This document shows, one piece after another, positions 1-64,000 of a stretch of 64,000 nt of DNA. The stretch lies in NCBI GenBank assembly GCA_000697355.1, contig JNEN01001208.1, positions 186,001 through 250,000 on the forward strand, read 5' to 3'. The notes beneath the pieces are model-generated. The model had not been told where the DNA came from and did not search any database. It saw only the letters and a list, made by a program, of their open reading frames with translations. Each line of letters begins with the position of its first letter. Position 1 is the first letter of the stretch. Source of the DNA: Syncephalastrum monosporum B8922 (taxonomy: Eukaryota; Mucoromycota; Mucoromycetes; Mucorales; Syncephalastraceae). A program made the translations under genes and the position numbers.

Positions 1-121
1 ATTCGTTGGAAACGCGGTAGGCACCAAAACCGAGACGGGTGACGTGTTTGCCTGTCTTGGGTATCACCGCTTTGGGGAGCTGTGTGGAGGCAGTGGACAC
101 GAGGCGGCGTTGCAATAGCAT
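1..121 (-). CDS. Aldo/keto reductase family protein, 5' part only
   Basis: Only the first 40 codons are in the window; the gene runs off the left edge. The ATG is at 121 on the minus strand. The protein begins with a basic, hydroxylated stretch (MLLQRRLVSTASTQ), typical of a mitochondrial presequence, followed by TRLGFGAYRVSN, which matches the first beta strand of the aldo/keto reductase barrel (LGFGTYRV-like). Family members are NAD(P)H-dependent oxidoreductases of carbonyl compounds; the substrate cannot be judged from this fragment. It is divergent from enolase with 786 bp between the two start codons. Family assignment rests on one motif, so confidence is moderate. Confidence 0.6.
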   Translation of the reverse strand, partial: MLLQRRLVSTASTQLPKAVIPKTGKHVTRLGFGAYRVSNE

Positions 122-2377
<2,256 letters not shown>

Positions 2378-2451
2378 ATAAATCTATCCCCATCTCTTTC
2401 TCGGACTTTGCGAATTGTAAAAAATATATCGTGTTTTTTGCCACATGTACG

Positions 2452-2479
2452 GTGTCTGTGTCTGTGTCTGTGTCTGTGT
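2452..2479. repeat. TGTGTC microsatellite
   Basis: Four to five tandem copies of TGTGTC in the short convergent gap between the enolase and REX4-like stop codons. Confidence 0.8.
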
Positions 2480-2530
2480 TCGTGTTGGGTGTATGTGAAT
2501 ATGTATGTTTGTATGCTGTGACTTTTCTTT

Positions 2531-3947
2531 TTATTCGCTGTCATCATGGTCGTCGTCCGAATCACTCTCCTCCTCGCTCGATTCGTCTTCGCTGCTACTG
2601 CTATTACTGCTACTGCTGCTATCGTTATTCTTCCGCTTCTTTTGCTGCTGTTTTTCTTCCTTGAGCTGCTGCTTGACCTTTTTGCGTTCAATGTTGGCCT
2701 TATTTTCCAGTCGCCGCCGTTCCTTTTCCTCACGCTGACGCGCCTTTTCGAAAAACTGCTTCATCTTGAGACCATACTGGGCACCGATTGCCTTTTCCCA
2801 TTCGTCCTTGGCGTGGCGATAAAGCAGCATCGTGAATCGTGCGTCTTCGACGGACGAGTGCTCGCCTGATTGAATATCCATGTCGAGGACACAGTCGACC
2901 AGTGTCTTGAGACCCGGGGTCCGGTGGTTGTTGAATTTCCAAAACGGCTTGTATTTCGACGTGTCACGAATCAGATACCGCGGATGCTTGATCCGGAGTG
3001 CTGACAGATCGTGGATGATGGCGTGGCCCACCATGATCCGGTCTTGCACAATGTCCAAGACTTTTTGCTGCGCTTCCAAGAAGGGCATGGCTATATTGAA
3101 TTATCGGTAGATAAGCAAGTATGTTTATAGGCTTCAGGGCTGGGGTGTTTACCATTCTTTAGATCCTTCGGTCGGATACCCGAGACTTCGGTACGGAAGT
3201 CAGTAATAGGCCGCTGCGGCTTGACAAATACATCTAAAAGAACCGCGCCAAAGTAGTTGACCAAACTCACACGCGCGAGCTCGCTCTTCTTTTTGCGGAA
3301 CGAGCCATCGGGGAGACGCTCTCCTGTCTCCACCATTTCACAATCAATAGCCACATACCGTCCCGCGCTGTAAGACAGGAAATAGTTATGTGAGCGACCC
3401 TGTCGAACGAGTAACTTTGTCTTTCTTTCTTCCTTTTGCACTTACGCAGCCTTTTCGCCTGCGACGTTCTCCATCTGCAGGAGTTGTTCAGCCTTGAGTT
3501 TCTTGCGCGCCTCGTGGTTCTGTGTTCGATGGATGTGCCGCTTGGCCTGGTCGTTCAGCTCTTCTGAGAACCAAAGCTCTTCCTTCTGAGTCGTTTTGGG
3601 TATCCTAAATGCAATAAAACAAAACATGAAATAAGGTTGGCAACCCGTGTTCTCGACTTGCATGGTTCACTTACTTGCCAGAGGTGACAGTCGTTTTCTT
3701 TTCACTAAAGATAAGGTTGGCGTGAGTCCAGTGGCAATGCACGTCGAGATCGCTTGAATTACCTCTTGAATCGCTTTGATTGGGCTTTGTGGCCGTCGGT
3801 CGCTTTTCGTTTGGTTGTCTTTTCATCTTTTTCAATGACCTACGGGTGCGCGTTGCAAACAATTAGGCTGATTCAATAGCTGCCGCGGAAGGTGCTTACG
3901 GCCTGGAGAGCTTTCCAGTTGGATCCAGGTGCGATCTTTTTCTTCAT
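2531..3947 (-). CDS. REX4-type 3'-5' RNA exonuclease (DEDDh)
   Basis: Six exons on the minus strand (3947-3900, 3839-3763, 3704-3675, 3604-3446, 3367-3153, 3090-2531) join in phase to 362 residues. All DEDDh exonuclease motifs are present: [11 protein letters not shown] (Exo I Asp and Glu), [12 protein letters not shown] (Exo II Asp) and [15 protein letters not shown] (Exo III His and Asp). The N-terminus ([13 protein letters not shown], then Lys-rich) and the Ser/Asp/Glu-rich C-terminal tail look nucleolar. Family members REX4/REXO4 trim RNA ends during pre-rRNA processing. Length lies between yeast Rex4 and human REXO4. The gene converges with enolase. ISG20L2-type relatives are the main alternative assignment. 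Confidence 0.9.
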
Positions 3948-4153
3948 GGCGATCGAAAGTAGAGTAAAAGAATGTGGTGGAAAGCCACCCGTTTATGCCT
4001 AATTTGGTTGTCGGGGAATATCAAATGCATTGTTCCTCTCTCTTCTCCACCTCATACAGGTACGCTTCAGCAATACTAATGATCACTATAATAATAATTA
4101 TAATCACCAGAGAAAACATGTCTATGCGCAATAAAGCAACAGAAGAAAGAAAA

Positions 4154-4403
4154 CTACTCCATCGTGTGGCCAATATTATTGTCTACGGCGGGATAGGCCA
4201 TATCCTGATTCTCTTGAATCGTAGCCACATGGGGCGCTTTGTACATAGTATCAGCCATTCTGCTTGATCTTGCTACTTGCTGTCTACCTACCATTCGGTC
4301 GATAAGTGCCTGGAATATCAGGGTTGATTTGGGGAGCAGCGGGTGTGCCTGAGACATAAACGAGCACCGTCGACAAGAAGACTATGACATGGGATATCTG
4401 CAT
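4154..4403 (-). CDS. Candidate small secreted peptide, two exons
   Basis: The minus-strand ATG at 4403 opens a clear signal peptide (MQISHVIVFLSTVLVYVSG) followed by TPAAPQINPDIPGTYRPN. The simplest frame ends after 39 residues, but a GTAGGT donor at 4291 and an AAG acceptor before 4212 join in phase (exons 4403-4292 and 4212-4154) to a 56-residue product with an acidic tail and no cysteine. A TATATAAG box about 45 bp upstream supports a real gene. I recognise no family. The intron is my inference; the alternative is an unspliced 39-residue peptide or chance. Confidence 0.4.
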
Positions 4404-4844
4404 GGTGTGACAAACGTAGGTAGATTCAGCCCGTATGAAAGCGTGTTTCTTACTTATATACGTGTAGAATAGTGGTAAAAGCAGAAATAGGGGAGGGTGC
4501 GACAAGGAGGATACAGAATGGAGGTGTTGCAGTAGCAGGATCCCTCTATTTTAAGTTTTCAGTGTCTCCATCGCACGAAACCGTGGAGATAGGAGCGCAT
4601 GCATTCTCCCACACGATGCGTGATATAAACTCCTTTCATTTTCCTTATAATGCATGGTGAACTGTAAAAACATGAGAGCTCTTTGTGCAGAATGACAACG
4701 AATGTCAGATAGTATTCCACAGCATAGCCGAGTATCCTGCATAACACAGACAAAGAGGACTGCGCAGCACATAAAAATCTATTCATGAAGGGAGGAAGTA
4801 AATGCAATGTAAGGACGATAAAAAAAGAAGATGCTTGTAGTTGC
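4404..4844. other. Gene-free stretch between secreted peptide and NAPRT gene
   Basis: Holds the TATA box of the small secreted gene (TATATAAG on the minus strand near 4450) and the 3' region of the nicotinate phosphoribosyltransferase gene. Nothing else is supported. Confidence 0.5.
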
Positions 4845-6205
4845 TTAAACGATGTTGAGTTCCTTCTTCAACTTCTCGACCAGGTCATCACTGGCGCTGT
4901 GCTTGAGCGCATCGTCGCTCAGCTTGATCACGCGCTTGTCGTTGCAGTATTTCATCTTGATTACAATGTTCATCGGCTTGCTCTTCTCGGCTGGGGTGGA
5001 AGCCCGGCGGAAGTCGTTCGTGAGCGAGGTACCGATACCAAAGCTGGCCTTAATACCGGCTTTGTTGCACAGGTCCTGGAGCTTCTTGGCCCGCGCCACG
5101 TCGAGCGCGTCTGAAAAGACAATCATCTTGGTCGCGGGGTCAATGCCCAGCGAGGTATAGTGGTCCAGCATGCGCTGGATAAAGTCAGCCGGATCTCCCG
5201 AGTCCTGGCGCACCGCACCATACTTAGTGGCTAGGTCCTTGTCAAAGTCGCGCAAGAAGACATCCGTCGTGAAGGTGTCTGTCAAGGCGATACCGACGGC
5301 AGTCGGATACGTATCGTACCACTTGTTGAGCGTGATGGCATTTGCATGTTGCACGCCCTCGAGTGCAGACACGGCCATGAAAAACTCGTGAGCTATCGTA
5401 TCATATATCTCTCAGTATACGCATATCCACTTTGGCCGATTCCCTATCTCACTTACCGATGGTGCCAATAACGGGAACCTTGTACTTTTTCGCCAAATAG
5501 GCATTGCTCGAGCCGCTGAAACCGCCCGGGGCATCCTTGTTCGCCTGGGCGGCCTGAACAATTGCGTTCATGACCGTATCCTGGGTCTTGAGGTCACGGC
5601 GCCTCCGCGTACCAAATTCAGAAAATCTGCAGCCGTACTGGAGCAGTTCAGTTGCTTTGTTGTAAGCATTCTTATATTGGTTGTCATAGTTCCAGTCTTG
5701 ATCGACAAAGCGGAAATAGGCCTCTGAGATCAGGGCAAGAAGTGGCACCTCGTACAAGATGGCCTCGTGCCAGCTGCCAGTCACCTGAAGATCCAGTTCG
5801 CCCGTCGCGCTGTCAAACGTGTACTTGACCTGTTCCGCAGGTCTGTATCGGAACTGGCGCAGATAGTCCGCATACGACGCGTCAAAGATCGGCTGGTTCG
5901 CAATGTACTCATACTCATCCTCGGTAAGCTGAAGACGACCGAGACCTAAAGAGTAGAATGAGTATATCTTCTAGAATATAATGTATATATATATATATAT
6001 ATATAAGAGAACAATGAATTTGCTTACTGTCAATCTGCTTAGACAGCCACTGCATAGCTGCGTCGTTTAAGTGCAATTCTTTCTCGCGATTCGTGAATTG
6101 GTAGACAACACGGGCGTCCTTGTAGTGTTGAAGCACCGCGTACTGCATGGTAAACTTGTAAAGGTCATTGTCGAGAATGGAAGGAAATACTTCGTGCTGC
6201 GCCAT
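4845..6205 (-). CDS. Nicotinate phosphoribosyltransferase
   Basis: Three exons (6205-6028, 5945-5457, 5392-4845) join in phase to 404 residues, close to yeast Npt1. The enzyme makes nicotinate mononucleotide from nicotinate and PRPP in the Preiss-Handler NAD salvage route. The N-terminus SILDNDLYKFTMQYAVLQHY is the family hallmark. Also visible are FRYRPAEQV, YEVPLLALISEAYFR, the EFGTRRRRDLKTQD loop, the GTIAHEFFM motif with the conserved regulatory histidine, RQDSGDPADF, and the C-terminal GIGTSLTNDF and IKLSDD segments. The first intron (5946-6027) contains a (TA)n tract. Start choice: the first ATG is followed immediately by the conserved N-terminus. Confidence 0.96.
5981..6005. repeat. 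(TA)n microsatellite in NAPRT intron 1
   Basis: About a dozen TA dinucleotides inside the first intron of the nicotinate phosphoribosyltransferase gene. Confidence 0.8.
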
Positions 6206-6652
6206 TGTTGTCAACAAAAGTGGGCAAAAGAAGCGGAAAAGAGACAAAGGTAAGAAACGAGAGCGGGGATTGGATCCAACATCCTCCCCACTTTATCTAC
6301 CCTATCACCGCAATCATATGTCGTTGATGCATGCAGCCTATCATGCGAACCATCGCATTGTAAACCTCTCAGCTTCTGTGTATCCATTATACGCGCTTTA
6401 TATACTTTTTACAGTTAGGAGCGATGTCTATACACGGTGATGAACTAGTCTTTGCATGCAGTCCGCGTAATCATGCATATGATGGTACCATTTTTAAACA
6501 AGCAGCATTCAATCTTCGTCCGAGAATGACCCCATAGTATGGTCATGCTGCGCTTTCGGCTTATTACTGCGCAGCACAAAGTGCCAGCCACCTATTCAAC
6601 AACCTGTGATTGACTTATGTCCAGTCATGATGCTTTATCCGTTTCCGTGACT
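6206..6652. other. Intergenic region upstream of NAPRT
   Basis: No supported gene; contains the NAPRT promoter and ends at the left boundary of duplication copy 1. Confidence 0.5.
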
Positions 6653-7068
6653 TAAGCTTGTTGGATTGCGTTTTCCTCCCCTTCGTCTTCTCTCCCGTTG
6701 CCGCCTCTCTTCCTCTTGTTCAGTCGCGCCCCTGCTCCTAGATGTTGTTTTCCTGCTTTTTTCCTCCGTCCGCAAGTGAATGTACCGTACAGTGCTACAA
6801 GGAAATGTATAACAGCCCCACCCATAACGGTAAGTGACTCATATTGAATGAAATATCCTGAGCCATAATTTAGCAAAAGGAATTAGACGCGTGCTTTACA
6901 CGGGTGCATTAATTAGATGCATTGGTGGCCTGCCGTCTTGCGGGTGCAATAACGAACCCGGCTCTGCCGTAGGTAAGTAGGAAGCGCACATCAGTCAAAC
7001 GACAACTGTTTTTAGAATGAATCTCGATAGGCTATTTTCAGTGACTTTATCAATGACAACAATATTTA

Positions 7069-7358
7069 TCAAAAAGGACCATAATATTCCAAGTAACAAA
7101 GTTGACATGCCACTGGGTCATTACAATCATAACACGGATCAAAATCCTGCCGTCTTTCTTTGTGTCCTGGACGTACATATTTTGCAGAAAACAGTATTCG
7201 TTAGACATCCGTGAGTGTCTTTCGGCTTGTTATGTCTTACCCGATGGGACATGATTCACACCGTCTGCCTTTATGGTACGCTTCTCAGGAAGGCCGCAAA
7301 CTTGCAGGAGGATAACCCCAAAGATAAAGAGGAGAGCAGCTGACAGTCTTGATAGCAT
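7069..7358 (-). CDS. Small secreted cysteine-rich peptide, paralogue A
   Basis: Two exons, 7358-7241 and 7166-7069, join in phase to 71 residues. Residues 1 to about 22 are a signal peptide (MLSRLSAALLFIFGVILLQV). A propeptide with dibasic KR (26-27) and RR (44-45) follows; cleavage after RR would release a 26-residue peptide with N-terminal Gln and four cysteines spaced C-x2-C-x5-C-x2-C. Paralogue B at 14271-14548 shares the start, signal peptide, intron position and phase, RRQ/RQ site and cysteine spacing. The acceptor differs: the ancestral TAG position is TAC here and a CAG six bases downstream is used, keeping frame. I recognise no family. Possible roles (signal, antimicrobial, metal binding) are speculation. 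Confidence 0.65.
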
Positions 7359-7422
7359 TGAATAGGCCAGCGAAAGAGGACAAAGTGCGTACAGTCGTTA
7401 TTTATGAAGAGCAAGAAAATTC

Positions 7423-7441
7423 AGTCATTTATATATTTTCT
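7423..7441 (-). promoter_or_regulatory. TATA box of secreted peptide A
   Basis: On the minus strand a AAAATATATAAATG box sits about 70-80 bp upstream of the ATG at 7358. The same box is conserved at 14614-14632 in the paralogue. Confidence 0.6.
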
Positions 7442-7504
7442 CTCCCTCCTTCGTTCTTTAACATCTCTCTAATGCTTCGTACTTTTCAGGAGCTCACATG
7501 CATA

Positions 7505-7525
7505 CCTATACAAGCACATACAGAT
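7505..7525 (-). promoter_or_regulatory. Conserved upstream box shared by both peptide genes
   Basis: The plus-strand string TATACAAGCACATACAGAT occurs here and again near 14690-14709, at similar distance upstream of each TATA box. Its persistence when neighbouring bases diverged suggests a regulatory element, though shared ancestry alone could explain it. Confidence 0.4.
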
Positions 7526-7880
7526 GTACTACTGTCGCCTGAATAATCCCTGCTTACCCGCTTCTGTGCATGTTCGTGCACCCTACTAAAACGCCTCACC
7601 CGGAGAAAGAATAACGTGAATGCAGCAGAGCGGTACATAGTATCAGCTAACTATCTGGAGATTATGAAGACTAAAGATGATGGCAAGTAATTGGAGATAA
7701 TGCTGGCGATCTCAGTTGGAAATACGCCTTCTCTCCAACATTTGTTTACCGCAGGGCGCAAGCACCCCGCAGTAACTGCGCTTAGGGACACAGAGACATT
7801 CCCCCTAGGCTGCCACTGTATCGAGCAAAGAGTAGATGTCCCCTGGGACGATGCACCTTCCTAAGGCCGTTTGTACATGT

Positions 7881-9844
7881 GTTGTCTCTGCAAGGAACTG
7901 TCCTTAGCGGAAAGCATACCAACCATCACAACAATACCAGCAGTACAAATGCGGGAATATGATAAGCAGCATTACATGGTATCACTATTGTACAATTTTT
8001 ACGGTAGATATAAGCACTATACCGCACATATGATGTAAGCATTCTTGTGCTTTGTGGTTGGGCTGTAAGTAGGGGTATGTCTATCTATAAAATGTGTTGT
8101 AGCTGCAAAGGTTGCAGATCTTCCAAGGAGAAGGTGGAATGAGCGTTTAATGTATATTTGGAACCATCTGTCAGAGTTATATAGGTATTCTCGTGTGTAC
8201 AAGTATGTCATATTACATTCTTTGTAGCAGTAAACAACGTAATTAACTATTATGAAGGCCATTATTACTTAGCTTGGACACTACGTCGACAGAGGTTGAA
8301 TACTTATATCTTGTAAAAACTCCTCCTATTTTTTCTGTCGTTGCATCTCCTGAACTAAGGTTATGTGTGACAGATAAAGATCTGTGCCATGCTCCTATTC
8401 GACAGCTGCAGACTCATGCATGAAGACACATTGCTCTGCAATCGTCAAGGGTTTTACACCGGTACAGGCAGGCTTCCGGGCAAGAACACAGAGTCTTTGA
8501 TCCACACTTTAAGAATATTCTAAAGACCGCTCGAAACAATTACTGAACAGTAGTCTGTTGATTAGCAGGCCGCAGAGAAGCACTCTTAAGTGAATTAGGA
8601 GTATCGTCCGAGAAATCAAAAAGTGGCAAACTCAGCCAGTTATTGATGTTTGCGACAAGCAGCTGATTTACGGGCCATTATAAAGTAAATCCCTTCTACT
8701 ACTATTCCATCTCAAGCACAAGCTGCGACGAAGTAGTCATTCATTGGAAATAACCTAGTATAAATATTCACTGAAATCGAACAATTGGTGCTATCTAGTA
8801 CGGGATCTGTAGCAATACTGGAGTGACTGCAGTACCACGTCAAAAGCAGTCGTGCTGCTGGTTACGTACTCAAATATGTTAATGCTTTTAGTATACCTGG
8901 TCCGATATTTATTTTTTGCTAACATCCACTGTATATAAGTTACATTTTCTTTCGTTTGATTAAAAGACGTCTAATATTGTAACCATCTACTGTGCGAGTC
9001 GCAGCGAGCAGATACCTTCTCAAATACACAAATATTTTATCGGTATCACAGGTGGTTGCCTCTTCGCTTCATTTCATGCCTCTATCTGAAGGACGTTTGC
9101 ATGTGGAACATGATACTCTTCGGCCCTTTATCCTTATCATATCTAAGTCTAATAATCATAACCAAAACGGAAATATCAATCAGCGAGCAACAGTGTCCTG
9201 ATTATACTGTATATTATATCTACTGCGCTGTTATTAAATACACTAATGAGTAACATATGACTTCACATTGTAAGGCGCTTCTATTTTTGTGTTTACGTAA
9301 ATAAAATGCAACTACTGTATGACTGATAACCCGGTCTGTCCTACCGCAGATCCTGTACCGGAAGAGGAGAAAACGCCTTTAAGTTTTCTTCCGAAATGTT
9401 AAAATTTACGTGCGACTCATATAAAATATTTTCTGCGAAACTCCGACTATGCAACTTAATGTACGTTCATAGTGGGTCGTAAACTTATCAAGTGTAAAGG
9501 TGTGCTCGGCTAAGACAAGTTATCTTCATTATGATCGACACTACTTTAGCAAGGTACTTATCCATATCTTTGTGTGTCATGATGGCAGAAATATAAAGCA
9601 GCTAAGTTAAAATACTCTTTGTAGAATCGAGTACGCACATACACTTGTTCCAAAACATGGACTATCCGCCAAAATAGAGAAACAACGTTCGGTAATGCAT
9701 ACCATCTGTATTGCGCCTACCACCGGAAAATCTTTCGGAAGGGTTTCCATAAAGGGATACGCGACGTACCACTGCCATAAAAAGACGGAGCACACTATTG
9801 TCATCGCGTATACCAGCTTTTTTTCTTTTCTCTCTATCAACGAA
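7881..9844. other. AT-rich gene-free region upstream of P450
   Basis: About 2 kb of AT-rich sequence without any open frame that has coding character. Only short scattered frames are present on both strands. Contains the P450 promoter at the right end. Confidence 0.6.
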
Positions 9845-11728
9845 ATGACATCGGTGCGGCTTGCATTGCAACAACTGGAAGCAGCCACACAGTATATATC
9901 AACCGTTCTCTCATCAAAATACTCTTCACGACAGCTCGTGCTTCGTTATGGCCTGGCAGGAGCAGCAGCCTATATCCTCACGAAGTTTGTTGTCTATCGG
10001 CTCTGGATCCACCCCTCCACTCGACTTCCAGGGCCGCCCGTAGACTGGATCCCTTTCCTCGGCAACATGCGCGAAATCATTCGTGATGAGGTTCAAATAC
10101 ACTTTGCCGTTGACGCCATCAACTCATTCTTTCAATAGCCGGGCGATCCTCAGCGACGATGGGTGAAAAAGTACGGAAAGCTGGTGGGGTACCATGGCCC
10201 TTGGTACAGCAATCGTGTACTTGTGGCCGATCCTGTCCTACTGAAGCAGATCTTGACCATGGAGGAATACGACTTTATAAAGTCACCGGACACGGCGCGC
10301 TTCTTGCGACCTGTGCTCGGAGACGGCATTCTCTTGGCAGAGGTAAGACAGCAGTAATACAGGATGATCTGTGTAACGTGCTTACATGATCGGGTCATCT
10401 GTTTCGGGCAATAAGGGCGCTGCGCATCGGCATCAGCGCAAGATGCTCAATCCGGCCTTCTCGGTCCAAGCCACGCGCGGCCTTGTGCCTGTCATGGCCG
10501 TTCCTGCCGTGCACCTGTGTCGCCGCTGGATAAGCGAACTTAGTGCGGACGGCCCCACCGAGATCAAGGTATCCATGGGCTTGTCAATGGCCACTCTCGA
10601 CGTTATTGGTATGGCTGGCTTCGGCCAGGAGTTCCGGGCAGTGCTCGACCACGACAAGCCCGAAGCGCTCCATACGCTGGGCGGTCAGCTCAGTCACGCC
10701 TACCGTGATATCTTTTACGGCCCTGTATCGCTCATGCGCATGCTCAGTCTCTTTGTGCCGCCCTTGCGAGAGCTGCCCATCACGAAGCGCAACCGCGAGC
10801 TCAAACGAGATCTTGATATGCTGCGCCATACCACGAGTCAACTTGTCCAGTTGGCTCGGAAACGACTCCAGACGCAGGAAAAGATGTCACCCGTCTCGCG
10901 CGACTTGCTCACTTTGATGATCCACCAAGTTGACGAAGAGACGGGCGAGGGTATGACCGACCGCGAACTGGAAGATCAGTGCCTGACCTTTTTGGCAGCT
11001 GGGTTAGTTGCTAAATCATAATTATCGTGCGAATTTTTTGATGCATATACTCACCTATTACAATCACAATCGCCAGCCATGAGACCACGAGCGTATCCTT
11101 ATCCTGGACGCTGTGGCTGCTTGCAAAGCATCCCGAGATCCAGGACGCCCTCCGCGAGGAAGTCAAGCACCTCTTTGGCACCATCAACACAGACCACCCG
11201 ATATTTGCCAACTTTTTGGACGCGGTCAACCAGTCCTCAGTCGAAGAGTGCGTGAAGGCGGCCAATATCCCTTCACACGATGCCATTAATGGACTCAAGT
11301 TGCTCAACAACATCTGTAAGGAGAGCATGCGCCTCTACCCGCCTGTGCCCATGACGAGCCGCTGGACCTTGAAAAAAGAGAGCGTCCTTGGCACTGTAGC
11401 GTTACCTCGAGGCACGCGTCTTTTTGTATCGCCAATGGTGCTTCACCACGATCCGGAGATCTGGGGCGAGGATGTGGAGGTATTCCGCCCGGACCGGTGG
11501 AACGAGGCGCCAGCCAATACGGTCAGTCCCTACGTCTACATGCCCTTCCTGGCTGGTGGACGGCAGTGCATCGGCAATCGCTTTGCCATGATGGAGATGA
11601 AGGTCCTCCTGGCCATTCTGGTTAGCACGTTCCGTTTCCACGAGAAACCTGGGTTTGAGCCCAAGCGTCGCCAGATGGTTACTCTGCGTCCAGTGCCATA
11701 TATGACCCTGATGGTGGAAAAACTGTAA
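9845..11728 (+). CDS. Cytochrome P450 monooxygenase
   Basis: Four exons (9845-10090, 10139-10342, 10416-11002, 11077-11728) join in phase to 562 residues. Domains in order: N-terminal amphipathic region and membrane anchor (about 35-60, GLAGAAAYILTKFVVYRL), proline hinge RLPGPPVDW, C-helix HRHQRKMLNPAF, I-helix AAGHETTS (about 344-351), ExxR as ESMR, PERF-type FRPDRW, and the heme loop FLAGGRQCIGNRFA with the thiolate Cys at about 510. This is an ER-anchored class II P450 of CYP4/CYP5xx type; the substrate cannot be told. Intron 1 is only 48 bp with donor GTTCAA. The gene lies between the two secreted-peptide copies. No other biosynthetic gene is adjacent. AATAAA occurs just after the stop. 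Confidence 0.93.
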
Positions 11729-12413
11729 ATTTAGCCTTTTATCTATCATCATCATATCATATATATATAATAAATTATATATTCCGTACTCGATTTAACA
11801 TAAGCAGGACGCTGAGACCCAGGTTTATTTCCAGGTCAGAGCGTCTTTATGTCGGAATTCTCTCGACCGTAAGGACAGGCACAGTTGGATGAAAGAACCA
11901 AAAGAAGAGTAGATGGGAAAAATAGGTAGCTGCAAATAGAATCTAGATGCCATAACCTCAGTACCGAGAGCGAATGAACGCAAGGAGGGAGCGAAGTGAG
12001 AGGGAGCGCATATAAATCATAAATTTTTGTAACCTGGTGCTATGTTAGTCATGAACTGTAGATTTTGATATGATAGTAAAGATGTCTTGCAGTCAGTTTG
12101 TTCTTAAGGGTACAGTACGCGAAAGAAAAAAAACTGATGATTCTCTGTCGTAGACAAGACAGGGCAAGACAGAAGAAGACAGAGAGAGAAGGTATACGCG
12201 ACTAAGAAGGGTCACGAGGCACTATTCTACACCGCCAGACAAGATACACATTGAACTGAGAGTTTATATGACAAAGATCGAGACATATAAGGGACATATG
12301 CGACAATAGCCAGATGCTTTTATACAGACTACATTTCACAATGTCGTAGCTTTCCACCGTATCGGAGACAAAACCCGCTCCAGTACCCTTATTACCAATG
12401 CATCTCACTGCAA
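11729..12413. other. Intergenic region downstream of P450
   Basis: AT-rich 3' region of the P450 gene with (AT)n near 11758-11770 and purine-rich runs near 12120-12200. No gene is supported. Confidence 0.5.
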
Positions 12414-13153
12414 ATGACCTGCGGTTTGTTTGCTGAAGGCAGCTTCTTGCATCGCAAGGTGTTGGAGCTTGCGCGGGACTGTAGCGCCTCCTGCTCTGCC
12501 ATATCGAGGAGAAGTCTCTTTTTTCTTTCACGCAGCCACGCATGCTTGTTGGTCATTGAATGTACATGGATATTCATGGCTGTGATATTGTGTATCTCGT
12601 ACGAAGCTGGGTTTTCGAGGCTAACGGAGACCGCCCAGGTGCACATATGTCGTTGACAAAGACTAATGTGAATGTAAGGTGGGCAAGAAAGGTGCTTGTT
12701 GGGGTATTGGAAAAGGGAAATGGTAAACAAAAAATAACAACAATGAAAGATAACAGGAATGCGTGTCCAAAGGAGAAGGTGGTACGACTTAAACTGGCTG
12801 TCGCATTGAGTATGACAAAATACCATAGTCTGTCTGGTGAAAGCAGGGCGTCTGTCTCATTACCGCGTCACATTCTGTTTTTAATGTGCGCTGATGTCAA
12901 TCTTTTCCGCACTGTACTCAAGACCATGGCTTTTGAGGGCCGGCAAAACCACCAGGGTTCCTCTTTGTTTCCTTGTGCATTTGAATATGTGGTCTCGTCC
13001 TTAATCTTGATTGACCAGATAATGTCCGTAAACTTTTGCTGGAAAGCCTGCAGCTTGCAGAGCTCCTCATAGATGCTTTTCTTCTTCTCTACGCTGATTT
13101 GCTTAAATGCTGACCCTTCACGATTGAAAGAGAGCACTTTCGGCTTAAAACCA
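12414..13153 (-). CDS. Unresolved gene candidate, at least two coding segments
   Basis: Two minus-strand segments look coding. Segment 13137-12868 reads SVEKKKSIYEELCKLQAFQQ and then FTDIIWSIK, helical and charged. Segment 12663-12414, after a CACATTAG acceptor, reads CTWAVSVSLENPASYEIHN and then RERKKRLLLDMAEQEALQ. The frames could belong to one spliced gene, but I could not find a donor/acceptor pair that joins them in phase with good sites, nor a convincing start. No family recognised. It may be a real lineage-specific gene, a decaying one, or chance. Confidence 0.3.
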
Positions 13154-13790
13154 TATCATAAAATCCATCGATATCTGTTTCACTTCTAGGGCTCGCGATA
13201 TGAGCTGGCAATCGAAAGAGAAAAAGAGATAGAGACAACACAGGATAAAGATGACCCTGGAAATTGTGGAGCGATAAGGGTATAATTATACATAGGACTA
13301 TGGGTATAATCTAACAGAAACAACATAGACGACAAAGTTCCCCTCGAGTCCCTCTGCCACCGGTTGCTCAACCATGCACCGGTGTGCAGAATAGTAAGCT
13401 GTTGAGTTAAAGTACAATACATTGGACATCTTTAACATCGTTCCAACGTATATGTAGCTTGTTGTATTACGTTTTCTTTCCCTTCCATCTTCTGTCCCGT
13501 TTGCATCTTTCTTCCTCTTGTCCGCTTGCGCCCCTCCAACTAGAGGTTTCTTTCCTTGCTTTTTCCTCTGTCCGTAAGTGAAACGAACTACAGGAGAAAC
13601 TCAAAATTGTTAACATATACACAGCTGCTGTTAGGTCGCTCCTTTCCTTTTCCGTTCCTTTTGCGCCCCCACCCCCACCGCCCTAGCCTACGGCAGAAAC
13701 CGGTAGTAGTATAAGCCTTTCATTACAGGCATATTCCCAAATGGCTCCAGCCCCGCCCATCATTGTAAGCGATTCACATTGGATGGAACC

Positions 13791-14074
13791 GTAATTGATA
13801 CGGCCAACACCACCACCACCCCTCAGCCTTGCAGCCCCTCCTTCCACTCTCCAACTAATTCCACTCTCCAACTACGATCGATTTGGACCACAGCAGCTGT
13901 CGCAACCTAAATAGGATGATTCTCTTTGCGGACTACCGCAACTCGTATGCATTTAGCTTAGGGACCTTGTGTATCTATATTTTTCTAGCGTCATCGTCAT
14001 CGCTTGCAGCAAGAGTGGAGGGATGGGGGTGGCCACAAGGCTGCGGGGGGGTGGTTGTTGGCCGTATCAATTAC
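13791..14074. mobile_element. MITE with ~60-bp terminal inverted repeats
   Basis: The left end GTAATTGATACGGCCAAC and the right end GTTGGCCGTATCAATTAC are exact inverted repeats. The inverted similarity continues inward for about 60 bp through CACC-rich, CAGCCTTG and TCCACTCT blocks. The element is about 284 bp with no coding capacity. Comparison with duplication copy 1 shows the empty site; a possible 3-bp target duplication (ATG) flanks it once a few extra end bases are included. A similar end (GTTGGCCGTATCA) recurs near 38490. The superfamily is unassigned; a 3-bp target site would fit PIF/Harbinger. Confidence 0.8.
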
Positions 14075-14270
14075 CAGATGAAATATCCTGATACATGGTT
14101 TGACAAAAGAAATTAGATGCGTGCCCTACACGGGCGCTTTAGTTAAATGCAGTTGCGGCCTGCCGCCTTGCGCGTGCAGGAGCGAACCGGCTCTGCTGTG
14201 GGTATGTCGAAAGTGCACTTCAGTCGAACGACAACTGACTTTAGAATATAGGCTAGCTCCGGTGACTTTA

Positions 14271-14548
14271 TTAAAGACCAATTTCACATAATTCACAATC
14301 TGTTGCGTCAACACAACCAGAACACGGATCTCCAGTCGGCTGTCTTCGTACGTGCTTTTGACCTACATATTTTGTACAAGACAGTATTCGTTAGTTATGC
14401 GTGAATGTCTTTCAACTTGTCGTGTCTTACTCGATGGGAGTTGATTCACACCATCTCTTTTTATGGTACGTCTCTCGGGAAGAGCGCAAACTTGCAGGAG
14501 GATAATCGCAATAGCAAAGAAGAGAACAGCTGAGAGTCTTGATAGCAT
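14271..14548 (-). CDS. Small secreted cysteine-rich peptide, paralogue B
   Basis: Two exons, 14548-14431 (118 bp, identical in length to paralogue A) and 14362-14271, join in phase to 69 residues. Signal peptide MLSRLSAVLFFAIAIILLQV; propeptide with RR (26-27), KR (30-31) and RR (45-46); predicted mature part of 23 residues beginning with Gln and carrying C-x2-C-x5-C-x2-C. The intron has a GTAAGA donor, CTAAC branch site and TAG acceptor. An in-frame ATG further upstream (14617) exists, but the start conserved with paralogue A is preferred and places the signal peptide at the N-terminus. The mature parts share the Cys residues, one Asp-Pro pair and little else, which suggests fast evolution under a conserved fold. 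Function unknown. Confidence 0.68.
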
Positions 14549-14613
14549 GAGTGGGCCAGCGAAAGAGAATGAAATGCGCACAGTTAACTGATGAAAAGAA
14601 AAGAAAAATACAA

Positions 14614-14632
14614 GCATTTATATATTTTCTCT
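14614..14632 (-). promoter_or_regulatory. TATA box of secreted peptide B
   Basis: CATTTATATATTTTCTC on the plus strand, equivalent to the box at 7423-7441, about 70-80 bp upstream of the ATG at 14548. Confidence 0.6.
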
Positions 14633-15065
14633 TCCCCTCCTCCAACATCTTTCTAGTGCTTCGCACTTTTGGGGAGCGCACATGCATACGTATACAAGCA
14701 CATACAGATCCCCGCTTGCTCGCTTCTGTGCATGCATGTGTACCCAAGAAAAGACTGACCGGAGAAAGAATAACGAAACGCAGCAGGGCGATACATAATG
14801 CCAGCTAACTATCTGGAGGTTATGAAGACTAATGATGATGGAAAGTAAATGCTGGCGAACTCAGTTGGTATAAAGACCACTAAAGAAAAGCCAGCGCTTG
14901 AATTACGCCTTCTCTCCAACATATGTTTACGGCAGGGAGAAAATACTCCCTAATAACTGCGCTTAGGGACACAGGGACGCTCTCACTTGGTTATCCCCGT
15001 ATCGCGCAAAGGATAGGTGACCCCTGAGACGATGCACCTGCCTAAAGGGCGTATGTACAACGACA

Positions 15066-15611
15066 GCTCCTAAAGCAAAACATTCTTCTTAGAATAGCCT
15101 TTTCAACAGCGCATCGGTTTCACACGTTAACGCAGGCGCACGGGTCATCATAGCTTGCACTTGTTCTTCGGGTCCCTCCTGTCCGAGTCGAAGGCTAGCT
15201 GAGGCTAAGGCCCTAGACCCCTTTGATCGGGGCTTGAGTGAAAATCATGCTGCAAAGTTTTCCTTTATGTGTATGCATGATATACATATCGTATACAGCA
15301 TGTAGATACCGATACATGCAACCTGTATGTCATAAGCGGGCCGACGAGTATATTGGTATATGTAGATAACGATATCAGAAAAGGCACGTCGCAGCTAATC
15401 CCCCTATATTTTATTTTCGCCTATTTCTCCTGTGAATTTTCGGCGTAAAGTCTTCACCATTTTTTTTTTTTTTTTTTGGTAGATAGAGTGGCATTTTTCA
15501 CCAATGAGTGGTGAAATACATTGCTGAGATAAACCAGGAAGGCTGTCAAAGTGGCGCTCCGCCTGAACCACACATTTCTCAGTTTCCTGTACCTCTATCT
15601 GCTGATCAATC
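15066..15611. other. Gene-free stretch left of the zinc-ribbon gene
   Basis: Contains a 17-nt T run at about 15462-15478 and short repeats (TATACATATCGTATACA near 15280). It is the promoter side of the ZNRD2-like gene. No gene supported. Confidence 0.5.
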
Positions 15612-16657
15612 ATGTTGCAAAACCCGAGTTCAGGTAGCAGTGACAATGCAATGTCACTCCTGAGCACGTATATGCTCCAGGGCTGGGTATGCTTGACTTG
15701 TATGCACATTGTGTTATTCATCACCTGCTTTCTCAAAGGTCATGACGAATGAAAAGTGCAAGGTGCCCGATTGTTATGTGCCCATTATGCGTTCCAAGGA
15801 TGGTTCTGTCCACTTTTGCGTCACCCACGACGCACTTCCGACCCAGTCGTCTTCCTCTTCCTCTTCCTCTACCAAATCACCCGCTAGCATACCCACTCCC
15901 GAAAAGGAAACGGCTCCTCCAGCGAAGCGAGGTGCTATATCTGAGGAGGAGGAGCGAGAGGAACAGCCCGCCAAGCGCGCAGCCGTACCGAGCCCCACAG
16001 ATGAGCAGCGGATAGCACGCGAACGTCGTGAACAATCGAGCCGTGCCTCCGAACTAATTGGAAAACGTCTCCTGCAGCGCTGGGCCCTCCTCAACGATGT
16101 GTGCCCTAATCCTACTTGCTACGCTGTAGGTTTTTGACTCAAATATCCCACAGATGAACTCATGAGCATATTAGATTCCCTTGATGCGCGATCCATCCAA
16201 ACGCATGACTTGCGTCATTTGCGACCGCGTCTATCTCACGGAAGAGCAGGCTACCAAGGAAGAGAACAAGAAGAAACAAGCCTCTACTGCTCCTGCTCCT
16301 GCTCCTGCTCCTGCTACTCCTGCTACTACTGTTGCTCCTGCTGCTCCTGCTGCTCCTTTAGCGTCAGAAGCCACACACGTCACAACATCCTCATCTGCAC
16401 TCGACGCAGATCTCACTGCAGCACCGCCTGCTATTGTGAAGCAGGAGGAAACACCACAGACGAGCACACGGACCCACAAATTCTCTTTCGAGGCGAATGC
16501 CTATTGCAGTTCGATCCGAAGGCAGCTGGATGCGCTAACCTTCAAGATCGAGCGCGAGTCTGACCCCGCCAAGCTAAAGCTCCTGTTTGAAGCCATCACA
16601 GCCGGCGCGGTCGCCATTCGTACCTGTGCAGAGACTGAAGCAAGCCTGTCACCTTAA
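15612..16657 (+). CDS. ZNRD2/SSSCA1-like tandem zinc-ribbon protein
   Basis: Three exons (15612-15686, 15739-16125, 16175-16657) join in phase to 314 residues. The SSSCA1 zinc-ribbon pattern (helix LLxxYMLQGW, then C-x4-C, PLMR, C-x2-C/H) occurs twice. Ribbon 1 is split by intron 1: YMLQGW, then VMTNEKCKVPDCYVPIMR and HFCVTHD. Ribbon 2 spans intron 2: IGKRLLQRWALLNDVCPNP, then IPLMRDPSKRMTCVICD. Between and after the ribbons are low-complexity Ser/Glu and Ala/Pro segments; the C-terminal 60 residues are helical. The exact role in fungi is not established; the human relative ZNRD2 was found as an autoantigen. The first exon is supported by the motif becoming whole only after splicing. Ribbon 1 ends C-x2-H rather than C-x2-C. 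Confidence 0.85.
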
Positions 16658-17701
16658 TACTGTAATATGGAAGTAATGCAATACAAGATCTAGAGAGCGG
16701 TGTCAGTATCTTCTTCGTCGATGTCTCGAGTACAATAGAGAATGCGTACATACATTATACACATATCCAGAAATACATAGAAGCACATAGATCGGAAAGC
16801 GATGTATTCCAGGTCTACGTACAGAACATTTGAGTGGATCGGTCTGACAGACGAACGACGATAGTATTGAAAGTGAGAGCTTACATGATAATTATTCTCA
16901 CCAAATCAGTTTAATCTGATGGAGGCACAGCGGCGTGATTTTCTGATCGGTCATGGCTAGCATATAGCATATGTATGATCATACGCGCAAGTATGGACAC
17001 TGTGCGTCTGCTGCATCATATTTCTACGTATAGCACCAATCCCACTGCAGTAATACTTTAGCTGTCATATACCAGCCGAGTTTTATGTATGGTACAGGCG
17101 AGCATTACAGAAAGACAATAAGTGGCGCATAGGCAGCCGATGATTTCTGCCATGCTTGGCGGACGTAGTAGATAGAACCTGCAAAATGAATGGCACATTG
17201 TATGGCTACGGCGCCAATATATATCGGCAGGGCAAGCAGGGGATGAACACTGTATTGTTTCTTGAAACCATGGTCAGCTGGGTGTGGTCAATCTACCAAG
17301 ACCAAGATTAGATTTGGCGCTCAGGATGGCACAGAGAGAATTTGACTCAAAACCACTTCAGCTTGCTTTTCCATGTGTACCACTGAATGAATGAAATAGT
17401 CCGATGAGTGTTAAGGTATAGGTACTATGTAAGTCTACACCATTTATTTTTCGTGTGCTAAATTTTGTATATTGCAATTCCCTGCGTAACCCAACGCCTT
17501 TGCCTGCTAATTTGGCTTACTACGTGAAGGATAACGTACTGGAAGCTTTATCCATTGATGTGCTGTTGGGGAGCTCATGTCCGAACAGGAGATTTTTTTT
17601 AATCTGAATTTCATGCTGAACTCAATGTCAATTTCTGGTCTTCTCTTGTTGGTCGCGGTCGATTTTTTTTTCTTTGCATTCCAGTGTTTGAACCTTCAGC
17701 C
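16658..17701. other. Gene-free stretch between ZNRD2-like and Grc3 genes
   Basis: AT-rich with no coding character. A pyrimidine-rich TTTTTTTTCTTTGCATTCCAG just before the Grc3 ATG could be the end of a 5'-UTR intron. Confidence 0.5.
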
Positions 17702-20497
17702 ATGGCAAGCAACAAGAAATCAACTAGAAAAGTCGCCACTAAAGCGCGAGGCAAACCCAAGACTGGAAAAGTGAGCAATGCTTCGGATGCATCCAAGTCA
17801 GACCTCGAACACGTACATTTCGTCAAACAAGTGACAGCTGTTGCGATTGACGTCCCTCCCCGATTCGCTGCCCATTTCGAAGCATTGAAGAAACACCAAA
17901 ACGACAACGCTCAGCTCAAAACACCCAAGCGAAAGACTGTGACACCCAAGAAGAAGACTACAGCACCTCCCAGGGCAGACAAAGTCCAACAGGGACAGCA
18001 ACAACAAGAACAACAAACAGAACAGTCGTCGTCGCGAAAGCGTCCTGCTGCACCAGAACCTGCGCCACCCAAGCGCACGCGAAGAAAGGAAAGCGCGCTA
18101 GCCCTGCGCCGCCGCCTGCGTGAAGAGGCGCTGCAGGCGTCGGAAAAGTTTGCAGCAGAACACACACCGACACCTCCTCACGAATCCAAGCCAGATACGC
18201 CTCGGCAAGAGCCCACAGTACGACAAGAAGAAAAAGAAGAAAAAGAAGAAAAAAAAGAGAAAGGTGAGCCGCCTTCCACGGTTGAAAAACAGCCTACGCC
18301 GCCGAAACGCCTCAGTGCGGTTGCGATGCGCCGCTTGCGCGAGCGCCAGGCTGCCTCCCCCGTGTCGCCTGTCGAAACCACTGTCGAGACGGTACGAACT
18401 GCAGTCAGGTCAACTACGGTCGAAACTACTATGATCGAAGCAACAACGGCCCCGGCCGCGCGTCCCATCATCAACCGCGCTCGTCAAAAGTAAGCAAGCA
18501 AGCGGGAGCAATATAACCCAGAGGAACTCACTCACTCCTGCCTAGGTTGATCAACGAGGCAAAGCACGGCACGTTTGAGCCCTCGGCCAACAATGTCGTC
18601 GCGTTTGAAGCCAATGACGAGCCACACCTCTGCGTTGCACTCAAAAAAGACGAGGTATGAGGATCTTGCTGTGGTCCGGCTCTCTTTTGCTCATCGTTAT
18701 TTGGATGTCTATAGATATTTGCCTTCTCAGGCATGGCTCTGATCGCACCCTTGATGGGCGCGATCAACATCAACGGAAGCGTCTGCTCTGCACCGGGCGA
18801 CGTCATGACCCATATCACGCACGACACCTTTCCAGCACCCGATTCCCTTGCCTTTTGGCCCGTATTTTCGCCCCGCTCGCATGCGCGCATGACCCTCAAA
18901 GCTACTGCGCGCAGCAAGTCCTCTTCAACGGAAAATGGTGCTATTGCGTCCAAAGTCGATATTGATTGGGCGACCTTGTTAACGAAGCTCTGCACGCCGC
19001 AGACCAAGGCTGTTTTGGTCATTAAAAGCTTAGCCTGGTGCGGGCTGGCTGACATTGGTCGCTACATTGATTTCAGGGATGTGTTTGCTCTCCATCATCC
19101 CCACTCTTACGAGCCCATGAATTCCGTCCCCGGTTTCCAGTTTGTAAGTCTCGAGATGCGTTTCGCGTGGAGGGATTCCTAATATCTATTTCATCAGGAA
19201 CCTTATGACTCTAGGAATAGCAAGTTCTTGACCATGCCGCCCAAATGGGAGAAAATGGTGGAACAAGAGATCCAGGCTCGCATGAACGGCGTCTTTTCGG
19301 CAGTCGTGTGCGGCCCGCAAGGCTGTGGCAAGTCCAGCTTTAGCCGTTTCCTCGTCAACCGTCTCTTGAATGTGTAAGCTTCTCCCTCCTCTACTGGCTC
19401 CGCCTACGTAGAAAATCTCACCGTCTTTAAAAGGCACAAGCGTGTAGCATTCATCGAGACCGATCTCGGCCAAGCCGAACTCGCGCCGGCCGGTATTGTG
19501 ACGCTCCACATCCTCGACGCGCCGCTGCTAGGCCCACCCTTTACGCACCAGCACATTCCCCCCACCCAGAGCGTCTTTCTCGGTTCGCTCTCGCAAAAGG
19601 AAAATCCAGGCTACTATCTCGATGGCGTCGCCGAGCTCGTCAGAACCTGGCAGCAGCAGTATGAGGACGTGCCACTGGTGATCAACACGAGCGGCTGGAT
19701 CACGAGTCTCGGTTTTGATCTGCTCATTAGCCTCGTCCGGGACGCCAACCCGCATAGCATCTTCCAGTTTTGCGTGCCGATCCGGGAGAACAATATCGCC
19801 AGCTCGTTCGAGGCCTCGGTCACGCCCATAGGCAGCGCACCTCGTACCGTCTACAAGCTGGATTCCATCCTGGCCGCGCATGAAGAGCAAGACCCGCGCC
19901 GCTCCATCGATTGCCGGACGCTGACGACTCTGTCCTACTTTTATCAGGAGCGCGAAGCGTTTGGCCAGCTCCATCGCCGCTGGTGGCGTCTCGATCGCCC
20001 ACTCACGCAGCAGCCGCCGTGGCAGCTCGCTTGGAAGGGCCTTCAGCATATGTGGCACCTCTACGACGACGTCCAACCTGACCAGCTCCTGTACTCGCTC
20101 AATGGTACGGTTGTCGCCTTGTTTGAGCGCCTCAAAGACGCGACACAGGAGGAAGGGGAGGAAGAGGTCCGCAAGATGGTAAGCAAACGGAAATAGATTA
20201 CCCGTGGATAGGCACACTTACACTGTTTTTATAATATAGCCCACGTATGCGCCGGGTGCTTATAGTATGCCACCCCCTGTACGTGGCATGTCGTGCCTCG
20301 GTCTGGGTATCATCCGTGCGGTGGATCAAGACAAGCAAGCCCTGCATATCTTATCGCCTCTCCCTCTCAAAGAGCTCAAAAAAGTGTATGCCATCGCCAG
20401 GGGCCATACGACCTTGCCTCTCGGCTGCTTCAGCGACGACGACGATCCTGACTGGGTCAACACACCCTATGTCACCACTGACTACCCGTTTGCTTGA
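17702..20497 (+). CDS. Grc3/NOL9 polynucleotide 5'-hydroxyl kinase
   Basis: Six exons (17702-18489, 18546-18654, 18715-19143, 19198-19373, 19434-20178, 20240-20497) join in phase to 834 residues. The first ~270 residues are a low-complexity Lys/Gln/Glu/Pro-rich arm with several basic clusters (KRTRRK, RRRLREE), probably nucleolar. The kinase core has Walker A GPQGCGKSS (about 481-489), AFIETDLGQAE (Walker B/lid region of Clp1-type kinases), LVINTSGWITSLGFDLL and a conserved C-terminal domain (GMSCLGLGIIRAVD, LHILSPLP). Grc3 phosphorylates the ITS2 RNA end and acts with Las1 in pre-rRNA processing and Pol I termination. The tail is spliced 181 bp before the next gene. Confidence 0.93.
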
Positions 20498-20678
20498 TGA
20501 AATTACTTAGATAACGTTTGATAATGGGAATACACATACATCTACTTGCTATGTTTGCATACTTGTACCTTTTTTCGTTCCGGCTAAAAAGATGTCCGTG
20601 CATGGCGGGGTAAAAGAGAGGGGGGGGGGCTGTCAAAATTAGGGTGAGTGCTTGCTTGTTGTCTTTATTTTCAAGAAC

Positions 20679-24427
<3,749 letters not shown>

Positions 24428-24658
24428 TATCACACATTATCATTATCATTACTACCTAGAAACAGGAATCAGAAGAAACAAGAGAAATGCATAGACTTAT
24501 ACATATTTTTGTTCGATGGGATATGTCCGTTGGTAGTCGTGTGCCTCTCGTGCTGTCATGTGTTACACTGGGTATGCCTCATGGGTTAAACCCTGTTGTC
24601 TTTTTGGTTTTTTCCCTTTGTCTGCTTTCCTTTCCAACTTGTTCTTTCTTTTTCTCCT

Positions 24659-26184
24659 ATGGCGGCCTTCTTTGATGCCTTGTCCGCGCAGGCGAGTACA
24701 GAGTATCCAATATCGCAAGACTCGAATGCCTCGAGCAGCGTCATCATGTTTGAATCGGCGATGGCGGACACGCCTCAGCCGATCCGGACGCCCACACCCT
24801 TTCGTACAGCCGGGGAGATTGACACAGACGAGCCGATTGCACCCTCCATGTTTGCCGTCTATCAAGGTAAGTCTCTGATAGTCCTTCATCAAGTATGGTA
24901 TTCATGAAGCGCAGAACATTTGCCGCGGTGGCAAAGAGTGAGCGACACTTTTAAAGCTCGGCGACAAGGTACGCAGTGCGTTTCTTTGTCAGCAAACAAA
25001 AGACTCATTTCATGGTGCTGCAGAACTCCACAAGGACATTGGTGCACTGATGCAGGAGCTGCAGACCGTGGAAGATGAATTCGAAAAAAAGAACAGTGCG
25101 CTGCATAACAAGGTCGAGCAATCCTACCTCGAGCTCTCAAACGAGCTGGTCGACCGCAAGACGCTCCTGGAGACAGAGAAAAAGAAGTTTTATCGCGAGC
25201 GTGAGCTCATCCAAGGTATACTCCATATCATAACTGTTACGTAGTGTTTACATTGCATGTGATCTCAACCATTGCGTGTTTGTTTATGCATGCACAGAGG
25301 TGCGCAAATTCCAAAATGAAAAGGTCAAACTCAACATTGGCGGCGACTTTTTCACGACGTCCTTGACCACGCTCACAAGAGACCCAAATTCGCTTCTTGC
25401 TAAACGTGTTACCGACCCCAAACTCTCCAGGCGTCGTGAAGCAGATGGCTCCTTCTTTATTGACCGCGACAGCACCGTCTTCCGTATCGTCCTTAACTAT
25501 TTGCGCGATCAGCGGGTATGCTTGCCATGATTGTGTGGTTTGTGTCATTAACTCTTCGCATATATTCCATGTAATTTTAGATCCCAGATAGTGTGCGAGA
25601 TGATCCAAAAGTGTAAGTCAATGGTGAAAGAGGCGTGGCGCCTGGAATACTCACCATTGGTCAACAGTATGGACGAGTTGATGCAGGAGGCACAATACTA
25701 CCAGATACGAGGTTTGTCCCCCCAACATCCGACAACATACTATGTATATGTCTGACCGTCTTGTTAGATTTGATGAAGCTACGCTGGACAGGTCTCCCTG
25801 TGGTCACACAAGGTAATAATGTAGACTTGCTCAATACACGCATGCCATCCATCTCATACAGGAATACTGTCCATGGCAGAGGAACTCGCGCGGCTCTACC
25901 CGCCCTCTTCCACGCCGTCTGTCACCTTTAAGCTTGAGCACAAAAACATGCACGGGCTTGACTTTAGCCACTACAAAATCGACCCTCGTTCTTCGTTTGC
26001 GCACAGTAACCTGGAAGGCTGCCGCTTTGACGAGGCCTGGTTCGAGTTTGATTTTGAGCAGCAAGTCGATTTCAGGTACGCGTACCTGCGAGGCGCACGC
26101 TTTCCCGAACCAGGTACGCCGCACCGTGTTCCTGGCGTGCAGTTCAAACTCGAGGGTGCCATCACTGACGGCAGCACGCTCTGA
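24659..26184 (+). CDS. KCTD-like BTB/POZ (T1) domain protein with pentapeptide-like tail
   Basis: Eight exons (24659-24866, 24915-24968, 25024-25215, 25298-25515, 25581-25612, 25668-25711, 25768-25812, 25862-26184) join in phase to 371 residues. A coiled coil (about 90-150, LHKDIGALMQELQTVEDEFE onward) precedes a T1-type BTB fold: VKLNIGGDFFTTSLTTLTRD, DGSFFIDRDSTVFRIVLNYL. The C-terminal part has pentapeptide-like spacing (MHGLDFSHYKI, NLEGCRFDEAWF, YAYLRGARF). KCTD proteins often act as Cul3 adaptors or scaffold subunits; the target here is unknown. Two exons are tiny (32 and 44 bp). Converges with the Zds-like gene with 333 bp between stops. Confidence 0.88.
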
Positions 26185-26517
26185 AAAGGAGCAAAAGATA
26201 TATCTTGCTTTTTAATATACCCCCGCCTGATACTCGTGGTAGCCGGTCCGGCCCCGAACCTCTATTTCATAGCCCTGCGATGAAGGGAAGAAAAAACGAA
26301 CGTAAAAAAAAAAAAAGGCAAACTTTGTTAAAAAATGTGAAATGGCGGCGAGTGCGCCAATGCGTGTGCGTATTGGGATCGTGTTGGAAAAAGGGCGGCA
26401 GGTTGAGGGATATTACGAAAACAAATGGTAAGGGACACAAATAGAGTGGCGATAGATGTACAAACAGAAGAAGATGAAGAAAAAATAGAGAAGAGGTCAT
26501 GAGACCCCCTCATACTG
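26185..26517. other. Convergent 3' intergenic gap
   Basis: Shared 3' region of the KCTD-like and Zds-like genes; A-rich (AAAAAAAAAAAA near 26306). No gene. Confidence 0.5.
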
Positions 26518-28661
26518 TTACTTGGGTCGATGGTAAAAGCTCAGGGGCACGTCGTCTTCTGCATCCGCCGTCTGTGCCTGAGGATAGGATGGGCGCGTCT
26601 CATGCGTGGTATGATGTTGATGATGGTGATGGATCTTTTCGTCCAAAGGCGTCTGGGGTTGTTTTGAGGACAAGGGTGGCGAGTGTGGGGATGATCGAGG
26701 TTGAGGTTGCAGTTCTGGTTGCGGTTGCGATGGAGGTTGCTGGGTGGCCGAAGGATTGATGATGGAGAGATACCAGAACATAAAGTTAGATATAACGACC
26801 TGCTGGTGCAAGGGCCGCCGCGGGTTGGCGAGCTTCATGTGCGACAGACGGTACACCGCTCTTTCTACGTGGATCGGCAGTCGATAGCTGTGAATGTACT
26901 GCCGTGGCATCAGCGTGTATGGCTGCTCCAAACGATGGCTGGTCGGTTCGGGTGGGCTTAGTTCGTCTTTTTTATTGGACTTGAGCGAGAACGTGCGCAA
27001 AAGTGAGGCGAGGCCGCCCTTTTTACTCTTTTTGCTTGCAGTGCTGTGCGTCGAGTTGCCGCGCGTCAATTTGTTACGCTGTTCGTCGTCAACCTTGACC
27101 GAGTTGCGCCTTTTGTTTTTCTTGTCACCCAGCAAGTTGCCGAGCCACGATGATTTACGCTCAACCTTTTTGTCAGTGGACGAGCCGGAGGACTGGGTCG
27201 AGAAGCGTTTGAAACTGGGTCGCTTGGGCGTTAATGGACGCTCCGCTGTTGATGGCTCTGAATCAGGTGGAGAAGAGGGTGTCGGTGGTGGTATGGATGA
27301 TGCTGGCGATGATGATATGGAGGGAATCTCGAGCTTTTCTTCCGCTTCGTTGGATGACTCCTCCTCTGGTTCTTCACGGATTTGGCTCAGGTCGGTCGGC
27401 TTTTCTTGGTCTGGTTGCTGTTCTTCTTGCTGCTGTTGCTGCATCGGAGTGAGGTAGAGCGATTCTGCATCATGGACGCGAGACAAGATGCCGTGCTGGG
27501 AGTCACCCTCGAAACTGCTGCTGCCAAAATCGATAAACTCGCTCAGGCTCACGGGTCGGTCGTACAAGCTGACGCCTTCCCCCGAGATCTGTCTCGTTTC
27601 TTCCTCATCCTCATCCTCGTCCTCCTGTTTTGTATGCCGCGATCCGCGTCGTCTGCGCTCGCCGCCCTCACGGCCACGCCGTCGGGCCGAAAAGGCGGAG
27701 CGGCGCAAGAGAGCCCGGTTCTGGGTAGGAGCGGTCAAAACAGGCGAAGTGTCGGCCGATGTCGATTGTCGGGAGAAAGCATTATGATGATGGTCTGTGC
27801 AACATTAGCAAAACGATGTCATTGTTATATAAATAACTCGCTCGCACCTTTTTCTTGATCAAGGCTAAAAGGGGGCAGTTCTGCATCGCTTGGGCTGACG
27901 GGCGAGTCGCTGCTGCTGGAGGTCGTGGTGTCGTCCTCGTCGAGATCGCTTGCCGAGACGGACCGGTTCAGGCGCGACTTTTGCCGCTTTATTTTCGAGT
28001 CGCGTCGAGTCGGGGATGCACCATGCACCTCGAGCCAGCTCACAAATTCACTCGGGGCTATCTGGGGATGCTTATGCGCAGGCACCCTTTTTCGAGGTTT
28101 AGTAGTGTGGGCCAAGACTCGGACTCTGAGGGGATTGTTATCTTACCAGATGAGGTTGGAAAGTTCAGTCACAGTCTCGGCTGCAGTCGTACTGTTATTA
28201 CTGTTATTATTACTATCGTTGTTGTTGTTGTTGTTGTTGTTGTTGTCGCTAGCGTGGTTGCTGTCTTTTGGGTTGGCATCGGCGTGTTGGTTTTCAAATT
28301 GGCCCAGGTGGTTGCCACCCTCTTGTGCTGCATCTTTTGCCTCTGCCGCATCATGTTTAATATGCGTGTTTTTGTTGTCGTGTGCAGTTCGGTCGAGATA
28401 CTCGGACAGCATCATAGCGAGGTAGACACCCGAGTCTGTTTTTTGCGTCGCTGTGCTTTTTTCGTCTTGTTTTGTTGTAGTGTCGTCAACCTGACCATTC
28501 CCTTCTGCCTGGTCAGGCCCAGAAGCCTCATCATCTCGCTGCTTGACACCGTTTATGTCTGCATTATGATGCATCGTTGGTGTCGTCGTCATTTCTGTCG
28601 AGGTTGGCATTGGAAACGGTGGAGTGTCCTGGGCTCTGTCTCTGCCTTTGAAAATAAACAC
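26518..28661 (-). CDS. Zds1/Zds2-like cell-cycle regulator
   Basis: Three exons (28661-28147, 28086-27848, 27794-26518) join in phase to 676 residues. Intron 1 has a textbook CTACTAAAC branch site. The protein is mostly disordered: Asn run in exon 1, Ser/Asp/Glu-rich blocks, poly-Gln, PP-rich and His-rich tail. The conserved part is near 560-610: YTLMPRQYIHSYRLPIHVER, then YRLSHMKLANPRRPLHQQV and SNFMFWYLSI, the Zds C-terminal domain. In yeast this domain binds PP2A-Cdc55 and controls mitotic entry and Cdc14 release; the same partner is inferred here. An upstream motif IAPSEFVSWLEVHG is also typical of fungal homologues. The start codon is uncertain; a second ATG lies 17 codons downstream. 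Confidence 0.85.
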
Positions 28662-30695
28662 TGGACGGACGAGTGTTTATGTTTCCCAAAATATGAAGGA
28701 AAGTAAGAAGAACGAAAGAAAAAGGCCCCAAAAGGGATATGCAAAAAAAGCCAAGTGGGAGATTCCTTTTTTTTTCTCGCTTTGGCTTCTTTCGTGAACG
28801 GAGGAAGAAAAGAAAACAGAGGAAAAATAAGAGAGAGAGCGAGTGCAAGTAAAGAGGGGAAAAAGGGCTCCAGAGAAAAAAAGAAGGGACTCTACCAAAT
28901 ATGGGCATGGCTCTTCCATCCCATCGTTTATTATGGTTGTGGCCCCGCCCATTTATATTTAATTTTTTTTTGTTTTGTGCCCAATCCTGGACCCTCTTTG
29001 CTTAACATTTGACCTCATTTGACATCACTTTAGATTTTTATAGCACCTTATTACACTTCATTATATGATAAAGAAACTGACATGGCATGGACACTGCAAG
29101 AACTACCCCTCATATGCGCTCTGCGCATCCGTGCAGTATTATTGACTTTTATTACTACCTTTTGCTATTCTGGCCTAGTCCTCTCTCCATTATATGGGTA
29201 TGATTTGGCATGCGGTGAACCTTTTTCCGGAAATCGTCAATGCTGTACATCTCCACGATTTGACCTTCTGTGCATGAATCTATCAAACGTGCTTCATGTG
29301 GATGCATACAAGCTACAACAATCCTTGCACACGCAAATTATCTCTACGTATTGAATCTTTCTCACATGTTCATGTGCAATATCCCACACCTCGGTTGAAG
29401 CACGCCCTGTGTCTGATCCCTGCATTCAGCATGGACATCCACCCACTTCTGCATGGATCACACGATGGTATATGCCTGTGCGACACGCACACACATCCCT
29501 GCCCCGCCTTTAGAAGCCACTTAACTTCCTGAAGGTTGCCATGGATGAATTTGTACCTTTTTTCTACTTATGTTTTTCTGTATTTGTTCTGAGATTCCCA
29601 GTAAATATCATATTCTGCTCCCTTTTTCGTAGTATCCACACATCGACGCTTCTTTTGTGTCCATACAAGTTCGCCGTAGGGCTACTTCAGCTTTCCATCC
29701 AAGCGGCATGTTCATTACTCTGCACATTACTGTTGACATAACGGTGTGGATGGCTTGGCATGATGGATCGACGCCAGTTTTAGTGCGGTTTGATGTTCTG
29801 GACACTGACGGATATGGATCAGTCAAGCAGCGGTCAAGCAACAGGTGCATTTCGGAGAGAAAATTGAGAAGCCGTGCTTTTCTTTTGGACCGCTTTAGTC
29901 AAACAAAAGGCATACAGTGTAAGGCGGGGGAGAAACATCGACTTGCATACAGTATACACAGTATGGTCTTGCCAAAACAGGGGAGACATCAGCGGAGCAA
30001 CATCCGGGATTGCACCATTATGCACATGTACGCAGCTGAGTACGATATTTTTTATGACAGCCAAGATATAACGTATACAAGATGGTCAGACAAAACGACG
30101 CGTGAAACAACTTTTATATGATGTCAAGAATCGCCATCCCTTAAAGTTGCTTTCTGTCTTATCTTTAAGCTATGCAGAGCTAGTTTTCAGGAGTTTGTTA
30201 TCTGGCCATAAGATTCCTCACCCGCCTAAATCTTCTTCCGCACGCCCCATTCCGTCATATCACGCGGAATCGCTAAAAAGGCAAATGGTGTGTTGATACA
30301 AGGAAGCCAGTTGCCTCATTGCATTGAGGAAATAAACAAGACAAGATCCAACAAGCCCGTAGATGAGCAAGAGGGATAAATCACTATAGTGGGTAAGAAA
30401 AAGAAAACAAGAAGAGAAGAGAAAGATAAAGAAAGGAAAAGCGCCACACATCAGGATTTTGGATGGATAGTTCCATGATGACCAATTGTCGTGCGAACAA
30501 GGAAGGCGATCAAATTTGTCAGCTCCGGTTTCCCCTCTCTTTTATTTTTTCTGGGGCAATACGACGTATCTACCATTTCTGAGGAACATACACTTGCTGG
30601 AAATGTATCATGGATGGCGAGTACTACGACAAGGACAACAAAAACATAGAAGTCTATTGCTGCAGCTCGGAAAACAGCGAAGTCGTATCGGGTTC
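28662..30695. other. Gene-poor region between Zds-like and thioesterase genes
   Basis: About 2 kb with Zds promoter, purine-rich runs (28790-28890) and no frame with coding character. Short frames around 29.0-30.4 kb show no codon bias and no recognisable motif. Confidence 0.5.
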
Positions 30696-31727
30696 ATGAT
30701 GACCAATCAGGAGTGTTCTTATTCACAAAACGCCCGCGCTTGCCCTGAATTCCTTGTTCGTTCTCGATCTTGCCAAGGTAAATCCTATTCAGATTCAAAA
30801 GTATATATAGAGACAGGATTATTTTCGTTTGCAATGCCATGATTTGCTAATCAAGTCATTTTTGACCCTCGATTTTACCCTATTTCTTATTTGATAACAC
30901 AGAACGTCGATATCACTCCATGGTAGCAGAACAAGTAACGGAAGTTGCGTCGAACGGCGTGCCGAAAGAGCAGCTCGCAACGATGCTGAATGGCCATGGA
31001 CCACAGGCTGAGCTCAACTTGGACCCCAACGCCGAGATCGCTCCTGATGGCACCCGCGAAGCCAACCTGACAGCGGAGCAGGAGCGCTTGCTGAACGAGC
31101 AAGACTCGCTTGCGATCGTCCAGAACCTCCGTCAGTCGCCGGAATGGCACGAAGTCGTTGCTTACGGCCACCTGTCAGATTCAGCAAGGGCCCATTCTCT
31201 CTCGGCCAACACCCTCCGTGGTGACGGCAAAATTGCCGTGCGTCCCCTCAAGTTCTTCAACCACGACAAGACGGAATGCATTATTGTTCTCCATCTCGGC
31301 ACCAACTTGTAAAGAGAACTTCGTCAAATTGTTTCAGGCACGGGAAAAAGATTAACACGCCCCTTCTCTATATGTAGGTGTGGACACGATGGCATTATCC
31401 ATGGCGGTCTCTTGGCAACCCTCCTCGACGAACACCTTGCCTACGTGGTATGCATATCAGAGAGCTGCCTAGTACGCAAAATGGATTGATCTTTGCTCTT
31501 TATTTTAGACTCTGCCCAGTCTGCCCAATTACACTGGTTTCACCGCCAATTTGTCGGTTGACTACCGGATGCCAGTCCGCTCCAACCAATGGGTTGTTGT
31601 CCGCGGTAAACTCGACCGCGTCGAAGGTCGCAAGGCGTACGCTGATGCCTGGATTGAGTCGGTAGATGGAGAGCACAAGATGACGGAGGCCAAGGCTCTC
31701 TACGTCAGCCCTCGCATGGACAAATAG
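30696..31727 (+). CDS. Hotdog-fold (PaaI/THEM4-like) acyl-CoA thioesterase
   Basis: Core exons 30920-31308, 31378-31447 and 31509-31727 join in phase to 225 residues from the ATG at 30920. The hotdog signature CGHDGIIHGGLLATLLDEHL has the HGG...D arrangement of PaaI/THEM4 thioesterases, followed by TANLSVDYRMPVRSNQWVVV and a strand-rich end. Such enzymes hydrolyse acyl-CoA. An upstream exon (30696-30777, GTAAAT donor, CAG acceptor before 30903) joins in phase and adds 33 residues rich in Arg/Ser (FLVRSRSCQERRYHS), which would make a mitochondrial presequence. I include it in the span but it is an inference; translation from 30920 is the safe model. Confidence 0.85.
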
Positions 31728-32164
31728 ACCTTTTTTTTCGTAATTGTTCTTTTTGTTGGATACCAGCTCCACCACATATATACTTCTTGTAATTAATAGA
31801 AATGATTCTTTTTAGATAGAAATTGAACATATATTCTCATAATTTCGCAGAATTTGGGGACTAGGGGCTTCATTGAGCAAGGAATAGAATGACTTAAGAT
31901 CACATTCAAGGGCATTATATAGTAAAGACAGACAAGTGTGGGTGCCTGAACCCAAAGTATGGGGATATCTGAGTTTTGTTGGATTGTCTCCAATGAGACT
32001 GCATAGATTTTGAACAGCTTCATTTGGGTGTAAGTGCTTGAAACCCTTTTGCACACGCACACATCCCGTCAAAAAAATTTTGACCGCGCCCGAAGGAAAT
32101 AAAAAGCCCCGATCATCCTTCATTTCTTCTTCTCCTTCCTCGCCCCTTCTCCCCTTCTTCAGAC
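31728..32164. other. Intergenic region upstream of elongase
   Basis: Thioesterase 3' region and elongase promoter. A pyrimidine-rich leader (CTTCTTCTCCTTCC) directly precedes the elongase ATG, as in highly expressed fungal genes. Confidence 0.5.
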
Positions 32165-33090
32165 ATGGCTTCGTCCGCAGTTGAGATCGACCGGCTCACC
32201 ACTATTCCCGGCATCCCCTTCCCTGAGTTCTATGAGCTCTTCATGGATTGGAAGACCCCGCTCATCATCGCTTCGACGTATGCCCTTACCATCAAACTCT
32301 TGAACCCTTCCTCGTCTGCTTCCAAGCTGTCTCGTGTCGAAGCCAAGAACCGTGGTGTCGACGATGCCTCTAAGAAGTCGACTTCGAGCAAGCTCATGAC
32401 CCCCTTTGTCTTTTTGCATAACCTCGCCCTGGCCGTCTATTCCATCATCACTTTCTACAACATGGCTACGGGTATGAAGCGCGCCTGGTTCGACCGCAAC
32501 ATCTCGATGCACGATGCCGTAAGTTTTGCACATAGATGCGCATGAATGGTAGAGAAGGAATGGTTGACTCAATGGCTATGTAGTACTGCGACAAGGATGA
32601 ATTCCTGTGGGATGACTCGCTCGGTTACTGGGGCTACCTCTTTTATCTGTCAAAGTTCTACGAGGTCGTTGATACCGCTATCATCCTCCTCAAGGGTCGC
32701 CGCTCTTCCCTCCTCCAGACCTACCACCACTCGGGTGCGATGCTCACCATGTGGTCCGGTATCCGCTACAAGGCCACTCCTATCTGGATCTTTGTCCTCT
32801 TCAACTCCTTTGTCCATTCCGTCATGTACTGCTACTACGCCGCCACTTCCATCGGCCTGCACCCCCCTGGCAAGCGCTACTTGACCTCCATCCAAATCTC
32901 GCAGTTCCTCCTCGGCATGTCTCTCGCTATCAGCTACCTCTTTGTCCCCAACTGCATGGACACCCCCGGTCAGCGTTTTGCTGTCTTCATCAACGTCGGC
33001 TATCTCCTCCCCTTGACCTACCTCTTTGTCGACTTTGCTCGCAAGACCTATGGCAAGCGCATCGCCGCCGCCATGAAGAAGTCCCAGTAA
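32165..33090 (+). CDS. ELO-family fatty acid elongase (PUFA-type)
   Basis: Two exons, 32165-32518 and 32584-33090, join in phase to 286 residues, normal for ELO proteins. It is the 3-ketoacyl-CoA synthase of the ER elongation cycle. Motifs: WGYLFYLSKFYEVVDTAI (KxxExxDT), the histidine box LLQTYHHSGAML, NSFVHSVMYCYYA, and a basic C-terminal end KRIAAAMKKSQ usable for ER retention. Several hydrophobic segments fit a multi-pass membrane protein. The His box reads Q-x-x-H-H rather than H-x-x-H-H, a form I associate with polyunsaturated-fatty-acid elongases of algae and Mortierella. Strong C-ending codon bias suggests high expression. Substrate chain length is not predictable here. Confidence 0.94.
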
Positions 33091-36000
33091 TTCATATTTC
33101 TGTTGGGTCTCTTATCTTGCTTTACTTTACACTTTTTTTTGTCATGCATATTCCCTACTACTTCTCCTCCCCTTCCCTCGTTTGCCACTCTTACTCATTC
33201 ATTCCATTCCATCTTCATTTTTCTGTAAATCATTAAATATAACATACACGCATCATTTTTTTCTCCTTTTGGGATTTGGAACGGGATGGTGCGGATATCA
33301 TGCCCTGGTCCATACAGGCAAATAGTGTACCGTAAATAAACCTGCAGCCCAAGAATCGTTGTGAAACTTTTCTCATTCCGGGTTTAACACCCTGCCGTTC
33401 CTATAGTTGATAAGTTACATCCTCATATGTGCATAGAATGCATGCTCTGAATTACGTATGGTTATTACGATCGCCAGATAGACGCATCGTTGTACAGCAT
33501 TGTCCGTATTCTCGTGCAAAGTCAACTCGTGAATCAGCGACTAGGAAATGAAAAAAGGGAAATAGAGAGCGTTGCAAACTGTGCGCGGCACCCAACTTTG
33601 GGGCCCCCAGCATAGCAGCATGTGACATCCCACTCTACACAACAATTATTTTGCCGTCAGAGATTGATCGCACCTCCAATCATATATTTGGTAGGATAAG
33701 GGTCCGTGCACTCTATCACGCGGAAATCTTGCCCCAAACGACGACTCCCGCATTTTTCCATTTTTACCGGTTCATTTTTCTTGCACTTCGACTGCACAAG
33801 AAAGAAACATGGCTCCCACGTGACCTCCTATTTATATACTTGATGTCATTGTGGTCAATAAACAGACACTTTACACTTGCAAAGTACAACATTGTAAACC
33901 ATTATATAGTATATACATGTTCAATAGATGCCGAAGTAATTTGATCATCATACTGGTGTATCTGCATAGTATTCTTCCGATAGGCACCCTCACTGGGGCT
34001 CAATCGTGGTTTATATTTCAGCTGTCAACGATCACTTGTGCTATTTCCTTCTTATCGCTGCTGAAATCTGCTCTAGCACTTTATTAAATAGATTGTCGAT
34101 GGTGACTAGCGTATGCACTGTCGTTGGTATCAGAGCTGCATCACTGGTCTCGGCAGACTTATCAGATTCGAATGATTGTCAGTTAGAGCTGCGGCGGAGA
34201 ACGGGAGGTGTGCTTTCTGACTTTCTTACGTTGTAGCGCATAACAGCGTGACTGACTCAGCTGCCGAATGCTTGCAGTACGGCTTAAACGAGCTGTATTT
34301 TTCGGTGTTTCGTACTTGTTGGTGTCATCTCGACCGTCACCACACGATGGTTTTCTTTTTTAAAACTGTGATGGCCTTGTCTTTAGCCATAGCACATCAT
34401 TACTGGTGATGGGGTAGTCATCCACCGCTGTCGGGTGGACGACGCCTATGGCGCTACGCTGCGTAATACACGGCTTCGAGTTTGAACGCGGCAGTCTCAC
34501 GATCAGCGGCCGCTGAAATGAGCTCATTGTGGTGGGAGGATAACGAGCCGTGTAATTATGACTTTGTCCTGGTCCTCTGCTACCTACGAGGTTCCGGGAT
34601 CGCGTAACCTGCGCCTTGGCACCCGTTGAAAATATCTTTTAACCCGGCTCGTAGTGGTGGCCAATAGGTGCTGATGTCAAAGCAGCGTGCACTACAAAAT
34701 TCGCCCACTTGAGTGACAGAAGTGCGTACGTGCGAATGTCGACTGTGTTGACGACAGGGAACTGAGCCCTCAGCTCCCGGAAAGCCTGTTTAATACAGTG
34801 GCGGGACACATCTTCCAGCTTCGGGACGTTTGTTACAGAGAGACGTTGTCCACTTTATCGGCACTTCGAAAGTCGCCTGTACGCAAAACGTACAGTAGAT
34901 CTCACAGCCTCCAGATTCTCCACAGAGTGCGTTGGTGCGAAAAAGATTCATATTTGAGTGTAAAAGCAGCCTTGCCGGTCTCAGGAGAAAATTTCAGAAA
35001 TAAGAAAAAGGGTCTAGACAGGAAAGGGTATCTGGAGCTATTCATCGATAAAAATAATACAAAGCATACCGATCGAACAAATAAAAGAAGGAATCAAAGA
35101 TAGAGGAGGGAAAATAGAAAGAGACGGAATAATATGATGATGTGTGGTGTGCGCCACGAGGTTATCGCGGGGGACAGAGTCACTTCAGGTTATACAAATC
35201 GCTTGTCGAATTTTACTCGTGACAGATAATACCATATGGTAACCTAACTTTTTAAGCACCATACACACCCTCTGAAGCGTATTTCTTTTTGTGCATTAGG
35301 TGCATTCATTTGGAAAGTGAGAACCGACCCCGTATCGCAGAGTAACATGACAGGGAGCAGTTACAAAGGAAAAGCCGATTAACAGAGTGACGTGGGTGGA
35401 TGTAGTGAGAACTTTCACGCGCCGAGAGCCTGAAGGGACAGTCGACACTATCTGTCACCGCCTGAGGTGCGAAGGCTTGTTTAGCGGAAATGTATGCCCT
35501 GACACGTTGACTCTTTTGCCGCCACACTAAATGATCGATCAGATGTGAAAAATAATACAGTGGTAGGATTGTTCGAGTTCTATACATAATCGCTTGCAAG
35601 TCACCCATGCACAGACGCAACAGTGAACTGCTGTCGAGCGATTGAAACGGAGGAGATTTTTCCATTCCTGGGTATCGCATGGAAGGCACCTGACAATCCG
35701 AGGATGATCTGGGACCACCCGAATTCTTTGATCCAATCAAAGACTGCTGGTTGTTTAAGGTGTTTTCCCAAACAATGACACACGCTTACAATGACGCACG
35801 CTTACAACATTTTATAAGACATATGGCTATGGAACACCCGGTTTTTTCAACTCTCTTTCCTCCTTCAGTGTGAGATATAGAAATGGTCTCGATGATCGCA
35901 GACCATATCAATCACTGGCTCGATTTATGAATCTGTCGTGCACCTGTCGATCGTTAAACCACGCTGTAAGCTTGCTGCGGATTGAGCTACAATGGGAAGC

Positions 36001-36129
36001 TGAGGTAGGCGTCTACGCCACTCCAGTGCGGGCTGCCTCACTCTGTAATAGCCATCCTGAAGCTGGAAAATGCGCGCCGCCCACCGCATCGCTGTTTCAC
36101 CAGCTGTGCAAGGCACCCAAAAAGCACCA
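33091..36129. other. 3-kb gene-free region with possible retroelement relics
   Basis: No intact gene. Around 34600-34860 the minus strand shows a short gag-like reading (KLEDVSRHCIKQAFREL) with weak similarity to the plus strand near 36030, hinting at an old, inverted Ty3/gypsy relic. The rest is featureless AT-rich sequence. Confidence 0.4.
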
Positions 36130-36915
36130 CACATACCTTGCTGTCTTCACCGAAACCCAAGCCTGCTCGCTGGCCGAACAACGCTCACATGTAGACCATA
36201 CCATCCCACGGTCGAAGTTGCTCAACCTCCATTCGGTCCTATTTACCCGCTGCCCCAAGACGAACTGCGCGAGCTGTGTGAAATATCACCAATTTTAAGA
36301 GCGGGTTCATCCGCCCATCTACAAGTCCCCCAGGGGCCCCAATCTTTCTTTATCAAGAAAAAGGTTGGTTCATCATGCATGTGTATCGACTACCGTGGCC
36401 TTAATAAATTCACCATCAAGAACCGCTACCCGCTGCCTCTCATCAACGACATGCTCGAACGTTTTGCGTCTGCTGCCGTCTTCACCGATTTGGATGTCCG
36501 CAACGCATACGATAGGATCCGCATCGCTGCCGGGAACGAATGGAAAACAGCTTTCCATACCCGTTATGGCCACCACGAGTACCGCGTAATGCCGTTTGGC
36601 CTGACTGACGCGCCCGCCTCCTTTCAAGCCCTTATCAACGATGTTCTCCGCCCGTTCCTTGGCCTGTTTGTCGTCGTGTATCTCGATGACATTCTGATCT
36701 TCAGTACCTCACAAACCGAGCATGACCGCCATCGCTCTCGTCCTTGAGCGACTACGTCAAAGCTGACCTCTACGTCAAAGCGTCTAAGAGTGAGTTTGAC
36801 GTCGATAAAGTCGAATTCCTCGGTTTCCGCGTCGGCCGCTCCGGCACCGGCATGACCCCGCCAAGATCCAATATATCATGGATTGGCCCACCCCAACCTC
36901 CGTCAAGAGTATTTA
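36130..36915 (+). pseudogene. Broken Ty3/gypsy pol fragment (reverse transcriptase)
   Basis: The longest frame holds reverse transcriptase motifs: CIDYRGLNKFTIKNRYPLPL, FTDLDVRNAYDRIRI, MPFGLTDAPASFQALIND and the catalytic VVYLDDILIFS (YLDD). Upstream the pre-RT linker (FTETQACSLAEQRS and PFGPIYPLPQDELREL) is in different frames, and after about 36740 the reading shifts again (SKSEFDVDKVEFLGFRVG, then WPTPTSVKS). At least two frameshifts plus missing protease, RNase H and integrase mean a dead fragment. A sequence near 37455-37475 (GGGGGGTAATGTCACGA) resembles a polypurine tract followed by an LTR start, but no matching LTR was found. Confidence 0.85.
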
Positions 36916-37481
36916 AAACGTAGGGTCACGTTGTTATGCGGTAAAACGTAAGAAAGGCAGAAGCACACCTCCCATTTTCCGTCCCAGCTCTAACTAACAC
37001 TCATGTATCACTTAAGTCTGATGAGTCTGCTGCATCCAATGATCCAGCATTGGTGCCAACGACAGTACAGACGCTGGCGACAATCGACAATCTGGTCACA
37101 ACATACGGCAAAGGCTTTTTGGAGGCGGTCGTTATTTCCGGTGATCATTGGCTTATGGCCACTGCATTGGATGCTTTCGTACACCGCAACACTCCTTGAT
37201 GACTGCGCCAAGGGCGATCAGACCTCTTTCTGTGATGCTTCGGAAGCTCACGTCCGCACGAAACACTTCTATGGCACAGAGTACTACGAGGTCTCGATAT
37301 ACCTGGGCCATTTGGAGTTCCTTATATCTTTCGGACAATTAATTATCGTGGGCGGCTTCTTTGGAAGCTTAGTCACCGATGAGCGTACGGGGGTTCGTAG
37401 GCTCGTCCATCCATGGCTAGCAACACCCATCGCTCTCGCAGAGCTCGAACCTAGGAAGGGGGGTAATGTCACGATCAAAGA
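36916..37481. other. Unassigned stretch between gypsy fragment and open frame
   Basis: Contains overlapping short frames in different phases (SDESAASNDPALVPTTVQT; later LGHLEFLISFGQLIIVGGFF) with no recognisable domain. Probably element-derived. Confidence 0.3.
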
Positions 37482-38210
37482 GTGACATTGTCAACCTGCC
37501 GTATTGGAAAAACCCACGAAGGCAGACACTTTCTGACACGAACAAAGCCTGGGATCTACACGCGATCGAACAGTCTATTACGCCAGTATGGCAAAGTCCA
37601 TGCTGATCGCGAGTGGTCTTTCATCAGCAGTCGCTTTGCCGCCAAAGGATTTTTCCCTGTCAATCCGCTGAATTTCGGTAGTCACCCGAATATACCGTAT
37701 CGCAAGGCTGCAATGACCCACATCTTGGTGTCATCAATTCTGGCATGCCTTTCTCGGATGACAGCAAGAGGAGACGAAGTCCGCATAGTTTTTCAAACAG
37801 CCCTGCGGATACCAACAATCCAGAAATTGGTCGAAAATTCCAACATCACCAACTTCACGACTCTTCATGAGCATTTATCTCAAGTTCAAGGTGATTCCAT
37901 ACGATGTGTAAAGACCAAAGATTCCTGTACTGACCCCGCGGCACTCTTCTCCACAGATCACCCTGTGAGTTCCTACCTGTCCCACACGATAATAATCCTG
38001 GCCATGCTCGAGAAGACCGCCCAAACCAATGACATACCGTGCAATTTGATCGGTGCTTTGCAGACATTGAAAAAAGAAACGCTCGCGCTAATCAATTCTG
38101 GGTATACGGCTGCCCTCAAAACGGCAAATAACGAAAGTCGTGAAAGCGTTCCGAGTCGATCACCCCGCACTGTTCCCAGCATGAACAATCAATATACTGT
38201 ACTACAGTAG
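37482..38210 (+). CDS. Unassigned open reading frame, 166-242 residues
   Basis: A long plus-strand frame with no stop from 37482; the first in-frame ATG is at 37713, so either the protein starts there (165 residues) or an upstream spliced exon exists. The sequence is mixed helical (MTARGDEVRIVFQTALRIP, TIIILAMLEKTAQTNDIPCN) and resembles no family I know. Its last codons lie inside the terminal repeat of the MITE at 38205, so the present stop was supplied by the insertion. It could be a remnant of a larger gene or element protein. Confidence 0.35.
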   Translation: MTLSTCRIGKTHEGRHFLTRTKPGIYTRSNSLLRQYGKVHADREWSFISSRFAAKGFFPVNPLNFGSHPNIPYRKAAMTHILVSSILACLSRMTARGDEVRIVFQTALRIPTIQKLVENSNITNFTTLHEHLSQVQGDSIRCVKTKDSCTDPAALFSTDHPVSSYLSHTIIILAMLEKTAQTNDIPCNLIGALQTLKKETLALINSGYTAALKTANNESRESVPSRSPRTVPSMNNQYTVLQ

Positions 38211-38378
38211 CCGCGCGGATAAGTGATACGCTCGGGAAATCCAAAAAATATAACCAAGGCCAGAATATAACCTATCTGGACGTAGCTGCGCGGATACATT
38301 ACACCTCGAGAAATTGGAAAAGAATAACTTAGGCCAGAATATAACTTATCTGCGTATAACTTATCCGCGCGGCTGCCC
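38205..38378. mobile_element. pogo-like MITE with internal tandem duplication
   Basis: The left end CAGTAGCCGCGCGGATAAG and the right end, read inversely, GGGCAGCCGCGCGGATAAG are terminal inverted repeats, flanked by TA on each side as in Tc1/mariner-pogo insertions. The internal part consists of two tandem ~73-bp units (38206-38281 and 38282-38354), each starting with GCGCGGATA and containing GGCCAGAATATAAC. No coding capacity. Confidence 0.7.
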
Positions 38379-38827
38379 TATACAATCTACCTGAGCTAAA
38401 TACATACGAGTTGCTCTAATCAGCGTAAAGAGTCATCCTATTTAGGCTGCGGCAGAGGCTATGGTTCAAATCATCCTTATTTAGTTGGGGGTTGGCCGTA
38501 TCATTTATCTTCTTGATATTATGCTACTATAACACAAATCTTCAAAACCGCTTAACGACATAATTACACCTCAAAAGAGAATATGCAGGTGATAAGGCCA
38601 CAGCTACCACGACAGCTGCTGCAACAACAGCAGAAACAAACGCCACTGTGGTCACAAAAATGAATATCATAGACCGGACCGTTGGTGCGGGACACTGCGT
38701 CGGATTCGATCCCATCAGCCATTCCGAAAAGTACAAAATGCAGTTCGCCATTTAAAGACTTTATAGACTATCTTCTTCATAAACCAGAAGCCTCAGACTA
38801 AACGTGCTCTGAGCAACGCAAGCGTTA
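38379..38827. other. Gene-free stretch with a second TIR-like end
   Basis: Near 38485-38500 the string GTTGGCCGTATCA matches the end of the MITE at 13791-14074, so a partial relative of that element may sit here. A short minus-strand frame (38751-38542) with an Ala/Val-rich hydrophobic segment is not supported otherwise. Confidence 0.4.
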
Positions 38828-39676
38828 ATGAAGTGGTCAGGGACTTGTCTTCTCCGCGTACAACCGGTGCGGCAAAAATGCAAATCCCAGCTCCAGGCAA
38901 CGACTCTGAGTTTGCCTACTCATATACCGTTTACTCCCCGTGCGGCTCGCCCTCAGCCTAATCTTGAGCCTTGTCAAACCTGTGATGCCCATGTGGACGG
39001 CTGTCCCCGAGTGGAAAAACGTAATACTCTGTATATAAGTGATCTAGCTGACTATCTTGCTCCTGTATTTTGTTGATAGCAAAAAAAGACAGAAAGCAGC
39101 TGAAGGCATTGTTTGAATGCCAAATTCAATCTTACTATGGCTATGACGAAGTCATCTACACCGATGGGTCTTTCTTTCAAAACGAACAGAAGGCAGGAGC
39201 CGGGATTGTTTTCGGAATAAATGACCATCGCAACTTCTCTATCCCACTTCCCATGGCGAGATCAAACAATGAAGCGGAAGCACTGGTAGTTGTAGAATAC
39301 TACACGATACTGTTACCGGTTATCCAAACGCGTCTTCCAATCTATTAGGCGATCGTACACGCTCTTAACAGGGTTCTATATACTGCTTCTGTTGTCATTT
39401 GCACCGACAGTTTGAGTACCATCCAAAAGGTCCACAGTGGACGCAATGCAAGCGGATACATCAACATTCTTCGAGACGTGATCCGTGTACGCACAGGGAT
39501 CACCGAGCTAGTAAGTCAGTACGCTCTCTTCTTTAAAACAATGATCTCATCACGTAAGCCCACTAATTTAGATCAAGGTTCCCGCGCACGTCGGTATCCA
39601 CGGCAACGAATTGGCTGATTGTTTGGCAAAGTTGGGAGCGCGGCTGGCCCCAGGAAATACCCTCCATTTGAGGTAG
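38828..39676 (+). CDS. Single-domain ribonuclease HI with introns
   Basis: Four exons (38828-39020, 39080-39285, 39349-39510, 39572-39676) join in phase to 221 residues. The RNase HI core is complete: VIYTDGSFF (first Asp), NNEAEALAIVHAL (Glu, formed across intron 2), ICTDSLSTIQ (second Asp), and IKVPAHVGIHGNELADCLAK (His and last Asp). It has a Cys-containing N-terminal region (CQTCDAHVDGCP) instead of a hybrid-binding domain. The arrangement resembles the RNase H module of LINE-type retrotransposons, yet no reverse transcriptase adjoins and three GT-AG introns interrupt it, so it looks like a domesticated or host gene. The exon 1 start is less sure than the core. Confidence 0.72.
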
Positions 39677-40071
39677 TCGCACATTCTACATTATCACTTA
39701 ATGGCTGTACAAAATAATCTTTGGATATTGCGCTGCGCTGTCTTCATCTTTCCTGCATCTTGTACTACTAAGTTGGATCTTTCTAGAGAGTAAGGTGTAC
39801 ATAGTTTTGATACAATCAGCGCTGTTTTGATCTTTGGACTATCAGCATCAGTTTTAGTTGTGCAAAACATGAAATTCATGTGAGAATCGTCCTTGATTAC
39901 AGAAAATTGAAACTATACAAAGATTTCATATATGAAAAGAATTTGATGATGTGGATGTTACGTTGGGGTTGCGTGAGCAGATGAGTACGAAGAGGAAAGG
40001 GATATGGTGAGAAACAAGCAATAGGAAAGAGAGAGAGAGAGAGTGAGGAAGAGGAGACGATAGGACATGGA
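39677..40071. other. 3' intergenic gap between RNase H and Fip1 genes
   Basis: AT-rich, with a (GA)n run at about 40029-40044 near the Fip1 stop. No gene. Confidence 0.5.
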
Positions 40072-41373
40072 TTACTGCCAATTAGCGCTGCCTCCACCAG
40101 GACCAGGGTTACCAAAGCCCATATTGCTACCCCGTCCAGATCCACCTGGGTTACGGTTACTGCTACCGCCCCTTCCAGCCCCACCGGCGGGTGAGTTCAT
40201 GCCCATGGGAGGCATACCCATCGGGGGCATACCCATCGGGGGCATTCCCATCGGCATGCCCATCATATTCGGGGGCATCCGGTTGCCTTCCATCATACCT
40301 TGCGGCGGCATGCCCATCATGCCCATCATGAATTCATTCATATCCATATCGCCCATCATCTAAGAATCAGCTATTGAGTACCCTGTGCCATGCCATGCCA
40401 TGCCATGCCATGACCTGGTTTCGCCATTACCTTTTTGCTTTCACGAAGCATCTTTTGCTGAGCGCAGTAAGCGCGCCAGGTGACCTCGTTGAAACCATAG
40501 TTGAAGTAATCGGTAATGTCGGCACCCGGTTTCCGCCACGGCTTGTCCTCAAAGGAATCAAGGTCGACTTCAGTAATGGGTTGGCCATTGTACTCGCCCA
40601 CGGCTTCGAGATTGATGCCACCCACGGACGGGTTGGCCTTGGCTGTGGTCGTGCTCGAGGAAGGCTGGGCTGTCGCGTTCGCAGGCGCCTTACCGCCCTG
40701 TTGCTGACCTGGTTTGATATTCACGAGCGAGGATGTCTTCTCTGCAGACGGGCTGGCGTCTCCAGCCGTCGTCTCATGTTGCCTATTTGGATATGAGCCA
40801 ATTGAAAGAAGGGAGAGAGCAAGGCTTACGTTTGGCTCGACGACAGCGGCTCATTGTCCGTTTCGAGAATGATCTCCAGATCCTGCGTCCGCGTTAGTGA
40901 AGGCTCTGTAGCTAAGAGACACCGACTTACATCGTCACTGTCTTCGTCGTCGTCTTCGGGTCCACCTCTAGGCGCGTCCTCGTCAAGGTCCATGCCGTTT
41001 TCACTTTGGTAAGGGTGAGTACGTTATTTAAGATCTATACAAAAAGCACAAAAGTCATGCTTACTTGGGCTTGTCATCGCCAGCGCTGAAGAGAAAGATC
41101 AGTTCATATCGAAAACTGTAGTTCGCTTCAGGGCACTTACGTATCAGAGGAGGTATTATGCTGCTTTTGGGCATCTATAGGCCATCAACATGCCCATGGT
41201 CAGATCATGGCCGAAAAAAATTGAAGCCTTTCTTCTCTGTTTTCATTACCTGAGGGTTCGTTCAGGGCCCATTCGTTGCCGGACGCAGAAGAGGAAGGCT
41301 GTTGCTCAGCAGCAGACGACCCATAAAGAAACTCGTCGACGTCGTCTTCGGCTGCGCTGGGATTGCGACTCAT
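40072..41373 (-). CDS. Fip1, pre-mRNA 3'-end processing factor
   Basis: Seven exons (41373-41250, 41174-41141, 41085-41065, 41003-40931, 40882-40830, 40782-40431, 40359-40072) join in phase to 314 residues. The N-terminus is acidic ([18 protein letters not shown]), as in Fip1 regions that bind poly(A) polymerase. The Fip1 motif follows: [20 protein letters not shown] and [20 protein letters not shown]. The C-terminus is Met/Pro/Gly-rich with tandem MGMPP repeats, then RGG-like. Fip1 tethers poly(A) polymerase to CPSF/CPF in the nucleus. Exon 3 is only 21 bp. Confidence 0.95.
40200..40262. repeat. 15-bp coding tandem repeat in Fip1
   Basis: Imperfect 15-bp units (GGCATACCCATCGGG type) encode the MGMPP repeats in the last Fip1 exon. 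Confidence 0.75.
40387..40412. repeat. 5-bp tandem repeat in Fip1 last intron
   Basis: Five copies of TGCCA in the intron before the last Fip1 exon. Confidence 0.8.
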
Positions 41374-41861
41374 TATGAGGAGAAAAAGCTAAAGAGACGT
41401 GCAGGCGGACTTTCTTTCTGTTTTTGTCAGTTCATTCATCCAATGATTTGGGCTCACTGTGGAACAGGTTGAGCTACAGTATTCCGTACGTTTGCAGGTA
41501 TTGCATAAACTTAAAAAGCTCTGTTATTCAGCATACGCCTATCATCTGTTGATTTGAATCCTTTGTTTGGATCCGTCGAGACCATTTTAATCCAGTGTGG
41601 CGAGGCAGTCACCCTATCGCATGTGCGTTGTACGTAGCCAAGGCAACGGTACATGCACAGAGCACCGTCCAATTATTAATCATCCGCCTCGTCATTTGTC
41701 ATCCCGGATCACAGGCCCAAACACACACAGATATAACATTGAAAGGTGATAAACACAATATTGAACAATTATAATACAAGAAACGGGAAGAAGAAATGCA
41801 AGATAGGTAAAGGAAAAAAGGGAACAAATGAGGATGAGTGATACAGAGTATGCGGCAAGGC
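41374..41861. other. Intergenic gap upstream of Fip1
   Basis: Fip1 promoter and 3' region of the unknown Cys-rich gene; no further gene seen. Confidence 0.5.
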
Positions 41862-42401
41862 TTAGATGATGGCGTACGAGCTATCGTCTGTTTGAGCGGG
41901 CTCGTCTTTGGCAAAAATGGTGGCAGCTGGTGTCTGTGGCGAGGCGAGGTCCTGAAGAAAGACGTTTCGTTTGGTATATTCTGCCTGTTGGTGGTGTTGC
42001 ACTGGGCGGTAGGAAGAAAAGAGACCACGCCAGCCTCGTTTATAAATGGGCATTGGATAAGATCGGTTAAGATAGATGCCCTGCAGCTCGCCATGCCGGC
42101 AGTACTTGCAAGACCCCACCGCGGACGGGGAAGCCGCAAAGGGATCTTCCTGGCGTTTCGTAGATCGTTCTCGATGATCGCAGTAATCGAATTCATGACC
42201 GCCATAGTAATCCGGGTTGTTATGACAACAACCCCACCGTCTCTTTTTGCCGCCGACAATGATACAGTTCGTGGGTGGCATGGCTCGCGCCTTCTTCTTT
42301 TGGTTTAATGGATTTGATCCGACAGCAGGTGGTGATGGTGGCGGTGTTGCCGTCTTTTGTTCCATCATCGCCGTCGTCGTCGCGGTTGCTATTGAGCTCA
42401 T
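41862..42401 (-). CDS. Unknown Cys/His-rich small protein
   Basis: A single-exon frame of 179 residues. Residues 1-45 are Thr/Pro-rich and disordered. The middle carries Cys/His clusters that could bind zinc: RRWGCCHNNPDYYGGHEF, DYCDHRERS and GSCKYCRHGEL. The last third is Gln/Ala-rich. I recognise no family. Its ATG is 206 bp from the divergent PIG-P start, so the two probably share a promoter region. The clustered Cys/His spacing and regular amino acid composition argue against chance; a spliced extension at the 3' end cannot be excluded. Confidence 0.55.
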   Translation of the reverse strand: MSSIATATTTAMMEQKTATPPPSPPAVGSNPLNQKKKARAMPPTNCIIVGGKKRRWGCCHNNPDYYGGHEFDYCDHRERSTKRQEDPFAASPSAVGSCKYCRHGELQGIYLNRSYPMPIYKRGWRGLFSSYRPVQHHQQAEYTKRNVFLQDLASPQTPAATIFAKDEPAQTDDSSYAII

Positions 42402-42607
42402 GATGATAATAAGCGACCGATAGTGAGGCAGAAAAGTGAATGAAAGTGGAAGAAAAGCGAGGAGGGCGGGAGATCGAGGAAAAGTAAATAGGCAAAAAAG
42501 AAAAAAATGTCGGGAAATGGTCTCTCAGCAAAGGGCGCATGGGCGCTCGCGGCTTTTTTTTCCAGAGATTGTGCTCCCGCTGATCAGTGGATTTCTTTTT
42601 ACAGGCG
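42402..42607. promoter_or_regulatory. Bidirectional promoter region, unknown gene / PIG-P
   Basis: 206 bp between two divergent ATGs. It contains a T-rich tract followed by ...TTTTTACAG just before the PIG-P ATG, which could also be a 5'-UTR intron end. Confidence 0.5.
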
Positions 42608-44018
42608 ATGTCTCACAAGGCAGAGGACAACAGCTATTACAGCGAGGGAGACGACCATAACCTGCACGCCGCACGGCCTGCCCAGCAGCAGCTCAACACG
42701 TCGCAATCCACCTCGTCCTTGCCTGCGCTGGTCAATCTTGCCCTGTCTGCCACTGCCAATCTCTCCAAACGATCATCCTCCGACTTCCTTCCCCATCGAC
42801 TGAACCACGTCCAGCAGCGCCAGCACCTCCAGCAGCAACAGGCTCGTCGCAACGCGTGCGTATCAGCCGTCTGTTTGTGCCAAGATATCCTCTAATTGGT
42901 AGATATGTTATATTATATTGTAGGTCTCTGAGACGACGCAATTCGTTTAGCAGCTTCTTGACGAGCAAGTTTGGTAAAAAGCGGCAAGATGCTAGCCCCG
43001 ATATGGCGCGATCCATGGACCTCGAGTCATTCAGGCAGCCTCTCCTCCTTCAACCCAGAACGCATCTTCAGCCGCCCCGCCCCGCCACCACCCGCTCAAA
43101 GAAGCCAGATACCCCCACCGGCCAGGTCCGTAAAGGCCATCGACCCCGCTCCTACTCAGAGTAAGTCCTAAGCAGGTGCAGCTCAACGTACTCACTTCTT
43201 TCTGGTGCAGCAGAGTCCCTGCAGCGACCGCTCCCATTGAACGCGCTCCGCCCGTTGCCATGACAAACAAGACACCCATCTATGAGTACTACGGGTTTGT
43301 TATGTACCTGGCCTCCTTTGTTGCATTTGGTAAAACCCCAGGGCACAAGGCGTAATGACAAGTACCTGACTATAATTTTCATTTCCTAGGCATCTATCTG
43401 ATATGGGCTTATGTGCCCGACGAGATTCTCCACAGCCTGGGTATTACATACTACCCGAAACGGCAAGTTATCCGGAGTGCAATTGTTTAGGAGGCAGATG
43501 ACTTATATGACACAGGTATTGGGCCTTGGCGATCCCCATCTGGCTGGTCACTCTCGTGTGGTTTATCTTCATTTCGTTCATGAGCATCAACTTGATGAAC
43601 ACCCCACCTCTCGACTCCTACAAGTGCATTACAGGTAGGAGCAACCGCAATCCTTCTGCGCGAAAACCTTAATTAAAACATAATTTTGCCCTTTTTTTTT
43701 TTTTTACTACTAGATGAGCACGCCCATATCATGCGGCTGACGTCTGTGCAGGCCGACCCGACCCGACCGCCAGATTACATGCCCGAACTGCATGATATTC
43801 CGATCAGCGTCGTCAACGCCTTTCTGTACCCGCCCGAACTTGAGACAGGGGAAGAAGCAACCACAGGGGACAAGCCTATGGGGTCGACATCGACACCCGC
43901 AACTCAGACTCGGTTAAGAAAGCGAGGGCGTCGGCAGAGTCTCTCCAGTTACATTCATAATGACAATACCAAACATCAGCAAACACAGCCGCGATATCGC
44001 CATGGCGAGCGCCTATGA
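42608..44018 (+). CDS. PIG-P, GPI-GlcNAc transferase subunit, with long N-terminal arm
   Basis: Six exons (42608-42855, 42924-43160, 43211-43329, 43390-43462, 43516-43634, 43714-44018) join in phase to 366 residues. The PIG-P core is about 190-285: IYEYYGFVMYLASFVAF, IYLIWAYVPDEILHSLGI, YYPKRYWALAIPIWLVTLV, FMSINLMNTPPLDSYKCITD. It has two membrane helices. PIG-P is part of the ER enzyme adding GlcNAc to phosphatidylinositol in the first GPI-anchor step. The N-terminal ~185 residues are Ser/Gln/Arg-rich and much longer than in typical PIG-P; the C-terminus is also extended and basic. Intron 4 (43463-43515) uses a GC donor (ACG|GCAAGT). The stop is 44 bp before the next ATG. Confidence 0.92.
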
Positions 44019-44062
44019 TTCGCTGTTACTGGCTGTGACTCAAGGTCCGCTGAGGGTCCATC

Positions 44063-45724
44063 ATGTTTCTTTCTCTCCTCAGCAGATCCACCCGCACTAC
44101 CGCTGCCGCTGCCGCTGCTGCTATTCCTGAGCGTCCTTCCTCGTCTTCCCGCTTCCTCATTTCTCTTCACCGCTCATTCTCTACCGCCATGGCTTCCAAA
44201 AAGTCGTTTACTCCCGCCGAGCGCGTCTCCAAATTCGAGAAAGACGGTAATTCATAAGCAGCATCGCACTCGACAAGAGAACGAGAAAGAGAAAGAGAAC
44301 GAAAGCTCACTCCAGTCTAGTCTGGTCTATTTTTACCCCTTTGGCTGCCGAGACCAAGGCCATTAACCTCGGCCAAGGCTTCATGAAGTAGGTTGCGAGT
44401 CATTCTTGCCTTCGCATCCCTCCAGTAACACTGTTCTGTCCCTTTTTTCCAGCTTTGGTCCTCCTGCTGTCGTACAAGAGGCCGCGAAGCACGCCATCGA
44501 CGTGGTCGAGTCGAACCAATACAGGTACCTCTCCAACCTACGATACAAAAGACACAGAACCTCACTCTACCTCGTTGCCTAGCCACCCCAAGGGCCGCCC
44601 GCGCCTACGAAACGCGCTCGCAGCATCGTACACGCCCGAGTTTGGCCGGACCCTCGACCCCGAGACCAACATTCTCGTTACGGCCGGCGCGAACGAGGCC
44701 ATGTACGCGACCTTTGCCGGCTACCTCAACGAGGGCGACGAGGTCATTGTGATCGAACCCTTCTTTGACCAGTACATCTCCAACATTACCATGAACGGCG
44801 GCAAGGTCGTCTTTTGCCCGCTGCGCGCGCCCGAACGCGCCGCGAGCCACACCATCTCCTCCGCCGAGTGGAAGATTGACCTCGACGAGCTGCGCTCCAA
44901 GGTCACCGACAAGACCAAGATGATCGTCCTCAACACGCCCCACAACCCGGTCGGCAAAGTCTTTAGCGAAGAGGAGCTGCTGGCCATCGGTCAGGTCGCG
45001 GAAGACAATGACCTGATCATCCTGTCCGACGAAGTGGTAAGTTCAAGGGAAGAAAGTGGGTTGTGCTAGATCCGTCAGGGTCTCATTCTCTGCCGCTTAG
45101 TATGACCGCCTATACTTCCCTCCACTCAACAAATTCCCGCGCATTGCTACGCTCGGCAACCTGTGGGAACGCACGCTCACCGTTGGCTCGGGCGGCAAGA
45201 GCTTCGCCGCGACCGGCTGGCGTGTCGGCTGGCTCATTGGCCCTGAGCATCTGATCAAGTACTCCTTTGCGGCTCAGACCCGTGTCGTGTTCTCCGTCAA
45301 CTCTCCCTGCCAGGAGGCGGTTGCGGCTGGTCTCGAGGCCTCGCTGAAGGAGCCCATCTTCCAGGACCAGATCGACGCCTACCTCAAGAAACGCGCCATC
45401 CTGTCCCAGGTCTTTGACGAGCTTCAACTGCCCTACACCGTTCCTGAGGGCGCGTACTACATCTTGGTCAACACGACCCAGATCAACGTCCCGCAGGACT
45501 ACCCCTTCCCGGCCGAGCTCGACTCGCGTGGCGCTGATTTCAAGACCTGCTACTGGCTGACCAAAGAGCTTGGCGTGTGTGCCATCCCGCCCTCTGAGTT
45601 CTACTCGCGCGATCACTGGGACCTCGCCGCAAACTTTGCTCGCTTCGCGTTCTGCAAGACGGACGATGTCCTTCACCAGGCGGTCGAGCGGCTCCGGGGT
45701 CTCAAGGCTTACATGAAGCAATAG
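44063..45724 (+). CDS. Kynurenine/glutamine aminotransferase-like PLP enzyme
   Basis: Five exons (44063-44246, 44321-44387, 44453-44524, 44583-45036, 45101-45724) join in phase to 466 residues. It is a fold-type I aminotransferase. Visible: INLGQGFMNFGPP, SNQYSHPKGRPRLRNALA, TAGANEAMYATFAGY, EPFFDQYISNI, NTPHNPVGKVFSEEEL, LSDEVYDRLYFP, the PLP lysine in TVGSGGKSFAATGWRVGW (Lys about 292), and the substrate Arg region ANFARFAFCK. Closest to Bna3/KAT enzymes that convert kynurenine to kynurenate and transaminate glutamine. The first ATG gives an Arg/Ser/Ala-rich mitochondrial presequence; a second in-frame ATG (44190, MASKKS) would give a cytosolic form. AATAAA follows the stop. Confidence 0.94.
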
Positions 45725-46073
45725 ATTGCAATAAAATGCAGAAAGGAAAAAAGGATTCTGGATACTATTTCACTGACCTATGCAATGAGTCTGTGTGGAA
45801 AGCCCAAATGTACACTGAATACAGTATGTGTCTAGCAAATAATGCACCAAAGACACGTCCATGGCTCTCATGTACTGGCCTCTATGTGGCGTCACGTCTT
45901 GACTCCAACAATCATGATGTCGTAACTCTGCATCCAGAACTGCGTGCCATCCCCATACTGTCTTCCTATGCTCGCCGTATCCTGTTTTTCCAACTCGAGT
46001 ATTCAATAGCGCTTTTCAACCATCACCGTTATCAACTTATATGCGGCAGCTTCTAGCAATCCTACGAAGTTCT

Positions 46074-46129
<56 letters not shown>

Positions 46130-46176
46130 TTTTCCTTGAAGGCGTCCGTTCCGCTGGCTCAGAGCCACATAGTCGC
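45725..46176. other. Gene-free stretch with long T tract
   Basis: 3' region of the aminotransferase gene and the homopolymer listed separately; nothing else supported. Confidence 0.5.
46075..46126. repeat. 52-nt T homopolymer
   Basis: An uninterrupted run of about 52 T on the plus strand. It could mark the poly(A) end of a minus-strand retroposed sequence lying to its right, but no retroelement body is visible; assembly or polymerase slippage may alter its length. Confidence 0.85.
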
Positions 46177-46536
46177 ATGATTATCGCAGGCGATTTCAGT
46201 CTTGTTATGGTCACCCACTCTAACACACGTCTCTCGCCTCGGCCTCATCCGTTTTTTATATACATGTACTCGAATTTCGTGATGCTATTAACGAGCCACG
46301 TGTACCTGTCCGACCGAGTTTTCATGGTGCAAGATCCAAATGAACGTTTTTATAGTTGTGGAACCACAGATGATGGTGATGAAAATACGGATGTCAGCCA
46401 TTCATTCAATTTAAATTCTGATGATATAAATTCTAGCGATGTAAGTTCAATTGGTGTACATGATGATAGTGGTTGGAATAAATTTGATTTCTTTGATAGT
46501 ATTGGTAGCTTGAATAATGTAGTCAGTACCACCTAA
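46177..46536 (+). CDS. Weakly supported acidic open reading frame
   Basis: A 119-residue frame. Its second half is unusually Asp/Ser/Asn-rich (DDGDENTDVSHSFNLNSDD, IGVHDDSGWNKFDFFDSI) and AT-rich in codon use, unlike nearby genes. There is no recognised domain. It may be an exon of an unrecognised gene or low-complexity chance. Confidence 0.25.
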   Translation: MIIAGDFSLVMVTHSNTRLSPRPHPFFIYMYSNFVMLLTSHVYLSDRVFMVQDPNERFYSCGTTDDGDENTDVSHSFNLNSDDINSSDVSSIGVHDDSGWNKFDFFDSIGSLNNVVSTT

Positions 46537-46887
46537 AAATTTGTATGAAACAAAGAAAACGTCCTGTGCTTGCATAATTTTGGTTTTGTCCCGCCTGATT
46601 TATTCCCACATACATCAAGAGCAATGACGTGGACTTCCTGAGTGATTCTTGAACTGGTCATGCCTTATTTCTATGATTCTCTTCGTCTGCCCATGTGCTC
46701 GTGGATTCGGCTTCTGGCGAGCACGCCCACAGCAGGCGGCAAAAAGTGAAGCGTTTCAAAATGTACTCCTGGCCACCTTTTCCAACTTGGCACAGTCTCT
46801 GGGTTTCTCTGAATCTCAATCCGACTGGGAACGAATCAAGCAGCAAACGAAGTCAGTTGCACCAAGATTTCAGTTTCGACAAGAAGC

Positions 46888-47838
46888 ATGGCGGCAGCGC
46901 TTGCTCAAGTCCCTGTAGCGCCGTTGCAACACGCTACTCAAGATAGTCTACAAGTAGACTCGGACACGACGACAAAGATCAAAAATTATCCCACACCTCG
47001 GACAGCGACCGGTGTCAAGCTTCTCCTAGACAAGCAACGCGGTACCTGGCTCATGGAACGCGTAAAACAACAGCTCAGTGCTCTACAAAAGATATCGCCG
47101 ATGCCGTCCGAGCTTCCTCGCTGCCACCGTCATCTTTGCATGCTTTCCGCGACTTCCGTCGTTCGATGTCATCTACAAACTTGAAACGACGTCTGGAAAT
47201 ATGCTCCAAATGGAACGATCGACGGACGGATCCGGTGTCGTGGAGCACACTCTCAGCCATTCTCGCCTCGACGCCTGCTTGCGAGTATTTTCGCGACCGA
47301 TCCAGTCTTCAAACAAGAATGGTCGAATGGCAAGCTGGAGTCGTCAAAAGGAGTTCTTGAGTCGTCCAAACCGGATTATGTGGCCGTTGTTCGTCCGTGG
47401 TTCACCCGTTTTGATCTCTGCGTATGCGACGTCAAGCCGGAAGGCAAGAACAGCTCGCGGACCTTCTCCGACACTGTGAAGTTAGGCATTGAAATGCAAG
47501 TCATGATCAGTGCCTTAATAACAGAGAGCCTGGAGTATCCCCGTGTTTGCGGCATACTGGTGAAGGGCTACGTCATGGGAATCTATGCTATGGATGGCAG
47601 CCATACTCCAGTATATAGGCGTGTGCTGCTCGACTCTATCACCTTGCCTAGCTTCACAGCATCTTTTGGCCTCTTCCCCACGGCGTTCCGAAACTTGCCG
47701 CAAGTTACGGTATGCGATATATATATATATATATATACGAGTATCGAAGAGCACCTGGTCCTTACATTCCGAATGGCGATTTGGGGCCTAGCCTTCATCC
47801 AGCTTTGCGACGCAGGAAGGAGTGATCCGGAGATCTAG
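46888..47838 (+). pseudogene. Decayed member of a lineage-specific fungal family
   Basis: Coding-like pieces lie in successive frames: TGVKLLLDKQRGTWLMERVK (46.98-47.09 kb), then HAFRDFRRSMSSTNLKRRLE with DRRTDPVSWSTLSAILAST (47.13-47.33 kb), then DPVFKQEWSNGKLESSKGVL and KPDYVAVVRPWFTRFDLCVC through CGILVKGYVMGIYAMDGSH (47.3-47.7 kb). Joining needs at least two frame changes without plausible introns, so it is probably a pseudogene. I associate this DVKPEG/CGILVxGY type with uncharacterised Mucoromycota proteins; function unknown. A (TA)9 tract at 47717-47735 interrupts the end. Confidence 0.5.
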
Positions 47839-48044
47839 TGGGGGCTGTGATGATCCAGAGCCGAAGGCGGAGGGACTCAGTCGCACCCGAAATGCAGATC
47901 GGAGGCTCACGTAGGATCGCAGCGAAGCGGTCGCACATCTGGTATATATATATTTGAAAAAAGCAAACATAGTCTCATTCTTAGATCATCCATCGCCTTA
48001 TAGAACATTGCTGCCGCGACAGCCTATGCCCTTGATGGACTGCA

Positions 48045-48140
48045 AGTCAATAAGGCTAAAGGAAAACGCAAATGTCCTGCATACAGCTGGATTCAAGATT
48101 CAAAGCCGAATACTCTGCGTGAGAGAAAATAATGTGCGCT
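48045..48140 (+). repeat. Direct repeat unit 1 of a duplicated coding-like segment
   Basis: About 95 bp starting CAATAAGGCTAAAGGAAA and encoding KAKGKRKCPAYSWIQDSKPN in one frame; repeated at 48964-49055 at roughly 85-90 percent identity by eye. Confidence 0.75.
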
Positions 48141-49090
48141 TGACATAGCCTGTGACGCAGCTTCAAGGCAAATTTTAGCATATGCTTGCAATTTGCAAAA
48201 AGCGAACGCATCTGCGGTCGATACAGTTGCTGGCAACAGTGTCGGTACGACTACTGGGCTGACCAATGCTGCACTGAGAAAGGTTGAACAAGCGAACCGT
48301 CACCGAACTGGAAGGTACCTAGCATTATTTTAAAATATTAGTCATGGCGCGTCTCTAAGCACTTGACAATAAATAGTACGCCTCAACCACCATGCAGCGG
48401 CGGTAACAAGTCAAATAGTCTCGTCTACATATCGCCAAAGCTCGCCGGATGTGAACGTAAGAATCTTACGAGCGTGCTGGCTCATATCATGCCAACGCAT
48501 CCACTTTTGTATGTGTCAGGGGACACTCAAGCTTTCGAATGTGCACTATTGACAACAATGTCAACAATGATTGTGCTGACGACCATAACAGTGACGGCGA
48601 CAACAACGATAGCACCAGAGGACTTGATGAGAATGAAACATCGTTCCTCAGCGATGGTCATCACACCACCTGTCAGTTTATCTACATATTCGAGAATTTG
48701 GAGCCGTGGCCGGAAAACGTTGTCAATCCATGGGTGGTCGGCAGCATCGACATGATGGAGGCGCTTAGAGCGATCCATACTGAGTCGATTAAGGGTGGTT
48801 CGCATGGTGACTTATCCGATTTGCGCATCCTGACGCTACACTACATCTTTTGGTTTTCAGTTGACGAAAGCTTCTCGTGCACCTGGTGGCTGACGATGCC
48901 ACAACGTCAGGAGATTGTGCACGATATAACCGCCCTCTTGACGACAACATGTCTTCCAACGAGCCAATAAGGCTAAAGGAAAGCGCAAGTTTCCTGCATA
49001 CAGCTGGATCCACGATTCGAAGCCGAATATCGTGCGCCAGAGAATATATATTCTGTTCACATTTGTTTTCTTCATAAGTGTTATCTTCTT
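48141..49090 (+). pseudogene. Decayed unknown gene with possible C-terminal membrane segment
   Basis: Frames shift through the region: FENLEPWPENVVNPWVVGSI, DMMEALRAIHTESIKGGSHG and RILTLHYIFWFSVDESFSCT in one frame, then KAKGKRKFPAYSWIHDSKPN followed by a hydrophobic end (YILFTFVFFISVIFFWLFC) in another. This looks like a once-intact gene whose 3' exon is also present as the repeat at 48045-48140. Family not recognised; probably specific to the lineage. Confidence 0.4.
48964..49055 (+). repeat. Direct repeat unit 2
   Basis: Second copy of the 48045-48140 segment, 0.92 kb downstream, same orientation. Confidence 0.75.
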
Positions 49091-50035
49091 TTGGCTTTTC
49101 TGCCATTACTGCTAAGTCCGCGAAGACTCACCGAAAGTCGCGTGTCTCGAGTATTGCGAACGAGTGGTGATAGTCCTCGTTGGATGCACCGCCTCACACA
49201 GTTTGCGTACCCGATTTTAAGCAGCATAGACTTTTGAATACCTTTCCATCAACTTCTGAGAGGTATTCTATGAGCGTGTTCGCACTATTCGCGTCAAAAG
49301 TCTTTCAAATACGGAGCCCATGCATAATATACAAGGTAAATTATTCCTTGAGCGTAGAGATATGTTTGTACGCGATCCAAGTATTTGAGGATACTGCTGT
49401 ATTTCTGCCAGCGCATTGTAGTAGGGGTGTCGCCGTGATAGTGAACATAGAGGATACGTGTTACGCAGGAAAGACTGAGACCCCCTTGGAGAGTACAAAG
49501 TCATCCACCGACAGAGAAAGCGATACGCAAGGGATATAGATGAATTTTACAAAACACGAGCAATATCGCAAATTGTAACCTGCGCATAACAAGAAGATAT
49601 TCAGCGTATGGGAACACACTCCTTACATGGCCAAAGTTGAAGACCAACAAGTCCCACAGTCACGTTTTGCTAGTCGGTGTACTGTAAGCTCTTCTAACTA
49701 GGTGATATAAATGCGTCTGCTTGTTATATTCATCACTGTGTTGGTGACTCCGTGCGCCAGCCCAAGAACATGAGGCAGTGTGCTCATTGGAGCTTCTCGA
49801 CCACCCTATCCAGCAGTCGGTCATTCATAATATCAAATATAAAATTCGTTTGTTATGGATATGTAGAGAAGCGAGCACAGAGGACAAAACAGCAGCATGA
49901 AATATGGGTCATTAGCGATGGTGAGAGCGCGCGCAAGATATATTATTGGTTGAGTGTGAGTAGTTGTGAGTTTGCTATATGACGGGCCAGGAACAGAAAA
50001 AAAGAAGAGGAGTATAGTAAGTAGAGTACAGTTTT
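49091..50035. other. Gene-free stretch left of the RhoGAP gene
   Basis: About 0.95 kb without supported genes; a 119-residue frame near 49180-49539 has no coding character. Confidence 0.5.
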
Positions 50036-53000
50036 TTAGGGTTGGCAGGGTGCGATGGGGATAGTTGTGGTCGAAGGAATAGAAGAAGAGGAAGGCGGAG
50101 GAGGTGTATGCGAAGTAGGAGAGGTGGTGGCAGAGGGTTTATCGGGCTCGTCCGAGGCGTCGGCCGAGAGGTTGAGTTCATCGACCTCTTCGTCGTCTTC
50201 GTCGAGGACGGGCGGGCCGTCCATATTGCGCTCGAGTTCGACAATTGCGTTGGGTGCACCGTCAATGTAGTTGACGCTGTTGCGGTTGCTCCGGCCAAAC
50301 TCTTCGCGTAGCTTGAGAGTCGGCTTACGGCCCAAGGGGGCCACAGGCGGCGACGATTTAGTGCTGCTCTCTTCTGCCTTCTTCTCCCCTGAGCTGTTCT
50401 CACTCTGCTGTGGATGCTGCGGCGCATCTGAGGACGCTTGAGAGGGCAGTTGCGACGGCTCTTGTGGCGGTTCATCCGGATCGTCCTCGAGCATGCGTGG
50501 TGCAGCGTCGCCTTCCTCGGTTGTCCAAAAGATATATTCGAATTCGCTCATAAAGAGGTTAAAGATCATGGCGGGGATACCCAGAGTGGGGGAGAAGACA
50601 ATGCTGACGTTGCGCACCGTCATCTTGTTGATATCCGAGTGCTGCACGACGCGGATGAGATGAGCGGTGAGCGCACGCAGCAACGTATAGTTGGCCAACG
50701 GCAGCTGCGACACGAGTCGACCGAGCTCGTTGACGCGGTCCTTGCGGTCCAAAAGATCAATGACGTGCAGAAAGTCCATGCGACGCTCGCGCGTGAGTAC
50801 GCTCGTCGGCAGCTCGCGGAGCCACATCTTGAGGAGGCCCGCGATAGCATGAACGTCGTACTCTTGTTTGCTCTGGAGAAGGTTGACATCCCCCTCCTTG
50901 TTGAACTTGGCCTTCAAGTTCTTCATAACCGTGGTACTACCGCTCAGTCGGTAGAGACCTTCCTCCATCACGGCATTCTTGGCGTCAAGATACTCGATAC
51001 ATCGATACACGATAGCGGGTAATTCGTAGCCCTCCACGACGCGCGAGACGCGCACCGCGTCTTCGAGGCCAACACCAAAGACTTGCTTGGGACCAGGCGC
51101 GTCTGCAGCTTGGCCGGCTCCGGGGGACTTGGAGCGCTGCTGGGAGGCGGTTTGGCGCTCGGCGGTCTCGTTTGAGGTACGCGACAAAAAGTTGCGGAAG
51201 CCGGCGGGCGCCATGCTTGCTCTGGGTGCAGCCGAACCTTCTGAGGATAGCATCGTGTTGTTTTCGTTGCTAGAGGAGCTGCTAAACATCTTTTTACCCC
51301 AGAAGGTCATGCGGTTCGCCTTGTTCTTTGCCTTTTTCTCCGTACTGCCATCCTCGTTGAGATCCTCACTCGAGCGGCCCATCATTGTGGGTGATAGGGA
51401 ACGAGGCGGGTGGGGGGGCTGCGGTGTGTGATCACCGTCGTGGAGGTTCGTCGTCGAGCTGCGGCGGACCAGGATGGGTGGGGGTGTGTGGAGACTGCGC
51501 GAGTGCTGGTCGAGACTGGCACGGCCGGGTTCGGTTGCATTGTTGGGCCAAACCCCGCCTGCATTTGCGCTGGGCAGCGAGGTGGACAGCAGCGACGAAT
51601 CGGTGCTCTCGCTAGAGACTGAGGGCGTCGGGCCGCTACTGACCGCCATGCCGACCGGCGGTTCGGGTTCCATCACAGACGGCACGTTATTGAACTTTTC
51701 AATATCTTCACCGCCCTTGAGCTGGCTGATCGGGCTGGCTGCGACGGTGCGGATCTCACCCTTGGAGAGCTTGCGTCCTTTTTCCGGCTTGTTTTTGCTC
51801 TTCTTCTTGTCCTTGGGACCTGCAATCTCGAGGGAGGGATCTTCATCGAATCGGATGTTTTGGTATATGGCCTCGACCCACTCGTCTCTGTCAAGGTCTG
51901 AGTTGGCGCAGAGAATGTGGCGCACGACGTGCGAGGAGCCGGCACGCTTTTGCTCAATGATCAAGAAGGCGTGTCGGTAGATGCTGTTGCTGTCGTCCGC
52001 GGCGGGGGTGACACCGGCAGTCTGACGGCCGATCTGGGCGTTGGTGAGGCGGATCGTGCCAAGGTGCTGGCCACCCTTCTATAGTAGCTATGAGTATGTC
52101 CCTCGCAAAACACTGTTTCCTGATACGTACAGTCTCATAGTAGTCAATGATGGAGTCGTTAAGCACAAAGTACCGCGTTTTCCAGCCACCAAAGTTCTTT
52201 CCCCGCTTGGTCAAATAGCCTTCTTTGCCGGTTGCCTAATCAGAACAAGCGTCAGTAGGCAATGTAGGACGAAAAAGAACCTTAATGCATTTACCACATG
52301 CACGTCATGCTCGATCACATTCGTGCTCAAAAACTCGCACAGGTCCGACATATCGTCCCAGGGCAGCGTCACGGTATGTTGGAGGTATTGTTCAAGCGCA
52401 ATCTACATGAGGCAATGAGAGGCCATTCTTTCTGGTTTCTTATGCATCCATGGAATGGCCGTGGCATACCTTTCGCTGATCCACCTTGTTAGGCGCGTGC
52501 GTCGTGAACATGGCCTTGTCGGGCAACTTGCTAATCTTGCTTGTCACCGAGTGATTGTTCTGTGCCTTGAGCTACGCGAAAAGATTAGAGGTCCAGTCTA
52601 TTTTTGTTGATGCATGGAGTATTTTTGGACATGGGATGGCTCACCTTGGCATCGAGGTCCAAAAAGTCGGAATAGAGTTTCTCGACACGCCACAATTCAT
52701 GAAATCCATACTCGGAGATCTCGGTTTCGTCATCTCCCTCGGCACGTTTCTTACCAACCGATATCACGAAGGAAATGACCTCTTTGCCGCGCTCGTTGAC
52801 CTTGATGTTGGATCCAATGACTTTGACAGCCACGTTGGCAATGTTGCCCAGCGCACCTGCATCAGACATGGGGCTCTCGGGGCGTTCGATGGCGCCTGGT
52901 TCCTGGATGAGAGGGACCGGTATGGAGGGCGCCTCGTCATCGTCGCTGTTGCTGCTGGTGCGCGGCGGGAGGGGCGGGAGGAAGATGGTGCTCTCGCGCT

Positions 53001-53916
53001 TCCCCGTGTTGGCACGTGAGGACGGGACGTAGAGCGAGTGGCGCATGGCGGCGCGCGGCAAGGGCGGTGACGCGGCGCGCATGGTGGGGTCGTGCTCGAG
53101 ATGGTTGCGAGGTGGCGGCATCATGGACTCGCGCGCACGCGCCTTGCGCACGTCCAGCGTGGTGGAGGCGCTCTTGCTGGGCGTGGGCGTGGGTGGGGGA
53201 CCGACAGACGGAAGAGGCGGTTTTCTGCTGCTAGGGGGAATAGGAGGGTTGTTACTGTTATTACTACGTACAGCGGACGAGTACTTTGCGTACATTTGGG
53301 CGTCCTTTTCCATGATGGCGGCTGAGGTGGGCGAGGTAGGGTCGGCGGGCGAGCTCGGAGGCGACTGCTCGAGCGAGAAGCTGAATTGCTTCGCACGCTG
53401 GTGCTGCAATTGCTCCTTGTGTGCGGTCTGTGCTACCTCATCCAACTGTTGTGGTTGTTGTTGCTGCTGTGGGTGGTGCTGTTGTTGTTTCACATTGTTG
53501 TCCTTTACGGAGCGGAAAGGCGAGCGTGGGGGAGGCACGGGGCTGCTGTTGCCAGAGACACCGAGGTTGGAGGTGATGATGCCAGGCAACGGCAGCTCCA
53601 TTGCGGGCGACGTCTCGGAAGGCGTTGGGGCCAGGTCGTCTGCTTCAGCAATTTCACGGAGCATCTCGGGGGAGATGAGGATGGATGCGGCTCGCTGGCG
53701 CTGGGGGCGGCCCATCTCTCGCTCCAGATGACGGTACTTGTCGAGAATGCCGTCGCGCTCAGCAGCCAGGCGAGAGCTGTCCTTTTGCAGGTTCTGAATC
53801 ATGACGCGCTGCTTCTCCACAATCTTCCACAGCTGCTCGTTCTGCGACCGAAGGTGGGTCAGCTCGTCGGTTGGGCTGACGTGCCCGTACGCCACGTTCG
53901 GTGGGTGGTGGGACAT
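50036..53916 (-). CDS. Bem3-like Rho GTPase-activating protein (PX-PH-RhoGAP)
   Basis: Five exons (53916-52645, 52571-52470, 52402-52295, 52235-52131, 52078-50036) join in phase to 1209 residues. Order: N-terminal coiled coil (about 15-70, LTHLRSQNEQLWKIVEKQRV), long disordered Pro/Gln/Ser region, PX domain (about 358-490, RVEKLYSDFLDLDAKLKAQN), PH domain (about 495-610, KEGYLTKRGKNFGGWKTRYF), disordered linker, RhoGAP domain (about 855-1050) with arginine finger EGLYRLSGS and KMWLRELPTSVL, and an acidic tail. This matches yeast Bem3, which inactivates Cdc42 during polarity establishment; PX and PH target it to phosphoinositide membranes. Unusually long Pro/Gln regions are the only oddity. 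Confidence 0.95.
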
Positions 53917-54801
53917 GGCTGTGGCACGCGTTCAGTAAAAGGAAGGGCTGCTTCAGAGAGGAAAACGTAAAGAACGGGAAGGGGCTATCGTCAAGCAAGG
54001 CAAAGCGAGAGAAGAGAGTAGAGGATGGCAGAGAGAGAGCAAGAAAAGGAAAAGAAAAGAAAAAGGAAAAAAGAAAGATAGGAAAATAATATACTGTAAT
54101 GCGAAGAGGGGCAACGTAGGGAAAGAACAAGAGGAAGGAGGCAGCTTACACGAGCAATAACCAATTCGATCAACCTGCTTCCCAAAATAACAAAAAAATA
54201 GTGAAATAAAAAAAAAGCTGGAGGAAGCCTTGGTCTCCGCGCTTTGGTAATGTATGCCGTCCGGCAGATGGAGAAATTGCATGTTGTACAAGAAAACGAG
54301 CTTTCCTTTGCTGGGTGGTGCCCCAAGGAGGTTTTTCGTTCATGTATGTACATAACTAAGCTCTTTGTCTTTAGATTCCCCCGCCTATTTTTTTCTCCTC
54401 TCTCTCACTCTCTCTCTCTCTTTTTTTTTTTTACTCGCGCAGAAGGAGCAACTTGACAGTTCAGTCCAGTAAACATATAGATGATGGGGCGCCCTTTCCC
54501 TTTCCTATAATATTGTGTTGATGACACTTTGGCACGGACTTGTCACGTATTTAACTCTGTGCGACAAGTGCCTTTAAGCGGGACCTGGATTTTCAGGTAC
54601 AGCAAATAGGAAAGCCATACACAACATGTACTCTCGAAAAGAAGCGTTAACTTTTTTGACGATCTTATTCTGCTTTGTTTACTTTTAGCTAGCATGGTAC
54701 GGAGAGACGACAATGCACCAACGAGTGAAAAACATGTGTATGTCTCTAACCAGACGACAGTTACTGCAATGTCGATCGCGCTCCCTCTCTCCAACCTCTG
54801 T
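53917..54801. other. Purine- and pyrimidine-tract promoter region of RhoGAP gene
   Basis: Strong purine run at 53990-54085 (GAAAAGGAAAAG type) and a CT microsatellite followed by a T run at 54396-54432. No gene supported. Confidence 0.5.
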
Positions 54802-55171
54802 CTATTTTAAACTATACAATGAGAGCGTTCTGGCTAGCAAGTTATACAGTGTACCCATGATTTTGCTTGTTTTAGACCTAAATTGAGGCTGATCCTCGAA
54901 ATGGGGACATGGGGGACAAAAAGAATAAAATGTCCTTTTGCGGATGTAACCCCTCCTCTGTGGATAGAACCCATTGAACTCCCGCCTCATTGAACGACGG
55001 CGTGCGCCGTAGTCTTGCGAGTGCCACCGCCCTTTGTCCCCCGCACCCACACCACGCTGAGACTTGTGCCAGTGATACTGCGTGCCAGGCGGGTGCGTCC
55101 GAGTGGGCGGCGGCGTCATCCCGGCGATCTGTGCGGGGTTGCTGACGAATCCACCGAAATAAGTAAAGCAC
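54802..55171 (-). CDS. GC-rich open frame, unknown, possibly a terminal exon
   Basis: Within an AT-rich gap, the minus strand from about 55171 to 54960 has strongly GC-biased third positions, as in real genes here. It reads NPAQIAGMTPPPTRTHPPGT, then HWHKSQRGVGAGDKGRWHSQ and RRSMRREFNGFYP. The Arg/Gly/Pro-rich product has no recognised domain. The frame lacks a clear start and may be the last exon or a fragment of a gene. Confidence 0.3.
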
Positions 55172-56740
55172 CTTTCACTCGGCCGTACACGACCTTTGGC
55201 TCATTCCTCATTGCAATATCCGTCCAGAGGCGACTTTGCTTTCCTATATCATATATAAATTAGAAGGCCAATTACACTTCCTATAGATATAATGGTAAGT
55301 GATCGGATATGTGCATTACTGGTTCCGAAACGAGTACAGATCAATAATGGGATTAGCGCCATTATTTATCGGCATCAGACGCGCCGTTCGCATATTGCCT
55401 GCCTCCCAGAACTACCTGAAAAATCACAAGTGTACCAAGTATAAATAGTGTCCCTGTTACTCATTAGTTGTACATGGGTGGTACCGATGTAACCTACACT
55501 TTCATTCATTAATGTGGATCATTCCTGTAATTCTTATGCAGTCATACATCGGATCTATACACTGCATACTTCTACTTCTACTATACATGATAAGCATTCA
55601 TCCCAGCACCTTATTCAGTGGGCTGCTACATAACGCTTCGGGAAAAATAAAGTTTATCATTTACCTGCATCATCTTGTAGCTCTGATGCGACGGATGACT
55701 TACCACAAATGAAGGTGGGCCCTTGATGCCCATGCGTTTGACATGTTGATAAAGTTTTTGAATAAGGTATCACAAAATTTCAGGGCTTACACAAGGCAAG
55801 TGCTGGGTTTGGGCACATAAGCAGTCTCTGACAGCAAAACTACGAGCATGAGGAGTATCTCCAGGCATACCTTCAGGAGATGCAAGTATATTTGGTCTTC
55901 ATGTATGCGGCTATATCCACAGCATGTACTTGTCCTCACATTGGCTCTGCCATATGGTTTCTGCAGCAAGGGTTAGGTTGGGGGGGGGTGAGGCACAGCA
56001 AATGACCGTTATGGGCAGATAAAGCACGATAATATTTGCGTATTTCACCCCTGCTCAGAGGACAGTGACTGTGCCAAGTCAATACAGAATGATGAAGAGG
56101 ATAGAGTGACATGTCCATATATGGGGATATGGACAACACGAATGATTCTCAAGTTTGCCAAGACGCACGGACTTACACTCGATCCGGTCGGGCCGAAGGA
56201 AAAAGGGAATTGGCAATCTCAGCGGGTACCGGATGAAACGAACGGCGGTCACCTTTCAGGCACGGCGGTCGTTTCTATTAGGTGGGCTTACCCATGGGCC
56301 GAGAGCGGAGCCTGTGTCTATGTGCGAAGCACAGGAACGAATGCAGAACCGAGTCTGCGGAGCGTACAAGCACCGGAAGATCGGCATAGTTCTCCATCAT
56401 GGTAGAAACTCACGTAGACACCAGGGGGACGCTGATGTGCGGTGGAAGGAGAGAAGAAATGCTAGATAGAACTACTATAGTAAAAGGCATATGCTTTTAT
56501 GTGTCTGATATGATAGGAAGCTGTTCACATGCTCCATAACAAGGTTAGTATGTACCCCATTTATATATGAACATACTGCTACAACAGTACTGCAAAGGGT
56601 TTCAAGACCCGTCAACAGACCTCTCCGTTTGCTTCTTTCTTCCTTGCTTTCCGTAGCTTTGTACACAGACACACGTACTTTCTCTTTCTTTTTTTTTTTC
56701 CATTACCTATTCTATACACCTTGGCTGCTTACCAAAGCGA
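55172..56740. other. AT-rich gene-free region upstream of the 5-phosphatase gene
   Basis: No supported feature apart from a pyrimidine-rich tract (CTTTCTCTTTCTTTTTTTTTT) near 56677, just upstream of the proposed start at 56741. Confidence 0.5.
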
Positions 56741-59700
56741 ATGACACTGGCTACTCCAGGCACAGGACACCACCCCAGGAGTACTCACTCCATTCATGAC
56801 AACGCAACCACGACACCATCGGCACGTCAAGTCCGCAATGACGATGGACCGAGCACGAATGACGCCAAGACAGTGGGGCTAACCACGTCTCCGACACATA
56901 CGCTGACCTCAGCAGCTTCAGCAGCTTCAGCAAAAGAAGGCATGAATGCAGGTGAGAATATCATCCCTACAGGACCCTGACCCAGACTGACTCCGGCTGA
57001 GCAGGACACGCGTCACATGATAAGGATACCAAGAACAACAAGCATGATGTCCTGCTACAACGCGGTGGTATGTCTTAAATATGACCTATTTGCCAATGAG
57101 TTAACCAGCTATATTTGCTGCTTCGTTTTCATTCGTCTGTTACTAGCTTCCACTGTTATGCACGGTGCCTTTTATGAAACACAAGGTTCGCAAAGAAGGA
57201 AAGGTGGTAATTTTTCTCACCAACAGGGGGCCTCCATCTATCTTGATGCAAACAGATCACCCGCAAGTGCCTGCGCTACCACCGCGTCCTAAAAGCGCCG
57301 AGTATCTCACTCGCTCCACGCCCCCGCCTCTTGGTTCTTCTTCGCATTCGCCTCCGGTGCCCGCCCCGCCTCGACTTCCACCGCGACCGTCCGTCTCTGC
57401 CACCAACCGCGCCCGCGCCAGGACCCTCAACAGCAACGACATGACTGCGGGCTATAAAGAGACCATGGAGCCACCGCCTTCGCTGCCCAGGGTGCAAGGA
57501 CGCCATTTCGCAGAGGACACGCCCAAACGCCGGAAAAACAAGATGGACGTCCTCAACAGCACGCTGGCCAACACCCGCTCCCGCTCTAAGAGCATTTCAG
57601 ACATGCCGACCTCGTCCAACATGGGCAGCCGTCACAAGAAGCACCATCGCCGAAAGTCGCCTCCACTGGTCCCCTCGGCGCGCACTCATGCCATGGCCGT
57701 CTATCCCGATTATACACACGTCGACCGCAAACCGCCCTTTGGCGGCGGCCACCAGCGCTACATCTCGGCAAACCACCCTGCGGGCATGATTCGTGCCGTC
57801 GCGGCCTCCTGTGACCGCATCGCCACCGCCTGCTACTCGGTCAAGCTCTGGGACGCGGCCGGTCAGAACACGGGCTGCATCAAACAGGGGGATGCGCTGT
57901 CGCCCCACGATCATGCCTTGGGCGACACGACCGCCAACGCAGCCTCGCAAGAGTTCATGATGGCTATCACCATGCAGGAACGGATCAACTGCCTGACATT
58001 TGCGCCTGATATGCGGTATCTCTGGGCTGGACTCGAAGACGGCCGCATCTTGGTCATGGATACCGTCAAGCCCCGCATCGTGCAAGAGCTGCGCATGCAT
58101 GAGCACGGTGTTGTTTTCATCCTCTCTGTCGCGCACGAGCTGTGGACGCTCGATGAAGCCGGGTCGCTGATCCGGTGGCCCCTGGACACACTGCCAGACG
58201 AGAACGAGGAGGACGAGGAGGACGAGGCGATACGCGCTAGACTGATGCATGACGGCTATGTTCACCAGGTCACACCACGCGCGGTTGCGGCTGCGGTCAT
58301 CACCAACGAAGACTGCCATTCGCTCTGGCTCACCTCCAAGGCGGGCCGCACCCTCGATGTCTACAAGTTTCCGACCGCGCGCGCCAGTACCCCGAAGCAC
58401 ACCGTCGTGTGCCCGTCCCGCGTTGCCACGATACCCAATGATCTCCGCGACATTACGCATATGGTGACCCTCCATGCTCAGCCCGGCCAAGCGGCATGCA
58501 TCGTGTGTGGTCACGACGATGGCTACGTCACGGTATGGAATGCGGAGACGCTGGTGCTCGAGCACGTCGTGCGTGCCTCGGTATACGAAGTCACGGCCAT
58601 GTTGGTCACGCGCGAGCACCGTCTGTGGATCGCCTTCAAGACGGGCGTGATTCATGTCTATGACATACAGCAGTCGCCGTGGAAAGCCCTCAAGATGTGG
58701 GAAGCCCACAGCGGGCCGATAATCAAGTTTGTCTTGGAATGTGACGCCGACCGCGAAGGCATCCGTGTGATTAGTACGGATTCGCACGGGCATATTGCCA
58801 TCTGGGACGGGTTGCTGCTCGGCACCTGGGAAGGTGAGACAAAAGAGAAGGCCGGTCTGGGTCCTGAATGGCAGCACGCTGACTACTTTTTCGATAGACC
58901 AGCGCGTCGAGAAGCTCATGCTCGAGAACAGCACGTACCGCAATACCCGTGTGCACATCTGCTCATGGAACATTGATGCACGTAGTCCGGACCAGCTGAC
59001 TGTGACGGACAAGGAGAGATTTGCCGGATGGCTCGGCGCGGGCGCCGAACGCGACCCTGATATCCTGGCGATCGGACTCCAAGAGATTGTGGACCTCGAA
59101 TCCAAACGTCAGACCGCACGTAAGTCAGATAGATGCTCTCAATAGGACGGTCCTGTTTATATCCCTGTCCTTCAGGCTCGTTTTACTTGTCGCGAAGAAA
59201 GCAGGACAAGCAGGAGGCGCACGACGAACTCCAGCTCAAGGAACAGTACGGTGCCTGGCGGAGCTATCTCAGCGAGACAGTCGCTGCTGCCTATGGCGAC
59301 ACATACACGCTCGTCAAGACCGAGCATCTGGTGGGCCTCTACAGCATTGTCTTTGTGAAATCCACTCTCGCCGTACGGGAGGTGCAATCCACGACGGTCA
59401 AGACTGGCCTGCGCGTGATGAACAAAAGTCTCCATGGTAACAAGGGAGGTATCGCGATCCGGCTTCTGCTCGAGGACGCCTCCTTTTGCTTTGTCAACTG
59501 CCACTTGGCGGCGGGCCAATCGCATGTTCGTCAGCGTAACCTGGACGCCGAGACGATCCTGCGCACCGCCAAATTCCCGCCCCTGAGCGGCCAAGACACC
59601 AGGACGATGCGTGGCGGTGGCGACGGCACGTATATTCTCGATCATGCACACACGTTTCTCAGCGGCGATTTGAACTACCGCCTCGATCACTGGTCCAAGC

Positions 59701-60071
59701 AAGACGTGGTGCAGTGTCTGCGAGACCAGACCGAAGTGTCGGGCAAGCGGATGATGTACCGCCATCTGATTGCAGAGGACCAGCTTCATAAACAGCGTCA
59801 AGACCATCCGCTGCTCAACATGTTGACCCTGTTTGACGAGCTCGAGATTCAGTTTGATCCCACCTACAAGTACAATCGCGGCACAGACGCATACGACACG
59901 TCTGTCAAACAGCGCGTCCCGGCTTGGTGCGATCGTATCCTCCATCGGACCATCAGTCAGGCTGACAAGGCTGTTTACGGCCGCCACGAAATCCTTGCAT
60001 CGGATCATCGCCCCATCGCTGCCAGTTTTGATCTCAAGACGGTATCCAAGATCGTGATACCCCCTGCCTAA
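56741..60071 (+). CDS. WD40-domain inositol polyphosphate 5-phosphatase
   Basis: Firm exons are roughly 57196-58833, 58898-59119 and 59176-60071; proposed upstream exons 56741-56951 and 57005-57067 connect in phase if exon 3 starts at 57196 or 57199, giving about 1009 residues. The start and intron 2 are uncertain. After a Pro/Arg-rich arm comes a beta-propeller (INCLTFAPDMRYLWAGLEDG, then ACIVCGHDDGYVTVWNAET, GHIAIWDGLLLGTW). The IPPc catalytic domain shows ICSWNIDARSP, LAIGLQEIVDLES, LHGNKGGIAIRL, VNCHLAAGQSHVRQRN, FLSGDLNYRLD, VPAWCDRILH and SDHRPIAASF, all needed for 5-phosphate removal from phosphoinositides. The WD40-IPPc order is like plant 5PTases; yeast Inp51-54 lack the propeller. 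Confidence 0.9.
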
Positions 60072-60916
60072 GCCGAGAACTGTACTGTACTATACATAGC
60101 ATATATACCCACTTTCATCACATACGAAATAAGATGACAGATCAACCATATCTTTTATTTCGCCAAAAGCGACAACCTCTGTCTAACATAATGTTAGCCA
60201 AGCAGTAGGGATGTAGAGCCGCGTTTAGAGTATCAAGTATTGATTTCCTGTTAGTATGTCCCTGTCTCACTGGTCTCCCGTGATTTGCTGTGCAATATGT
60301 GCAATAATCTGAATATATTGGAGAAATCAGAAAGAATGACCTGGTAAAGTGTGGTTTCTCTGACTTTAGCATATCTGAGGGTACTTCGTGTTCAAAACAA
60401 GGCGCTTATTGCATCTTTCGTCGCTTTAATAGCAGTCCACCATATCGTCCAGTGTCCTCATGGCCGCTACCATCATCCTCTGAATTTCAGACGCGGTTGC
60501 CGGTGCTGATGATATCAAGGACAAAAATAAGCATCATCAGGATATAATTGACGAGGTCAGCTGACAGTGTGGTAGACCTTCTGTATTACTGATTCAAGAG
60601 ACAACCAATAGGTCATATACGAGCATAAAGACTAAACGTCTGGACAAAAGCTGACGATCAATTGTGGTGCCAGCCCAAAGAAAAATGACCTTTTGCATAA
60701 AGAACGGAAGTAGCGGGAGTTTCAGCGAATTTTGTGTACATCTTCTATCGTATAGCGTATGTATACAGCACAGGAGCGATTTTTGTTAGGTAATGGGGTT
60801 CTTTTGTCTGTTCAGCATTTAGATGGCCATGTATCATTGGAAAAGTCATTCCAGTGCGTTGAACTCAATAAAAGTGAAGCAACATGCTTTATTCAAGGCT
60901 AACGAGAAAAACAAAT
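60072..60916. other. Convergent intergenic region, 5-phosphatase / UBA1
   Basis: 845 bp of AT-rich sequence without a gene. Carries the 3' ends of both genes. Confidence 0.5.
60888..60893 (-). terminator. AATAAA polyadenylation signal of UBA1 gene
   Basis: TTTATT on the plus strand is AATAAA on the minus strand, about 25 bp past the UBA1 stop codon. Confidence 0.55.
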
Positions 60917-63900
60917 TTACGGCCGAATTTGGACACGGACATAGGGCACCTGAGAGCACATTAAAGTCAGCGATCAGCTCAAGAGAGTACTGCACGCGCT
61001 TACCTCAACATCTTCATCATCGGCATCATTCACGCACACTTCAAAGATCAACGCTTTGACATGTGGGGGAATAGGCTTCTTGGACACGGACTCGACAAGT
61101 TTCGAGAGCCTAGCATTAGAAATTACGGATCAGTTTACCGTATCTCGGGATCCTATATTCACCTACTTCATGGCCAGACGCTCCTCCTTCTTCTTCTTTT
61201 GCATAAAGAAGGAATAGAGCATGGAGACACCTGAAGAAACCATGGTGACCTCCAGCTTCTCCTCATTCTGGAAGTAATCAATGAATTCTTGCAGCGTAAT
61301 GTCCTGCTTGATGTCGAAGCGGTCCCACAGAGTGAACTGCTTTCCATTGTATTCGAGCTTGGGAGCACCAATGGGCTCGGAGAAGCCAAAGAAGGGCAGT
61401 GCCAAGTTGACAAAGCCGTTCTTGTAATCTTCCAGCGTGTTCTTGCCATCGATAATCTAAAATGGACATGAGACTCCGAACAATGCACACTTTTTTGATT
61501 GAATGTTCCCTTTTTTTACCTTGTAAAGCTCCAGGCAGACCAGACCGGTGACAAGAGCGGTCGTGGTAGCAATGGCCGGGATGATCTTGCCAGCGATGAA
61601 CTTGGTCTTGTGGCGGTCGGCGGGAGCGATACCGTAGTTGATGGCACGCAGGTTGGACGCAGCCGTGATGAAATCAATGTGGAAGTTGGAATCATCATCC
61701 TTTTCAAAGTCGCAGGGGTTCAGACGGAATCCTGCCAAGGTGGACGGATCAGGCAGGTTCTTGATAACATCATCGAGCGAGTCCTCGCCACTGTTATCGT
61801 CCATGTTCTCGTTCTCCTGGACTTGGATCTTGACGCCTTCCTTGGGTCTGAACTCGGGCACAATGACGTTCTCGAGCTCCTTGCGGAAGTACTCGCGGTC
61901 GGTCTCGCCTTTTAAGCCATAGTTGAACGCATGCAGGTTCGCAGCGTAGACAACAAAGTCCATGTGGATCGGGTCGTTGGGATCAAACTGGATGGGCTCG
62001 GGCGCACGCTTCGGGCCGGACCAGAAAGGCTGACCAGAGGAAGTCACAGAGTCCTTGGGGAAGTTGAACAGGAGCTGCTGGATATTGTTGTTGTACATCT
62101 CCTCAAACTTGATTCTCGCCCACGCCACACAAGCGGAGAAGGACAAGGGCTTGTCGGCCACAAGGTAGTTGTACACAGTCTGGAGCGTCTCCTTTTGGCT
62201 GCCGCCCTGCTTCATTGTGCTCTCGACAAAGTTGGGCTGGGTCAGGTACAGGTTGACATTGTCGGTGGACTGCTTAAAGTAGCCTTCAAACAGGTCACGT
62301 GCCCACTGTTATACAGAAAGGTGGGTTACTTCTATGGCACGATACATACGCACTCTCTATTGTTACCTGAATGGTGTGTTCGATGGCATTGGGGAAATTC
62401 TTGAGGGTACAGATAGGAATAGCCTTCTCCGGGGGATCTTGGGAAGAGGAGTAGGACTCGGTGAGGTAGGGAATGACGACCTGGGTGTTGCCCTTGGTGC
62501 CGAGGGTGCCGGACTCGAGCAGCGGCTTGCGGTAGTAGACGCAGCGACGGTCAACATATTTACGGGCTTCGACATTGTCCAGCGCGTTTGTGACACCCGA
62601 CAGCGACTCGAAAAAGTCATCGTCGTAGATGTTCTCAGTGTCAGGACCGACACGTTCCTGGTGAACCGAGATCTTGCCCTGCAGCTGAGGGTTCATCGTT
62701 GCCACGGCAGTGGCAGCGCATTCAGATTTCAATTTCTAAATTATGATCTGTGTGAGCTGGTATTGAAAAGTGTGAAACGCATCAACTTACGCCAACGTCC
62801 GTAGGGCGGAAGAGGAACTGACGGTTGAGATTACTCTTCTCAATAGTGTCCATATCGGTAATAATGATAGAGCCATTGGGACCCGCACCAAGACCCATCA
62901 TGGCCCAGTTCTTGAGCATCTCACAACCAATAGCACCGGCACCAACCAGGAACTCCTTGGTGTTTTCGATCTTTTCTTGGAACTCACGACCGAACACAGC
63001 AATTTGACCATCGTAGCGCGAACCAACCTAAGATCACCTGGTGAGCGTCCTAGATATGTGGCCACGCATCAAGAACGTACCGGAGCGCAGAGTTCTTCGC
63101 TCAGTTTGACGCTCGTAGGCAGAGCCTCCAAGGCATCCAAGAACATGTATTGTTGAATTGGGTGGAATTTACCGCTGACAGACTGTAGCAAAGTAAGCTG
63201 ACTGTATACCGCACAGACATCAGACGTACCTTGAGCACTTCCTGAGCAGCCAAACCACCGTAGACGGCCACCATCGGAGAGACCTCACCCGCCGACTGAT
63301 AAGCGAGTTCCTTGATGAGCTTCTCGTCCAGTTCGGGCTTCTCCTCGACGGTATCCAGGAGAACCTTGGTTGCCTGGAAGACTTCCTCGGCGTCCTGCTC
63401 GTTGCGGGGTTTCGGGAAGCGCTGGTGTTTCTCGACAAACTGGCCAAGGGCCTGGAAGGCCAGGTGGAGCTGCATGGGGCGATCAAACTTGGCAAAGTCG
63501 GAAATCATGATTTCAGGACTGGCAAGCGATTCTTTGTATGATTTCTAATTCGGATTCAGGTGACACATGAGCGTTCCAATCTTTTGATGAATAAGGACAA
63601 GACAAGATCTCCAGTACGTACAAAGTCGACGTATTTGGGCAGCTTGACCTGGTTGAAGATACCACCCCGGACATAGTCACCGAGGTTGGAGGTATCACCA
63701 ATACTGAAGGTGTAGGGGCCGAGGACCTTGATCTTGCGGGGCGTGATGCCGTTGAGCTCGGTCATGCCCTGGACTTCGGTGAACGTGACAGCATCGCCAT
63801 CTTCAAGGCCGTGACGGGTTTCATCCAGACAGGTAACAACGCCTTCTTTGTCCTTTTGGAGAGGGATTAGTCATCCTTCACTATTATGTACGGCTTCTTG

Positions 63901-64000
63901 ACTTTACCTTGGTAATGGCAGCAACCATGCCGGTCAAGGGCTCCTCGCCGGTGGCATCGATGATCTCAAAGTTCTTGCCAAAGTCATTGAAGATACGGCT
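60917..64000 (-). CDS. UBA1: Ubiquitin-activating enzyme E1 (UBA1), 3' part
   Basis: Ten exons are visible: a partial one entering from the right edge (to 63908), then 63852-63622, 63544-63230, 63182-63081, 63027-62791, 62735-62367, 62305-61520, 61456-61167, 61109-61004 and 60949-60917, all in phase, about 853 residues. It activates ubiquitin with ATP and passes it to E2s. Seen: first half ends [20 protein letters not shown]; active adenylation domain [20 protein letters not shown] and [10 protein letters not shown]; catalytic cysteine in [18 protein letters not shown] (codon 62411-62409); [20 protein letters not shown]; and the ubiquitin-fold domain ending [15 protein letters not shown]. The last exon is only 11 codons, found by matching the conserved E1 C-terminus. 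Confidence 0.97.

Follow-up and report, generated by a model that had tools for sequence, protein, structure and literature searches.

Genes A (7069-7358) and B (14271-14548) are probably duplicated Mucorales genes for small secreted peptides, which would be acidic, processed at dibasic sites, held by two disulfides and reshaped around kept cysteines. Both are located on the minus strand of the window, the stretch of 64,000 nucleotides analysed here. It comprises bases 186001-250000 of contig C138 in a genome of 27.5 Mb and 198 contigs. Between the cysteines, the residues of this one pair of copies have diverged at about twice the rate of non-coding DNA, with the cysteines themselves unchanged. 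A reading of A and B as a fast-evolving secreted peptide family, proposed earlier by a sequence-only reading, is likely. Both look like ordinary members of a large class of fast-evolving secreted fungal peptides. The gene models consist of the following parts:

7241-7358, minus strand: gene A exon 1, 118 nt, with signal peptide and start of the pro-region; length, phase and donor as in B and in the further copies C and E
7167-7240, minus strand: gene A intron, 74 nt, GTAAGA..TCTAACG..CAG
7069-7166, minus strand: gene A exon 2, with ERR site, mature peptide QDFDPCYDCNDPVACQLCYLEYYGPF and stop
14431-14548, minus strand: gene B exon 1, 118 nt
14363-14430, minus strand: gene B intron, 68 nt, GTAAGA..ACTAACG..TAG
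14271-14362, minus strand: gene B exon 2, with VRR site, mature peptide QPTGDPCSGCVDATDCELCEIGL and stop

Both models had been proposed before and were recovered, with spliced precursors of 71 aa (A) and 69 aa (B) as read from the sequence, an exon 1 of 118 bp and a shared intron phase. Exon 1 ends in codon phase 1 in both genes, and the introns carry GTAAGA, a branch-like CTAAC and AG. The acceptor of B sits 6 nt upstream of the acceptor of A in the base alignment; the reading frame is preserved. Precursor A reads MLSRLSAALLFIFGVILLQVCGLPEKRTIKADGVNHVPSGHKERR up to the predicted cut and QDFDPCYDCNDPVACQLCYLEYYGPF behind it, precursor B MLSRLSAVLFFAIAIILLQVCALPERRTIKRDGVNQLPSSQKHVRR and QPTGDPCSGCVDATDCELCEIGL. 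The signal peptides of A and B were assigned by eye. Dibasic sites are directly readable: A has K26R27 and R44R45, B has R26R27, K30R31 and R45R46. In both precursors such a site stands ahead of the mature part, although its position differs by one codon when the bases are aligned without gaps. The predicted mature peptides, 26 aa in A and 23 aa in B, agree with the earlier description: they follow dibasic sites, begin with Gln and have the pattern C-x2-C-x5-C-x2-C. Each contains five Asp/Glu and no Lys or Arg. As genome queries, exon 2 of A and exon 2 of B each had a single match, namely itself.

The two precursors have diverged unevenly. Amino acid identity is 70% in exon 1 and 36% in exon 2, in accordance with the former observation that the signal peptide is well kept and that the mature part has changed save for the cysteines and few other residues. 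Identical bases amount to 97/118 in exon 1, 60/74 in the intron, 158/210 in the near 5' flank, 226/271 in the far 5' flank, 164/203 in the 3' flank and 46/72 in the aligned codons of exon 2. Differences in exon 2 (26/72) exceed those in non-coding DNA (150/758; one-sided Fisher p = 0.0017). They all fall outside the cysteine codons, where 26/60 bases differ (p = 6e-5), as compared with 0/12 within them (p = 0.0025). The A/B alignment has 11 gap openings across 684 aligned bases of flank and a single one in exon 2, whereas exon 1 and the intron align without gaps; the indel-free exon 1 is weak evidence because the intron is indel-free as well.

The non-synonymous rate is higher in exon 2 than in exon 1 (p = 0.0009). 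Within exon 2, non-synonymous and synonymous change do not differ significantly (p = 0.17). The dN/dS between the paralogues, suggested earlier as a check, depends on the alignment register: it is above 1 without gaps (0.57/0.25) and in the core from DPC onward (0.43/0.31), and below 1 when RRQ is brought into register (0.47/0.81). Comparison of exon 2 non-synonymous change with non-coding DNA gave p = 0.0007, 0.009 and 0.038 in the three registers, with rounded site counts. For exon 1, the six pairwise comparisons among A, B, C and E gave dN/dS values of 0.52-0.91, indicating weak constraint; the A-B value is 0.62. A neutral simulation of A, with substitutions only and splicing ignored, preserved the open frame and four cysteines in 2.0% of 20000 runs at the flank divergence of 20%, and in 0.045% at the exon 2 divergence of 36%. 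Taken at the level of the sequence, these results favour rapid and perhaps diversifying evolution around a cysteine scaffold, with a dN/dS above 1 that is alignment-dependent. Change appears faster than neutral between the cysteines and slower at them, although the case is not airtight.

The neutral yardstick and the 5' motifs are part of a larger duplication:

6848-7877, minus strand: duplicated segment with gene A, matching 14078-15059
14078-15059, minus strand: duplicated segment with gene B, matching 6848-7877
7428-7435, minus strand: TATATAAA of gene A, some 70 nt ahead of the ATG, common to B and D
14617-14624, minus strand: TATATAAA of gene B
7489-7525, minus strand: upstream box of gene A (ATCTGTATGTGCTTGTATA.GTATGCATGTG); all five copies contain the core TGCTTGT
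14674-14709, minus strand: upstream box of gene B
14077-14247, minus strand: piece of a dispersed genomic repeat in the 3' flank of B, beginning about 24 bases below the stop codon and resuming at 13280-13788 past an insertion

The TATA box and the upstream box, described previously as common to A and B, are both present. Their sharing alone provides no independent evidence of promoter function, because about 1 kb around each gene is also shared, with identities of 0.75-0.83 by segment. TTTCGCTGGCC precedes the ATG in A, B and D and occurs in an altered form in C and E. The dispersed repeat that makes up the 3' flank of B below about position 14247 recurs at many places, with at least 78 matches among the 40 of 238 candidates scored. 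In B, an insertion of some 290 bp divides it, the inverted ends of which lie at 13791-13850 and 14012-14074. Much of the 3' yardstick is thus repeat-derived DNA, which suits a neutral comparison.

Five copies, A to E, were found in the 27.5-Mb genome, all on the 252-kb contig C138 and on one strand. A genome search with A yielded B and a leader, C, at C138:60650-60781 (E-value 0.02). The C leader retrieved the leader E at C138:162261-162377 (E-value 0.0036), and E as query returned C (E-value 0.004). A DNA search identified the truncated copy D at C138:94630-95919, which matches window positions 7331-8620; its match to A takes in 28 bases at the start of exon 1 together with some 1.26 kb of 5' flank. 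In reciprocal genome searches with the precursors A and B and the leaders C and E, all non-self matches up to an E-value of 10 fell within this set, on a single contig and strand: A and B matched each other and C, C matched E, A and B, and E matched C. A profile of the four leaders, which score high by construction, detected no fifth frame above threshold among the 7620 frames of C138. The single E-values of C and E are modest. Both are convincing as members because A, B, C and E all have an exon 1 of exactly 118 nt, free of indels and with an identically placed GT donor, because 5' motifs are partly kept and because the profile recovered no other frames.

The cysteine pattern of A and B was not found in C or E with several acceptors tried by eye, on readings that are themselves uncertain. 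Unspliced, C would be open for 97 aa with RR and cysteines, and E appears to have a short frame with one cysteine. The four-cysteine pattern therefore characterises the A/B pair and not the whole family. C and E may be pseudogenes or peptides of another kind. Together with D, they look like older, diverged or broken family members on the contig of A and B. The earlier notion of a paralogous family is thereby extended by at least three further members or relics on C138, and its cysteine pattern is limited to A and B. Around C, D and E, 19, 20 and 19 frames of at least 130 aa are present (58 in all); among the 10 of these that were scanned, no common Pfam family indicated a shared neighbour gene.

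A Pfam scan of 20 frames of the window characterised the surroundings of A and B:

1223-2374: enolase (Pfam)
4848-5970: NAPRTase (Pfam)
9845-11728 (approximate), plus strand: intron-containing cytochrome P450 gene located between A and B, regarded as outside the peptide unit
19378-20193: CLP1-type gene (Pfam)
23612-24424: class I tRNA-synthetase domains (Pfam)

Frames 2534-3100, 12560-13072, 16175-16654 and 17603-18490 had no Pfam match. Among the 20 frames, a biosynthetic cluster was not recognised and the P450 was the sole biosynthetic enzyme recognised. A co-function of the P450 with the peptides had been considered earlier as a speculation, and the genomic context does not support it. The gene is on the opposite strand. 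It has a paralogue with 59% identity on contig C150, where the peptide queries had no match. Of the 12 P450 matches in the genome at an E-value of 1e-10 or better, only the gene at 9.8-11.7 kb is on C138, hence none was seen near C, D or E. PF11807 (UstYa/DUF3328), the family expected close to genes of dikaritin-type fungal RiPPs, had zero matches in the genome, and the control genomes were equally silent. Kexin-type P domains were matched on contigs C156 and C166.

A search of about 5.8 billion proteins with A alone provided no candidate with enough shared words. When A and B were aligned with the 97-aa frame of unspliced C and used as a joint query, 14 candidates appeared, none at an E-value of 10 or better. 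As a positive control, the window gene at 59133-60068 retrieved 406 proteins at an E-value of 1e-20 or better, one of them with 99% identity. The best named matches among 120 of these belong to Mucorales (Zychaea mexicana 54%, Fennellomyces 51%, Dichotomocladium 51/53% identity), so the order is represented in the collection and the fungus itself is most likely one of the Mucorales. Small spliced genes are poorly called, however, and their absence from predicted-protein sets is weak evidence. The Pfam search with the A and B peptides found no family at cut-off and one sub-threshold match; a PDB search with B gave two sub-threshold matches. A resemblance of B to the primase/MCM10 zinc finger (E-values of 0.07 in Pfam and 0.24 in PDB) is at chance level and was dropped. 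Fold prediction of the exon 2 open frames with a two-row B/A alignment had a mean pLDDT of 56.5 and was uninformative. Among the papers listed by the literature searches, titles and the first parts of abstracts contained no description of the A/B family. For the cysteine spacing, they concerned radical-SAM, sactipeptide and mitochondrial topics, and no fungal secreted peptide.

A and B could be relics: copies of a once-functional peptide gene that are now free of selection, have stayed open because the duplication is fairly recent, and owe the fast exon 2 to chance and the cysteines to luck. This is unlikely, although several observations agree with it. C, D and E appear degenerate or truncated, the A-B dN/dS of exon 1 falls only moderately short of 1, repeat-derived DNA makes up much of the 3' flank, and exon 1 and intron are similarly identical and both indel-free. 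Relaxation alone would not drive the divergence of exon 2 past that of the intron and flanks, however, and neutral substitution would leave the open frame and all four cysteines intact together with a probability of at most 2.0%, even with indels and splice sites left out of account. Modification of the freed core peptides by the intervening P450, or by another enzyme, would make A and B RiPP precursors. The location of the P450 between both precursor genes and a core release at dibasic sites, as in fungal RiPPs, would suit this explanation. Its probability is nevertheless the slightest, given the strand and the paralogue of the P450, the lack of another P450 match on C138 and of further biosynthetic enzymes among the 20 window frames, several of them without Pfam match. 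The lack of a UstYa match is not decisive because the control was silent.

Very improbable, too, is a secreted signalling or metal-binding peptide, in which a metal ion is held by the CxxC pairs or the peptide has its effect on the producing fungus, with no arms race involved. The two CxxC pairs, the strong acidity and the weak zinc-finger resemblance of B are in line with it. The zinc-finger scores are at chance level, however, and rapid change between the cysteines suits an interaction surface better than a metal site. Moreover, the secretory pathway favours disulfides.

Under the preferred reading of two-disulfide peptides, the leader would route the precursor into the secretory pathway. 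A kexin would cleave after the dibasic site just before Gln and free an acidic peptide of 23-26 residues. The four cysteines may then pair as two disulfides that hold a compact loop. The weakest step concerns function: the peptide surface might be reshaped by interaction with another organism or with a changing partner, and a competitor-directed peptide or an extracellular effector are conceivable roles.

Improbable is a more specific version, a Mucorales family confined to its lineage, whose acidic peptides, each with a single core and processed at dibasic sites, would combine a fixed leader exon with a changeable mature exon and serve to recognise competitors, mating partners or hyphal partners. 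The 118-nt phase-1 exon would persist, as in A, B, C and E, and the downstream exon would diversify or be replaced. Such a plan would be much like that of venom peptide families. If expressed, the genes would offer a compact case for the study of how a secreted peptide keeps the cysteine frame as the surface changes, since two of the copies on the contig are intact and the other three diverged or broken.

Known secreted fungal peptides share some of these traits. Kex2-processed repeat proteins (KEPs) are secreted precursors cut at KR/RR sites to release short peptides (PMC6339444, PMC7329392, as far as accessible) and were reported for 38/39 Mucoromycota strains in the available part of PMC7329392. 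A and B resemble them in secretion signal (by eye) and dibasic sites, and the genome has kexin-type P domains. They differ in having one core per precursor, as against the at least three similar repeats required by the pipeline in the accessible text of PMC6339444. A and B are not KEPs by this repeat rule, and that pipeline would miss them because of the single core. If expressed, A and B are evidence that tiny secreted peptides from spliced genes exist in early-diverging fungi, peptides which this repeat-based survey, on its accessible description, excludes by design. Small secreted orphan fungal proteins, as presented in the available part of PMC7105643, are likewise short, with a signal peptide and no known domain; nothing there sets A and B apart as a kind. 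The short precursor, the signal (by eye) and the paired cysteines of small secreted cysteine-containing fungal peptides are all present.

A classification as CS-alpha-beta defensins was rejected, with four cysteines in place of six or eight, an acidic instead of cationic character and no Pfam family at cut-off. The comparison with licosin, a fungal defensin of Lichtheimia corymbifera (Mucorales), rests on the accessible part of PMC13199095. Licosin has a 68-aa precursor with signal and short pro-part, and its mature peptide was confirmed by mass spectrometry. For the end of the pro-part, its abstract gives Arg-Ser and its introduction Lys-Arg, so the protease is not settled. The licosin gene is intronless and codes for 41 mature residues with six cysteines in a CS-alpha-beta fold; defensins are called cationic there. 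A and B, in contrast, are spliced and acidic and have 23-26 mature residues with four cysteines in another spacing. They are similar to licosin in precursor size, signal, short pro-part and a single cysteine-stabilised mature peptide (predicted in A and B), and the order is the same. Licosin, as described there, demonstrates the production of a secreted cysteine peptide with a single core, from a signal-pro-mature precursor, in a fungus of the Mucorales.

The family of A and B, the paralogous genes for predicted secreted four-cysteine peptides, has further diverged or truncated copies elsewhere on the same contig (C138):
C138:60491-60859, minus strand, open frame of copy C
C138:93130-96179, locus of copy D

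The frame of copy C is open without splicing, comprises 97 amino acids and begins with the same leader, the product of exon 1. It contains RR and cysteines, in an uncertain reading. In copy D, exon 1 ends abruptly inside its first codons; its 5' flank persists over about 1.26 kb and is about 71% identical to A. A piece of the cytochrome P450 gene between A and B (window 11216-11725) has a 59% identical paralogue on another contig, at C150:21647-22111.

Repeats and a retroelement-like frame also occur in the window:
13280-13788 and 14077-14247, two pieces of a dispersed repeat (DNA comparison within the genome)
13791-13850 and 14012-14074, inverted ends, about 60 bp each, of an insertion
15140-15466, a further repeat of dispersed type, length about 330 bp
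36061-36744, reverse transcriptase domain RVT_1 (Pfam match, E 2e-24)

Copies of the two-piece repeat are located at many places across the genome. The insertion of about 290 bp interrupts it between both pieces and, with its inverted ends, is MITE-like. The second repeat has copies on several contigs, including an inverted one at C138:127487-127837. The frame bearing RVT_1 is probably a retroelement.
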